Below, piece after piece: positions 1 through 64,000 of a stretch of 64,000 nucleotides of DNA. The DNA is from Staphylococcus sp. MI 10-1553. GTDB lineage: Bacteria > Bacillota > Bacilli > Staphylococcales > Staphylococcaceae. The stretch covers positions 2,046,001-2,110,000 of the forward strand of contig NZ_CP048279.1 of NCBI RefSeq assembly GCF_010365305.1, given 5' to 3'. Every line of letters starts with the position of its first letter. Position 1 is the stretch's first letter. Made by a program: the position numbers and the translations under genes. Under the pieces are notes generated by a model that was not told where the DNA came from, did no database searches, and was given only the letters and a program-made list of their open reading frames with translations.

Positions 1-158
1 AAGTGAATTTCTTCATACGCACGTCCTGTCGCCAAAAACACTTTATACCCTTGTTCGCGTAATTGGTTCAAAATCTGTGCTGTTTCCTCAGAAGCTCTGT
101 TGTTACTACGGAGAATCGTGCCATCCATATCTAAAAAGATCGCTTTCACGTTTTGCAT
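1..158 (-). CDS. HAD-superfamily hydrolase (Cof-like), N-terminal part only
   Basis: The gene starts at an ATG at 158 on the minus strand and runs off the left edge, so only about 52 residues are visible. They begin MQNVKAIFLDMDGTILRSNN, which contains HAD motif I (DxDGT, with the nucleophilic Asp), and continue into a segment ending KVFLATGRAYEEIH that looks like motif II (ATGR). This is typical of Cof-type HAD phosphatases acting on sugar phosphates or flavin-type substrates. A ribosome site AAAGGAAAG lies just upstream of the ATG. The substrate cannot be inferred. The rest of the gene is outside the window. Confidence 0.85.
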   Translation of the reverse strand, partial: MQNVKAIFLDMDGTILRSNNRASEETAQILNQLREQGYKVFLATGRAYEEIH

Positions 159-232
159 AGTTACTTTCCTTTCATTCATAAATTATATGTTCATTGTGTC
201 ACCAAAAAAGATATGGCGCAACAATCAACTCG

Positions 233-1012
233 CTAAACTTTCACAATTTGATATCGCCCATGATGTTGATACAACACGACTGGTATATCAAAAAGTTGAG
301 ACAATGTATGATTTGTTAACACTTCATCAATACGCCCTTGATTTTGTACTGTCCCTCGTTTAAGTAACAGTGCATGCGTAAAATCTTCGGTTACTTCTTC
401 AATAAAGTGCGATACATAAATGACTGCCGTTTGTGGAAAATGTTGACGAATCTGTGATAAAGTTGCCATCAATTGTTCTCGTCCGACAAAATCTAAACCG
501 TTTGCTGGCTCGTCTAAAATCAATAGTGGCGGTTGATTCATCAATGCACGCGCTAATAAAACACGTTGCTGCTCTCCTGTAGATAATAACCCGAAATATT
601 GGTCTTCGAAACTTTCCATATTGAGTAATGCCAACATCTCTCGTGCCAATGCGACCTGTGCCTCAGTCGGTTGTTCATAGAGTCCGATTGATTTGAAAAT
701 GCCACTTAACACGACATCTCGTACAATTTCACCTTCTGAAAAGCGATCTCTTAATGAACCTGACACATAACCGATATGTTCACGAACGTGATGTGCCGAA
801 TAGCCGCGTTGACCCGGTACCATACCGAACAATTGAATCTCACCCGCTGTTAAAAAGTCATAAGCATTAATCACATTCAGTAATGTCGTCTTACCCGCAC
901 CGTTTAAACCGTAAACTAACCAACATTCTCCCTCGTTCACTTGCCAATTAATGTCGGATAATAGCGTTCGCCCACTTTTACGTTTCGCACCTTGTTGAAT
1001 CGAAAATAACAT
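233..1012 (-). CDS. ABC transporter ATP-binding protein, stand-alone
   Basis: A 259-aa nucleotide-binding domain. Walker A is GLNGAGKTT, the signature is LSTGEQQR, and Walker B is LLILDEPANGLD followed by an H-loop region (VIYVSHFIEE). The frame is open up to 1090, but the ATG at 1012 is preceded at proper distance by GGGGGTGG, so I start there. No permease gene adjoins it, so the membrane partner is unknown. It resembles the ModF/YlmA-like family of single ATPases. It lies downstream of a terminator at 1092-1124, so it probably has its own promoter. Confidence 0.85.
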   Translation of the reverse strand: MLFSIQQGAKRKSGRTLLSDINWQVNEGECWLVYGLNGAGKTTLLNVINAYDFLTAGEIQLFGMVPGQRGYSAHHVREHIGYVSGSLRDRFSEGEIVRDVVLSGIFKSIGLYEQPTEAQVALAREMLALLNMESFEDQYFGLLSTGEQQRVLLARALMNQPPLLILDEPANGLDFVGREQLMATLSQIRQHFPQTAVIYVSHFIEEVTEDFTHALLLKRGTVQNQGRIDEVLTNHTLSQLFDIPVVLYQHHGRYQIVKV

Positions 1013-1091
1013 GTGCCCACCCCCATGTTGCATATTAGTTTTATCATAGCAAAGTTTGAGAGTTGTACCAATAGCGTGGGTAAAACTCATC

Positions 1092-1124
1092 GAAAAAGAG
1101 GCCAGGAATTGAGTGTTCCTAGCC
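1092..1124 (-). terminator. intrinsic terminator after the small membrane protein gene
   Basis: On the minus strand GGCTAGGAA and TTCCTGGCC form a 9-bp stem with one G-T pair, followed by TCTTTTTC. It sits just after the stop codon at 1138. Confidence 0.7.
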
Positions 1125-1137
1125 CCATGCTAAAAAT

Positions 1138-1401
1138 TTAAAAAATAAACAGAATGAACATTGAAAAAACAACGACATTAATCGGTACAAGCGACCATAA
1201 CATCTTTTTCGCTTTTGCTTTTAAATCATGCGTTCGGTTTAAAGTCATTTCAACGACCACTGTGCTGAGTAAAATCACGAAAGTCATGATGCCGTACAGC
1301 AACACATTTTGCGTATAGAAATTAGTGAGCGGTATTGAAAAAAGCACGAGCATCGTTGCGAAAACGAGTGAAAAATAATAGTTGTTAACGAATTGCGTCA
1401 T
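1138..1401 (-). CDS. small integral membrane protein, unknown function
   Basis: An 87-aa hydrophobic protein starting MTQFVNNYYF. The start at 1401 is chosen because AGAGGTG lies 7-8 bases upstream, although the frame is open to 1479. Three membrane segments are visible: about residues 10-27, 34-52 and 67-87, with a basic stretch (NRTHDLKAKAKK) between the second and third. I recognise no family. It sits alone between glmS and the ABC ATPase, with terminators on both sides, so it appears to be transcribed separately. Confidence 0.65.
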   Translation of the reverse strand: MTQFVNNYYFSLVFATMLVLFSIPLTNFYTQNVLLYGIMTFVILLSTVVVEMTLNRTHDLKAKAKKMLWSLVPINVVVFSMFILFIF

Positions 1402-1543
1402 CAAAAGCACCTCTAATTCTACTTTTGGCATTAAGAAATAAAAGAGACCCAAACGACTTATTAAATAGGCTATATTCACTTTATCCCACTAAAATAACTA
1501 TATATTATGTTACTTTTAAAAAATTATATCATTTTTAACACTT

Positions 1544-1584
1544 CAAAAAAATCCGTTCACTAATATTAATTATAAGCGAACGGA
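1544..1584 (-). terminator. intrinsic terminator of glmS
   Basis: Minus-strand hairpin TCCGTTCGC ... GTGAACGGA (8 of 9 paired) followed by seven Ts, about 100 bases after the glmS stop codon. Confidence 0.75.
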
Positions 1585-1684
1585 CATGAGTTGTTCAATA
1601 TTCAAATAATCATGTTACATTTTAAATAACAATATCATTTTTGAACAACTTTTTGCTAATATAAGACTAACTTTATTCAATTTA

Positions 1685-3487
1685 CTATTCCACTGTTACT
1701 GATTTTGCTAAGTTACGTGGTTTATCCACATCTAAGCCACGGTGTAATGCGGCATAGTACGAAATCAATTGTAATGTTACGACAGATACGAGTGGTGTTA
1801 ATAACTCATGTACGTGAGGAATCACATACGTGTCGCCTGGTTTTTCGAGACCTTCCATTGCGATGATACATGGATGTGCACCACGCGCAACGACTTCTTT
1901 CACGTTACCACGAATTGAAAGGTTAACGCCTTCTTGTGTCGCTAATGCTACGATTGGTGTACCTTCTTCAATTAATGCAATCGTACCGTGTTTTAGTTCT
2001 CCACCTGCAAAACCTTCAGCTTGGATGTATGAAATCTCTTTCAATTTCAATGCGCCTTCTAAGCTGACATTATAGTCGATTGTACGTCCGATAAAGAATG
2101 CATTGCGTGTTGTTTCTAAAAAGTCTGTCGCAATTTGTTCCATTTTCGGTGCATCGTCTACAATTGTTTCAATCGCAGCTGTTACTTTGGCTAATTCACG
2201 TAATAAGTCGATGTCTGCTTTTCGACCACGCTCTGTTGCTACCACTTGAGAAAGGATAGATAATACCGCGATTTGTGCTGTATAAGCCTTAGTTGACGCT
2301 ACCGCAATCTCAGGACCTGCATGTAACAATAACGTGTGATCCGCTTCACGTGACAATGTTGAACCTGCAACGTTTGTAATTGTCAGTGACTTGTGACCGA
2401 GTTTTGTTGTTTCTACTAATACGGCACGGCTGTCCGCAGTTTCTCCTGATTGAGAAATGTAAATGAACAATGGTTTTTCAGATAATAATGGCAGGTTGTA
2501 TACAAATTCTGATGCCACATGTACTTCTGTCGGAATACCTGCCCATTTTTCAATGTATTCTTTACCGACTAAACCTGCATGATAGCTTGTACCCGCTGCA
2601 ATGATGTAAATGCGATCAGCTTCTTTCACATCTTTCACAATTTCAGGGTCGATTTTCAACTCACCTTGATCGTCTTGATATTCTTGAATAATACGACGCA
2701 TCACGGCAGGTTGTTCGTGAATTTCTTTTAACATATAGTGTTCGTAAATGCCTTTTTCAGCATCTGAAGCGTCGATTTCAGCAATGTAGCTTTCACGTTT
2801 AACGACTTCACCGTTTAAGTTTTTAATGACGACATCATCACGTTTAACAAGTACGATTTCTTGGTCTTTCAACTCTTTATACTCGCTTGTGACTTGAATC
2901 ATCGCTAATGCATCTGAAGCGATAACGTTGAATTTTTCACCGATACCTACTAACAATGGCGATTTGTTTTTAGCGACATAAATTGTTTCGCTATCTTCGC
3001 GGTCTAATAAACCTAATGCGTATGAACCGTGTAATAAACTCACCACTTTTGTGAATGCTGCTTCAGTTGATAAACCTGTTTCTGAAAAATGCTCAACTAA
3101 TTGTACGATAACTTCAGTATCTGTATCTGATGCAAGTGTCACATTTGGGATATACGTTTCTTTTAATTCTTCATAGTTTTCAATCACACCGTTGTGTACT
3201 AATGTAAAACGTTCGCTTGTTGACTGGTGTGGATGTGAATTTTCATAGTTAGGAATACCGTGTGTTGCCCAACGTGTATGACCGATACCTGTTTGACCAT
3301 CAATCTCGTTGTCTGCTTCACGGCGCAATTCAGCAATACGCCCTTTCGCTTTTGTGACAGTTACTTCATTGCCATTGCGTGTTGCAATCCCTGCTGAGTC
3401 ATAACCACGATACTCTAACTTTTCTAAACCTTTTAATAAAATCTCTTTTGAATTTTGATATCCAATATAACCAACAATTCCGCACAT
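1685..3487 (-). CDS. glmS: glutamine--fructose-6-phosphate aminotransferase (isomerizing)
   Basis: This 600-aa enzyme makes glucosamine-6-phosphate from fructose-6-phosphate and glutamine, the entry step to UDP-GlcNAc for peptidoglycan and teichoic acid. It begins MCGIVGYIG, and after Met removal Cys is the N-terminal nucleophile of the glutaminase domain (about residues 1-230). Two SIS sugar-isomerase domains follow ([10 protein letters not shown] in the first), and the protein ends in the conserved [13 protein letters not shown]. The frame is open to 3529, but the ATG at 3487 follows TGGAGGA and gives the required MCG start. A glmS ribozyme lies upstream, so expression should respond to GlcN6P. 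Confidence 0.98.
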
Positions 3488-3619
3488 AAATAAATTCCTC
3501 CACATTGAAATAACGGTGCTATTGTACATTTTTTCACATATTGGTACATGCTGTTTTCATGCCACAATAATGAAAATTGCATTAGCATCGTTCTCTTATT
3601 ATTATTTTGCTATTGGCGA

Positions 3620-3814
3620 TCTTACTAACTTTGTCCAACAAGTTACCCTGTTGATTTGATTAGTAAGCTAACGAATGAGCCACATCCGGGATAGCATCCG
3701 CCGATCATATTCGATCACTATCCTCCTCGTCCACAACTACATCCTATACATCTGCTACACACTCTGCTTTAGCATGTAGGTCATCAATCTATATCGTGTA
3801 CTTGCGCTGGCGCT
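3620..3814 (-). ncRNA. glmS ribozyme / riboswitch
   Basis: The minus strand contains the glmS catalytic riboswitch signature in order. AAGCGCCAG at the 5' end marks the self-cleavage site near 3813-3815. Then come GACGAGGAGGATAG, the TCGGCGGATGC segment with CTATCCCGG pairing back, and a 3' P4 stem CTTACTAA/TTAGTAAG. The family cleaves its own mRNA when GlcN6P is bound, leading to decay of the downstream transcript. It lies between the promoter region and glmS, which begins at 3487. The 3' boundary is approximate. Confidence 0.93.
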
Positions 3815-3859
3815 TTGTAATGCCGACTACCTCTACCCTCCTTCATCAGAATATAACCT

Positions 3860-3889
3860 ATTGTACAATGAGTGAAACTTTCTTTGCAA
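3860..3889 (-). promoter_or_regulatory. candidate sigma-A promoter of glmS
   Basis: Minus-strand TTGCAA, an 18-base spacer, then TACAAT, about 45 bases upstream of the ribozyme cleavage site. An alternative -10 (TATATT) lies slightly downstream, so the exact choice is uncertain. Confidence 0.4.
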
Positions 3890-4418
3890 ATAAAAGTACA
3901 ATATTTCCGAAATTTATTGTTACGTATCTCATCCTGATATACTGTGGTTTTACTTAATTATATATTTTTGATATTCTATGCCGTCCAATTATAATATTTA
4001 ATCATTATTTGCGTACAATGGTAGATGTGATTGCGTCATATCCCCTTTTTAAATCGCTTTCATTTTAAGTGATACATAGGATTGTCCCCATAGACGCCAC
4101 TGATCATTATTTTATCTCAAAATCCCATTTCAAAAAGCTACCTCGAGACATTATTTGTCATTTTATACTTAACTTTGCGTCTCATTTTTATTACGCCACG
4201 AAGCACCCTCATCCCTTTTTACTTTTGGCTCATCATTTTTCTGTTGCTATTTTCTAAAATAATTCTTTATCATGATCCCGTTTCTTCTATTTCATATCAC
4301 TAAATGTATTTTGTCATTTTCAACGTGACAAGTTGGTATTTTGTATTTATTGTAAACGACTAAATAACGCTTTAAGATGTACACACAAACCCATTTTTTA
4401 TTAAGGGAGGTCAAATAG
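3890..4418. other. intergenic region between divergent glmS and mtlA
   Basis: No convincing gene is present. A 62-codon open frame at 4069-4257 has no ribosome site or recognisable product. The right end carries the mtlA control region, with an inverted repeat at 4311-4331 and a ribosome site AAGGGAGG before the mtlA ATG. Confidence 0.6.
4311..4331. promoter_or_regulatory. candidate MtlR operator upstream of mtlA
   Basis: Inverted repeat TTGTCA-N9-TGACAA about 88 bases before the mtlA start. MtlR-type activators are reported to bind TTGTCA/TGACAA palindromes upstream of mannitol operons, so the position and sequence fit. About 20 bases downstream TGTAAACG resembles half of a CcpA cre site. 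Confidence 0.45.
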
Positions 4419-5954
4419 ATGGCAAATCAAGAAAAAACAGAACAAAAGCCGATGAAAGAACAGATTCAACGTCGTGTTCAAGCATTCGGTTCATTTTTAA
4501 GTAGTATGATTATGCCGAATATCGGTGCGTTCATTGCTTGGGGTTTGATTACTGCATTATTCATTCCTGATGGCTGGCTTCCGAATGAGGAACTTGCCAA
4601 AATGGTCGACCCAATGATCAAGTTTTTAATTCCATTACTCATCGCTTTTAGTGGGGGGCGTCTTGTCCATGATTTACGTGGTGGGATTGTCGGTGCGACT
4701 GCAACAATGGGGATCATCGCTGCATTCCCAGATACACCTATGTTAATCGGTGCAATGATTATGGGGCCATTAGTCGGTTGGCTTATGAAAAAAGTGGATC
4801 AGTTTTTACAACCACGTACACCAAACGGCTTAGAAATGCTATTCAATAACTTCTCAGCAGGTTTCCTTGCATTCTTCATGACAATTTTCGGTTTCAAAAT
4901 TTTAGGACCTATTGTTGAAGGTTTAATGAAAGTACTCGGTGCAGGTGTAGATTTCCTTGTATCACATCACTTGCTTCCACTTGTAAGTATCATTATTGAA
5001 CCTGCAAAAGTTGTCTTTTTAAACAATGCGATTAACCATGGTGTCCTTACACCACTCGCATCAGAACAAGTGAGCCAAGCGGGTCGTTCGATTCTTTACA
5101 CATTAGAGTCTAACCCTGGTCCTGGTTTAGGTATTTTACTTGCTTATATGATTTTTGGTAAAGGTACTGAAAAAGCAACATCATACGGGGCAGCTTTCAT
5201 CCATTTCGTTGGAGGTATTCATGAAATTTACTTCCCTTATGTTCTTGCACGTCCATTGTTGATCTTTGCAGCGATGGCTGGTGGTATGACAGGTGTTGCA
5301 ACATTTAGCTTATTCAACTTTGGTTTAACAGGTCCAGCGTCACCAGGTTCAATCCTTGCTTACTTTGCAGTTACACCTAAAGGCAGTTATTGGGTGATGT
5401 TACTCAGTATTTTCTTATCAACATTAGTAACATTTATCGTCGCATCTGCCATTTTGAAATTTTCTAGAGCTTCTAAAACAAGTCTTGCTGATGCAACAGC
5501 GAAAATGGAAGCAACAAAAGGTAAACAATCTCGTGTTCGCGACACATTCATTCAAGAGGATGAAACAGCAACAACTGACAGCGCAACACTCGCTGAAGAA
5601 GATCCAGAAGCATTGTTAGACAAATATGACACTGAAAATGTTGAAGCACATGACTATAGCCATATCAATCACATCATTTTCGCTTGTGACGCAGGTATGG
5701 GCTCAAGTGCGATGGGTGCAAGTATGTTGCGTAAAAAATTCCAAAAAGCTGGTATCGAAAATGTAGAAGTGACAAACACAGCGATCAACCAACTTCCAAA
5801 TGAGTCACAACTTGTCATTACTCAAAAAACATTGACAGACCGTGCGATTAAACAAGTACCTAACGCGATTCATCTTTCTGTAGACAATTTCTTAAACTCA
5901 CCGCGCTATGAAGCGTTAATTAAAAACATTAAAGAAAAAGAGAATAAAGAATAA
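4419..5954 (+). CDS. mtlA: mannitol-specific PTS transporter EIICB
   Basis: This 511-aa protein imports mannitol and phosphorylates it to mannitol-1-phosphate. Residues about 20-350 form the hydrophobic EIIC channel (for example GAFIAWGLITALF and the HFVGGIHEIYFPYVLARP substrate-site region). A charged linker follows, and a C-terminal EIIB domain has the phosphocysteine motif IIFACDAGMGSSAM with Cys423. The fused EIIA found in E. coli MtlA is absent and is supplied by mtlF. The start is set by AAGGGAGG. It is the first gene of mtlARFD. Confidence 0.97.
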   Translation: MANQEKTEQKPMKEQIQRRVQAFGSFLSSMIMPNIGAFIAWGLITALFIPDGWLPNEELAKMVDPMIKFLIPLLIAFSGGRLVHDLRGGIVGATATMGIIAAFPDTPMLIGAMIMGPLVGWLMKKVDQFLQPRTPNGLEMLFNNFSAGFLAFFMTIFGFKILGPIVEGLMKVLGAGVDFLVSHHLLPLVSIIIEPAKVVFLNNAINHGVLTPLASEQVSQAGRSILYTLESNPGPGLGILLAYMIFGKGTEKATSYGAAFIHFVGGIHEIYFPYVLARPLLIFAAMAGGMTGVATFSLFNFGLTGPASPGSILAYFAVTPKGSYWVMLLSIFLSTLVTFIVASAILKFSRASKTSLADATAKMEATKGKQSRVRDTFIQEDETATTDSATLAEEDPEALLDKYDTENVEAHDYSHINHIIFACDAGMGSSAMGASMLRKKFQKAGIENVEVTNTAINQLPNESQLVITQKTLTDRAIKQVPNAIHLSVDNFLNSPRYEALIKNIKEKENKE

Positions 5955-5986
5955 GAAATCACATAATGGGGATGTGAACTGCTTCA

Positions 5987-8017
5987 ATGTATATCAGACG
6001 TCGGGAGCGTGACATATTAGAAATACTCCTAAAGAATCAAGGGTTGCCTATTTCTAGATATGATATCGCTCAACAATTAGGGGTATCTTCGCGAACAGTG
6101 CATCGAGAACTCAACAATCTCGATGCTACCCTCACACCTTTTGAAATCACCATTCAACGTCCTAAAAATCAAGGACTCCTCTTGGTCGGTGCACATGATG
6201 ATATTGCCCGATTACAACAAGAACTCGGTCAAGATACTGTCGTTGATTTAAGTACCGAAGAACAAAAAGTCATTATTTTATATGCTCTAATTCAGTCTAA
6301 TGAACCCGTGAAACAAATCGGTTTAGCTTCAGAAATTGGCGCATCACTGCAACAACTGAGCAAAGTATTGGATGAACTCGAACAAGATTTGAATCAGTTC
6401 AAAATTGAGCTCATTCGAAAACAGGGTGTCGGAATTTCAATTCGTGGTAGCGAAATGCATAAACGCGAACTGTTAAGCCAACTGATGATGGAACGTTTAG
6501 ATAGTACGAGTGTGTATTCTGTCATTGAAAACCATTTTGTCTTTCAATCGTTAAATCATAACCGCCTGCCCATGGTCGATACAAAAGAAATTTTCCAAGT
6601 TGAACGATTGCTCATGGATGATTTGGATCATTTGCCGTATGCGTTGACAGAATCAAGTTATTTGGCACTTATTGTTCACATCGTATTAAGTATTGAACGT
6701 ATGCGTCATGAACAATACGTCTCTATCAACGAAGACACAATGGCAGAAGTTCAAGCGACTGATGAATATCACATTGCTTGTAAAATTTCAGACCGACTCG
6801 GACAGCATTATGGTATTACGTTCAATCAAGCAGAAGTCGCCTTTATTACGATTCATTTACGTGGGTCAAAGCGAAAAAATGATAAAGAGGATCAGCAATT
6901 ATCGCAAAATATACCACAGGTCGCTGCGTTAATCGAAATGGTCGCAACGGAGACTGGGCTGAAGTTTAACAACATCAACGAACTTAAAGAAGGCTTGTTG
7001 TTACACTTAACGCCTACTTTAAATCGGATACACGCCAAAATTGAAACTTACAATCCGATGACGACACGCATTCAAAGCGCTTATCCGTTATTGTTTCAAG
7101 CCGTGCGACATGCTGCAACTGAGTTATGGCCTCAACTCCATTTTCCAGACCATGAAATTGCCTTTTTAGTCTTACATTTTGGCGGCGCTGTACAAAAACG
7201 CCAACACACATCATCCGTTCTTGTCGTATGTAGTAGCGGTGTCGGGACAAGTCGTATTTTGGCCAATCGCTTAGAAGAAACGTTTCCAATGATTGACCGT
7301 ACGACGCAAATGTCTGTAAGTGATTTAAAATCGCATGACCTCACACAGTATGATGCAATTATTTCTACAGTAGAGTTGGATTTAGATCAGCCGTATTTAA
7401 CGGTGAATCCCCTACTTCCTGAATATGAAATTGCGAAGACTTCTGCATTTTTGCACCAACAACTACCGCAAAGGTCAGAAGTGCATCCACGTTTAAACGA
7501 CACGGACACATCACCTCCTGTAAAGACTATGACTGATGCGACAAAAGTGAACCAAAAAATTGATGCGATGCGCGAAAGTTTACAACTGTTAGATGCATTT
7601 GAAGTATTACAAACTGATCTGACGGATTGGTCATATGATATCGCGCAACATCTTTATCACAAGGAGATTACGCACGATTTAATTGCTATACAACAACTTT
7701 TGAAAGAACGTCACGATAAGCAATCTTTTGTATTATCACCATTTCGAGTCGCAATTCCACATTTTATTAGTGCACACGTCGAATCACCTTACATCAGCGT
7801 ATGGCACTTAGCGACACCTTACGACTTTGGTGAAGCGCTCACTGTCGATACGTTATTCTGTGTCTTTTTACCGGAAGATACACAACTTCAACGTCTCGTC
7901 AGTGAAATCTATGGTCAGTTGTCAGTCGCTTTAGACGAGCATGATGACGCACTGGCTGATGCACAGCACATTGAACAATGGGTTAAGCACAGTATTATCA
8001 CAATGAATCAACTATAA
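5987..8017 (+). CDS. mtlR: BglG/MtlR-family PRD-containing transcriptional activator of the mannitol operon
   Basis: A 676-aa regulator. The N-terminus is a winged HTH ([21 protein letters not shown], about residues 20-45). Two PRD domains follow in the middle; PRD2 carries conserved His such as HLRGS and HFGGAVQKR. An EIIB-like domain has Cys in [14 protein letters not shown] (about residue 412). A C-terminal EIIA-like domain has [10 protein letters not shown]. In Bacillus and Geobacillus MtlR these sites are phosphorylated by HPr and the mannitol PTS to gate activation. It lies between mtlA and mtlF, the usual Firmicute order, 32 bases after mtlA. Confidence 0.95.
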
Positions 8018-8033
8018 CAAGGAGCGATTGATT

Positions 8034-8468
8034 ATGGAAAACTTACTAAGAGACGAAAATATTTTATTAAACCAATCTTTTTCAACACAAGAGGAAGCGA
8101 TTGAAAAAGCAGGACAACTACTTGTAGACAGTGGTGTCGTTAAAGCGGGTTATGTACAAGCAATGAAATACCGCGAACAAATCGTATCAACATTTATGGG
8201 TAACGCTTTAGCAATTCCACACGGTACAGATGAAGCGAAAAATGAAGTTATCGTATCAGGTTTATCATTATTACAAATTCCTGAAGGCTTAGACTGGAAT
8301 GGTGAAGAAGTGAAAATTGTCATTGGTATTGCTGGTAAAGATGGCGAACATTTAGACTTGTTATCACAAATTGCGATGACATTCAGTGAAGAAGAAAATG
8401 TAGACAAAATCGTCAATGCTGCTTCTCCACAAGCGATTCGTCAAGTGTTCGAGGAGGCGGATGCATAA
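8034..8468 (+). CDS. mtlF: mannitol-specific PTS EIIA component
   Basis: A 144-aa EIIA that passes phosphate from HPr to the EIIB domain of MtlA. The active-site His lies in [13 protein letters not shown]. The sequence start [16 protein letters not shown] is typical of MtlF. An upstream in-frame TTG at 8028 exists, but AAGGAG at 8019-8024 sets the ATG at 8034. It follows mtlR by 16 bases, and its stop codon shares a base with the mtlD start (TAATG), indicating translational coupling. Confidence 0.96.
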
Positions 8469-9574
8469 TGAAAGCACTTCATTTTGGAGCGGGTAATATC
8501 GGCCGTGGTTTTATCGGTTTTATTCTCGCAGACAACCAGTTTGATGTGACATTTGCGGATGTCAATACAGATATCGTCCATGTCCTTAAAGCTGAACAAG
8601 CTTATGAGGTGACACTCGCTGATGAGGCACAAACGAAGACGACGATTCAAAACGTCAATGCAATTCATTCTGCTAAAGAACCAGAAGCACTTAAAAATGC
8701 GATTTTAGAGGCAGATTTGATCACAACAGCAGTCGGTGTCAACATTTTACCATTAATCGCAAAATCATTAGCACCTATTTTAAAAACGCGTATAACACCA
8801 GTGAACATCGTCGCTTGTGAAAATGCGATTAACGCGACAGATGTATTGAAAGCAGCTATTTTAGATGAAGTGGATACATTAGACGACAACATTCATTTCT
8901 CTAACGCTGCAGTAGACCGTATCGTCCCTATTCAACACAATGACAATATTTTAGATGTTACAGTAGAACCTTTTTACGAATGGGTGATTGAACAATCGAC
9001 TTGGCACGGTCAACAATTAGACGGTGTGAAATATGTGGATGCGTTAACACCTTATATCGAACGTAAATTGCTGACAGTGAATACAGGTCATGCTTATCTT
9101 GCATATGCAGGTCAGTATTTCGGTCATCAAACGATTTTAGAAGCAGTTAAAGATGACAAGATTGTAAAAGAATTAGAACGTACATTAACGGAAACAAGTC
9201 GCTATATTACCAACACATTTGACTTTTCTGCAGCAGAACAAGCAGCATATCGTCAAAAAATCATCGACAGATATCACAATAAATATTTATCAGATGACAT
9301 TCAACGTGTCGGGCGTGGTGTCTTAAGAAAATTAGGACCACAAGACCGTATTATGAAGCCATTGAAAGCATTATACGAAACAAACGAACCGCATGATGCG
9401 TTAACACAACTTGCAGCTTATGCACTCGTATACAAAGATGAAAATGATCCAGAAGCCGTTCAAAAAGACGAACGTATTCAAGCAGTTGGTGTTGAAACGT
9501 TCTTACAAGAACATGCGCAATTAGATGACAGATTAGCACATACCATTGCGAACAAATATCAAAAATTGTCATAG
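8468..9574 (+). CDS. mtlD: mannitol-1-phosphate 5-dehydrogenase
   Basis: A 368-aa NAD-dependent enzyme converting mannitol-1-phosphate to fructose-6-phosphate. The N-terminal nucleotide-binding motif is [19 protein letters not shown]. The catalytic region has [21 protein letters not shown], with the Lys/Asn/His set of the polyol dehydrogenase family. Length is usual for the family. It is the last gene of mtlARFD and overlaps mtlF by one base (TAATG). Hairpins at 9577-9614 and 9658-9712 follow it. Confidence 0.97.
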
Positions 9575-9576
9575 CA

Positions 9577-9614
9577 TTTGAAAAAAGCTAGGAATCGCGC
9601 ATCCCAGCTTTTTC
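9577..9614 (+). terminator. candidate terminator of the mtl operon
   Basis: Plus-strand AAGCTAGGAAT and ATCCCAGCTT pair with a short loop, followed by TTTTTCC. It lies directly after mtlD. Confidence 0.6.
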
Positions 9615-9657
9615 CTTCGCTTTGTTATCCATAGTATGATTTCAATTTCAAAGTCAG

Positions 9658-9712
9658 AAAAACCCCCTCTCAACAAGGTATAATTGCACTTGTTAGAGGG
9701 GGTTCATTATTT
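9658..9712. terminator. bidirectional terminator between mtlD and glmM
   Basis: AACCCCCTCT.AACAAG and CTTGTT.AGAGGGGGTT form a long stem, with A-rich and T-rich flanks on both sides. It serves the converging mtlD (plus) and glmM (minus) transcripts. Confidence 0.8.
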
Positions 9713-11068
9713 TTAAGCGTCTAAGCCCATTTTTTCTTCTACAACTTTTGCAATACGCTCTGCAAAGCCATGTGCATCTTCGTCTGTTTTAGCTTCTACC
9801 ATTACACGAACGAGTGGTTCTGTACCTGATGGGCGCACTAAAATACGACCTTCACCATTCATTTCCGCTTCAACTTCATCCATCACGGCTTTGACGTCTT
9901 GATTGTCTTCTACACCATATTTATCCGTTACACGAACATTTACAAGCGATTGGGGATATTTCTTCATTTGACCCGCAAGTTCACTTAACTTTTTACCTGA
10001 ACGCTTCACAACTGCTGCCAAATGTACACCAGTTAATAAACCGTCACCTGTTGTATTGTAATCCATCATAACAATATGACCCGATTGTTCGCCGCCTAAA
10101 TTGTAGTGACCACGACGCATTTCTTCCACAACGTAGCGATCACCGACTTTAGTTTTATCAGATTGAATACCTTCCGCTTCTAATGCTTTGTAGAAACCTA
10201 AGTTACTCATCACTGTTGACACAATCATATTATCGTTTAATTCTTGATTTTTCGCCATCTCTTGTCCGATAACAAACATAATTTGGTCACCATCGACAAT
10301 TTGACCTTTTTCATCAACTGCGATTAATCGGTCACCATCACCATCAAATGCTAAGCCAAAGTCACATTCATTGTCGACAACTTTTTGTGCTAACGCTTGT
10401 GGATGTGTGGATCCTGTTTCATCATTAATATTATAACCATCTGGATTACAGCCAATTGTCACTGTATCTGCTTCAAGGTCACCGAATAAAAATGGTGCTA
10501 ACGCTGCTGTCGAACCGTGTGCACCGTCCAACGCAATTTTTAAGCCTTCTAGATTCACTTCGATAGTTGATTTTAAATAACTTAAATATTTTTGTGCACC
10601 TTCAAAATAGTCAGATGTATGCACAATATCTTTACCTGTTGGACGTGGTAAATCAGGATTTTCTTGATCAAGTAATGCCTCGATTTCATTTTCTTGCGCA
10701 TCTGACAATTTGAAGCCATCTGAACCGAAAAATTTAATCCCATTATCCGCAACAGGGTTATGTGAAGCTGAAATCATCACACCTAACTCTGCACCCATTT
10801 CTCTTGTTAAATAAGCAACACCTGGCGTAGATATCACACCTAAACGCATGACTTCAGCGCCTATAGAAACTAATCCCGCGATTAACGCATATTCTAACAT
10901 TTCACCTGAAACGCGTGTGTCTTTACCTACAAGGACACGTGGATGTTTTTTATCTTCGTTATGCGCTAAAACGTATCCCCCATAACGACCTAACTTGAAT
11001 GCGAGCTCAGGTGTGAGTTCTTGGTTTGCAACGCCTCTTACACCATCTGTCCCAAAATATTTACCCAT
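9713..11068 (-). CDS. glmM: phosphoglucosamine mutase
   Basis: This 451-aa enzyme interconverts glucosamine-6-phosphate and glucosamine-1-phosphate, the step after GlmS on the way to UDP-GlcNAc. The phosphoserine loop is ISASHNP with Ser102, the metal-binding loop is DGDGD, the sugar-binding loop is GGEQSGH, and the phosphate-binding segment is [14 protein letters not shown]. It starts [12 protein letters not shown] with a good AAAGGAG site. It is the last gene of dacA-cdaR-glmM. In staphylococci GlmM also binds and inhibits DacA, which matches the gene linkage. Confidence 0.98.
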
Positions 11069-11095
11069 AAATCATATCTCCTTTTATTTCATTCA

Positions 11096-12028
11096 TCATT
11101 CTACATTTATTTTTGCTTTTAATTTTTCTGGTGATGTTTTCGTCACATTTTTCGGTAAGTCTAATTTTACTTCCCGTTCTGTATCAGATGAAACACCTTT
11201 CACATCAATTTCACCACTAATTTCAGAAATCTTCTCTAAATCTTGACGGTTTCCGAATATTTCTATTGTATCTGACTCCAAATCGATACTTGAAATATTG
11301 ATACCATTTGAAGGTGTTCCTTTTGTCGATACGTCTAATTTAACTTTTTTGGAATAAGGTTCTACTTCTGCAGTTAAATCTACTGTCGGATGATCGACTT
11401 GCACATCCAGTTTATTCATATTCTTATCAAAAACTGAAATATTCGCTTCTCCCGTGGTCTTTTCTGAAATATTGTTTTCATTACGGAAACTTGCTTTTAC
11501 AAATGCGATGCGATCTAATTGCGCCTTACCCCCTGTGACTTTTACCGTATCTGGTGACACCGACGCATCTGTAATCTTGAAATTCGGATCAATCACATAT
11601 GGGCTCACATTCGGCTCAACATGATACGTTCTTGTTTCCTTTTTCTCAACTGAAACGGTTACTTCTTTCGGATAAACACGATAGTTAATATCTTTGTCTA
11701 AACCACGTACTTGAAAGTCTAACGAATACTCACCTGGTTGAATGTTTGTAGCGTCTAACACAACTTTAAAATCTTCTGTTTTTTGTGCGCGTAATACTTT
11801 AGATTGCGGTCCATTCAACTCTACATCGACCGTATCAGGCGCCCCAGAGATATAAAGACTTTTATCGTTGTTAATCACTTCAACCGGTGCATTTTTAATC
11901 GTTTTATTCCCATCATTGGAAACACTGTCTGTATTGAACGAATCACCGAGTACATGATTGACTGATAAAAATAAGAGCAATGCTAAAATAAAAGCAGTAA
12001 AACGTAAGCCCCATTTTGATTCTAACAT
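11096..12028 (-). CDS. cdaR: CdaR/YbbR-like regulator of diadenylate cyclase
   Basis: A 310-aa protein with one N-terminal membrane segment (about residues 7-28, LRFTAFILALLLFLSVNHVLG) and a large extracytoplasmic part made of YbbR repeats. These repeats are seen as recurring stretches around V-x-V-E-L-N-G-P, PDTVKVTGGKAQLDRI and SDTIEIFGNRQDLEKI. The family modulates the diadenylate cyclase encoded just upstream. The start codon follows directly after the dacA stop (TAGATG), so the two are translationally coupled. Its C-terminus lies 27 bases before glmM. Confidence 0.93.
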   Translation of the reverse strand: MLESKWGLRFTAFILALLLFLSVNHVLGDSFNTDSVSNDGNKTIKNAPVEVINNDKSLYISGAPDTVDVELNGPQSKVLRAQKTEDFKVVLDATNIQPGEYSLDFQVRGLDKDINYRVYPKEVTVSVEKKETRTYHVEPNVSPYVIDPNFKITDASVSPDTVKVTGGKAQLDRIAFVKASFRNENNISEKTTGEANISVFDKNMNKLDVQVDHPTVDLTAEVEPYSKKVKLDVSTKGTPSNGINISSIDLESDTIEIFGNRQDLEKISEISGEIDVKGVSSDTEREVKLDLPKNVTKTSPEKLKAKINVE

Positions 12029-12835
12029 CTAATTCACACCTTTCTTTCCAAAGTGTGAGCCAAACCAATGCTCAGTTAATAGTTCTTCAAACACTTCAGG
12101 TGATATATCTTTTCTCAACTTCCCATCAAACGTGACAGAAACTGATCCCGTCTCCTCAGACACAACGACGGTAAAAGCATCAGAAACTTCTGAAATTCCA
12201 ACTGCTGCACGATGGCGCGTACCGAGGCTTTTCGCGATTTTCGGACTATCTGACAACGGTAAATAACTGGCCGTTGCTGCAATTTTGTCACCTTGAATAA
12301 TCATCGCCCCATCATGTAACGGCGTATTAGGAATAAAGACGTTTGTCAATAATTCTTGTGAAATGTCTGAATGCATCGGTATACCAGTCTCAATGTAGTC
12401 CTGTAAACCGGTTTCTTTTTCAAACACAATTAACGCACCTATCCGTCGCTTTGCCATATACTGTACGGCTTTAGAGACTGAATCCACTAATTTAGGCACT
12501 TCTACTGTAGACGTCGTGGCATACCGTTTGAACAAACTCCCTCTCCCAAGTTGTTCTAACGCACGTCTAATTTCAGGTTGGAAAATTACAATAATGGCTA
12601 AGAAACCCCATTGTAATACCAAATCAAAAAGTCTCGAAGTCGTCGTCAGTTGTAAGTATTCACTGATTGCTTTCCCTACAAGTATAAATAATATCCCTTT
12701 TAATAATTGAATTGCTTTCGTCCCTTTAAAGACTGTAATCAGCAAATAAATGACATACCATACAATTAATAAATCTAGAATATCTGTGATGACCTCAAGC
12801 GTACTTAAATTTTCAAAGAGGTGTGAAATTTGCAT
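12029..12835 (-). CDS. dacA: diadenylate cyclase (c-di-AMP synthase)
   Basis: A 268-aa membrane enzyme joining two ATP to c-di-AMP, the second messenger controlling osmolyte transport and wall homeostasis. Three N-terminal membrane helices (about residues 15-95) precede the DAC domain. Its catalytic motifs are NTPLHDGAMIIQ and LGTRHRAAVGISE (the DGA and RHR motifs). The neighbours cdaR and glmM form the conserved Firmicute three-gene operon. A good sigma-A promoter lies at 12871-12899 and a GGAGGAGATA ribosome site precedes the ATG. Confidence 0.97.
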   Translation of the reverse strand: MQISHLFENLSTLEVITDILDLLIVWYVIYLLITVFKGTKAIQLLKGILFILVGKAISEYLQLTTTSRLFDLVLQWGFLAIIVIFQPEIRRALEQLGRGSLFKRYATTSTVEVPKLVDSVSKAVQYMAKRRIGALIVFEKETGLQDYIETGIPMHSDISQELLTNVFIPNTPLHDGAMIIQGDKIAATASYLPLSDSPKIAKSLGTRHRAAVGISEVSDAFTVVVSEETGSVSVTFDGKLRKDISPEVFEELLTEHWFGSHFGKKGVN

Positions 12836-12870
12836 AGTATCTCCTCCGGTAATCTATTCCCATGTCCCTT

Positions 12871-12899
12871 ATTATACCAATGTTTATAAGCGTTTGTCA
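12871..12899 (-). promoter_or_regulatory. sigma-A promoter of dacA-cdaR-glmM
   Basis: Minus strand TGACAA, 17-base spacer, TATAAT; the -10 is preceded by TTGG (partly extended). It lies about 40 bases upstream of the dacA start. Confidence 0.65.
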
Positions 12900-12991
12900 T
12901 ATCAGAGTAAAAATAAATCACACTTAAATATTTCAAGACCTACATTCAATCATTTTATGTAAAATTGAATGAAACGAACTGAACGCCAAAT

Positions 12992-13036
12992 TAAAAATGA
13001 GGTAAAGATGACATATTTGCTCCTTACCTCGTTTCA
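12992..13036 (-). terminator. terminator of the arginase gene
   Basis: Minus-strand AACGAGGTAA and TTACCTCATT form a stem of about 9 bp with an 18-base loop, followed by TTTTAATTT. It lies 35-70 bases after the arginase stop. Confidence 0.65.
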
Positions 13037-13066
13037 AAATTTAAAGTTTATAATTTAAAAGATGTT

Positions 13067-13972
13067 TTATAACAATGTTTCACCAAAGAACGAGCCTAAC
13101 AGTGCAACTGCTTGTTCCGCCGTATGATTTCCTACATCTAAGAGTGGATTCACTTCAACAATATCCATTGACGTAATAATGCCGGATTGATTAAGTAACT
13201 CTAAAGCATAATGACTTTCGCGATATGTTAAGCCACCTGAAACTTTCGTACCCGTCCCCGGTGTTTCATTAGGATCTAAAGCATCGACATCTAATGATAA
13301 ATGCACACCATCAGTCTTATCTTTTAAATATGTAATACTTTCTTCAATGACTGAACGTATGCCCCGCTCATCAATATCAGCCATCGTGTAAGTACGAATT
13401 CGATGCTTTTTAATATATTTACGTTCACCAAAATCTAAATCACGCATACCGATAAGCACAATATTTTCCGGTTTGACTTTAGGTGCAAAGTCGCCAAGTT
13501 GAACTAATTTTTCATCTCCTTCACCAACCAAAATACGTAATGGCATCCCATGCATATTACCGGATGGCGATTCTTCTGGTACATTGAGATCACCATGTGC
13601 GTCATACCAAATGACACCTAAGTTATCATAATGCTCTGCAACACCAGAAATCGAACCAATAGCTAACGAATGGTCGCCACCTAGAATAACTGGGAAATGT
13701 TGTTGACGAATACTGTCTGACACTTTATCCTTTAATGATTTTGAGAAAGTGAGGATTTCCTCATAATTTTGTAAGCCCTCTTGTTGAGACATAAACTTCT
13801 CAATATCTACAGGTGGTGCTTCAACGTTTCCTGCATCAATCACCTCGTGACCGATACGTTTTAATCGTGGTAACACCCCTGCATATCGAATCGCATCTGG
13901 TCCCAAATTCACACCTAGCTTTTTCTGTCCAAATGTAGTAGGTGCACCGATGAGTTCTATAATTTTATTCAT
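13067..13972 (-). CDS. rocF: arginase
   Basis: A 301-aa ureohydrolase splitting arginine to ornithine and urea. The binuclear manganese motifs are all present: [16 protein letters not shown] and SLDVDALDP. It begins [20 protein letters not shown]; the frame is open to 14017, but the ATG at 13972 is preceded by AAAGGGGAG. It is a single-gene unit with its own promoter (14059-14087) and terminator. Ornithine from this reaction could also feed staphyloferrin A synthesis, which uses D-ornithine; that link is inference. Confidence 0.95.
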
Positions 13973-14058
13973 TTTTGGTCTCCCCTTTTTAATGATTCTT
14001 CTATTGATGTCTGCCACTCAATTGCCCCTTTAAATCAATTGAATGTACACACATTGTC

Positions 14059-14087
14059 AGAATAATTGTTTATATTATTGAATTCAA
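14059..14087 (-). promoter_or_regulatory. candidate sigma-A promoter of arginase
   Basis: Minus-strand TTGAAT, 17-base spacer, TATTCT, about 90 bases upstream of the ATG at 13972. Confidence 0.5.
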
Positions 14088-14304
14088 GCGTTGAAAAAAT
14101 GCAACGGACAGATGGGATTCAACTATATGTGCTTTAATGAATTTTTATAACTGCTAAGTATGTGTAATAGTATTTGGGGTGAATGAAACAGTAGATTTTA
14201 TTCATTTTAAATTTTGTAAGAAAATGTGTTTTGAAGTGAATGGTATTTGAGAGTAACGTGTTTGATGAGATATTTCTAATGGCAGTTTTGCAAGAGGACG
14301 GAAG

Positions 14305-14343
14305 GCAAAAATAAAAACCCTATCCCATTTGGAATAAGGTTTG
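14305..14343 (-). terminator. terminator of the rrn-tRNA transcription unit
   Basis: Minus-strand AACCTTATTCC and GGGATAGGGTT pair (with G-T pairs) around AAAT, followed by TTTATTTTTG. It lies 5 bases past tRNA-Lys, the last gene of the unit. The remaining sequence between 14088 and 14304 shows no gene. Confidence 0.65.
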
Positions 14344-14347
14344 AAAG

Positions 14348-14420
14348 TGAGCCATAGAGGATTCGAACCTCTGACCCTCTGATTAAAAGTCAGATGCTCT
14401 ACCAACTGAGCTAATGGCTC
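14348..14420 (-). tRNA. tRNA-Lys (anticodon TTT)
   Basis: Cloverleaf on the minus strand with GAGCCAT/ATGGCTC acceptor, anticodon loop CTTTTAA and GGTTCGAATCC T-arm. The 3' CCA is not encoded. Last gene of the cluster. Confidence 0.96.
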
Positions 14421-14423
14421 TTA

Positions 14424-14498
14424 TGGCTGGGCTAGCTGGATTCGAACCAGCGAGTGACGGAGTCAAAGTCCGTTGCCTTACCGCTTGGCTATAGCCCA
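14424..14498 (-). tRNA. tRNA-Gln (anticodon TTG)
   Basis: Minus-strand cloverleaf with TGGGCTA/TAGCCCA acceptor, anticodon loop CTTTGAC and an encoded GCCA end. Confidence 0.96.
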
Positions 14499-14502
14499 TC
14501 GA

Positions 14503-14586
14503 TGGTGGAGGGGGGCAGATTCGAACTGCCGAACCCGAAGGAGCGGATTTACAGTCCGCCGCGTTTAGCCACTTCGCTACCCCTCC
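14503..14586 (-). tRNA. tRNA-Tyr (anticodon GTA)
   Basis: Minus-strand cloverleaf of 84 bases with GGAGGGG/CCCCTCC acceptor, anticodon loop CTGTAAA, a long variable arm as expected of bacterial tRNA-Tyr, and an encoded ACCA end. Confidence 0.96.
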
Positions 14587-14606
14587 GATATGTATGAAAT
14601 TAAAAA

Positions 14607-14682
14607 TGGTGGAGAATGACGGGATCGAACCGCCGACCCTCTGCTTGTAAGGCAGATGCTCTCCCAGCTGAGCTAATTCTCC
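14607..14682 (-). tRNA. tRNA-Val (anticodon TAC)
   Basis: Minus-strand cloverleaf with GGAGAAT/ATTCTCC acceptor, anticodon loop CTTACAA and an encoded ACCA end. Confidence 0.96.
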
Positions 14683-14690
14683 ATATATAA

Positions 14691-14762
14691 TGACCCCTAC
14701 GGGACTCGAACCCGTGTTACCGCCGTGAAAGGGCGGTGTCTTAACCGCTTGACCAAGGGGCC
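14691..14762 (-). tRNA. tRNA-Glu (anticodon TTC)
   Basis: Minus-strand cloverleaf with GGCCCCT/AGGGGTC acceptor and anticodon loop CTTTCAC. The CCA is not encoded. Confidence 0.96.
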
Positions 14763-14763
14763 G

Positions 14764-14838
14764 TGGCTCCACAGGTAGGACTCGAACCTACGACCGATCG
14801 GTTAACAGCCGATAGCTCTACCACTGAGCTACTGTGGA
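14764..14838 (-). tRNA. tRNA-Asn (anticodon GTT)
   Basis: Minus-strand cloverleaf with TCCACAG/CTGTGGA acceptor, anticodon loop CTGTTAA and an encoded GCCA end. First tRNA after 5S rRNA; one base separates it from tRNA-Glu. Confidence 0.96.
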
Positions 14839-14847
14839 TCAATCTTA

Positions 14848-14962
14848 ACCTGGCACCGTCCTACTCTCGCGGAACGTAAGTCCGACTACCATCGGCGCTA
14901 AAGAGCTTAACTTCTGTGTTCGGCATGGGAACAGGTGTGACCTCTTTGCCATTGGCACCAGA
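14848..14962 (-). rRNA. rrf: 5S ribosomal RNA
   Basis: The minus strand shows the conserved 5S core (CACACCTGTTCCCATGCCGA, GAAGTTAAGCTC, GATGGTAGT) and complementary ends TCTGGTGCC/GGTGCCAGG. Length is about 115 bases, as in staphylococci. Confidence 0.96.
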
Positions 14963-15040
14963 TTAAGTTGTAGAATGTTATACATTCAAAACTAGATAGT
15001 AAGTATATTTATCACAAGCATTACCTTATGAACCATTATT

Positions 15041-19896
<4,856 letters not shown>

Positions 19897-20164
19897 GAAG
19901 TAAGCTTGATATAGCTCGTTGATTGTTTAAGTCAATCACTCTTGAAAGTACTTTTGAAGTACTCAAATTATCGGAATTAACGTTGACATATTGTCATTCA
20001 GTTTTCAATGTTCACTACGTTTGTTAATCAAGTTTACTATATCTTTACCTATTTAACAAGACCTTTATTATTTTAAGCTCAACTCTCAACATTTGCAATA
20101 GTAAATTTTACACCATTCAAATATTTTAGAATTAAATTCATTTGCCGTTTTTAACGACTTTTAT

Positions 20165-20193
20165 ATCTTATCACCGCTGTGATATATTGTCAA
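20165..20193 (-). promoter_or_regulatory. rrn promoter P2
   Basis: Minus-strand TTGACA, 17-base spacer, TAAGAT, about 270 bases upstream of the mature 16S end. A consensus -35 makes this a strong promoter. Confidence 0.75.
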
Positions 20194-20255
20194 TAAGAAA
20201 TTTTGATTTTTATTTCTTATTTCAAATGAGCGCTTTATTTCGCTCACAAGAATAT

Positions 20256-20284
20256 ATTGTATACAGGTCAAACTGAAAATGCAA
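20256..20284 (-). promoter_or_regulatory. rrn promoter P1
   Basis: Minus-strand TTGCAT, 17-base spacer, TACAAT, 91 bases upstream of P2. Tandem promoters of this spacing are usual for Firmicute rrn operons. A small hairpin GAGCG/CGCTC lies between the two. The rest of 19897-20424 holds only the rRNA leader. Confidence 0.6.
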
Positions 20285-20424
20285 CCCCTTTTTTTAAACT
20301 TTTTTACAGAAATTCAATTCAAGCTTTTACATCTTATTCGTCTGTCCACTTTGCAACTGATATTACCCCTATAATCATGCCGAGCAAGAAGACATGACCT
20401 CCGCTTCCTACTCGGCAACCATCC

Positions 20425-21489
20425 TTATTGATTTGTTTTAGCAATAATCTTCTGAGCGATTTCTTTATAAATTTGGCCTAAACGATCTTCTGGTTGGTAA
20501 ATAGAAGGTGAAAAGTCTACAGGTTTCCATGACGGTTGCTCTAATGGCAATTGTCCAAGTAGCTCACTTTGTAATTCATCAGCAAGCTTTTGTCCGCCAC
20601 CTTTACCGAAAATGTATTCTTTATTCCCTGTTTCTTTACTTTCAAAGTAAGACATGTTCTCGATAACACCTAAAATCGAATGATCCGTATGTTTTGCCAT
20701 TGCACCTGCACGTGCTGCTACAAATGCGGCTGTTGGATGTGGTGTTGTCACAATAATTTCTTTACTTGATGGCAACATCGTATGCACATCGAGTGCCACA
20801 TCTCCTGTGCCAGGAGGTAAATCTAGTAATAAGTAATCTAAGTCTCCCCATTTCACTTCAGTAAAAAAGTTCGTCAACATTTTACCTAACATAGGACCAC
20901 GCCAAATGACAGGTGCGTTCTCTTCAACAAAGAATGCCATTGAAATGACTTTAACACCATGACGTTCAACCGGGATGACTGTTTTACCTTCGATACCTGG
21001 CTTTTCATCAATCCCCATCATGTCCGGTACACTGAATCCGTAAATATCCGCATCAATTAAGCCGACGCGTTTCCCTTCACGTGCTAATGCGACTGCTAAA
21101 TTGACTGCAACTGTTGATTTCCCTACGCCACCTTTACCGGAAGCAATGGCAATAAATTCCAAGTTATTACCTTTCGCTAAGGCACCTTCAATCGTTTGTT
21201 CTTCCTGCTGTTGCGCCCCCGCATATTGTTTCACTTTTTCTTTAGGAAGGGCTTCAAAACGAATGCCTACCGTTTTCGCACCATTTTCTTTTAATTTTTC
21301 CACAATCGCCATTTGTAATTCAAGTTGTGGCTGTCCTCCCAATTGGGCCATCGCGACTTTGACGCTAACATGTGCTTTTTCTTCTTTAATTGTAACCTCT
21401 ACAACCCCTTCAGTTTCTTTAAGAGGTACATTAATAATTGGATCGTTAATTTCTCCAATAAGTTGTTTCACCTGTTCGATTGTTAACAC
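20425..21489 (-). CDS. mrp: Mrp/ApbC-type P-loop Fe-S cluster carrier
   Basis: A 354-aa MRP/NBP35 ATPase that carries and delivers Fe-S clusters. The N-terminal 90 residues are a DUF59/MIP18-like domain (IGEINDPIINVPLKETEGVV). The P-loop is ASGKGGVGKSTVAVNLA, with the switch DADIYGFSVPDMMG and Walker-B-like LLLDLPPGTGD. The frame's first ATG at 21498 abuts AAAGGAG with no spacing, whereas the GTG at 21489 has nine bases of spacing, so translation should start there (MLTIEQVKQLIG). Single-gene unit upstream of the rrn operon. Confidence 0.93.
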   Translation of the reverse strand: MLTIEQVKQLIGEINDPIINVPLKETEGVVEVTIKEEKAHVSVKVAMAQLGGQPQLELQMAIVEKLKENGAKTVGIRFEALPKEKVKQYAGAQQQEEQTIEGALAKGNNLEFIAIASGKGGVGKSTVAVNLAVALAREGKRVGLIDADIYGFSVPDMMGIDEKPGIEGKTVIPVERHGVKVISMAFFVEENAPVIWRGPMLGKMLTNFFTEVKWGDLDYLLLDLPPGTGDVALDVHTMLPSSKEIIVTTPHPTAAFVAARAGAMAKHTDHSILGVIENMSYFESKETGNKEYIFGKGGGQKLADELQSELLGQLPLEQPSWKPVDFSPSIYQPEDRLGQIYKEIAQKIIAKTNQ

Positions 21490-21746
21490 TTCCGACATCT
21501 CCTTTTGTATACGCTTTATTCCTCATTTTAACAAACTTTTACAGTGTTGCATAAGGTAAAAACTCTACCTATTCATAAAAATTGTGTGTCTCTCTCATCA
21601 TTACATCACTTTTACAATGACAAGCGCATCGTACCTCTCATTTACTTTATACAGACTCGGTTCCTCACCATAACTTCTGCTACATTTTGAACATAAAATA
21701 TACCAACTCAGCTGTTTGTTAATTCATGCCGCTTCTATTTACGCAT
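21490..21746. other. intergenic region upstream of mrp
   Basis: AT-rich; holds the mrp promoter region on the minus strand. I see no gene, repeat or RNA. Confidence 0.5.
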
Positions 21747-21786
21747 AAAAAACATCAAACAACGCCATGCCGTTTGATGTTTCATC
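21747..21786 (-). terminator. terminator of the DHA2 efflux gene
   Basis: AAACATCAAAC and GTTTGATGTTT form an 11-bp perfect stem with flanking T/A runs, just after the stop at 21800. Confidence 0.8.
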
Positions 21787-21799
21787 TTTTATCATCTAG

Positions 21800-23248
21800 T
21801 TATCGTACTACGTGACGTTTGTTGACACGTTCCTTTTTCCCTCTATCGTAAATAAAGAAACTGATAATAAACCCAATCAATAAGAATCCTGAAGTCACGT
21901 AAAATGCTAAATCGACACCGTGTGCCATTGCTTCACGTTGAATCATTGTTTTTGATACAGACGCATCCGGTTGATAAAATCCTGCTCCTAAGCTCATTAA
22001 TGTAACCATCAGTGCCGTACCCATTGATCCTGAAATTGTTCGTAGCGTATTCATAATCGCTGTACCATGTGACACCATATCATTCGGTAGTGAGTTAATA
22101 CCGGCTGTGTTGAGTGGCATCATCAATAACGACACTGAAAATAGACGAATCGTAAAGACGATAATGACATACGTATAGGATGTATGCGCTGTTAATTGCG
22201 CCATCATTAATGTCGTCATTAATAGTAATGCAAAACCTGGAATAACAAGTACTCTCGCACCTACTTTATCATATAAACGACCGTTGACGACCGACATGAC
22301 ACCGTTAATGACGGCACCTGGTAATACAACGAGCCCTGATAATAGCGCTGACAGACCGAGTGAATTTTGAATATAAATCGGAATTAACAGTGCTGGACCG
22401 ACCATCGATGTATAGACGATCATAGATGAAATGGACGTCAATGTGAATGTTCTCGTACGAAAAGCAGACAATTTGAGTATTGGGTTGTCGATACGTAATT
22501 GACGGGTAATGAATAAAGCCACAATACCAATACCTACAATTAAACTTATCAATACGATTAAATCATCGAACCCACGCACACCTGCAATACTAAAACCGTA
22601 CAACATAATACCGAAGCCGAGTGTCGAAAGGACTACAGATGTTTTATCAAGTACAACTTCTTTTGTATCACTAAAGTTACGCATAGAACGCCAACCGAAG
22701 ATTAAGCCGATAATTGAAACAACAACGACAACGAATAACGGTGCACGCCATGAATAATTGTCAACAAGTATCCCTGACAATGTTGGTCCAATGGCTGGAG
22801 CGAACTGAATCACAAGCCCTGATAACCCCATCGCGAATCCCCGTTGATTTTTTGGGAATAACGTAAATAACGTAAACTGACTGAGTGGCATAATAACACC
22901 TGCACCCATCGCTTGAATCACACGTGCAGTCATCAATATTGGGAATGTCGGCGCTAACGCAGCAGTAATAGAACCGACAACAAAAGTACCCATCGCTGTT
23001 AAATACAACGTTCTTGTAGGCACTCTATCCATTAAATATGCCGTTAAAGGAATCATAATACCATTCACTAACATAAATCCTGTAACTAACCATTGAGAAG
23101 TACTTTCATGAATGTCCAGACCTCTCATAATACTAGGAAGTGCAGTATTCAATAATGTTTGGTTTAAAATTGCAATAAAGGCACTGATCAAAATAACAGC
23201 AACGATGATATTTCTTTGTGTTTTATCTACATGAACACCTTTGTGCAT
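21800..23248 (-). CDS. MFS drug efflux transporter, DHA2 family (EmrB/LmrB-like, 14 TM)
   Basis: A 482-aa proton-driven multidrug exporter with about 14 membrane segments, the number typical of DHA2. Visible family motifs include WLVTGFMLVNGIMIPLTAYLMDR (motif A-like), ARVIQAMGAGVIMPL (motif B) and GLVIQFAPAIGPTLSGILV (motif C of antiporters). GAGGAGG precedes the ATG. It follows sdrM and sepA in the same direction, the arrangement known from S. aureus, and is probably part of an efflux gene cluster. Substrates are unknown. Confidence 0.9.
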   Translation of the reverse strand: MHKGVHVDKTQRNIIVAVILISAFIAILNQTLLNTALPSIMRGLDIHESTSQWLVTGFMLVNGIMIPLTAYLMDRVPTRTLYLTAMGTFVVGSITAALAPTFPILMTARVIQAMGAGVIMPLSQFTLFTLFPKNQRGFAMGLSGLVIQFAPAIGPTLSGILVDNYSWRAPLFVVVVVSIIGLIFGWRSMRNFSDTKEVVLDKTSVVLSTLGFGIMLYGFSIAGVRGFDDLIVLISLIVGIGIVALFITRQLRIDNPILKLSAFRTRTFTLTSISSMIVYTSMVGPALLIPIYIQNSLGLSALLSGLVVLPGAVINGVMSVVNGRLYDKVGARVLVIPGFALLLMTTLMMAQLTAHTSYTYVIIVFTIRLFSVSLLMMPLNTAGINSLPNDMVSHGTAIMNTLRTISGSMGTALMVTLMSLGAGFYQPDASVSKTMIQREAMAHGVDLAFYVTSGFLLIGFIISFFIYDRGKKERVNKRHVVR

Positions 23249-23353
23249 ACACTTTCCTCCTCTTACATTTCTATACCAATGCTTTATTTTACGACTAAAA
23301 AGTTAGCTTAGCAAAGTTTTTGATTTCTCTTTAAAAACGCGCCATGACACCTG

Positions 23354-23815
23354 TTATTTTCGATTCAAATCCTCAGCATCCGGATAAAACACTTCTTTAC
23401 AAATGTAGAGAAACGCGATGATTAACATCAACACCCAATAGTCGATTTGAATATATTGATAATGAATATGAATCACAAAATAAAACATTGTAATCATCAT
23501 CGCATACGAAATCAAATGAAATGTGAAGCCCTCGAGATAAGGGTTCGGATATAATTTCTTTTGGAGCCAGTCCATCAAATACTCGACACCAAAAATCACA
23601 AAGTAACCTAGGATAATATAGCTGCCGTAATAAATTAAATTGTCATAAAATCCTTCATTATAAGTAAACGTGCCAAGGCGAAAGTAAATTAATAAACGAC
23701 TTAAGCCGAACAAGCCAAAACCGAGTAATGTTAAAAATATAGTCCCAGAAATAACAAAAATGGAGAGGATGACTAACAAAGTGACAAAGTTAAACAAATT
23801 AAACTTCCCTTTCAC
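23354..23815 (-). CDS. sepA: multidrug resistance efflux protein SepA
   Basis: A 153-aa protein with four hydrophobic segments (about residues 10-40, 60-80, 100-117 and 122-140). The spacing and residues [21 protein letters not shown] and [21 protein letters not shown] match staphylococcal SepA, which is linked with reduced antiseptic dye susceptibility. It starts with GTG after GGGGAGG. It lies 25 bases after sdrM, so they are likely cotranscribed. Whether SepA is itself a pump or a helper is unresolved in the family. Confidence 0.88.
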
Positions 23816-23840
23816 TAATCAAACCTCCCCATATCTTTAA

Positions 23841-25184
23841 TTATTTTTCAGAAATTGTACGTAAACTTTTATCTTTACGTGTATACCAAACAATCCATAA
23901 ACCTGCTAATACTATGATACAAAATACCATAACATTTTGGATGCTTGTTTTAAAGATAACCACATCCATCGCATAAATGTAACCAATAATTGCTGAACCA
24001 ATCGAATTCCCCATATTACGAGTTAGTGTAAAGAGCGACATCATCTTTTTCATACTTTCTGGCGATGTTTCTTCTTGCACCATCACACTATCTTTCGTAT
24101 AAGCTGTCCCAAAACTCATACCTAAGAAGAACAATGTCACTGCAACAACGATAGGATGAAATGCACCAATCAATACACTGATACTTCCTACAATTAAAAT
24201 ACCTATTGCGAGCAAATATAAACCTCGAACAGTACGATTCGCTTCAATTTTTTCTAAAGTGAAGTTAACCAACAACCAGCCGATTGAAAGTGGGAAAATG
24301 ATGAGTCCACTTTGTAACGGGCTTAAGCCTAAATGATCTTGTAAATAAGATGGAATAAATACATTAAAGCCAATTAACGTCACTGCAATGAAAAAGTCAG
24401 TTAAAAATGCTAAGCGAACTTTAGATCCAAATTCTTTTGTCGGGATAAAGGACAATGACACATTTTTCGAACGCTTGATAATGACACCAAAGAAGATGAC
24501 GAATAAAATAAAACAAACGATATTCATCCAAATATGACCTGTGATGAGCACACTCGCCATGAGCAATGCTAATAACACATAAAATAAGCACATGCCGACA
24601 AAATCAACTTTATGTCTAGACGTGGATTCACTTTCAAAATGGTATGACGTTAATACAAGTACCATCACGATAACTGCAATAGGAATGTTAATGTAAAATA
24701 GCCAATGCCATGAAGAAACTTCTAAAATAAAACCACCGAGAAATGGCCCAAGAATACTTGAAATCCCCCAAACACTGCCGACAATCCCCATCACTTTATA
24801 ACGAAATGGAATTTCAAATGCGAGTTTAGGAACGATTTGTGCTAATGACATGTTCACCCCTGCGCCAACACCTTGAAGTAAGCGGGCAAACACTAACATT
24901 TCAAATTGGGAACTCATCCCTGATAGCAGACTACCAACTAAAAATAAAATTAATCCTAACATTGTCACATAGATAATTTTAATCCGTGACATTAACTCAC
25001 TTAAAATAGGAATAGATAACACAATCCCTACAAAATACACTGTAAATACGAGTGAAATGGGTTGTGTTGCATGTAGGTCAGCACGCATCGTCGGTAAAGC
25101 TAACGACACAATCGACGTTTCGATGGCTGCCATAAACATAATTAAGACTAGTGAGCAAATAATACTAACTCGCTTTAAATACAT
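23841..25184 (-). CDS. sdrM: MFS multidrug efflux transporter SdrM
   Basis: A 447-aa major facilitator with about 12-14 membrane helices. The start MYLKRVSIICSLVLIMFMAAIETSIVSLALPTMRADL carries the D1-type drug-exporter motif. Antiporter motif C is seen in VWGISSILGPFLGGFILE. Placement directly before sepA matches the sdrM-sepA pair of S. aureus, where SdrM contributes to fluoroquinolone and dye efflux. AAAGGTAG precedes the ATG. The homology assignment rests on order and sequence feel, not on an alignment. Confidence 0.85.
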   Translation of the reverse strand: MYLKRVSIICSLVLIMFMAAIETSIVSLALPTMRADLHATQPISLVFTVYFVGIVLSIPILSELMSRIKIIYVTMLGLILFLVGSLLSGMSSQFEMLVFARLLQGVGAGVNMSLAQIVPKLAFEIPFRYKVMGIVGSVWGISSILGPFLGGFILEVSSWHWLFYINIPIAVIVMVLVLTSYHFESESTSRHKVDFVGMCLFYVLLALLMASVLITGHIWMNIVCFILFVIFFGVIIKRSKNVSLSFIPTKEFGSKVRLAFLTDFFIAVTLIGFNVFIPSYLQDHLGLSPLQSGLIIFPLSIGWLLVNFTLEKIEANRTVRGLYLLAIGILIVGSISVLIGAFHPIVVAVTLFFLGMSFGTAYTKDSVMVQEETSPESMKKMMSLFTLTRNMGNSIGSAIIGYIYAMDVVIFKTSIQNVMVFCIIVLAGLWIVWYTRKDKSLRTISEK

Positions 25185-25575
25185 ACTTTTCTACCTTTCC
25201 ATGAAATATTTGTTGTCGCGGACATAGGGTCAGTGAGGCTAACTCATCTTGACATCGCAGTTTAATCCCCTTTGTCCTATAAAAAGTTTAACTCAGCTGA
25301 AAATGAAAAAAAGATGCTTTTAAACACCGTCACCTTTCAACACAGAGACCGTCCACATCTATCTGATGCGCTGTACTTACATCTTCGTCAATCAAACCAA
25401 ATTGTACGAACATCTATGCACTTTTTATGTAAAGTTTAAAACCGTTCATTTTCATTATCTCTACTTATTGTGAATTTGATAAGAAATAAAATCAAACTTT
25501 ATGTATTCAACTGCTTATAGTGAATTTCCATATACAGCGTTATTGAAACATCATTAACTATCCATATAAAGATAA
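25185..25575. other. long AT-rich region upstream of sdrM
   Basis: About 390 bases without a gene. It must contain the sdrM promoter. TTGTGAATTTGATAA and TATAGTGAATTTCC form a loose near-repeat around 25470-25530. I see no clear operator. Confidence 0.4.
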
Positions 25576-25642
25576 GAGACTGTTATAGTGTCATCAACCC
25601 TCACTACATGAACGATTGATGTCTCGGAACAGTCTCTTTCTA
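25576..25642 (-). terminator. long hairpin, likely terminator of the hemolysin-III gene pair
   Basis: AGAGACTGTT (25576) pairs with AACAGTCTCT (25627); on the minus strand it lies just past the stop at 25649. The downstream U tract is modest (TTATCTTTAT), so efficiency is uncertain. Confidence 0.55.
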
Positions 25643-25648
25643 TTATGA

Positions 25649-25846
25649 TTACATGTTCTTTTTATGTTGTCGGTGTACGGAAATCATGATAATGATAATC
25701 ACGATACCTAAGCCTAATGATACAAAACCTAGGAGCGGCGATACTGTTAACGCACCTTCTCCTAACAAGTAATAATATGCGAAATACACTTGAAACAGTA
25801 GTAAAACCGTTAGTGCAAACATGAACAGCTTATAATGCGGCTTCAT
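25649..25846 (-). CDS. small two-TM membrane protein, unknown
   Basis: A 65-aa protein starting MKPHYKLFMFALTVLLLFQV with two membrane helices (about residues 5-24 and 33-54) and a basic tail HRQHKKNM. The start at 25846 is favoured because AGGTGG lies upstream at proper distance; the frame is open for four more codons. It follows the hemolysin-III family gene by about 12 bases and looks cotranscribed. I do not recognise a family. Confidence 0.65.
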   Translation of the reverse strand: MKPHYKLFMFALTVLLLFQVYFAYYYLLGEGALTVSPLLGFVSLGLGIVIIIIMISVHRQHKKNM

Positions 25847-25858
25847 CCAAACACCCAC

Positions 25859-26539
25859 CTACATAAAATATAAAATACCTATGAAATGAAATAATGAAGC
25901 AATGAGTATAAAAATATGCCAAATCATATGAAAGTATGGTCTATTTTTTTGAGCGTAAAACCATGCCCCTATCGTATACGCTAAACCGCCTAATAAAATG
26001 AAAATAAAAAATAGCCATTTTGATTGACTGATGATGATAGGTAAGTAAATCACACCGACCCATCCCATAATGAGATAAATCATCAAGCTTAACTTAGGAT
26101 TCACTTTTGTTGCAATGGCTTTATACAAAATCCCCCAAATCGTCGTACCCCAAAGGATAATCATAATGGACCAACCGAGCCAACCGCCTACGAGTATAAG
26201 TGAGACGGGCGTGTATGTACCAGTGATCGCAACATAAATCATACTGTGATCAATAATGCGCATCACATATTTGTGAGGAGACGCTTGTTGCATGGTATGA
26301 TAAACCGTTGATGAAATGAACATCAAAAATATACTAATGACAAATATAGACACACTGACAGACATCAATACGCCGTGATGTGTATAACTGTGAACAGCCG
26401 CATAAGGCAAGGCTAACAACATTATGAATGCTGCGACACCATGTGAGACACTATTACCAACTTCTTCTCCAAATGACAAAGGGCTCATTTCTTTAAATGT
26501 TTCTAACGTCGTTTTTTTCTTTGTAGCACTTTTTGTCAT
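25859..26539 (-). CDS. hemolysin III / TrhA (PAQR-like) family membrane protein
   Basis: A 226-aa protein with seven membrane helices. Diagnostic family positions are present: GEEVGNSVSHGVAAF near residues 20-34, SSTVYHTM (Ser-x3-His), RIIDHSMIYV (Asp-His) and a C-terminal HMIWHIFILIASLFHF His cluster, the predicted zinc site shared with PAQR receptors. The ATG at 26539 has AGAGGTAATGAT upstream; an earlier in-frame ATG overlaps the end of the preceding gene. Members are linked to membrane fluidity homeostasis; haemolysis is only a historical label. Confidence 0.9.
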   Translation of the reverse strand: MTKSATKKKTTLETFKEMSPLSFGEEVGNSVSHGVAAFIMLLALPYAAVHSYTHHGVLMSVSVSIFVISIFLMFISSTVYHTMQQASPHKYVMRIIDHSMIYVAITGTYTPVSLILVGGWLGWSIMIILWGTTIWGILYKAIATKVNPKLSLMIYLIMGWVGVIYLPIIISQSKWLFFIFILLGGLAYTIGAWFYAQKNRPYFHMIWHIFILIASLFHFIGILYFM

Positions 26540-26549
26540 ATCATTACCT

Positions 26550-27740
26550 CTATTCAATGATGTTCATACGTTTCAAATCATTTGTTGCTGTTTCGATGCT
26601 GTCTTTACCTTCTTTATTTTTCAACGGACTAAATTCCTCATCTCGAGCAACTTGTAGCGTCACAAATGAAGTGGCGTATTGAAAAATATCAAAATAAAAC
26701 AGTTCAAACTTTAACGTAGGCTTTTTCACAACACCAAAATCTTCATCTAATTGCTCAAGTTCTTTAATAGCAAGATGATAAGGAAGCGGTTTGTCCACTG
26801 CATTTTCAATAAATGTGCGGCGAAACGCGTGAATACCCATATTGGCATTGTTAAATTGATTCGCTACTTCAGGATCAAGCTCTGAATATTCTAAAACTGT
26901 GTCTTTACCACTACGAACTGCTAGACGCCCCACTTTTTCACCTGCAAGTGGTGCAATGGATTTAGATGTCACATCCTTATGGTGATGAACAGTGAAACCA
27001 GCAAATAATGGATCCAACACTTTAACAAGTACATTATCAATATTATTGACGAAAATGTACTCATTATGACGTTCAGCCATTTGATCCAAGTAACCTGCTT
27101 TTTTCAACGATTTGAAAATACCACCATTACCATTCGGCGTTTCCATAATGCTACCGTTTTTATCTAATATCAGTTGACCTTGCTCGTTTAACGCCACGAT
27201 ATTATCTTGTTTAAAAAAGTAAATATGTTCAGCATCATAACCGAAGTGATTGTGGTCTTCAAAAAATGCACATGTGGCCTCATCATTAATATCACTTGTC
27301 ATAATGTACCAATCAACAAAATGACCTGTTTTTTCTTTTAATGCCTTTAATTGGCGTGCTTGCAATTCAAACAAGCTCACACCTTCAATTTCAAATGAAC
27401 CTTTAGGCCCTTTATAACCTAAACGCGTTCCTTGTCCACCCGCCATTAACAATACAGCGAATTGACCTTCTTGAATGGCTTGTAAACCGAGTTGTCGATA
27501 AAATTCTATCGTTTCATCCGTCATTTGTGCAGTTGTTTCATAGTTCACTTCTTGGACGTCTGAAACATCATCAATCGTTTGACGGTTCACATAAACTTGC
27601 TGATAGAGTGATTGAATCTCTGCTAAATCAAGTTGAGCAATTTTATCGTTCAGTCGCTCTTTTTCGTTCGTACTCATCAGCTTTTCATATTCTGTTAAAT
27701 GCGATTGATTATATTTTTCAAGTTTATGACTTTCTAACAT
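26550..27740 (-). CDS. UTP--sugar-1-phosphate uridylyltransferase (UDPGP family)
   Basis: A 396-aa enzyme of the eukaryote-like UDP-GlcNAc/UDP-glucose pyrophosphorylase family. The nucleotide-binding signature is [22 protein letters not shown], and further conserved parts are [28 protein letters not shown] and [12 protein letters not shown]. It probably joins UTP and a hexosamine- or hexose-1-phosphate. It is distinct from the essential GlmU. Its stop is 10 bases from the hemolysin-III start, so the two are likely in one operon. Confidence 0.9.
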
Positions 27741-27809
27741 AATGAATTATACGCTCCTTTAATAAAGCTGTGACTCAATTTCATTAACACATCACTTCAT
27801 ATTCTTTCA

Positions 27810-28319
27810 TCACCATTGCAAAAAGTAATTTAAAAATTGTTTCATTGTCGATTCAAACAACAGATACAATGTGACAAGACTAAAAGTTGTCGCAAGTGAT
27901 AAATCTATTGTACCACCTGTCTTAAAGTGAATTGGGAAACGTATGCGAATAGGGATAGGAAAAAATAAATGTACGCCTCTCGGTGTTAACATATCTAATA
28001 TCACATGTGAAAGCATACCACAAATTATGCCAATCATATAGTAAATTGGTGTTTCAATCATATGTAATGCATAGTAAACCCCGAGCATAAAGAGTAAAGA
28101 ATGTGTAAAAGTACGATGACCAAACAAATGTTTGATAATGTGACTCATAATAGGGAGTCGTTGCCCAATCTTACTCCGCGTATGACATATGTCAGGAAAA
28201 ATACTCGCTAAACCAGATACAACAATGCATGTGGCCATTTCAAAAATATCTAATTGGAAATGTATGCCCACTGCAGCTCCAATAAGAATACCTGCAGCGG
28301 AGTGCGTTTTACCGGTCAT
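27810..28319 (-). CDS. YdjM-like membrane-bound metal-dependent hydrolase (DUF457)
   Basis: A 169-aa membrane protein. The start MTGKTHSAAGILIGAAVG, the FPDICH motif and FGHRTFTHSLLF (HRxxTHS) are hallmarks of the YdjM/DUF457 family of putative inner-membrane hydrolases. Four to five hydrophobic segments are visible. The frame extends to 28439, but the ATG at 28319 has AAAGGTGG upstream. Function is unknown. Confidence 0.85.
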   Translation of the reverse strand: MTGKTHSAAGILIGAAVGIHFQLDIFEMATCIVVSGLASIFPDICHTRSKIGQRLPIMSHIIKHLFGHRTFTHSLLFMLGVYYALHMIETPIYYMIGIICGMLSHVILDMLTPRGVHLFFPIPIRIRFPIHFKTGGTIDLSLATTFSLVTLYLLFESTMKQFLNYFLQW

Positions 28320-28444
28320 GTTAACCACCTTTCTATTGATGTGTGGATTATACCATAAAACGCACAAAAACACGAACATATTTTCGCATATTCCGTCAAT
28401 TCTCAAATAGTATAACACATTTAACTTTCTGTGACTCATTTTAT

Positions 28445-28473
28445 TTGAAAAAGCGGTTTCAATCAGTTACAAT
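28445..28473 (+). promoter_or_regulatory. sigma-A promoter of the 86-aa gene
   Basis: Plus-strand TTGAAA, 17-base spacer, TACAAT, 36 bases before the ATG at 28509. Confidence 0.65.
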
Positions 28474-28508
28474 GAACCTACAAATAGAAATAAAGGATGT
28501 GTTTTGTA

Positions 28509-28769
28509 ATGGCAATGACAGTAAAGAAAAATGAAGAAGAAGTGCATATTCAATGGAGAGTAGCAGATATTCACATTCCTAATAACGAAATCCTTAATGT
28601 GAGTGAAGATCAAGATATTCATGCAGTACCTGAAGTAGATGCGCAAAAAGTTTATCGTATTGGTTCTACATTTGGTAAAACAAACCGTGTGATTATCGAC
28701 ACGAACAAACAACAATACATTATTTATACGTTTAATGATAAAAAAGTATACAACGAAGTGACGAAGTAA
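28509..28769 (+). CDS. small soluble protein, unknown
   Basis: An 86-aa acidic protein ([20 protein letters not shown] ... VYNEVTK). The start at 28509 follows AAAGGATG at about nine bases; four further upstream codons are in frame but lack a site. It has no membrane segment and no motif I recognise. It alternates short beta-like stretches ([35 protein letters not shown]), suggesting a small beta-rich domain. It has its own promoter and terminator and is the only plus-strand gene in this stretch. Confidence 0.75.
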
Positions 28770-28782
28770 TACTTCAACATAC

Positions 28783-28815
28783 GAAATGGGATGGCTCACG
28801 CTGTCCCATTTTTTA
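28783..28815 (+). terminator. terminator of the 86-aa gene
   Basis: AAATGGGA and TCCCATTT form a stem with a GGCTCACGCTG loop, followed by TTTTTATG. Confidence 0.75.
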
Positions 28816-28850
28816 TGTTATTTTGTTCTCATAACCGAAACATAAACAAA

Positions 28851-28899
28851 AACAGGCTGAGGAAGCGTGATCATAACGCCCTAGCCTGTTTTCTTTTTT
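28851..28899. terminator. terminator of the YjiH-like gene (bidirectional)
   Basis: AAAACAGGCT and AGCCTGTTTT form a 10-bp stem with an outer T run, directly after the stop at 28910 on the minus strand. Confidence 0.75.
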
Positions 28900-28909
28900 G
28901 AACTTTGTT

Positions 28910-30280
28910 TTAGAAAAATAAATGTGCCACTAACACAATAATTGGTAAAGTAATCAGCGTACGGATTAAAAAGATCGCAAAAAGTTTCCCTAATCCAACG
29001 GGAATTTTTGATCCTAAAATGACACCACCGACTTCTGATAAATAAATCAATTGACAGACACTTAATACGCCGACAATGAAACGTGTCATTTGACTTTCGA
29101 CACTTTCAATTAAGATAGACGGTAAAAACATGTCCGCAAAGCCGATAATCATTGTTTCAGAGGCCGCTTGTGCTTCTGGTACTTGTAACAACTCTAAAAT
29201 CGGTACAAACGGTAAACCAATCCATGTGAATATCGGTGTGTACGTCGCCAAAATGGTCGCTAACGTACCGACAGTCATCACGACAGGAATCACAACAAGC
29301 CACATGTCCATCACCGTTTTAAAGGCTGTAACCATGTATTGTTTAAATCCTGGCGCACGATATGCTGTCGACACTGCATCTTCATAACCTCTACGGAATG
29401 ATTCTTTGTAACTGTATTTCTTTTCTGGTCGTTCTTCTGGTGTTGCACCATCTGAATAACGATCTTCTACATAGCGTAATGGCCAAATTCTGGGCATAAT
29501 GAGTGCTGCGATGAAACAGGCTAAAACGACTGTCCCATAAAAGAGTGCGAAACGATGAATTAAGCCAATCGTTTCTGCTATAACAATCGCAAATGTTAAT
29601 GATACGACACTAAACGTCGTTGCAATCACAGTAGCTTCACGTCGTGTATAATAGCCTTCATCATATTGTTTGCTCGTAATCATCACGCCGACTGTGCCAT
29701 CACCAATAAATGATGCGAGGTTGTCTACAGTTGAACGTCCTGGTAGTGTAAACAACGGTCGCATGACAGGTCTAAAAATAGGACCTAAAAACTCTAGTAA
29801 ACCGTATTCGAGCAACAATGGTAAAAATATTGCCGCAAAGAAGAATACTGCGACTAGCGTTGGGAGGAGTCCTGTAAAAATAAGACCTCCCGTATCTTCT
29901 GAATAAACCCATGAAAATCCTTTGTTTAAAAATGTCATACAAACAATAATAATCGCCAACATACGAATGACAAACCATGGCCATGTCACAATAAATGCAT
30001 TCGCTCTAAAGCTATTACTCGGTATACGATGCTTTAAAACCGTACTACATAATACTGTCAAAATCCCCGAAACGATGATAATCAGCATAATGATCCATGG
30101 AATCGCTGGTCCAAGTATCGCTTGAAATTGTTTTGCTAAAAATGCAATGGGTAACGTGGTTGTATGCTTCCCGTCTTCTATCACAGGGAGTGGAATTAAA
30201 AACAACACAATTCCAATGAGTGAAAGAATAATAAATTTCAATCTCCCTGTACGCTTTTCTTTCTGATTCAAATCTTCCAT
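28910..30280 (-). CDS. YjiH-family nucleoside-recognition (Gate) domain membrane protein
   Basis: A 456-aa polytopic protein with about ten membrane helices. Conserved parts resemble YjiH: LLPTLVAVFFFAAIFLPLLLEYGLLEFLGPIFRPVMRPLFTLPGRS, SFIGDGTVGVMITSKQYDEGYYTRREATVIAT and the C-terminal SEVGGVILGSKIPVGLGKL. The family carries two Gate (nucleoside recognition) domains and is thought to transport a small solute, so far undefined. GAGAGGAA lies close to the ATG. The gene has its own terminator and no obvious partner. Confidence 0.85.
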   Translation of the reverse strand: MEDLNQKEKRTGRLKFIILSLIGIVLFLIPLPVIEDGKHTTTLPIAFLAKQFQAILGPAIPWIIMLIIIVSGILTVLCSTVLKHRIPSNSFRANAFIVTWPWFVIRMLAIIIVCMTFLNKGFSWVYSEDTGGLIFTGLLPTLVAVFFFAAIFLPLLLEYGLLEFLGPIFRPVMRPLFTLPGRSTVDNLASFIGDGTVGVMITSKQYDEGYYTRREATVIATTFSVVSLTFAIVIAETIGLIHRFALFYGTVVLACFIAALIMPRIWPLRYVEDRYSDGATPEERPEKKYSYKESFRRGYEDAVSTAYRAPGFKQYMVTAFKTVMDMWLVVIPVVMTVGTLATILATYTPIFTWIGLPFVPILELLQVPEAQAASETMIIGFADMFLPSILIESVESQMTRFIVGVLSVCQLIYLSEVGGVILGSKIPVGLGKLFAIFLIRTLITLPIIVLVAHLFF

Positions 30281-30400
30281 TTCCTCTCGCCTTTTCCCCT
30301 TAGTATAAGACAGTTCAACAATCGATATAAATTATACAAAATTTCCTATATATATGCAATATTGAATCTAACGTTAAAGATTTAATTGCAATTGCATCCG

Positions 30401-31363
30401 TTACATTTTTCGTAACACATAAAGGAAATACGGTGCACCAATAATCGCAATTAACACGCCGACCGGAATGTCAATAGGTGGTGCAATAATACGTGCCAAA
30501 CCATCCGCAATAACCATCAATAATGCACCTACAAGTCCTGACATCGCAACGATATGACGATGTTGATGCCCCACTAGACTCCGTGCAATGTGTGGCGCTA
30601 TGAGTCCTAAAAAGCTTAATCCCCCGACAACCGAAATTGCGGCACCTGCCAACATAACGGATGCGAATAGTAAAATCATTTTAGTGCGTTGTACATGAGT
30701 GCCTAATGCCGTTGCGACTTCTTCTCCTAAATGTAAAATATCGAGCTTTCTCGCATATAAGAAAATCACAGGAATCGCTACAATCAGCCAAGGTAAAATA
30801 GTCAACACGTGGTCCATAGAACGACCGAAAAGACTGCCGGTTAACCAAACAAGTGCAATATTGGCTTCCATGGGGTTGCGGATGAGTAAGTACTGTACTA
30901 ATGCCATCGCAACAGCACCAATTGCCATCCCGATAAGCGCTAGTTGTGAACCTTTAATCCCTTTCCAACTAATCAATAGCGATAAAATGAGACTGATGAC
31001 TAATGCCCCAATAAATGAAGCAACAGGGAGTACGAATAAAGGTGCAGTCGGGAATACAATAATGACAATGACTGCCGCTAAACTTGCCCCTTTCGTAATC
31101 CCAATGACATCCGGTGATGCAAGAGGATTTCGAATCACACCTTGAATGACTGCACCTGAAATCGCTAATGCTGCCCCGACTAAAATACCGAGTAACATAC
31201 GGGGGACTCTAAATTCATTTAATATAAAGTTGTCGCCTGACCATACTTCTTTTATTACCGTAATAGGTGAAATCCAAACCGCACCTGCACTTAAACTTAA
31301 GATTGCCCCTACAATAAGAAGTACGATGACTAAACTATAACGTCTACCAAAATGAATATTCAT
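30401..31363 (-). CDS. htsC: staphyloferrin A ABC transporter permease HtsC (FecCD family)
   Basis: A 320-aa FecCD-type permease with about nine to ten membrane helices. GAALAISGAVIQGVIRNPLASPDVIGITKGASLAAV and SFLGLIAPHIARSLVGHQHRHIV (the ATPase-contact segment) mark the family. The start ATG at 31363 overlaps the stop of the upstream permease (ATGA), so the two are coupled; an earlier in-frame ATG is less likely. It pairs with HtsB to carry ferric staphyloferrin A delivered by HtsA. The ATPase is not in this locus; in S. aureus FhuC serves. Confidence 0.92.
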   Translation of the reverse strand: MNIHFGRRYSLVIVLLIVGAILSLSAGAVWISPITVIKEVWSGDNFILNEFRVPRMLLGILVGAALAISGAVIQGVIRNPLASPDVIGITKGASLAAVIVIIVFPTAPLFVLPVASFIGALVISLILSLLISWKGIKGSQLALIGMAIGAVAMALVQYLLIRNPMEANIALVWLTGSLFGRSMDHVLTILPWLIVAIPVIFLYARKLDILHLGEEVATALGTHVQRTKMILLFASVMLAGAAISVVGGLSFLGLIAPHIARSLVGHQHRHIVAMSGLVGALLMVIADGLARIIAPPIDIPVGVLIAIIGAPYFLYVLRKM

Positions 31364-32385
31364 CGCGTTTTCACTCCTCTCATTGTAATCCATAAGAAGT
31401 ATAACGCGCCGACAAAGGATGTCACGATGCCGACAGGTGATTCGAATGGAAAAGCAATTAAACGGCTAATGACATCAGAAATCAATAATAAATTAGCCCC
31501 CATAATCATAGAAAGTGTAATGATTAAAAAATAATTACGGTTCAGATAATGTTTGACGATATGTGGGACGATGAGACCAACGAAACCTATAGGACCTGCG
31601 ATAGACACACTCGCACCTGCTAAGATGATGACGAGCAAACCAGCTAAAGCACGAATGAGTTTTGTATTTTGGCCGAGACCGGTCGCCAGCTGATCCCCTA
31701 AATTTAAAATCGCAAGTTGACGCGCAAGTAACAATGCTACGATGAGTCCACCAATGATCCACGGTAATACTTGGAATATTTGTGGCCATTTAATCGTATG
31801 TAACGCTCCGACAAGCCAAAACATCACTGTTGTCGTGGCATCTTCATTTAATAATATGATACCTTGCGTTAAGCTTGTGAAAAATAAGTGAATCGTCATC
31901 CCAGCAAGCGCTAATCTTACAGGTGTCATCCCTTTAGTCGTATCTGCAAGTGTATAGACTGTAAAGCCTCCGATAAATGCACCGACAAAGGCAAACACTA
32001 CAGTATTATCAGCTAATGCAGGAAGAAACACGGTAATGAGTACCACTGTAAACGAAGCCCCCGCATTGACACCGAAAATTTGTGGCGAAGCAAGTGGGTT
32101 CCGGGTCATCGCTTGCATTAACACCCCTGCAACGGCCAATGCAGCGCCAATAATCGCACCTGCAATCATTCTTGGCATACGTACGTTATGTATTAAAAAT
32201 GTTGCTTTCGTTGTTTTAAGATGAAAGAAATAATCTAACATCGATTGAAAAGAAATTTTAGATGAACCAATTGCAAGATTTAAATAAACTGCAAAAATAA
32301 GAAAGCACACGCTTACAATAAACGTAAGCGTAGTGCGTCTTCTTTGGTGATGTTCATCATTTAATTTTGTATTTACCTTTGACAT
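31360..32385 (-). CDS. htsB: staphyloferrin A ABC transporter permease HtsB (FecCD family)
   Basis: A 341-aa FecCD-type permease. Family segments are GAALAVAGVLMQAMTRNPLASPQIFGVNAGASFTVV and GPIGFVGLIVPHIVKHYLNRNYFLII. About nine helices are visible after a short cytoplasmic N-terminus. AAAGGTGA precedes the ATG. Its stop overlaps htsC by four bases. It is separated from htsA by an unusual 386-base gap that may carry its own promoter. Confidence 0.92.
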   Translation of the reverse strand: MSKVNTKLNDEHHQRRRTTLTFIVSVCFLIFAVYLNLAIGSSKISFQSMLDYFFHLKTTKATFLIHNVRMPRMIAGAIIGAALAVAGVLMQAMTRNPLASPQIFGVNAGASFTVVLITVFLPALADNTVVFAFVGAFIGGFTVYTLADTTKGMTPVRLALAGMTIHLFFTSLTQGIILLNEDATTTVMFWLVGALHTIKWPQIFQVLPWIIGGLIVALLLARQLAILNLGDQLATGLGQNTKLIRALAGLLVIILAGASVSIAGPIGFVGLIVPHIVKHYLNRNYFLIITLSMIMGANLLLISDVISRLIAFPFESPVGIVTSFVGALYFLWITMRGVKTR

Positions 32386-32771
32386 AACAAATCACCTTTT
32401 ATATACAATGACAAGCGCTTGGGATGTCCGCATTTCAGCCTCGTTTCTAATTAATGAATGCAAACGAATAAGGCATAAAATTTTGATGCTATTGCTTTAA
32501 TGAATGTTTTCTACTATTTAGTAATTGGCACTTTTGGTTCAGCACGATTGCTTAAGTGAATGAGAATCCCAAGGAATTGGCTGAACCGGAAAATCCACCA
32601 ATGCTCCACCAAGTGCATCATTCAATGAAAGCGTTGGTGAGTTGAAGGTTCAGCCCCTAGGAAAGCGAATCCATGAAAGCAATCATAAAAGTATATCAAC
32701 CTAACCAAAGAACACTAGTTTAGCTAGATGCATCATTATCATTCATCAAATTTTCATCCCATTTTGTGCTC
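32386..32771. other. 386-base spacer between htsA and htsB with nested inverted repeats
   Basis: No gene. GGTTCAGC (32536-32543) pairs with GCTGAACC (32580-32587) and recurs as GGTTCAGCC (32647-32655). ACCAATGCT (32597-32605) pairs with AGCGTTGGT (32630-32638). A loose Fur-like sequence GAATGATAATGATG (minus, around 32730-32746) lies near the htsA stop. The stretch could be a structured RNA, a processing site or a remnant element. Confidence 0.5.
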
Positions 32772-33761
32772 TTACTTGTCGTTGCTTTCCTTTTTAGAAA
32801 TCTCTACAAGTTCTTTTGCAATTTCTTCTGAAGAGATTAACCCTCTTGATTTTGCCCATGTTTGACGATCCACAACATGTACACGACCACTTTTAACCGC
32901 TTCGATTTGATTCCAAACTGGGTCTTTCTTCATTTTAGCGTAATATGGATCATTTTCGCCATTTACCATAATAAACATACGTTCAGGGTTTACTTCAGCT
33001 AATTGTTCTGAGTTCATATTTAAGTATGGTGCATTTAAGTATTCAGGTAATTGATCTGCAACTTCTTTTGTTAATGCTTCTTTAAAACCAAGGTCATGTA
33101 AAAACTGACCGACGTATGATTTGTCAGAATGCGCTAAAAGACCTGACTGAGAAATAACAGCTGGTAAAACTTTTTTGTCTTTATCCATTGTAATTTCTTT
33201 AGTGTACTTATCAATTTTTTCTTCGTGTTCTTTCAATCGTTTGTCAGCTTGATCTTCTTTAGATAATGCTTTGGCGATTGTTTTGAACGCTTCGATATTG
33301 TCTTTGTAGTCAGAATCTAAACTTGGTAATAAAATAGTCGGTGCAATTTTACTTAATTGCTCGTAATTCCCTTTATGACGGTTATTATCCGCAATAATTA
33401 AATCAGGTTTAAGTTCGCTGATAACTTCTAAGTTAGGTTGTTTACGTGCACCTACTGATTTGTAATCGCCAACTTTATCGCGAAGTGGGTCGATAAGGTT
33501 TGATTTTTTACCATCATCCGCAATACCAACCGGCTTCACACCTAATGCGACTAATGCATCCACAAATGAATATTCTAAAGCGACGACTCTTTTAGGCTCT
33601 TTATCAATTTTAGTTGTGCCACCGTCGTGCTTAATTTCAACACCTTTTGTACTTTCTGACTTATCTTTTGACTTGTCAGTATCACTTACATTGCCGCAAG
33701 CTGCAACAATTAACATTACAGCAATGAGGGCGACAACACCCCACCATTTCTTTGTTTTCAC
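32772..33761 (-). CDS. htsA: ferric staphyloferrin A-binding lipoprotein HtsA
   Basis: A 329-aa substrate-binding lipoprotein. The signal peptide ends in a lipobox LIVAACGN with Cys22, and the mature part is a class III (BtuF/FhuD-like) periplasmic-binding fold: KRVVALEYSFVDALVALGVKPVGIADDG, LEVISELKPDLIIAD and VNPERMFIMVNGE. Translation starts at GTG 33761, preceded by AAAGGAG at 10 bases; the longer open frame lacks this. A Fur box and promoter sit immediately upstream (33805-33834). It feeds HtsB/HtsC. Confidence 0.93.
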   Translation of the reverse strand: MKTKKWWGVVALIAVMLIVAACGNVSDTDKSKDKSESTKGVEIKHDGGTTKIDKEPKRVVALEYSFVDALVALGVKPVGIADDGKKSNLIDPLRDKVGDYKSVGARKQPNLEVISELKPDLIIADNNRHKGNYEQLSKIAPTILLPSLDSDYKDNIEAFKTIAKALSKEDQADKRLKEHEEKIDKYTKEITMDKDKKVLPAVISQSGLLAHSDKSYVGQFLHDLGFKEALTKEVADQLPEYLNAPYLNMNSEQLAEVNPERMFIMVNGENDPYYAKMKKDPVWNQIEAVKSGRVHVVDRQTWAKSRGLISSEEIAKELVEISKKESNDK

Positions 33762-33804
33762 TATACTGCCACTCCTTTGAAATATGTTTTTCAAATACAT
33801 TTCA

Positions 33805-33834
33805 ATAATAGTTGATAACGATTCTCAATGTCAA
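33805..33834 (-). promoter_or_regulatory. Fur-regulated promoter of htsA
   Basis: Minus-strand TTGACA, 18-base spacer, TATTAT. The spacer contains TGAGAATCGTTATCA (33813-33827), which matches the Fur 7-1-7 consensus except at two positions. The -35 overlaps the end of sfaC. Confidence 0.75.
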
Positions 33835-34907
33835 TACTGTTTGATAAAATTATTCTTTTTGATATCCACAAATCCACTCACCAATTGCTCGATGCCTAAA
33901 TCTTCATCATAGCTTTTCGGAATATGACGCATATGCATGCTATGTGCGAGCGCGGCATAGTCTAAGTGGAACTCAATCTTGTCACCGATTTGATAATAAT
34001 CTGCAAGTCCTAAATTCATCATGAGCGTATCGCTGGAGTGACCGACAATTTTGAGCTGGCGATCCACAGGTTGAATACCAGAGATGACTGTATCGAGCTG
34101 TCCAATATCGACTAAAGCTTGCATATAGGATTGACGTGTTTCAAGGTTTAAGCGCGGTTTAATTTCTAAAATACGCCCACTTAATGTCACTGCATTATCA
34201 AATAAATACGGCAAACGCATGTTATAAGCCGTTTCATAACCTCTAAATAGCGCTTCACCGATTCTCAGTTCATTAATACGTCCAAGATCCGCATACATGG
34301 CAAGTGTCAACATGCTCGAATTCCCACCTGAAATCGTCTTGAATTTCATGCCTGTATCCCGTTCGACCGATTCTATAAAATAATTGATATACACAATATC
34401 TTCTTCAGTCGGTGGAATTTGACGGAAACACATAAAGTTAAATGACAGTCCCTTTAAATAAACCCCTTTTAAGCGAATGATTTCTTTGATAAGTGGCACA
34501 ACCTCATATGTCAATGCGCCTTCTCTTCCGTCTTTCCAATCGACCATTAAATAAATATGATGTTTTACGCCTTGTGCAACCGCTTCGTCACTGAGCGCGC
34601 AAATCGTCTCTAGTTCTGTTTGGATGCTGATTTGACTATAGCGCACAACATCATTGATTTCATGTGGCAGTGCCCCTTTAATCATCATATCTTGTTTACT
34701 GGGCTGTTGTTCACCTGACATCATCGTTGTTAACCGTGATTCAGCTAAAGTGTTAAAGCCCATTTCTCGAAACTGTTGATGCACTTTAGTATCGCCACCC
34801 ATACACTTCGTCACTGGAATCATACGTACCCCTTGTTCTGCAAGCATGCACTGTAAAACCATCGCATTATATTTAATTTTACTAAGATTAATGTGTATTT
34901 GAGGCAT
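33831..34907 (-). CDS. sfaC: PLP-dependent racemase SfaC (ornithine racemase-like)
   Basis: A 358-aa protein of the alanine racemase N-terminal fold. The PLP lysine lies in MIPVTKCMGGD (near residue 33), and the family's GLSFNFMCFRQ and ISGGNSSML motifs follow. In staphyloferrin A synthesis it is thought to supply D-ornithine, the backbone condensed with two citrates. It follows sfaB by three bases, so the two are coupled. Start MPQIHINLSKIKYNA. Confidence 0.92.
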   Translation of the reverse strand: MPQIHINLSKIKYNAMVLQCMLAEQGVRMIPVTKCMGGDTKVHQQFREMGFNTLAESRLTTMMSGEQQPSKQDMMIKGALPHEINDVVRYSQISIQTELETICALSDEAVAQGVKHHIYLMVDWKDGREGALTYEVVPLIKEIIRLKGVYLKGLSFNFMCFRQIPPTEEDIVYINYFIESVERDTGMKFKTISGGNSSMLTLAMYADLGRINELRIGEALFRGYETAYNMRLPYLFDNAVTLSGRILEIKPRLNLETRQSYMQALVDIGQLDTVISGIQPVDRQLKIVGHSSDTLMMNLGLADYYQIGDKIEFHLDYAALAHSMHMRHIPKSYDEDLGIEQLVSGFVDIKKNNFIKQY

Positions 34908-34910
34908 AAA

Positions 34911-36680
34911 CTACAGCTCTCTTTCTAAAGGATTTTTTATGTCTATTTGCACGTATTGTTTTACTTTTTGTTTCATTCTCATATTAAGTAAAGCTTTTAC
35001 GGTCATCTTGTCACCAAATAAAATACGCTTCAACGCAGCTGCATGTGCACGTGTCGGATCAATGGCTGCCTCGATTTCATCTGCTGCGATAGCATACAAT
35101 GTCATTTCGTCAATTTGATGCACATGATGGAAATGATGAATCAATGTACCGAGCTGATTTTGAATAACTGCATGTTGAAACTTCGCAATGACGGCTTCAA
35201 TCTCATCACTCACTAAACTGTCGTTCGTAATTTCAAAATCAGGGACGGTTTGTTTTAATGTTTCAGGATAAATACGTGAACCACCTAAATCACGTACAAT
35301 AAACGACAGGGTCTCATTTTCTTTATCAATTTGCAGAATCGTATTTTGTTGATGCGCTTCTAACGCGATTCCGTATTGTTGAATATACGCAATGAGTGGC
35401 GGAATGAGTGCTTCCATGTATTGACGCATGAACTGTTGTATCGTTTGCGTATTGATTTCCCCGTAAAGATACTCAATCAAACTATCGACGACTACTTGGC
35501 CATCTACAGGGTTCACTTGCGTCAGGACAGCCGTCACAAGTTGCGTATCTTCATGTCTATGCACTTCAACTTCAGGCGAATGACGGACAATCATCGCAAA
35601 TTGACGTGCCAAATCCGCTTCCACATCAATATGTGCACCATACGGTTCACTCGCAACAGACAGGGTCGGATAAATGTCTAACATGTCTTGTAATTGATAA
35701 CTGAGTTTAGGACCATCTACCGTCGTCACAGTCGAAACGGTACGCACGGCACTCGTCGCTTGAACGTTTACAGGCAATTTCACATGATATGGATATTGCA
35801 GTAAGCGCATCGTTCTAAATGATAAAGTCGCTTTCGAATCTACTGTAAATGGGGTTGGAATGACGTCATGTTGCGCTATCATTATTTTAAACCGCGCTGT
35901 AATCACGTTTGTATATTGCCATGGATGAACGAGCATGATTCGATAATCATCCAACGTCCCTTCATACATTTGCATCCACTGTCTTAATTGACTTTTCTTA
36001 TCTGGGAACATCTTTCTCAATACAAAATCCTCTTCGCCAGTCATCGTCGTACTTTTTAATAAATCTTTACGTACGAGTACAATTTTTAATGGAATGATTT
36101 TCATAAATTCTGGCGCATATTGTTGAATTTCATTCGTATTGAGTGGTAATTTCGTCTTCGTTAATGGATGTGACGGATGCCCTTCCCACACCATTCCTTC
36201 CGTGTAGCCAAGCACTGAAAATAATTCATCACCATTCATATGATTTAACCATGCGATAAAGTTGAGCGTATCTGGCATGCGCGAAAATTTCAACGAATGT
36301 CGCATCACGCGTTCTCGTTGACGCAGTTGTTGATAGCTCAGTTCAAGACCGAGACGACTATGTAGTAACTCTTCAACCAATTGATTATGAAATGTTATTC
36401 CAAAATGTGCGCCTAAAACCTCTATCAATTGTTCTACTGTTTCAATCGTGACGTCCTCTGTGCCAACACGATAAACAATAGGACCGCTCAATTCGAGTTG
36501 ATATAACGTACTAATCGTCTCATATTGAACTGTTAACACATGTTGATGATATTGAATAACGACTTGTTTTTGTTTGTATTGAAGTTGTGTCTTTTCAGGA
36601 AATAATTGTTCTTTCATACATGCGATGAGCATCCGATATTGAATATTTTGATCTGCATTCAGTTTATGGTTGAGTGTCAT
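34911..36680 (-). CDS. sfaB: NRPS-independent siderophore synthetase SfaB (IucA/IucC family)
   Basis: A 589-aa NIS synthetase that joins the second citrate to the citryl-ornithine intermediate in staphyloferrin A synthesis. Family signatures: GHPSHPLTKTKLPL, LVHPWQYTNVI, KLPVNVQATSAVRTVS, ALEAHQQNTILQ and IVRDLGGSRIYPE. The ATG at 36680 has GGAGG 11 bases upstream; an in-frame ATG six codons earlier overlaps that site. It overlaps the end of sfaA by 17 bases. Confidence 0.95.
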   Translation of the reverse strand: MTLNHKLNADQNIQYRMLIACMKEQLFPEKTQLQYKQKQVVIQYHQHVLTVQYETISTLYQLELSGPIVYRVGTEDVTIETVEQLIEVLGAHFGITFHNQLVEELLHSRLGLELSYQQLRQRERVMRHSLKFSRMPDTLNFIAWLNHMNGDELFSVLGYTEGMVWEGHPSHPLTKTKLPLNTNEIQQYAPEFMKIIPLKIVLVRKDLLKSTTMTGEEDFVLRKMFPDKKSQLRQWMQMYEGTLDDYRIMLVHPWQYTNVITARFKIMIAQHDVIPTPFTVDSKATLSFRTMRLLQYPYHVKLPVNVQATSAVRTVSTVTTVDGPKLSYQLQDMLDIYPTLSVASEPYGAHIDVEADLARQFAMIVRHSPEVEVHRHEDTQLVTAVLTQVNPVDGQVVVDSLIEYLYGEINTQTIQQFMRQYMEALIPPLIAYIQQYGIALEAHQQNTILQIDKENETLSFIVRDLGGSRIYPETLKQTVPDFEITNDSLVSDEIEAVIAKFQHAVIQNQLGTLIHHFHHVHQIDEMTLYAIAADEIEAAIDPTRAHAAALKRILFGDKMTVKALLNMRMKQKVKQYVQIDIKNPLEREL

Positions 36681-37848
36681 GAACTGTCTTGCCTCCATTC
36701 ATCTTAAAATTTGTCAAAAAGCCTAAAATTGCAATGATGGTCGTCGCGCCACCCATGACTAAAAAGGTCGTCGTGATACCAATCAACTCTGTAAAATAAC
36801 TGAGCAACATCGCTCCAAATGGAATCATCCCTCTATCCATCATAATGACGCTTAAAATCTTACCTCTGCTCTCTTGTTCGACATCGTTTTGAAAATAGAT
36901 ACGATTCGTCGTCCGTGCAAACTGACCAAAGAGCCCGACGAAAAAAATCATTAAAAATAAGCCAATTTCGCCAAGTGGGTATAATAAAAGTAATGCAATA
37001 CCAAACAATATTGAACTAAGGTAATAGCAATTGTCAGTTGAAAATTTTTGTAATACATAAGGAATCGTGAGCGTCGCCAAAACGCCACCTATCGCACTCA
37101 CTGTCATCGCTGTACCAAATACCGATGCACTATTAGGATATACCTCGTCTGTTAAAATCGGTAACATTGTGGTATAAGAATAACCCATCGCCATAATGAG
37201 AAGTGACGTCATAAAAATTCTTCTCCCTTGCAAATGCAGTTTAAAATATTGCATCACGACAGCTAATGAGAATTGCTTGTTTTTGACTGGTTTGACGACT
37301 GCAAGTTTTAACGGAATACTTGAAACGAGTGCAAGTGCATAACAAATCGTTTGTACTACAAATGCAATTGGCACATCATATGCTGCAATGATAAAGCCCG
37401 CCACAGCAGGTCCGATTGAACGACAAACATTTAATAAAAAGGAATGATATGAAACAGCTTTAGAAACAGTAAGTCTTTCGGAGATGTCAGGTAGTACAGC
37501 TTGTCTTACCGGTGTTTCAACGGCACTCATACAGCCGCGCAAACAGGCGTATATGTATAAATAAAGCATGGGTATTTCATTCATGAACAATACACATACC
37601 GTTAAAGTACCTGTAATGACCATCGAACTCGTCACTGTCATTTTAATCAATGTTGAACGACGGTAACGATCAGCAAAACTGCCTGCCCATAAACTTAAAA
37701 TGAAAATCGGTGCAAGTCTAAAGAAGTTGATGAGTGCAAGGTCCATTGGGTTTTCATTGAGTTGATAAGCATACCAGTTGAGTGCAATTTGACCAATCCA
37801 ATTCCCTAAAAATAGTAAAAAGGTACTCGGAAAAAACCATTTTGCCAA
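36664..37848 (-). CDS. sfaA: staphyloferrin A exporter SfaA (MFS)
   Basis: A major facilitator of about 394 aa and 12 helices, first gene of sfaABC, which exports the siderophore. Motif A-like SLWAGSFADRYRRSTLIK is present. The frame is open to an ATG at 37950, but that would cross the promoter, Fur box and sfaD start. AAGAAGGTG six bases before a TTG at 37848 (MAKWFFPSTFLLFLGNW) is the best start; a GTG at 37857 is the alternative. Confidence 0.9.
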   Translation of the reverse strand: MAKWFFPSTFLLFLGNWIGQIALNWYAYQLNENPMDLALINFFRLAPIFILSLWAGSFADRYRRSTLIKMTVTSSMVITGTLTVCVLFMNEIPMLYLYIYACLRGCMSAVETPVRQAVLPDISERLTVSKAVSYHSFLLNVCRSIGPAVAGFIIAAYDVPIAFVVQTICYALALVSSIPLKLAVVKPVKNKQFSLAVVMQYFKLHLQGRRIFMTSLLIMAMGYSYTTMLPILTDEVYPNSASVFGTAMTVSAIGGVLATLTIPYVLQKFSTDNCYYLSSILFGIALLLLYPLGEIGLFLMIFFVGLFGQFARTTNRIYFQNDVEQESRGKILSVIMMDRGMIPFGAMLLSYFTELIGITTTFLVMGGATTIIAILGFLTNFKMNGGKTVHDTQP

Positions 37849-37866
37849 AATATTCACCTTCTTTAA

Positions 37867-37926
37867 TTGATAATGATTCTCATTTCCGATATTATGGATT
37901 ATACGAATCCTTTTCGTATTTGTAAA
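37867..37926. promoter_or_regulatory. divergent sfaA/sfaD promoters with Fur box
   Basis: sfaA (minus): TTTACA at 37921-37926, 17 bases, TATAAT at 37898-37903. sfaD (plus): TTGATA at 37867-37872, 17 bases, TATTAT at 37890-37895. The Fur box TGATAATGATTCTCA (37868-37882, matching the 7-1-7 consensus except one or two bases) covers the sfaD -35 and lies just downstream of the sfaA -10, so one Fur dimer site can block both. Confidence 0.8.
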
Positions 37927-37948
37927 ATAAAATGAATGAGGTGTCGTC

Positions 37949-39916
37949 ATGAAAACGGAACAAAATCATCTGAGTATGATAGAGAAAGACTTTACAAAAG
38001 ATGAAATGGAAAATTATCAAACAGTTCTCCAATTTGATTCGAACTGGGCTACACAATTTAAACGACATATTTTAGTAGGTCGTGACAAAATCACTGCACG
38101 ACTTGTGGCATCACTGTATCGTGAAAACTTGGTCGGAAGTTATACCAATAGCACGTTTGTTCAAGCAGAGCAGTTAGAGCATTCTGCAATTTCATCCGGC
38201 GAACTATTAATGATTCACTTTACATATGGCCCGCTCACGTTATATGCCCGTGTCATCGGTCATCACGCATTTAACCGCGTTGATGTGACAGGACCGTTTT
38301 ATTGGAGAACACCAGATGGAGAGGACCGTCGCGTATTGCATCCTAACGAAGTACTCGATGTCATCATTAATGAAGACACACAATATCAAGGAGCAGCCGC
38401 AGAACAATTTCGTGATGATATGGAGAATAGTGCCGCACATATGACGCTGGCGCTGAGTTACCAAGCACTACATCCATTAAAAGACGCGTCATCATTACTT
38501 GATTATATAGAAGCACAAGATGATCCTTACTTAACTTCTGAGCAACTCGTTGTCGAAGGACATCCGTTACATCCAGGTGCAAAATTGCGTAAAGGCATGT
38601 CAGCACAAGAAACAATTGATTACTCATCAGAATATCAACATACGATGCCGATGCAGTTCATACTCCTTCATCGTGATGTCGCACGTACAATGGTACAACA
38701 AGGCACATATGCAGAAGTAGTCTATCATGCATTTGACGGGTTGAAGTCAGTTGCACAACAAGCGATAGGTACGCATGCCAAGTTAGAAGATTATATGCCT
38801 TTAATCGTTCACCCTTGGCAATATGAACATATTATTCGCACAGAATACCAACACGAACTTGATACAAAAGCAATCATCCCGTTAGATTATACAAAATCAT
38901 ATTATGCAGGATTGTCATTCCGCACATTAATGCCTAAAAAGCCTGACGTTTCACCACATATTAAACTTTCAACTAACGTGCATATTACAGGCGAAATCCG
39001 AACTCTGTCAGAACAGACGACACATAACGGGCCTTTAATGACCAACATTTTGACCGCCATTTCAGCACAAGATACACTTTTCAACAACGTCCCAACTTCT
39101 CCAGTACCTGAAATTGCCGGTGCGCACTTTTATCTATCGAAAGACAGTCAACCAGATGAACAAGAACAACGCAGTGAACAATTAGGGACGCTATTTAGAC
39201 AAAATATTTATGACATGATCGACAGTGATAGCCTGCCACTCATCCCATCAAGTCTTGTCGTCACACATCCAGAAACAACGCGTCCACTCATTGTCGAATT
39301 GGTTGAACGTTTTGGCCAATCAAGTAAAGATACAACAGACATCGACACACGTGCACAGTGGTTTAAAGCATATGCCGCTTCACTCATTGATTACGTCGTG
39401 CCACTATTAGTTAAATACGGTATCGCATTAGAAGCCCATTTACAAAACACTATCGCTATATTTGAACCAAGTACTGGTGCCTTTTCACATATGCTCATCC
39501 GTGACTTTGAAGGCTTACGCATCGATGCAGAACAATTAGCACAAATGGGTTATGATACGGCACATTTCCATGAAAAATCACGTATTTTAACGAAGAGTCA
39601 AACGTCTGTATTCAACAAAGCCTTTTACTCAACAATTCAAAATCATCTCGGTGAACTCGTCGCAGCACTCGCACGTTTTTATAATGATGCTGCACTTGAA
39701 AACACGTTATGGTCTATCGTTCGTCAACAAATCGAACAATGTTTTGCAAAGCTTGAAGCGGCTGACATTGATCCACAACGTTTAGCTCATATGCAAGACA
39801 TATTCTTTAATGAAACGATTGATTATAAATGTGTGACAACGATGCGTTTACTAGATAAAGCACATGAATATACGTACGTTAAAGTTGACAATCCTCTTTC
39901 AAAATTAATAATTTAA
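37949..39916 (+). CDS. sfaD: NRPS-independent siderophore synthetase SfaD (IucA/IucC family)
   Basis: A 655-aa NIS synthetase that condenses citrate with D-ornithine, the first step of staphyloferrin A synthesis. Signatures: GHPLHPGAKLRKGM, IVHPWQYEHIIRTEY, KLSTNVHITGEIRTLS, ALEAHLQNTIA and LIRDFEGLRI. GAGGTG precedes the ATG. It is divergent from sfaABC, the same arrangement as in S. aureus, and shares the Fur-controlled intergenic region. Confidence 0.96.
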   Translation: MKTEQNHLSMIEKDFTKDEMENYQTVLQFDSNWATQFKRHILVGRDKITARLVASLYRENLVGSYTNSTFVQAEQLEHSAISSGELLMIHFTYGPLTLYARVIGHHAFNRVDVTGPFYWRTPDGEDRRVLHPNEVLDVIINEDTQYQGAAAEQFRDDMENSAAHMTLALSYQALHPLKDASSLLDYIEAQDDPYLTSEQLVVEGHPLHPGAKLRKGMSAQETIDYSSEYQHTMPMQFILLHRDVARTMVQQGTYAEVVYHAFDGLKSVAQQAIGTHAKLEDYMPLIVHPWQYEHIIRTEYQHELDTKAIIPLDYTKSYYAGLSFRTLMPKKPDVSPHIKLSTNVHITGEIRTLSEQTTHNGPLMTNILTAISAQDTLFNNVPTSPVPEIAGAHFYLSKDSQPDEQEQRSEQLGTLFRQNIYDMIDSDSLPLIPSSLVVTHPETTRPLIVELVERFGQSSKDTTDIDTRAQWFKAYAASLIDYVVPLLVKYGIALEAHLQNTIAIFEPSTGAFSHMLIRDFEGLRIDAEQLAQMGYDTAHFHEKSRILTKSQTSVFNKAFYSTIQNHLGELVAALARFYNDAALENTLWSIVRQQIEQCFAKLEAADIDPQRLAHMQDIFFNETIDYKCVTTMRLLDKAHEYTYVKVDNPLSKLII

Positions 39917-40026
39917 AAAATGAGGTAGGCATGTTTCTTTCAAAGATTGAGTCAAAAGCATTTCTTATCCTATGTAATTGTATTAAAATAGCTTATAGAC
40001 AAAAATTACATTTGAGGAGAATGACT

Positions 40027-41172
40027 ATGACAATCATGCGTACCTTAACGTTTATGTTAAGTATTTTTATCGTAGGAATGGTTGAAATGGTTGTCGCTGG
40101 CATTATGAATCTGATGAGCACAGATTTAAATATATCAGAAGCATGGATTGGTCAACTCGTGACAATTTATGCTTTTACTTTTGCTTTAACAGGTCCTATT
40201 TTAGTGAAACTTACCGAAAAATATTCACCTAAAAGTGTGTTACTGTCAGCGATTGCCTTTTTCGTGATAGGAAATCTGATGATCGCACTATCCCCTAACT
40301 TTACGATTTTAATTATCGGTCGTATCATTTCGTCAGCTGCTGCTGCATTGATCGTAGTTAAAATACTTTCCACAACTGTCGTATTAGCGCGACCTGAAAA
40401 CCGTGGTAAAATGTTAGGCATTGTGTATACAGGATTTAGCGCATCCAACGTATTCGGCGTTCCTATTGGTACATTAATTGGCGATTGGGCAGGATGGCGT
40501 TTTACATTTGGGCTGATTATCTTAGTTGGATTGATTGCAGGCGTACTGCTCACGGTTTACTTGCCAAAAGAAGTGAAATCATCCCCACAGACAACGCGTA
40601 ATCGCACCAGCCGAATTTTAGACAAGGGAGAAGTGACGAAACTCCTATCGATTACTTTTATATTATTAACAGCGAATTCAGTGGCTTATATATACATTAA
40701 TCCACTTATTTTATCTGGCGGACATAACATCCAATTTGTCTCCCTCGCCCTACTGATTATCGGTATCGCGGGTATGCTTGGGACATCTATGGGTGGTTTC
40801 TTTACGGATAAACTGTCATTTAAAACATGGTTGTTAGTGAGTGGTGGTGCCTTTGTCATTGTCATGCTCGTTTTAAATCAACTTTGGACAGCATCCACAA
40901 TTTTACTGATTGCTTTATTCATTTGGCATATCATTCAGTGGAGTACCAATCCAGCGGTACAATCCGGGCTCATTGATCAAGTAGAAGGCGATAACAGTCA
41001 AGTGATGAGTTGGAACATGTCCGCGTTAAATGCGGGTATCGGTTTTGGTGCCTTGCTCGGTGGTTTAATCGTGTCACATATTGATTTACATGCGACGATT
41101 TATTTTGCTGCCGGTATGGGCTTCATCGGCTTTATCATTATCTTGATGTTGAAGAAAAAACGCGTTGCCTAG
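40027..41172 (+). CDS. MFS transporter (DHA1-type, 12 TM), substrate unknown
   Basis: A 381-aa exporter-like major facilitator. Motif D-like start MLSIFIVGMVEMVVAGIMNLMSTDLNISEAWIGQL, motif A around TEKYSPKSVLL and RPENRGKMLGIVYTGFSASNVFGVPIGTLIGDWAGWR are seen. The start ATG at 40027 follows AGGAG by seven bases; the longer frame to 39931 lacks a site. It lies 110 bases after sfaD with no obvious terminator between, so readthrough from the siderophore operon is possible. A shared terminator with asp23 follows. Confidence 0.85.
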   Translation: MTIMRTLTFMLSIFIVGMVEMVVAGIMNLMSTDLNISEAWIGQLVTIYAFTFALTGPILVKLTEKYSPKSVLLSAIAFFVIGNLMIALSPNFTILIIGRIISSAAAALIVVKILSTTVVLARPENRGKMLGIVYTGFSASNVFGVPIGTLIGDWAGWRFTFGLIILVGLIAGVLLTVYLPKEVKSSPQTTRNRTSRILDKGEVTKLLSITFILLTANSVAYIYINPLILSGGHNIQFVSLALLIIGIAGMLGTSMGGFFTDKLSFKTWLLVSGGAFVIVMLVLNQLWTASTILLIALFIWHIIQWSTNPAVQSGLIDQVEGDNSQVMSWNMSALNAGIGFGALLGGLIVSHIDLHATIYFAAGMGFIGFIIILMLKKKRVA

Positions 41173-41266
41173 ATTTGATAGAAAAACACATGATTGGTCT
41201 TGATTGCTAGCATGGATTCGCTTTGCCAACTTGCAGGAAAACGTCGTTATAAGCATACTGAACCTA

Positions 41267-41312
41267 AAAAATGGAGGCATACGCTATATTACAGCGTACA
41301 CCTCCATTTTTA
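41267..41312. terminator. bidirectional terminator between the MFS gene and asp23
   Basis: AAAATGGAGG.TACGC and GCGTA.CCTCCATTTT form a long stem with A and T tracts outside. It serves both converging genes. Confidence 0.85.
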
Positions 41313-41316
41313 ATTA

Positions 41317-41808
41317 TTATTGTAAACCTTTATTTTCGTTTTGGTCTCTATTTTTTTCATTTTTTTGTTGCCATTCTTTACGTGTCATCACGTCATCAAC
41401 TTGCATATTTACTTCAACAACATCTAAACCTGTAATATGTTTGACTTGTTCTTTGATTAATTCAGTTACTTTACGGAAAATTTTAGGTGCTGATTCACCA
41501 TATTCTAAAATTACTTTTAAGTCGATGGCTGCTTGTTTTTCGCCGACTTCTGCAGATACACCTTGTGTCACATTGTTGCCACCATTGAATGAACCACTAA
41601 TGCTATCGACAAATCCGCCTTTCATATCTAAGATTCCGCGAACTTCACGTGCAGCAATACCAGCGATTTTTTCAACGACTTCATCAGAGAATGTTAAACT
41701 ATTAGAAAATTGTGGCCCTTGATTTTCTTGTGATTGTTGTCTTTCTCTTTCATTTACACCAGTTTCTTTATTGTAATTTTCTTTTGCTTTGTTATTTTCT
41801 ACAGCCAT
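41317..41808 (-). CDS. asp23: alkaline shock protein 23 (Asp23/YloU family)
   Basis: A 163-aa abundant envelope-stress protein. The N-terminus is polar ([22 protein letters not shown]), and the DUF322 core runs [30 protein letters not shown] ... [25 protein letters not shown]. It is anchored at the membrane by AmaP, encoded two genes upstream in the same operon. AAAGGAG precedes the ATG. It is a classic sigma-B marker; the candidate sigma-B promoter is ahead of amaP. Confidence 0.97.
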
Positions 41809-41862
41809 AATTAAAAACTCCTTTATTGTTTATTTTTATTTTCTTTTTTCAGGATTATTGAA

Positions 41863-42108
41863 TCAACTTAACCGATTAAGTAAATTCAAGAAATCTTGCG
41901 TACGATCTTTTATATACCCTACACCAATACCGATTAAACATAACACGATAATTAAAATTGTTTTCCAAAAGCCAAGTGTTAAAAATAAGATGGCAATAAT
42001 GAGGAAGAAGAAAAACCCAATGATACGCCATTTGTAGTTTTGTAATATCTTCGCAAATTGCTCTACTGAATCTCGCTCACTTTGACCATTTCGATTTTCA
42101 TTAGACAT
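41863..42108 (-). CDS. DUF2273 small membrane protein of the asp23 operon
   Basis: An 81-aa protein with two adjacent membrane segments (about residues 30-48 and 51-68; FFFLIIAILFLTLGFWKTILIIVLCLIGIGVGYI) flanked by charged tails. It matches DUF2273, always found between amaP and asp23 in staphylococci. GGAGGGG precedes the ATG. It lies 13 bases after amaP. Confidence 0.9.
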   Translation of the reverse strand: MSNENRNGQSERDSVEQFAKILQNYKWRIIGFFFFLIIAILFLTLGFWKTILIIVLCLIGIGVGYIKDRTQDFLNLLNRLS

Positions 42109-42120
42109 AGGACCCCTCCT

Positions 42121-42663
42121 TTACACCACACGTGGACCATTGTCTCGTTTTTGGTCACGCACATTGACTTTTACAGTTTTAACATGTAATTCAGAAAAGC
42201 GTTCAACATTTTCTTTAATATCCACACGTAATTGCTCTACTAACGATTGGACATTCGTCGCTTCTGATGGCACCAGAAAATCCGTTGTGATATCAATAAA
42301 ACTATTATTTTTCTTATTGTATAGTTTTGATACGACATTAGGTTGACGAATGGCATCATATTTCGCAATAGTATCGTAAACAGTATTTTCAATTGATTTG
42401 CGAGAAATGTAAATATGACCATCTTTGTAGTCCTTATACAATCCCGGTTTACGATATGTAGGCTTAAATGCTCTAAAGAAAAGAATTAAACCGATTAAAA
42501 CTAAAAATGCTGCTAATCCTATCAGTAATGGATAAAACCAGTTAAACTGGTAAAAATAGTCTTGGTAACTTTTGATCGGTTTATAATCGATATACATAAA
42601 CAGTAGAAAACCTACAATTATGACAATCAATAGGCCAAGAATAAAATTTTTGATCCGTGTCAT
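42121..42663 (-). CDS. amaP: Asp23 membrane anchor protein AmaP
   Basis: A 180-aa protein with two N-terminal membrane helices (about residues 8-24 and 42-63) and a cytoplasmic Asp23-like domain (HIYISRKSIENTVYDTIAKYDAIRQ ... VKVNVRD). It tethers Asp23 to the membrane. The start at 42663 is eight bases after AGGAGGTGG; the GTG four codons earlier lies within that site. It is the first gene of amaP-DUF2273-asp23. Confidence 0.93.
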   Translation of the reverse strand: MTRIKNFILGLLIVIIVGFLLFMYIDYKPIKSYQDYFYQFNWFYPLLIGLAAFLVLIGLILFFRAFKPTYRKPGLYKDYKDGHIYISRKSIENTVYDTIAKYDAIRQPNVVSKLYNKKNNSFIDITTDFLVPSEATNVQSLVEQLRVDIKENVERFSELHVKTVKVNVRDQKRDNGPRVV

Positions 42664-42703
42664 TACGAATGCCACCTCCTATTCAATTTGTTACATCTTC
42701 TGT

Positions 42704-42728
42704 TTACCCTTAATTTTGTAATAAAAAC
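42704..42728 (-). promoter_or_regulatory. sigma-B-type promoter of the asp23 operon
   Basis: Minus-strand GTTTTT, 13-base spacer, GGGTAA, about 40 bases before amaP. This fits the general-stress consensus GTTT-N13-15-GGGTAW, matching the known sigma-B control of asp23. Confidence 0.75.
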
Positions 42729-42892
42729 TAAAATTTAGTCATATTTTAAAAAATATTTGTGCTTTTGTATCTAAATTATTTCTGCATAATTATGTTTACA
42801 ATTTTTTGCTTAAAAGAAACGTTGAAAAAGATACTGACAGTATTGAATCACAGTCAATCATTTGCAATCCACCTTTTACAATCAGACAACAT

Positions 42893-42937
42893 TGAAAAAG
42901 AAGCGAAACTGTATCTCAACAATTTCACTTCTTCATG
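42893..42937 (-). terminator. terminator of opuD2
   Basis: Minus-strand AGAAGTGAAA and TTTCGCTTCT form a stem (one G-T pair), followed by TTTTC, just after the stop at 42946. Confidence 0.6.
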
Positions 42938-42945
42938 TTTAAAAG

Positions 42946-44460
42946 TTATTTTCTTTTACTTAATCGTGGTCGTTCTGCAGCAAGTGCTTTGAATAGTGAC
43001 CAAACCATAAAGATAATCACAAAGGAAAATGGGAGTGCCGCAATAATTAATAAGTTTTGGATGGCTTGCGTTCCTCCTGTCAGTAACATAATGAGTGCGA
43101 AAAGTGCGAGCATGATGCCCCAACTGACTTTCACCCAACTGCCTGGATAATTGTCACCATTTGTACTGAGCATGCCGAGCACATATGTCGCTGAATCTGC
43201 TGATGTCACAAAGAAAATCATCACGACAACTAATGTGACAATACTCATTACGAAGCCAAATGGGAAATGTTCCAGCGTCGCAAAGGTTGCTGTCTCGATC
43301 GCTTCACCTGCGTTATTCGCAATACCATTATCTTGTAAATAAATGGCTGATGCACCAAATACTGCGAAGAAAATAAAGCAGACGAATGATGGTACGAATA
43401 ACACGCCTACAATAAATTCTTTAATCGTCCGTCCTCTTGAAACACGCGCGATGAAAATACCTACAAATGGCGCCCATGAAATCCACCATGCCCAATAAAA
43501 GACCGTCCAGTTTTGAATCCATTGCGTCTTTTCAGGGTTATTAATCGTTAAACGTAAACTCATGTCGAAAAAGTGTGCAATGTAATTACCTAAACTATTC
43601 GTAAACATGTTCAATATGTAAAGCGTCGGTCCAATGATAAATACAACCACGAGGACTACAAAAGCAAGTATCATGTTAATATTACTTAACATTTTAATCC
43701 CTTTGCTTAGTCCAGACCATGTGGACCAAATAAATAATGCCGTCGCAATAATGATAATCAAAATTTGTGTCGTGAAATTGGCCGGAATGTTAAATAAGAA
43801 ATTTAAGCCCTCACTAATTTGAAGTGCTCCGAAACCTAATGTCGCCGATACACCTGTCACCGTTGCAATAATCGCAAGTATGTCTAACAATTTGCCGAGC
43901 AGTCCTTGCATCCGTTTTTCACCGAACAGTGGTGTTAACGTCGCACTCACTAATCCAGGATAACCTTTATGAAAGTTGAAATACGCAAACGCTAATGCAA
44001 CAATCGCGTAGACCGCCCATGCATGAATACCCCAATGGAAAAAGGCGAATTGTAAACTGTCATCAATAGCCGCTTGCGTTCCCGCTTGATGAATTGGTGT
44101 TGCAGTGTAGGCATGTGAAATCGGTTCAGCTGTCGTCCAAAAGACCAGACCTATCCCCATCCCTGCACTAAACAACATCGCAAACCATGATTTTAATGAA
44201 AACTCAGGCTCTTCCCCTTCTTCACCTAATGTAATCTGACTGTATCTTGAGAAGAGTAAATAAATGCATACCAAGAAAATGGCCAATAACAATAATAAAT
44301 AATACCAGCTAAAATTTTGGCCAATCCAAGTGGTGATAGATTGCGTCGTTTGTTCCATCTGTTTCGGAAAAATCGCGCCAACTAGGACGAATAAACTACA
44401 TAACAGTAATGAAATCCAAAAGACGACACTCACATGTTTCTTTTTCTCTGTTTGTTTCAT
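42946..44460 (-). CDS. opuD2: BCCT-family glycine betaine transporter
   Basis: A 504-aa betaine/choline/carnitine transporter with 12 helices. Family segments are SLKSWFAMLFSAGMGIGLVFWTTAEPISHAY (glycine-rich TM with the sodium or proton site), FAFFHWGIHAWAVYAIVALAFAYF and FYWAWWISWAPFVGIFIARVSRGRTIKEFI (Trp box). It brings in compatible solutes under osmotic stress. GGGGAAG precedes the ATG. The place next to asp23 matches opuD2 of S. aureus. Confidence 0.95.
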   Translation of the reverse strand: MKQTEKKKHVSVVFWISLLLCSLFVLVGAIFPKQMEQTTQSITTWIGQNFSWYYLLLLLAIFLVCIYLLFSRYSQITLGEEGEEPEFSLKSWFAMLFSAGMGIGLVFWTTAEPISHAYTATPIHQAGTQAAIDDSLQFAFFHWGIHAWAVYAIVALAFAYFNFHKGYPGLVSATLTPLFGEKRMQGLLGKLLDILAIIATVTGVSATLGFGALQISEGLNFLFNIPANFTTQILIIIIATALFIWSTWSGLSKGIKMLSNINMILAFVVLVVVFIIGPTLYILNMFTNSLGNYIAHFFDMSLRLTINNPEKTQWIQNWTVFYWAWWISWAPFVGIFIARVSRGRTIKEFIVGVLFVPSFVCFIFFAVFGASAIYLQDNGIANNAGEAIETATFATLEHFPFGFVMSIVTLVVVMIFFVTSADSATYVLGMLSTNGDNYPGSWVKVSWGIMLALFALIMLLTGGTQAIQNLLIIAALPFSFVIIFMVWSLFKALAAERPRLSKRK

Positions 44461-44516
44461 GACTTTAACTTCCCCTTAATCGTTAGTTAAGAGTCATATT
44501 CCCTCTTTTGTTCAAT

Positions 44517-45527
44517 TTATTCAACAATTTCAATGACAAGTTTGCCAATATGTGATTGGGCTTCCATCATTTCATGCGCTTTAAATACATTCTCAGGCGT
44601 TAAACCTGACAAAACTGAATTTAATGTCGTTTGATATTGACCTGAATCGACTTTTGTAGTCACATCTTCTAAATATTTGCGGTACATCCATTCATCTACA
44701 CCATGAATCGCACGCGCAAACATAAACTCATGCGTAAACGTAATGCTTTTCTGTTTCAAAGCATTCAAATCTTGATCCTGATTAAACGCTACAATCGTCG
44801 CAATATGACCTCTTGGCTGAACTAAATCGATCATCACATCATAATAGTAGTCTGTATCATATGTACAGAAAATGTAATTGGGACACGACAAGTTTTGGTC
44901 ATCAAACTGTTTAGCCAAGTCTTCTTGATGATTCAATACAATATCAGCACCCATTTTTTCAGACCAAGCTCTCGTTTCAGGACGAGATGCTGTAGTGATG
45001 ACAGTCAGACCATACGCTTTCGCAATTTGTGTGACGATACTTCCAACACCACCCGCACCGTTAATGATGAATAACGTTTTTCCTTGATTCTCTTGAGGTT
45101 TTGGAGAAATATTGAATACATCGAACAATGTTTCGTAAGCCGTAATCGCTGTTAAAGGTAACGCCGCCGCCTCAGCAAATGACAATGTTTCTGGCATAAG
45201 CGCCAAATAATTTTCATTCACGAGCTGATATGTCTGATTGGAGCCATCTCGTTGATTCGATCCTGAATAATATACACGGTCACCCGGTTTGAAATCCGTA
45301 ACCGCATCACCGACCACTTCAACCACACCTGCCGCATCAAAACCCAGTACACGCGCATCAGCATTTAACAGTGCCTGACGCATTTTCGTATCAACCGGAT
45401 TCACCCCAGTCGCATGCACTTTGACTAAAATATCATGCGCCTCTGGTGTTGGGAGCTCACGCGATACTTTTTCAAACTTTTGACCTTCTGCTAATTGGAA
45501 CGGTTGTCGTGCAATAATTGCTTCCAT
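44517..45527 (-). CDS. zinc-type alcohol dehydrogenase-like oxidoreductase (MDR family, quinone reductase-like)
   Basis: A 336-aa medium-chain dehydrogenase/reductase. The Rossmann motif is [19 protein letters not shown], and [14 protein letters not shown] and [26 protein letters not shown] are seen in the catalytic half. The structural and catalytic zinc cysteines of classic alcohol dehydrogenases are absent, so it belongs to the zinc-independent quinone oxidoreductase-like branch. NADPH is the probable cofactor. Monocistronic; its upstream region holds the CRISPR array terminator. Confidence 0.9.
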
Positions 45528-45625
45528 AGATTTCCCCTACTTTCTTTGTGTTTTTATGAACATTTGTGGTTATTATAACATGGAGGAGAAACAGGAGGCG
45601 TTGGGTGGCATTTTGTATGAGTAAG

Positions 45626-45672
45626 AAAAAATCCTCACATCCCTTCAGTTTGAGTTGAAGGCATAGTGAGGG
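45626..45672 (-). terminator. candidate terminator of the CRISPR array transcript
   Basis: Minus-strand CCTCAC-CCTTCA and TGAAGG-GTGAGG pair in two helices separated by a small internal loop, followed by TTTTTTC. It lies 120 bases after the last repeat on the transcribed strand and upstream of the oxidoreductase. Confidence 0.65.
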
Positions 45673-45791
45673 GTGTAGGTGTGGCTCGCATAGGTTTGTA
45701 TTGATTTGATTAAAAAATTCAGCATGGTATACCATCATTTTAAATCAATATAAGTGTTAAACAGATAACTAGGTTGAAATTGCGCTTTATC

Positions 45792-46420
45792 GTTTTACTT
45801 CTTTACTAAATAAACATAGTGCTAAAACAGAAAATCTATTTATAGCGAGAAGCCCCCTGTTTTACTTCTTTCTAAATAAACATAGTGCTAAAACACATTC
45901 TAATACCTAAAATCGCATAAATAGTTTTACTTCTTTCTAAATAAACATAGTGCTAAAACACGGTTGAAGATATTAAAGATGAGCTAGCCAGTTTTACTTC
46001 TTTCTAAATAAACATAGTGCTAAAACAATGCTCCAAAAGCAGAAAGCACAGATTCGGTTTTACTTCTTTCTAAATAAACATAGTGCTAAAACTCTTATCA
46101 ATACTTCGATAGCGTTCGTTCAGTTTTACTTCTTTCTAAATAAACATAGTGCTAAAACAATGCTCCAAAAGCAGAAAGCACAGATTCGGTTTTACTTCTT
46201 TCTAAATAAACATAGTGCTAAAACCAACGTAACCACGACACAGATGCCGGCTTGTTTTACTTCTTTCTAAATAAACATAGTGCTAAAACATAGCCTCTGC
46301 AACTTCTTTATGCTTTATGTTTTACTTCTTTCTAAATAAACATAGTGCTAAAACTAAGTGTACTTATAGTGTGCTATTTCTTCAGTTTTACTTCTTTCTA
46401 AATAAACATAGTGCTAAAAC
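45792..46420 (-). CRISPR. type II-A CRISPR array, 10 repeats and 9 spacers
   Basis: Repeats of 36 bases begin GTTTTAGCACTATG and end AAGAAGTAAAAC on the minus strand (the crRNA strand). Repeat starts are at 45792, 45859, 45924, 45991, 46057, 46123, 46189, 46254, 46319 and 46385. Eight of nine internal repeats plus the leader-proximal one are identical; the leader-distal one (45792-45828) has an extra base. Spacers are 29-31 bases. The spacers at 46027-46056 and 46159-46188 are identical. The leader is at the high-coordinate end, next to csn2, so the newest spacer is 46355-46384. Spacer targets cannot be named without a search. Confidence 0.98.
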
Positions 46421-46609
46421 CTCAAATCTAAAGGCACCAACTCAATACTTTTTCAAAATTGAGGCTTAGCACTATCAAAAGAAGTCAAACATTAAACTCG
46501 ATTGATAAAGTTAACCCACATCATCACGAATAAAGTCACATAGTCATTACTTAATCGTTCATCGTTGTATTAACTTTTCTCTATCATATGATATTAAGTT
46601 TAGTATAAC
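46421..46609 (-). promoter_or_regulatory. CRISPR leader
   Basis: AT-rich region between csn2 and the first repeat. Its repeat-proximal end reads ATTTGAG on the minus strand, the leader-anchoring sequence known from streptococcal type II-A arrays and needed for directional spacer insertion. Further upstream are a hairpin CTCAAT/ATTGAG (46441-46463) and an inverted, shortened repeat-like element (46464-46490). I find no convincing sigma-A promoter. TTAAGTT/AACTTAA forms a small hairpin at the csn2 stop. Confidence 0.8.
46464..46490 (-). repeat. degenerate anti-repeat in the CRISPR leader
   Basis: On the minus strand, GTTTGACTTCTTT then TG then ATAGTGCTAAG. This is the reverse complement of the array repeat with about nine central bases missing and a few substitutions. 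It is oriented opposite to the array repeats, so a leader transcript could pair with the first repeat. Confidence 0.75.
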
Positions 46610-47458
46610 TTAATTGTAATGATTTATAAACTTAAAATACCGTTTAAACTCAGAAAGGTTTTCACCTACAAATTCGTGGTATGCGATCATGTGAGTCAAT
46701 TGATAACTCACCATTTCATCTGGAATAAATAACGATAATTCTTCTTTTATTTTTTCAATGTCATGACACTCTTTATTACTTTTACAAAGAAATATGTTTT
46801 CTTCGTTAATGATGATAGAAGGATGATTGGTGAAAACAATCGTTGTGAAATGATACTTCTTTAAAAGTTGCATAAATACTTCTATATCGCGAATACCGAG
46901 GTGAGACTCCGGAAATAATACAATCAAAATGTTTTCTTTTGTTGAGTGAATGAGTAGATCAATGAATGCTTTTCTTTTATTTATTTCACTTAAATCCTCA
47001 AGCTCGTTATGAAAATCTAATCCAAACAATTTTAGCAATCTTCTCAACTTAAAAATCGATGGTTGCAATTCTATTTGATAGTCATCATCGTATATACCTA
47101 GCGTATTTTTTAAATCAATTAGACTTTGTTCAAACTTTAAAAATGAGTGATTTGCTTTTTCATAATTAATAATTTGTTCTTCAAAAATTTGATACACTTT
47201 TTCTTCTATCAATTTTTGCCCTAATAGATTTCTATCTCCACAATTCAAAATAATCGGATGAAAGTTTTTCGGGCTAATCGTCTCATAATCGTCTGATATA
47301 AAATGTGCAAATTGATTTTCTACGACAGGTTTATTCGTCATATAGTCCATAAAATCTTGTATAAAAGTTCCACACAGAGCAGTATCTTCAAAAGTTATAA
47401 TATTTACACTTTCTTCTTTAATTTCGAGAACCTCTGTGACATGACTCGCAATTTTCAT
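46610..47458 (-). CDS. csn2: type II-A CRISPR adaptation protein Csn2
   Basis: A 282-aa protein, last of cas9-cas1-cas2-csn2. Csn2 forms a ring that binds DNA ends during spacer acquisition and defines type II-A. At 282 aa it is longer than the ~220-aa S. pyogenes form and shorter than the ~350-aa long form. Visible parts include NIITFEDTALCGTFIQDFMDYM near the start, ALIDLLIHSTKENILIVLFPES-like core (FIDLLIHST, ILIVLF) and YQLTHMIAYHEFVG at the end. The start overlaps the cas2 stop by ATGA. Confidence 0.88.
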   Translation of the reverse strand: MKIASHVTEVLEIKEESVNIITFEDTALCGTFIQDFMDYMTNKPVVENQFAHFISDDYETISPKNFHPIILNCGDRNLLGQKLIEEKVYQIFEEQIINYEKANHSFLKFEQSLIDLKNTLGIYDDDYQIELQPSIFKLRRLLKLFGLDFHNELEDLSEINKRKAFIDLLIHSTKENILIVLFPESHLGIRDIEVFMQLLKKYHFTTIVFTNHPSIIINEENIFLCKSNKECHDIEKIKEELSLFIPDEMVSYQLTHMIAYHEFVGENLSEFKRYFKFINHYN

Positions 47459-47772
47459 AATTCAATCACTCTTTCAGAACTTAAGCCTATTTGGCCTTTT
47501 GGAGGGGTTCCAACTAGATACTTCATATTTGAAAACTGATTTTCTGTTACAACCAACGCCTGGACTATTCCATTTGAAGGTACCACACTTTTTAATTTTG
47601 TGATTTGATGATTTAATGTAGAACTGTTAAAAATTAACTTACAATATATAGAGAATTGGAGTCTCACATACCCTTCATTCGTTAGAAATTTAACAAATTG
47701 CCGATATGCACGTCTTTCACTCGATGTCTCTACTGGTAAGTCGAACATTAAAATTAATCTCAAATATCTCAC
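47455..47772 (-). CDS. cas2: CRISPR-associated endonuclease Cas2
   Basis: A 105-aa Cas2 with the beta1 motif RLILMFDLPVETSSERRAYRQFVKFL and EGYVRLQFSIYCKL, which partners Cas1 in the integration complex. The frame is open to an ATG at 47820, but that start has no ribosome site and adds 16 lysine-rich residues not expected in the family. The GTG at 47772 (MRYLRLILMFD) aligns with the usual Cas2 start. A TTG at 47763 preceded by GAGGTG is a further alternative. The stop overlaps csn2. Confidence 0.93.
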   Translation of the reverse strand: MRYLRLILMFDLPVETSSERRAYRQFVKFLTNEGYVRLQFSIYCKLIFNSSTLNHQITKLKSVVPSNGIVQALVVTENQFSNMKYLVGTPPKGQIGLSSERVIEL

Positions 47773-47826
47773 CTCAACATATATCCCCTTATTAATCAAT
47801 TTTTCTTTTTTAAAATCCATGTTAAA

Positions 47827-48702
47827 TTAATATGTCCAAGTTGGTATTTTTATAACTTCTATATCTCCACTTGACAAATATTTAAATAAACTGTCTACAT
47901 AGATTTCTACAGCATTTAGAAAAAAATATCTTTTATTATCAACTATTAACCTTCTATTTAAAATATTCAGTATTGCTCTTTTTTGGTCTGTTTCAAATTG
48001 TTGCTCTACATTTTTTAAAACCAAATAATCTATGAGTGGTCTGAAAATCTCCATAAAGTCAGACGCTAAATTATAAATATTGAATTCATTACGGTGTTTG
48101 ATGCCCAATTCAGTAAGATAGCCCTTACTTACAATCGTTCTTGCTACAATCGCTAATAATACTTGATAACCATAATCCATAGCAGCATTTTGAGCAGTGT
48201 CATCACCCCGTGCATGCCCATGGTCTAGTATGATGTTAAAATAAACTTTTGCCGCATGTCCTTCACGATTGGTACTATCATCTAACTCTACACTATTCAC
48301 AAACGCGTCAAATAAGTCTGTACTACTTTCTTTAAAAAATTCTTGAACAACTTGCTTTTGATTTAAAATTTTGTATTTGACTAATAGCTGCCAAAGTTCT
48401 GCTTTTCTTTCACTTTTCCAGCTGATTTGATTTTGGATGAGTCTCACTTGTCTATGATGACCGTATAGGGGGAGTAAAACTGTATTCGGCAAATGTTTCG
48501 TATTACATAAAATCGTTACAATCTTCTGATCACTTAATGCATTCATGAGATGTCCAGTCATTGAAACGTTAGGGTGTTCAATGACTAGACACAGGATTTC
48601 ATTTAAAGGAATACGACTTAAATTTTCACCTTTAACAATTAATTGATTCATTCTAAGTGACAATTTCGATTCTTTCGTTATGATTACTGTTCTAAAGCTC
48701 AT
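47827..48702 (-). CDS. cas1: CRISPR-associated endonuclease/integrase Cas1
   Basis: A 291-aa type II Cas1, catalytic subunit of spacer integration. The metal site is complete: Glu in REGHAAKVYF, His in GIKHRNEFN and Asp in LASDFMEIFRPLIDYLVL. Start MSFRTVIITKESKLSLRMNQLIVKG is typical. It overlaps the cas9 stop by 11 bases, showing translational coupling, and lies just before cas2. Confidence 0.97.
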   Translation of the reverse strand: MSFRTVIITKESKLSLRMNQLIVKGENLSRIPLNEILCLVIEHPNVSMTGHLMNALSDQKIVTILCNTKHLPNTVLLPLYGHHRQVRLIQNQISWKSERKAELWQLLVKYKILNQKQVVQEFFKESSTDLFDAFVNSVELDDSTNREGHAAKVYFNIILDHGHARGDDTAQNAAMDYGYQVLLAIVARTIVSKGYLTELGIKHRNEFNIYNLASDFMEIFRPLIDYLVLKNVEQQFETDQKRAILNILNRRLIVDNKRYFFLNAVEIYVDSLFKYLSSGDIEVIKIPTWTY

Positions 48703-51700
48703 TTCTAGACTCCGCTAATTTAAACAATGACTTAGGTTTCGTTGTTTTCAAACCTGAAATTGATGTATATGCGATTTTAACATCTCTCCCTTTTCCTAAA
48801 AATGCACGATTACTCATACTGTTTTTTCGACTTCCTATCTTTTCTGATCTTACTGCTGATGCTTTAACGACTTTAAATAATTCGTCTAATGCTTTTACAA
48901 AATCTTCATGACTTTGATTTGATTGAGAGAAAAGTGTTTTAACTCTTTCCTCTTTTAACGCACTGTTTAAATAATGGCGATATTCGTTCGTCACTTTTTC
49001 AGCTATATCATCATATACATTTACTAACTCTTCAACACTTGTTTCTTTATTGTTCAACGCATTGTATAAAGAAAGTTGTTTCTCAACAGTTAACTCGAAT
49101 TGTTTTGCATTAATTACTTCATTGCTCGAAACAAAATAGCATGGATGATTATTAATGTATAACAAGTCACCTTTATTAAGTGAATAAACGATATGGGCAT
49201 CTAATACCTCCTCTTTATTCTCACGTCGCGCTAAGTATAATGCTAGCTCTTTCTCATTACCATTTTTAAATTTATAAAAATCAAACACATAATGATCAAT
49301 CATTTGATATTGCATTTTCACTTTTCCTTTTTTAGTCGCTGTTTTGATTGCGACGACAAATGTTTGATAAGTAGTGAGACTCGAATAAACTGCATCTGTA
49401 CTTTTATCAGATTCATACTTTAGTTCTGCTGTTTTTGGCGATAGTGCTGTTTGTTTATAAAATTGTTGTGGTATATTTGCTAACTTTTTAGAGTAATTGA
49501 TTTTAAAATGATTCATATCTAACTTGATTTTTGAAATAAGCCGTTCACCTTGGCTCACTTCCATTTTTTCGAGTTTTTTGAAAAAGAATAGTTCTCTCGT
49601 CTTTTGCTTCGTGTTGAACTCACCTAAAGCTTTCCATTTCTCTCTTACTTTCTCCCATTTAAAATTGAAATCAAATAAATCTACATTAGGATAAGCAAGT
49701 TGCGCTCCGTGATATACGACACCATTCAAATAGGCATCAATCGCGTGATGTGCATCGTTCATTTGACGTATTTTAGGAATATCAAATTTCTTTCTAAATT
49801 CAGTCACCATTTTCGCCTTCATTGGAATCACTTTTGCATCCGGATATTCTTCTTTAAGGAAATCTCTCACATGTACCGAAATCTGCCGCGTTTCGACGAG
49901 CTGACGTTGGATAAATCCCTCCTTGTCCATTGCATTAAATTCCGGTTTCATTAATTTATGCAATTTACTGTCACTAATTAATCCCGCTTTATTTAAACTT
50001 TTCCAGTAAGCGATTCTTTCATAGGGGTGATGAATAAATTGTAACGGGACTTGATCCCCTTTCGTTTGGTTCATAGCTTTAATAACTAACACTTTATTAT
50101 CGATTGAATCATCTTTAATAAAGCTTCGTGGAATAATATGGTCCACTTCGTAATATTTTGTCGCATTTGAAGATAATAGTGTATCTAAATCTATACTTTT
50201 CCCTGAATACATACACTTACCATTTTGAGATAAGTACAACCATAACTTTTCTTGTTGTAACTGTTCATTATTCAATTTATTAGCGACGTCAATGATGTAT
50301 TTGTATTCATCCACTGATTTTAATTTGTTTTTCTTAACATTGTCATCCCATAATTGTTTTCGACTTTTCTGTTTTTTACCTTTCTGTTGATCTTCAGTCG
50401 CAAATTCCATAATAATCTTTTCTGGTTCACCAAATATTGAAGTCAATTCTCTCACCAGTTTTATCGTTGACCAGATGCCCTTTTTCAATGCTGGAGAGGT
50501 TGCTAAATTTGCGATATCTTGGTATTGAATTGTGTTTGATTGCACTTGATTCTCTTCTTTTATAAAATTCTGAAAGCCATAATCATCATTTGTTAATATT
50601 TCCATAAAGTTTTCATCAGAATGTCTCAACAATTCAATTATAGAGTGGCCCTGATGCGAGTGCGTTAATAGTTTTTCACTCAATCTTCCCCAACCCGAGT
50701 AATTCAACTTTTTCAATTGATTGATTTGTTGTGACGTTAACTCTGGATAGTTCTCTTTCAATTTTTGGACTAATATCTTTTTATCTTCAAAAATAGTAAT
50801 CCATTGAATGATTTCTTCAATTTGTGCTCTTTTATCATCAATATTTCCAAAAATTTTAGTCATGTCTTGATAGGAAGATAATTTCGATACAAACTTTTTA
50901 TCATCTTGCGTTCCAAAAATAGACAGCCTTTCGCCGTGATTCATAAAATTTTCGCGATGATTCGAATTCAACATGATTTCTAAAAATTTGCTATGACTCA
51001 CTGTTTTATACTTCTTAAAGATGTGTTCTACTGCAAATAATTTAATTTGAGGTATCAATCTGTATTTACGATTTTTTGGATCTGTTTGAAATCTTACCTG
51101 AATCGCATTCAATTCATTCAATAATTCCATTTCTTGATACAACAAACTATTTTTCGGCAACACATCTTCATTCATCAAATATGTACATTTATTCGTCATC
51201 CGTCTAATGAATTGAGTGGCACTTTTCGAACGATCCACAACTTCATCAAAGTTCCATGGTTTAATGGGTTCATTGGATTTTCTTTCCATCCAACCAAATT
51301 TTGCTGTTGCTTGGTCGTTAACAAGTGGCCCGACATAATAAGGGATTCTAAATTGAATGAGGCTTAAAACTTTTTCAATTATTTCATCAGTGATTTCAGC
51401 ATGATACTTTTGTTGGTTTCTCAAAATAGTTTCAGCTTCATACAAACTGATTTGCATCGGGATACTTGCATTATCTGTTGTATTTAAAACTTTTAACAAC
51501 GTGTCATTTTCCGCTTCAAAATATAATTCACTATCTTGAGGGATGATTTTTTTGAGTTCCTTGATAAATGATGAATATTGCTTTTTAGGTCGAATTACAT
51601 ATTGATCGAATAAACAGAGCGCACTGAAATTTTCGTCATTCGGAATCGCTTCATATTGTTTTAAACTTTCCTTACTCGAAACGAAAATCTTTTTAAATTG

Positions 51701-52696
51701 TACTTTCGTTGGATCCGCCTTATATACAATGTCTTTCACTTGTTTTAATTCATTTTTAAATTTATCGTAAGCTGCTACTTTTGATATGGCCATTGACTTA
51801 TTCCCATTTAATATATCTTGAAGCGTAAACGACAAATAAATTTTGTTAGCACGCTCAATCAATTCCAATTGCTCTACCGTTAAAAATGACGTTAAGTTCT
51901 CCTCATAATTATCAGCAAAAGAATGCGATTGTTTCGCTTCTTTTAACTCCTCTGCATTGTCAGCATGATTAAATAGGTCACCTTCATTAAATTTAAGACC
52001 TAACAGCATTTTTGAAAATTGTTTAAGTTCTTTCTCAATTTTAACAACAGCTTTTTCCCGATCGTTTTTAGTCATTTCGTTATCTTGCAAAATATCAAAG
52101 ATTTCCTTTTTCTTCTCATAATCAAGGTTCAATGAAATGTTATTGAGCTTTTCATATACCTCAATCAGTTCTACAAAATCCTCCATATTGTCATTGTTAG
52201 ATAAGTTTTCGATATTTAAATAATTGAAAAGAAAGTGGCCTCTATATTTCACTAAATGGTATAACGCTATATAGATAAGTTCAGGCTCGAATTTTTCATC
52301 TTTTAATAAGAGTGCTTCTTGTAAATGATAAATCGTTGGATACTTTTTAGGAGCATAGCGTAAGAAGCTTAAAACCTCAGAAAGACTTTTGTTTTTAAAA
52401 TCCATGTTATCATTTTTCCAAGTGAACTGTCTTTGAAATTGATAAAAGTTTGGATTTTGAACTAAAGGCGCCAAAATCTCTTGTAAAAGACCTAATCGTT
52501 TAATACGACGATTATTTCTTCTTCTTGCCGTTCGAAACTGTCTACGTTCTTGAGCTGTTAGTGCACCGTCAAATAAGTATACACCTATCGCATCTTTGTC
52601 ATAGTACTTTAAAATGTTAAATTCTTTATCCATACACGCATAACCGACACTTCCCGTACCAATATCGAGACTTAAAATATAAGGTTTTTGAGCCAT
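48692..52696 (-). CDS. cas9: type II-A CRISPR RNA-guided endonuclease Cas9
   Basis: A 1334-aa Cas9, close in length to S. pyogenes Cas9 (1368) and much longer than S. aureus Cas9 (1053). RuvC-I is YILSLDIGTGSVGYACMD with Asp11. An arginine-rich bridge helix follows (QERRQFRTARRRNNRRIKRLGLL). RuvC-II is IIMEFATED with Glu764. HNH is YYEVDHIIPRSF with His853. RuvC-III is NDAHHAIDAYLNG with His984 and Asp987. All nuclease residues are intact. GGAGGG seven bases before sets the ATG at 52696. The C-terminal PAM-interacting region is present but its PAM cannot be read from sequence alone. The gene looks more AT-rich than its neighbours. Confidence 0.98.
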   Translation of the reverse strand: MAQKPYILSLDIGTGSVGYACMDKEFNILKYYDKDAIGVYLFDGALTAQERRQFRTARRRNNRRIKRLGLLQEILAPLVQNPNFYQFQRQFTWKNDNMDFKNKSLSEVLSFLRYAPKKYPTIYHLQEALLLKDEKFEPELIYIALYHLVKYRGHFLFNYLNIENLSNNDNMEDFVELIEVYEKLNNISLNLDYEKKKEIFDILQDNEMTKNDREKAVVKIEKELKQFSKMLLGLKFNEGDLFNHADNAEELKEAKQSHSFADNYEENLTSFLTVEQLELIERANKIYLSFTLQDILNGNKSMAISKVAAYDKFKNELKQVKDIVYKADPTKVQFKKIFVSSKESLKQYEAIPNDENFSALCLFDQYVIRPKKQYSSFIKELKKIIPQDSELYFEAENDTLLKVLNTTDNASIPMQISLYEAETILRNQQKYHAEITDEIIEKVLSLIQFRIPYYVGPLVNDQATAKFGWMERKSNEPIKPWNFDEVVDRSKSATQFIRRMTNKCTYLMNEDVLPKNSLLYQEMELLNELNAIQVRFQTDPKNRKYRLIPQIKLFAVEHIFKKYKTVSHSKFLEIMLNSNHRENFMNHGERLSIFGTQDDKKFVSKLSSYQDMTKIFGNIDDKRAQIEEIIQWITIFEDKKILVQKLKENYPELTSQQINQLKKLNYSGWGRLSEKLLTHSHQGHSIIELLRHSDENFMEILTNDDYGFQNFIKEENQVQSNTIQYQDIANLATSPALKKGIWSTIKLVRELTSIFGEPEKIIMEFATEDQQKGKKQKSRKQLWDDNVKKNKLKSVDEYKYIIDVANKLNNEQLQQEKLWLYLSQNGKCMYSGKSIDLDTLLSSNATKYYEVDHIIPRSFIKDDSIDNKVLVIKAMNQTKGDQVPLQFIHHPYERIAYWKSLNKAGLISDSKLHKLMKPEFNAMDKEGFIQRQLVETRQISVHVRDFLKEEYPDAKVIPMKAKMVTEFRKKFDIPKIRQMNDAHHAIDAYLNGVVYHGAQLAYPNVDLFDFNFKWEKVREKWKALGEFNTKQKTRELFFFKKLEKMEVSQGERLISKIKLDMNHFKINYSKKLANIPQQFYKQTALSPKTAELKYESDKSTDAVYSSLTTYQTFVVAIKTATKKGKVKMQYQMIDHYVFDFYKFKNGNEKELALYLARRENKEEVLDAHIVYSLNKGDLLYINNHPCYFVSSNEVINAKQFELTVEKQLSLYNALNNKETSVEELVNVYDDIAEKVTNEYRHYLNSALKEERVKTLFSQSNQSHEDFVKALDELFKVVKASAVRSEKIGSRKNSMSNRAFLGKGRDVKIAYTSISGLKTTKPKSLFKLAESRNEL

Positions 52697-52728
52697 TTTG
52701 TTTCCCTCCACTTAATTTATATATGAAT

Positions 52729-52757
52729 ATTATCGCAAATAGTTTGATAATTGTGAA
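52729..52757 (-). promoter_or_regulatory. candidate cas9 operon promoter
   Basis: Minus-strand TTCACA (52752-52757), 17-base spacer, GATAAT (52729-52734), about 30 bases before the cas9 start. Interleaved with the tracrRNA promoter on the other strand. Confidence 0.55.
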
Positions 52758-52772
52758 CACTTATGATACTAT
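52744..52772 (+). promoter_or_regulatory. tracrRNA promoter
   Basis: Plus-strand TTGATA (52744-52749), 17-base spacer, TACTAT (52767-52772). Predicted start near 52779, just before the anti-repeat. Confidence 0.65.
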
Positions 52773-52778
52773 CGATTT

Positions 52779-52881
52779 GAAGGTTTTACTTCATTCTAAA
52801 TAAACATAGTTAAGTTAAAACAAGCTTAAAGCGTCAATGTAATATTTCATTAACACCCTACTGTGTCAGTGGGGGTTTTTT
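52779..52881 (+). ncRNA. tracrRNA
   Basis: The plus strand reads an anti-repeat (52782-52820: TTTTACTTCATTCTAAATAA, then ACATAGTTAAGTTAAAAC) complementary to the array repeat except for one mismatch and an asymmetric bulge (UUAAG against CA) like that in S. pyogenes. Then follow a short nexus stem (GCT/AGC), a hairpin AATG/CATT and a terminator CCCTACTG/CAGTGGGG with six Ts. It is divergent from cas9. Confidence 0.92.
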
Positions 52882-52888
52882 AATTGTA

Positions 52889-52940
52889 ATAAAAAATCAC
52901 AAAACACGTCTTAACCTATGCTAAAACATGTTTTGTGATT
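52889..52940 (-). terminator. terminator of the carboxylesterase gene
   Basis: AATCACAAAACA and TGTTTTGTGATT form a 12-bp perfect stem, with TTTTTT on the minus strand, just after the esterase stop at 52951. Confidence 0.8.
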
Positions 52941-52950
52941 GAATTCGAAA

Positions 52951-54171
52951 TTATGCTCTCATAAACTGCGCTACGTGTTGTTGTAACTGTCTTGAGGCTG
53001 CTTTTAATTTTTGATCTTTTGTTCCTTCAAGCATCGGGGCATTCGACCATTGTTCAAAGTTTCCAAATAAGAGTGGTAAATCGAAACAATGCGGTGCGCC
53101 AAGTCTGTCATTTCCCCCGTCAATGATTTGAAAGTGAACGTCACTGCCTTTATCTTCAAATTGCTGTAATAATGCTTTTGTCGGTTGTTCAAATTCCTCA
53201 ACCCTCATTTTGTCAAGTTCATCAGCTATGTTACCATGTGGCTTAAATGCATTCATTTCATTTTGAGTCACCCAAGCCATCACATCTTTGTTACCACCTG
53301 ATACTTTTACTGCCTGATCAATCAAATCTTTGGATAATTGTTCGCTTTCAATTGGAATAAAGCTTGTAGGAATACGACTGGGTTGGTGATGTGAAAGGTG
53401 TGTCATGACTTGATTTTGCGCATCTAAAATCTCTTGCGTCGTCGCAGTTGCCATTGTTTTGGGTGCTAAATAGTTTTGCAATTGCGTGGACAACTGTTGT
53501 GAACTAAGTGCGGTTAATGGCTTGATTTGACCTGGAAAGCTTGCGAGGATGGCTTTGTTAAATAAATGATGTGCATCAACATGACCTAGTAAAGCCGCTG
53601 TATACCATGCCCCTGCTGACTGCCCGCCTACAGTGATATTGTCAGAATCTCCACCAAAGTAATAAATATTGTTATGCACCCACGTTAAAGCGTTGATGAT
53701 ATCATTTAACCCGAGATTTTTCGGACCTTCTTCTGTTTGAAAGGCACCTAATGCACCAATGCGGTAATTGATAGTGACGACAACAATATCTTCATTTTCA
53801 GCTAAATGGTTACCGTCATACCAAGGGAGCGCACCTCCACCAGTCAACCAGCCCCCACCATGTATCCAAAAGAGGACAGGTTTGTTTTTAAATTGTTTCG
53901 AGCTAAAAATGTTTAAGTGAAAAGCCGCTTCTGATTGATTCTTTTCCTCTTGTCGACACCCCATCACTGTACTGAGACGATTCGGATTTTGTGGAAACAC
54001 CCTTCCTCTCATTGAACAGTCTATTACCGTATCTAAGTCTTCCCATTTCAATAAGGACGAATACTGCAATCTGCCCTCATTTTGCGCATAAGGGATTTGA
54101 AAAGCTGCATAAGATTGATTGAATGCGCATACTTTAATTTGTTTATCATGAATCTGCATCATTTTCGCCAA
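52951..54171 (-). CDS. type-B carboxylesterase/lipase family protein
   Basis: An alpha/beta hydrolase of about 406 aa. The oxyanion motif is FWIHGGGWLTGG, the nucleophile elbow is VGGQSAGAWYTAALLGH with the catalytic Ser, and the catalytic His is likely in LGAPHCFDLPLLFGN. It is shorter than usual (about 450-550). The start is uncertain: AGGTG seven bases before a TTG at 54171 is best; GTG 54177 and ATG 54162 are possible. Last gene of marR-MFS-esterase, which suggests a detoxification cassette: a regulator sensing a compound, a pump removing it and an esterase acting on it or a product. Confidence 0.88.
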   Translation of the reverse strand: MAKMMQIHDKQIKVCAFNQSYAAFQIPYAQNEGRLQYSSLLKWEDLDTVIDCSMRGRVFPQNPNRLSTVMGCRQEEKNQSEAAFHLNIFSSKQFKNKPVLFWIHGGGWLTGGGALPWYDGNHLAENEDIVVVTINYRIGALGAFQTEEGPKNLGLNDIINALTWVHNNIYYFGGDSDNITVGGQSAGAWYTAALLGHVDAHHLFNKAILASFPGQIKPLTALSSQQLSTQLQNYLAPKTMATATTQEILDAQNQVMTHLSHHQPSRIPTSFIPIESEQLSKDLIDQAVKVSGGNKDVMAWVTQNEMNAFKPHGNIADELDKMRVEEFEQPTKALLQQFEDKGSDVHFQIIDGGNDRLGAPHCFDLPLLFGNFEQWSNAPMLEGTKDQKLKAASRQLQQHVAQFMRA

Positions 54172-54189
54172 CGCCACACACCTCGCTTT

Positions 54190-55398
54190 TTAATGTTGAG
54201 AAAGTTGTTTACCGTAAATGTTTTTCATACGTTTACCATGTACGAAATAGTAAAAAATGAGTGTAAGTACGAGTAAAACACCCATACAAATATAAATATT
54301 GGCAAAACCGATTTTAGCCGTGAACATACCGAGCACAAATGGACCAAAACCGAGACCTACATCCAATCCAATGAAAAATGTGGCAGTCGCTAAACCGATT
54401 TTGTGAAACGGCACAACTTTTACCGCAACCGCTTGTAAAGTCGACGCTAAGTTGCCATAACCGATACCTGCTAAAATAGCCGAAACGAAAAACGCAATTG
54501 GATTTTGGGTAATACCAAGTAAAAATAGGCTGAGTGCAAATGAAATAAACGCTGGAATATTAACGACATTTTCATTGTATTCGTCCATCAATTGACCGGC
54601 GATAGGACGTGTCACTAATGCAGCAATCGCGTAAACGATAAAGTAATAGCTGGAAATGGATTCGAAGTGATTTTCTGTCGCAAAAAATTGAATAAATGAC
54701 AGCAGTGAGGAGTAACCAACGGCAATGAGTAACGTGACAATGCCAACAGGTACTGCTTCAACAGCAAAATATTTATGAATGCTGAACTTTTGATGCGTCG
54801 CATGAACAGGTTGTTCAGCTTGAGGAAATTCAACATTAAGGAAGAAAACACTAGCGAAACTGATGACACCAATGACGATACATAACGTAAAAATGACTTC
54901 CATAGGATAGTGCTCTGAAAGGTATAAACCAAAAAACGGTCCAATAGCTGCACCGACAATCAAACTCAATCCAAACATCGCAATCCCTTCACCTTTACGA
55001 TTTTCTGGTGTTAAATAACCAGCGACAGCACCCGTTGCAGTCGTCACTACCGCTGTCGCCATCCCATTGAGTATACGTACGATAATTAACAACATTAATG
55101 AACCTTCAACAAAATACAATGCTTGCGTAATCAGTAATAAAATCGACCCTACGACTAACAGCTTTCGAGGTCCAACATTATCAACAAATCGACCTGTCAT
55201 AAAACGACCTAAAAGTGAACCAATAACGAATAATCCAGCAACTAATCCCCCAATACTATCAGTCGTATCAAATGTTTGTATGGTATATCTGGCCATCACG
55301 ACCATTAGCAAATACATACATAAAAATACTAAAAAGTTAATAATAAAATTAACTACAAATTCCTTTGTCCATATTTTTGACCCCTGAGTAGACTCCAT
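54190..55398 (-). CDS. MFS transporter (12 TM), MarR-linked
   Basis: A 402-aa major facilitator with 12 helices. Motif A is GRFMTGRFVDNVGPRKLLVVG; motif B/C-like stretches are RILNGMATAVVTTATGAVAGYLTPENRKGEGIAMFGLSLIVGAAIGPFFG. It lies seven bases after the MarR gene, and its ribosome site GGGAG overlaps the marR stop, so they are cotranscribed. Substrate unknown. Confidence 0.9.
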   Translation of the reverse strand: MESTQGSKIWTKEFVVNFIINFLVFLCMYLLMVVMARYTIQTFDTTDSIGGLVAGLFVIGSLLGRFMTGRFVDNVGPRKLLVVGSILLLITQALYFVEGSLMLLIIVRILNGMATAVVTTATGAVAGYLTPENRKGEGIAMFGLSLIVGAAIGPFFGLYLSEHYPMEVIFTLCIVIGVISFASVFFLNVEFPQAEQPVHATHQKFSIHKYFAVEAVPVGIVTLLIAVGYSSLLSFIQFFATENHFESISSYYFIVYAIAALVTRPIAGQLMDEYNENVVNIPAFISFALSLFLLGITQNPIAFFVSAILAGIGYGNLASTLQAVAVKVVPFHKIGLATATFFIGLDVGLGFGPFVLGMFTAKIGFANIYICMGVLLVLTLIFYYFVHGKRMKNIYGKQLSQH

Positions 55399-55405
55399 TC
55401 GGTAC

Positions 55406-55825
55406 CTAACTCCCTTTCATACGATTTAATAATTGCTCCATAAACTGACATATGTGTTCAAAATTCTCATCGTTTTTAACTTCAGATAGAATTTTGTCAT
55501 CCATCTCTAAAATACGTTTGTTGATCGATTGAAATAAAACTTGACCTTCTTTTGATAGTTCAATCCATTTATGACGTTTATCATTTTTATCCGTCGTCAC
55601 CACAATCAATTGCTTTTCTTCAAAAACTTTTAAAATTTGATGTGTTGTCGATTTTTCAATAAAACGTCTTTTCGCTATCTCCACCAATGCAGTCGGTTGA
55701 TGATAGCCAATATCTTTTAACACAAGCCACCGCGCAAGATTCAAGCTGTGTTCATTCAAAATAGGTTCTATTTTTTTAACATATGGCCTATATAGCGACA
55801 ATGTTAAAGAAAAAAAGTCATTCAT
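55406..55825 (-). CDS. MarR-family transcriptional regulator
   Basis: A 139-aa winged-helix regulator. The recognition region is TALVEIAKRRFIEKSTTHQILKVFEEKQLIV, followed by the wing TTDKNDKRHKWIELSKEGQVLF. A 13-bp-arm palindrome sits between its promoter -10 and its start codon, so it very likely represses its own operon (marR-MFS-esterase) and responds to a small ligand, the usual MarR mode. Confidence 0.93.
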   Translation of the reverse strand: MNDFFSLTLSLYRPYVKKIEPILNEHSLNLARWLVLKDIGYHQPTALVEIAKRRFIEKSTTHQILKVFEEKQLIVVTTDKNDKRHKWIELSKEGQVLFQSINKRILEMDDKILSEVKNDENFEHICQFMEQLLNRMKGS

Positions 55826-55835
55826 CGTATACCTC

Positions 55836-55866
55836 CTTTAATAGTTAGTTTACCTAACTATTAAAG
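55836..55866. promoter_or_regulatory. palindromic operator of the MarR operon
   Basis: Perfect inverted repeat CTTTAATAGTTAG-N5-CTAACTATTAAAG (13-bp arms), touching the -10 and reaching the ribosome site of marR. It is the only such palindrome near this operon. Confidence 0.85.
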
Positions 55867-55893
55867 TATAGTAATTTTAAAAGGAATCGTCAA
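55865..55893 (-). promoter_or_regulatory. sigma-A promoter of marR-MFS-esterase
   Basis: Minus-strand TTGACG (55888-55893), 17-base spacer, TATACT (55865-55870), directly followed by the operator. Confidence 0.8.
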
Positions 55894-56020
55894 GTTGTTA
55901 ATTTTATATTTGGGTCTAAAATCATTTTTATTTATTGTTGCATACGAAAAATATGAATAAAGTTGAAATGGATACCTGTAGCAGCTCTGATTATGTCATT
56001 TATGATTTTTAAAAATGCAT

Positions 56021-56057
56021 CAAAAAAACCAAGACCCGTTTAAAAGCCTTGGTTTTC
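56021..56057 (-). terminator. terminator of the lac operon
   Basis: Minus-strand AAAACCAAG and CTTGGTTTT form a stem followed by seven Ts, just after the lacG stop at 56064. Confidence 0.85.
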
Positions 56058-56063
56058 ATGTCA

Positions 56064-59218
<3,155 letters not shown>

Positions 59219-59223
59219 AGATG

Positions 59224-59538
59224 TCAGCTCCCTCGTTTGTACAATTCAATGATGTGTTTTAACATGTCTTTTAATAAAATTGTTGTCATTAAGTGATCTT
59301 GTCCATGCATCATGGTTACGCTGTATGCAATGTCATCACCAATTGCTTCTTTTTGTAATAAACTCGTTTGTGCTTTATGTGCATCCACAATACATTGATT
59401 ACCTTCTTCAATCAGTTGTTCAGCTTTATCATAATCTCCGTCGCGCGCTGCTGATAATGCCTCTAAATATTTTGAGCGTGCATCTCCTGCGTAAGCTACA
59501 ATTTCAAATCCTAACATAGTAACTTCTTCTCTATTCAT
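59224..59538 (-). CDS. lacF: lactose-specific PTS EIIA
   Basis: A 104-aa three-helix EIIA. The phosphorylated His lies in the [11 protein letters not shown] segment. Start [23 protein letters not shown] matches the family; the frame is open to 59556, but the ATG at 59538 is preceded by GGTGGAG. It trimerises and passes phosphate to LacE. Confidence 0.97.
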
Positions 59539-59566
59539 AAATATCATCTCCACCAAAACATTAAAA

Positions 59567-60538
59567 TTATAGTTTTTCCTTATATGAAACAGCTGTTTCT
59601 GTTAACACTTTGTTCAGTTCGCTTATATTGTCATAACCTTCAGTGCGTAACCATTCTCTAGCGGCTTCCTCTCCGTTCTCAATGTAGGCTTTGACTGCAC
59701 CAGACCATGTCGCACGTCCACATAATACACCGTTAAATTTAGCGCCGGAATCATGAGCGAATCTTAATGTGTCTTGAAATAATTTTGCAGAAACTCCGGC
59801 ACTTAAATAAATATAAGGAAGTTGTGTTGCTTCATCTTGCTGTTTAAAATACTGTGCCGCTTCTTCACGTGTGTACACAAATTCACCTTGACTAAACCCT
59901 TCGACATAATTCATATCTACAGGTACTTCTACTTTTAAAACATCTACTCCAAAACGTTCATTTGAAAATACACGCATCGCTTCAATGACTTTTCTTGGTT
60001 TTACCTTTGCGTACGCTTTGCTTTTGTTATCTTTAATTGAATCATCATAAGCTAGAATTTCTAAGAAGAATGGAATATCTTCTGCCTTACACTCTGAGCC
60101 AATTCTTTCAATATATGCTTCTTTTTGAACATTAATGTGTTTTTCATCATCAACATCATAATAGAGCAAAAATTTTACAGCTTCCGCACCTGCTTCTTTA
60201 ATACGTTTAGCAGACCAATCTACAAGACAATCTGGCAAGCGCCCTTTAGCATTCGCATCATATCCTGTTTTTTCATATGCTAGTAGTAAGCCTGTAGATG
60301 CGTGTCTCACTTGTGTTGCAGGCAAACCATATTCTGGATCGAGTAAAATAGATGACGCATAAGGTGTGAGCTCTTCTGAAACTAATTTTTTTAATTGTTC
60401 CATATCTTTAACGTCAGGTTCAGATGTTTGAAATTGTGACATCATCCGTTTTAATGCACCACGTTGATCAAAAGCTAATGCTGATATGATTCCATTGTTG
60501 TCACTTAAGTGTGATAACAGTTCTTGTTTCTTACTCAT
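59567..60538 (-). CDS. lacD: tagatose 1,6-bisphosphate aldolase
   Basis: A 323-aa class I aldolase splitting tagatose-1,6-bisphosphate into dihydroxyacetone phosphate and glyceraldehyde-3-phosphate. Family segments: [37 protein letters not shown] and [11 protein letters not shown] (Schiff-base Lys). GAGGTG precedes the ATG. It directly follows lacB with only 77 bases between, where lacC would be in S. aureus. Confidence 0.96.
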
Positions 60539-60615
60539 ATTTACACCTCTAAATTTAATAAGATATATACAATAAAATCGATAAATACACTTTAAATCTT
60601 TATATACTCAATCAT
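60539..60615 (-). other. lacB-lacD junction without lacC
   Basis: This 77-base AT-rich gap contains no open frame and no visible remnant of the tagatose-6-phosphate kinase gene (about 930 bases) usually found here. It includes the lacD ribosome site. Confidence 0.8.
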
Positions 60616-61131
60616 TTAATCGTGATATTCTCCGTTATCCCACTTTTCTAAAAATTCATCAAAAAAGGAATCGTCCTGTTGCTCTTGATTAACTGATTCA
60701 ACTTGAGCAATTTTTTCAATCAATCTTTTATTCTCTTCAGTAGGTTTATATTCCGCATTAATAAAAGCTTCGACAATATCACAAAGTAACAATCCTCCAA
60801 TGATTTTGCCTCCGAATCCTATTACATTAGCGTTAAGTTCTTCCTTGGCATATAAAGCCGAAGACAAATCACGAACCAACGCTGAACGAACACCAGGCAC
60901 TTTATTTACAGCGTTATTGATTCCAACACCTGTACCACAAATACAAATACCTAAGTCAGCCTCTCCACTTGTTACTGCTTCCCCCACTTTTTTGCCATAA
61001 ATTGGATAATGTGTACGTGCAAAATCATAAGTGCCACAATCGAGAACCTCATGTCCCAATGACTTTAAAAATTGAGATACTTCCATTTTGGTATCTGTTA
61101 CAATATGATCCGAACCTATTGCAATCTTCAT
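60616..61131 (-). CDS. lacB: galactose-6-phosphate isomerase subunit LacB
   Basis: A 171-aa subunit of the RpiB/LacAB fold. With LacA it converts galactose-6-phosphate to tagatose-6-phosphate. Typical residues are [47 protein letters not shown] and [12 protein letters not shown]. Length equals that of S. aureus LacB. GAGGAGG precedes the ATG. Confidence 0.97.
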
Positions 61132-61146
61132 GTAATGTTCCTCCTC

Positions 61147-61575
61147 TTATCCCATCTTATTTAACATATCCACACGAATTTGATGACGTCCCCCATCATA
61201 ATGACCTTCAACAAATCCTTTTACGATATTTTCAGCTAAAGTTTGGCCAACGAGTGCTGATCCAATCGTAATCATTTTTGAGTTGTTGTGACTTCTCGTC
61301 ATGTAGGCCGAACGTTCATCTGAAACTTCTGCAGCAATCATGCCTTTAATTTTTGTTGCAACCATAAAACTTCCTGCACCATACTCATCAATGACTATTC
61401 CTAAATTTTCATCGCTTTGCTGAACTTCTTTAGCAACTGCAACAGTAACATCCACAAAGTCTTCCAATTCTTGACTTGTAACATCTAAGACTTCATATTG
61501 GTGATTAAGTAAATAAGTTTTAATATGTTCTTTTAGGCTTAAACCATATTGATCGGCACCAATAATCACTTTCAC
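61147..61575 (-). CDS. lacA: galactose-6-phosphate isomerase subunit LacA
   Basis: A 142-aa partner of LacB. It shows [52 protein letters not shown]. Translation starts at GTG 61575 ([11 protein letters not shown]), six bases after GAAAGGATG; the ATG 24 bases earlier lies within the leader. First structural gene of the operon, behind a good promoter. Confidence 0.95.
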
Positions 61576-61614
61576 AATGATCATCCTTTCTATACGCATG
61601 TTAAATCATACGTT

Positions 61615-61628
61615 TTTAAGCGTTTTCA
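61615..61628 (-). promoter_or_regulatory. candidate cre (CcpA) site in the lac leader
   Basis: Minus-strand TGAAAACGCTTAAA fits the cre consensus TGWAANCGNTNNCA except one base. Its place downstream of the promoter would give roadblock catabolite repression. Confidence 0.55.
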
Positions 61629-61643
61629 TTATTGGACAGTTAA

Positions 61644-61672
61644 ATCATACAATGATTCAAACAAAATATCAA
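61644..61672 (-). promoter_or_regulatory. lac operon promoter
   Basis: Minus-strand TTGATA (61667-61672), 17-base spacer, TATGAT (61644-61649). TTTGTTTGAA in the spacer and GAAACAAACAAAT just upstream recur in the lacR upstream region and are candidate LacR-binding sequences. Confidence 0.7.
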
Positions 61673-61724
61673 CATAATTTGTTTGTTTCAACCCACATAT
61701 AAACATTTATCATCATTTTTAAAC

Positions 61725-61765
61725 AAAAAAAGACTCGGACGTCTCATTGTCCAAGTCTTTTATGC
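61725..61765 (-). terminator. terminator of lacR
   Basis: Minus-strand AAAAGACTTGGAC and GTCCGAGTCTTTT form a long stem (with one mismatched pair), followed by TTT, after the lacR stop at 61775. Confidence 0.8.
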
Positions 61766-61774
61766 GCCTAATTA

Positions 61775-62527
61775 TTAAATGATTTCAATATATTTCTGTA
61801 GATGTTGTAACTGTTCACTGTTTAAAGTGTTGGTAACCAATGCAGTTAAATCCTTCAGTTCGCAAAATGATACAAAATCTTCTTTTCCTATTTTGGAATC
61901 ATCCGCTAAAATGTACTTTTCATTGGAGTGTGCAATAGCCAATTTTTGAGTGTATGCTTCCTCATAAGACGAGGTCATTACATCATTGCCTTTGATGCCA
62001 TTAGCACTAAAAAATATTTTTGAAAAACGCATTTTCTCTAATAACATGTTTGCCATTTCGCCTACAAATGACTCCGTTAACTTTCTTTGCGCACCGCCTA
62101 TTAAGTATACAGAAAATTGTTCCGATCTTTTATGTTCAAGGATGTGAAAAACTGGTAAACAGTTTGTCACTACAGATAAGCGTGTATTGGAAATTTCTTT
62201 TGCTAACATTTCAACTGTTGTACCAGGACCTAGAAAAATAACATTTCCATCTTCAATCAACTTTGCCGCTTTTTTAGCAATTTCTAACTTTTCTTCACTT
62301 TTTCGGGTATGTTTTTCACGGTGAGACATCTCTTTATATTGAGAAGCTTTATTACTTCTGGCACCCCCATGTATTTTCGTCAATATCCCTTGTTCCTCTA
62401 ATTCGATTAAATCCCGTCTTACAGTCATATCGGACACATTCAAGTCTTCCACAATATCCGTAATACGTATGGTCCCTTTTTCGTTTACGCGTCGTGCTAT
62501 CTCATCTAGTCGTTCATATTTGTTCAA
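61775..62527 (-). CDS. lacR: lactose operon repressor LacR (DeoR family)
   Basis: A 250-aa DeoR-type repressor. The HTH is [32 protein letters not shown], and the sugar-phosphate domain contains [10 protein letters not shown] and [11 protein letters not shown]. Tagatose-6-phosphate is the known inducer in the family. The start TTG at 62527 ([11 protein letters not shown]) follows AAAGGTG by eight bases and matches S. aureus LacR, while a GTG nine bases earlier is inside the site. A terminator separates it from lacA. Confidence 0.95.
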
Positions 62528-62832
62528 ACATTTCACACCTTTAATATCTAACTATTTTATATTGATTATACGTCAATTTAACATATTCAAACTTGTATTA
62601 TCATAACCATACTACAAAATGTTCAAAAAACAAACAAAAATAGTTTTTCAAACAAATTCAAACATAAATAAGTCGATAGTGTAGTAATACTTTCGTTAGT
62701 CATCAATGGAGCGGATTCGACTTAAATTCACCTGTTAATCAGCGCTTTGTGATTGTCTAGAGTAAAACGTATCATTTTAACTTTATGAAACGCTGATGTA
62801 TGATAAATCATAATAACTAAGGAGGGACAGCC
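62528..62832. other. lacR upstream region and hydrolase promoter
   Basis: About 300 bases without a gene. TTTGTTTGAA (minus) recurs around 62630-62660, as in the lacA promoter. At 62776-62804 the plus strand has TTTAAC-N17-TATGAT, followed by the palindrome TATGAT-AA-ATCATA, a likely promoter for the hydrolase gene. Confidence 0.5.
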
Positions 62833-63378
62833 ATGACAAAACACGGTTTATTAGTCATTGATGTTCAAAATGATTATTTCAAAGGAGGTAAAATGGCGCT
62901 CCATCAACCCGATAAAGCACTGAGAAATATTCAACAACTTGAACAGGATTTTAGCGCTAAACATTTGCCTATCATCTATATCCAGCACATCAATACGAAA
63001 CCCAACCCAACATTTTTTGAAGCAGACACAGAAGGCGTGGCATTGCACTCTGAATTAGCAGTTCAACCAGAAAGTATCATTATCGAAAAACATTTTCCGA
63101 ATAGCTTTTTTCAAACAGAACTTCAAGAAACGCTTCAACAACACGATATTGATACTTTAGTGATTTGTGGCATGATGACACATATGTGTGTAGATTCAAC
63201 GACAAGAGCCGCTTCAGAACTCGGTTACAACCCGATACTCATTCATGATGCTACAGCGACAAAAGCTTTATCGTTTAACGGTCATGATGTGGATGCGAAT
63301 GACGTGCAACACGCATTGATTGCATCCTTAACCAACTTTTCAACGGTCATGTCCACTGACGAATGGCTCGAATTATAG
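62833..63378 (+). CDS. isochorismatase-family cysteine hydrolase
   Basis: A 181-aa hydrolase of the nicotinamidase/isochorismatase fold. Asp10 is in GLLVIDVQNDYF, a Lys is near IIEKHFPNSFF, and the Cys is in VICGMMTHMCVDSTTRAA, together the Asp-Lys-Cys triad. The substrate is not predictable. AAGGAGGGA precedes the ATG. Single-gene unit. Confidence 0.93.
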   Translation: MTKHGLLVIDVQNDYFKGGKMALHQPDKALRNIQQLEQDFSAKHLPIIYIQHINTKPNPTFFEADTEGVALHSELAVQPESIIIEKHFPNSFFQTELQETLQQHDIDTLVICGMMTHMCVDSTTRAASELGYNPILIHDATATKALSFNGHDVDANDVQHALIASLTNFSTVMSTDEWLEL

Positions 63379-63413
63379 TGCATGAGATCCAATAAACCAT
63401 GGCACGCCACATA

Positions 63414-63464
63414 CAAAAAGTAGGAAAATAGCATTTCCATTCTGCCATTTTCCTACTTTTTATA
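63414..63464. terminator. bidirectional terminator
   Basis: AAAAAGTAGGAAAAT and ATTTTCCTACTTTTT form a 15-bp perfect stem between the converging hydrolase and NERD genes. Confidence 0.9.
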
Positions 63465-63486
63465 ATCGCTGTTATAAGTCATTATC

Positions 63487-64000
63487 CTATAGCATCATAT
63501 TTTCTTTTAACTTTGTTGCGACTGCGTTGATATCATCCGCATTCATATATTTCTTGCTGTTTTTAATTTTATCATCAAAGTACGCTACCAAATGTTCGAT
63601 TTGATTAACGGCCTTAATTGGATTATTTTCTTCTGAACCATCAAAGAAAATATAATGGTCTGCTTCCGCTTTATAATTAAAATAGACTAATCCATTCACA
63701 TAATACTTTTTATTGAAGTAATGATACACCTTATAAATAGACTGTCTGACTTGTTGATAAGGGTTCCCATAATCTAATACTTCAAATTTACCATCTTTAT
63801 CAGACTTAAGTACAAAAGTTTTATATGCTTTTTCAAACTTATCATTAAACAAGTATTTCTCTAAAAATCTATATGGTGTCCCTTGCAATGCTTCCTTATT
63901 GGTATTATAAAATATATCCCCTTTCCAAGTCTTTGTTTCAATCATAAATATCCCATAATCACAAACCACCACATGATCGATTTGCCTTACATTCTCGTCA
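63487..64000 (-). CDS. NERD-domain (nuclease-related) protein, C-terminal part
   Basis: The gene runs off the right edge; about 170 C-terminal residues are visible. The reading frame at the edge gives DENVRQIDHVVVCDYGIFMIETKTWKGDIF, the NERD core with the restriction-enzyme-like D...E-x-K motif (IDH ... IETK). The 161-residue stretch beginning at an internal codon near 63972 is therefore not a full gene. NERD proteins are putative DNA-processing or envelope-associated nucleases; function here is unknown. Confidence 0.85.
   Translation of the reverse strand, partial: DENVRQIDHVVVCDYGIFMIETKTWKGDIFYNTNKEALQGTPYRFLEKYLFNDKFEKAYKTFVLKSDKDGKFEVLDYGNPYQQVRQSIYKVYHYFNKKYYVNGLVYFNYKAEADHYIFFDGSEENNPIKAVNQIEHLVAYFDDKIKNSKKYMNADDINAVATKLKENMML

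Follow-up and report, generated by a model that had tools for sequence, protein, structure and literature searches.

In the type II-A CRISPR-Cas locus of Streptococcus pyogenes, the tracrRNA gene lies upstream of cas9 and is divergent from it. Cas9 of this system (SpCas9) is the common laboratory Cas9; the roles of its catalytic residues D10, E762, H840, N863, H983 and D986 are established, its PAM is NGG, and the GG is read by the arginine dyad R1333/R1335 of the PI domain. Leader RNA of II-A arrays reportedly contacts the repeats around the newest spacer, which is known as spacer prioritisation. The window analysed here, a stretch of 64,000 nucleotides from Staphylococcus sp. MI 10-1553, very probably (about 0.93, judged from sequence) carries an intact type II-A immune system, a type already known. 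The organism is a relative of the dog bacterium S. pseudintermedius.

The genes cas9, cas1, cas2 and csn2, the leader and the array were found in a single locus, all on the minus strand. The cas9 open reading frame (48692..52696) starts with ATG and encodes 1334 amino acids; it was identified by TIGR01865 (741.9 bits), PADLOC Cas9 (727.7 bits), its catalytic residues and its place in a tree. An alternative GTG at 52711 would give 1339 amino acids, and overlaps GGAGGG, the apparent ribosome site of the ATG. The genes cas1 (47827..48702; 291 amino acids; TIGR03639, 277.2 bits; PADLOC Cas1_II, 341.9 bits) and cas2 (47455..47820; 121 amino acids; TIGR01573, 61.8 bits; PADLOC Cas2_II, 186.1 bits) were, like cas9, identified by NCBIfam, Pfam and PADLOC. 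Csn2 (46610..47458; 282 amino acids) had no NCBIfam or Pfam Csn2 match and was identified by PADLOC only, at full length (482.5 bits, residues 1-281). A preliminary description of this DNA had given all four genes overlapping starts; this holds for the pairs cas9/cas1 and cas2/csn2, whereas cas1 and cas2 are 6 nt apart. All four genes are open, with neither a frameshift nor a stop codon. Alignment with SpCas9 placed D10, E762, H840, N863, H983 and D986 at D11, E764, H853, N876, H984 and D987 of the window protein; the HNH and RuvC residues are thus kept, as had been claimed for the 1334-residue Cas9.

The array (45792..46420) comprises ten repeats and nine spacers of 29-31 nt, eight of them distinct. 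Nine repeats are perfect 36-nt copies, a result equalled in 0 of 100 shuffles, and the leader-distal repeat is a 37-nt variant with one extra base. Spacers 4 and 6 (46123-46354) have the same sequence, and the spacer that separates them differs; either a duplication with loss or the repeated uptake of one protospacer would account for this. The tracrRNA (52783..52881, end approximate) lies on the plus strand and consists of an anti-repeat (52783-52821), hairpins, a terminator-like hairpin (52856-52874) and a T run. Its duplex with the repeat was predicted at -39.5 kcal/mol, the pairing expected of type II-A. Nine tracrRNAs of long-Cas9 relatives could be aligned, and both the terminator stem and the middle hairpin showed paired changes by eye. 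At 52729..52772, promoter-like sites for cas9 (minus strand) and the tracrRNA (plus strand) overlap and diverge; they are consensus matches only, the scan having returned 25 sites against 35.7 in shuffles and hence no excess. Gene set, array and tracrRNA together agree with the preliminary description of a complete type II-A system with a ten-repeat array and a terminator-bearing tracrRNA; its guide scaffold is, as anticipated, its own, with repeat and tracrRNA sequences unlike those of S. pyogenes.

Protospacers were searched for in phages, plasmids, genomes and viral contigs by using the spacers of the window and of its three closest relatives, G022 (genomes are given by our handles where they must be told apart), S. 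cornubiensis and S. intermedius, 52 in total and 51 distinct. The 22 match regions fetched first were scanned together with further loci; many of the remaining matches were the same spacer in more phages. At up to four mismatches a best match was obtained for 14 distinct spacers, six of them perfect, and all 14 chosen matches are followed on the 3′ side by NGG, whereas GG occurs in their flanks at a frequency of 0.019. The figure relied on is that for up to three mismatches, NGG in 12 of 12 spacers; the two weaker spacers are ambiguous. These are window spacers 2 and 8, each with an NGG match at four mismatches and a rival match with another flank (spacer 2: S. capitis phage, five mismatches, CAA; spacer 8: four mismatches, GTG). 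No accepted match was found for 37 of the 51 spacers in the collections searched. Among the eight distinct spacers of the window itself, only spacers 3 and 4/6 were matched at up to three mismatches, none perfectly; the six perfect matches all came from spacers of G022 and S. cornubiensis. When viral contigs were scanned with 20-21 nt from the PAM side of each of these eight spacers, two matches resulted, one for spacer 3 (accepted) and one for spacer 7 (eight mismatches, CTC flank). Spacer 5 had no phage match. Spacer 7 matched 244 phage records; among the matches listed, the staphylococcal one examined had 11 mismatches and a CTC flank, and the phage matches of spacer 7 were on this ground taken as chance. 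The eight- and the 11-mismatch matches, both without NGG, were dropped.

Staphylococcal phages and related elements thus contain matches, adjacent to NGG, to spacers from the window and from its close relatives, and the annotated protospacer genes include those for tape-measure, terminase, holin, endolysin, primase and collar proteins. No protospacer was accepted from the array searches of distant relatives; a spacer of G371, one of these relatives, had a match with two mismatches, followed by AAT, and NGG is therefore assigned to the close group of the window and not to the whole clade. Within that group, the bases flanking the spacer matches were compared as had been proposed, and the expectation that this Cas9 would probably have a PAM of its own is contradicted: the 12 spacers show the same 3′ NGG as SpCas9, and a private PAM was rejected.

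By analogy with known II-A systems, Cas1, Cas2 and Csn2 would act with Cas9 to acquire spacers from next to NGG, inserting them at the leader end of the array, the pre-crRNA would pair with the tracrRNA and be cut by host RNase III, and Cas9 with the dual RNA would cut matching DNA next to NGG. The locus might instead look intact and yet be silent, its genes and array kept and immunity gone. The missing perfect matches for the window's own spacers in the collections searched are compatible with this, as are decayed loci of the close relative type: cas9 carries stop codons in G041 and G063, and in G030 cas1 is broken and the site has no array. Since the window retains four open genes, all catalytic residues and nine perfect repeats, a silent locus is considered unlikely, and an intact system is preferred.

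The leader (46421..46500, minus strand) adjoins repeat 1 with its ATTTGAG end and is complementary to the repeat at 46463-46490, as judged from the sequence, duplex shuffles and a fold. Of 22 leaders in view, all cut by hand, five were left out (G288, G402, G231, G394 and G175). In each of the other 17 II-A leaders, many of them related and hence not 17 independent cases, the leader:repeat duplex energy was reached by only 0-10 of 500 dinucleotide shuffles; for the window the number was 2 of 500, a complementarity beyond chance. In minimum-energy folds of leader-repeat-spacer-repeat, all six staphylococcal cases showed pairing of the leader with the 5′ half of repeat 1. The remaining part of the leader paired with the 3′ half of that repeat in four cases, and in the window and G041 it paired with repeat 2. 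Leader RNA may pair with the repeats around the newest spacer and favour its processing. A second, decayed tracrRNA was rejected as a very improbable account of this stretch, which does read as an anti-repeat followed by a hairpin-like tail; the tail differs among relatives, however, and repeat complementarity was present in 17 of 17 leaders tested.

Cas9 was searched for in 84 Staphylococcus genomes, 34 of which gave a match at E values up to 0.001. Ten, the organism's own included, carry a long Cas9 (52-100% identity), which has a stop codon in two of the ten; at family level a long Cas9 was present in 14 of 108 genomes. The named relatives, S. intermedius NCTC 11048 and S. cornubiensis NW1, have Cas9 proteins 88-89% identical to that of the window, which is accordingly placed in the S. 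intermedius group. Both a long and a short Cas9 were seen in each of G041 and G066. In G030, cas1 is only partly present at the cas9 site and an array is absent there; two copies of matching arrays, separated by 41.9 kb, lie at a distance of more than 1 Mb (C1:127034-129296 and 168928-171190). A solitary CRISPR repeat, identical at 35 of 36 bases to that of the long-Cas9 relative G063, occurs in Staphylococcus phage 37 (AY954958.1, 26686-26721) between annotated genes and with a 15-base direct repeat on either side. RNA anti-CRISPRs are a known kind of RNA decoy; the phage repeat could be such a decoy or a chance relic.

A Cas9 tree was built from 30 rows; G041, G063 and G457, which have long Cas9s with a stop codon or incomplete, were left out. 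The window Cas9 fell into a clade of 11 rows, all from Staphylococcaceae (eight from Staphylococcus, three from two other genera), with support of 100/100. SpCas9, the Listeria Cas9, seven rows of family f27, which is probably Streptococcus, and one row of family f6 formed another group, also at 100/100; membership of the SpCas9 clade was rejected on this separation. The protein, with 1334 residues, likewise stands apart from the short branch of the S. aureus type (about 1053 residues), so the orthologue search and tree proposed in the preliminary description upheld its placing of a long Cas9 outside that branch (100/100). Downstream of the array, an alcohol-dehydrogenase-like gene is common to the window, G022, S. 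cornubiensis, S. intermedius, G011 and G041, and a transporter gene follows it in five of these six genomes. Within 1-2 kb of upstream DNA, G022 alone showed the esterase-like gene that lies upstream of the locus, split into two pieces. These results favour inheritance with the chromosome over recent acquisition; the window Cas9 belongs to a long-Cas9 lineage of Staphylococcaceae, which in this section of the genus has probably been passed on together with the chromosome. An old transfer is possible. A recent move of a streptococcal II-A system with a private PAM into this staphylococcus, as was proposed with the phrase 'S. pyogenes-like branch', is scarcely credible: SpCas9, at 450 bits, is a closer match to the window Cas9 than 5axw_A, of the short staphylococcal type, at 95.6 bits, but the Staphylococcaceae-only clade, the downstream gene common to six genomes and NGG in 12 of 12 matches all count against it.

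The PI domain was compared with that of SpCas9, to which it is identical at 40 of 247 aligned residues (16%). R1333 and R1335 of SpCas9 align with S1293 and S1295 of the window protein; the RxR dyad is thus missing in an alignment that may be off at this identity. Across 13 clade members two other arginines, R1283 and R1290, do not vary; that they read GG is a guess. A model of the PI fragment was poor (pLDDT 54.7), and in a 1200-residue model pLDDT was below 50 around R1290; the solved structures closest to the latter model were SpCas9 and other long Cas9 chains, at large rmsd.

The divergent orientation of the tracrRNA relative to cas9 makes direct repeats of its anti-repeat and the array repeat. 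All eight intact loci tested showed this: the two share 14-22 exact bases (17 in the window) and are separated by 6.2-6.4 kb of cas genes. Scars surfaced as array matches among the 108 family genomes. In G014 and G021, which have no Cas9 match, a hybrid is present that is tracrRNA on one side and, on the other, consists of an array repeat, a single spacer and a terminal repeat that has decayed. The flanks are collinear with the intact G050 locus (95.4% for G021, 90-92% for G014), relative to which about 7.1 kb are missing, with a 23-base overlap at the join. From this join, recombination between anti-repeat and array repeat appears to have deleted the cas operon in both genomes. The window has the same direct-repeat arrangement and so is a substrate for this deletion; such recombination could be a general route of II-A loss. 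G018 has about 6.2 kb of other DNA (7029-13214 of its locus) where G050 has the cas operon, and was not counted as a scar.

Two further readings are given slightly less than even odds: that the long Cas9s of Staphylococcaceae read NGG without the SpCas9 arginine dyad, perhaps through R1283 and R1290 and as a second solution to the same PAM, and that anti-repeat/array recombination removes the cas genes in one step, possibly as a general route by which II-A systems are lost. The analysis corrects two guesses on long staphylococcal Cas9s, recent streptococcal origin and a private PAM, and provides a testable NGG prediction for a 1334-residue Cas9 whose PI domain is divergent and whose guide scaffold is its own. 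At sequence level, the scars provide a simple explanation of how a II-A cas operon can be lost while a repeat and a spacer are left behind.

Compared with known systems, the window shares with the S. pyogenes II-A locus its gene set, long Cas9, catalytic residues, divergent tracrRNA upstream of cas9 and NGG; it differs from SpCas9 in the PI domain (40 of 247 residues identical, no RxR dyad), in repeat and tracrRNA, and in its separate clade. With SaCas9 it has in common that both are type II Cas9 proteins of staphylococci, whereas SaCas9 has about 1053 residues, a separate branch and another repeat. As is reported for the leader RNA of II-A arrays (Liao et al. 2022), the window leader is complementary to the repeat, and in the fold it pairs with repeats 1 and 2. 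S. intermedius NCTC 11048 and S. cornubiensis NW1 have long-Cas9 II-A loci with the repeat, gene order and downstream genes of the window and with Cas9 88-89% identical; their spacers and leader sequences are different.
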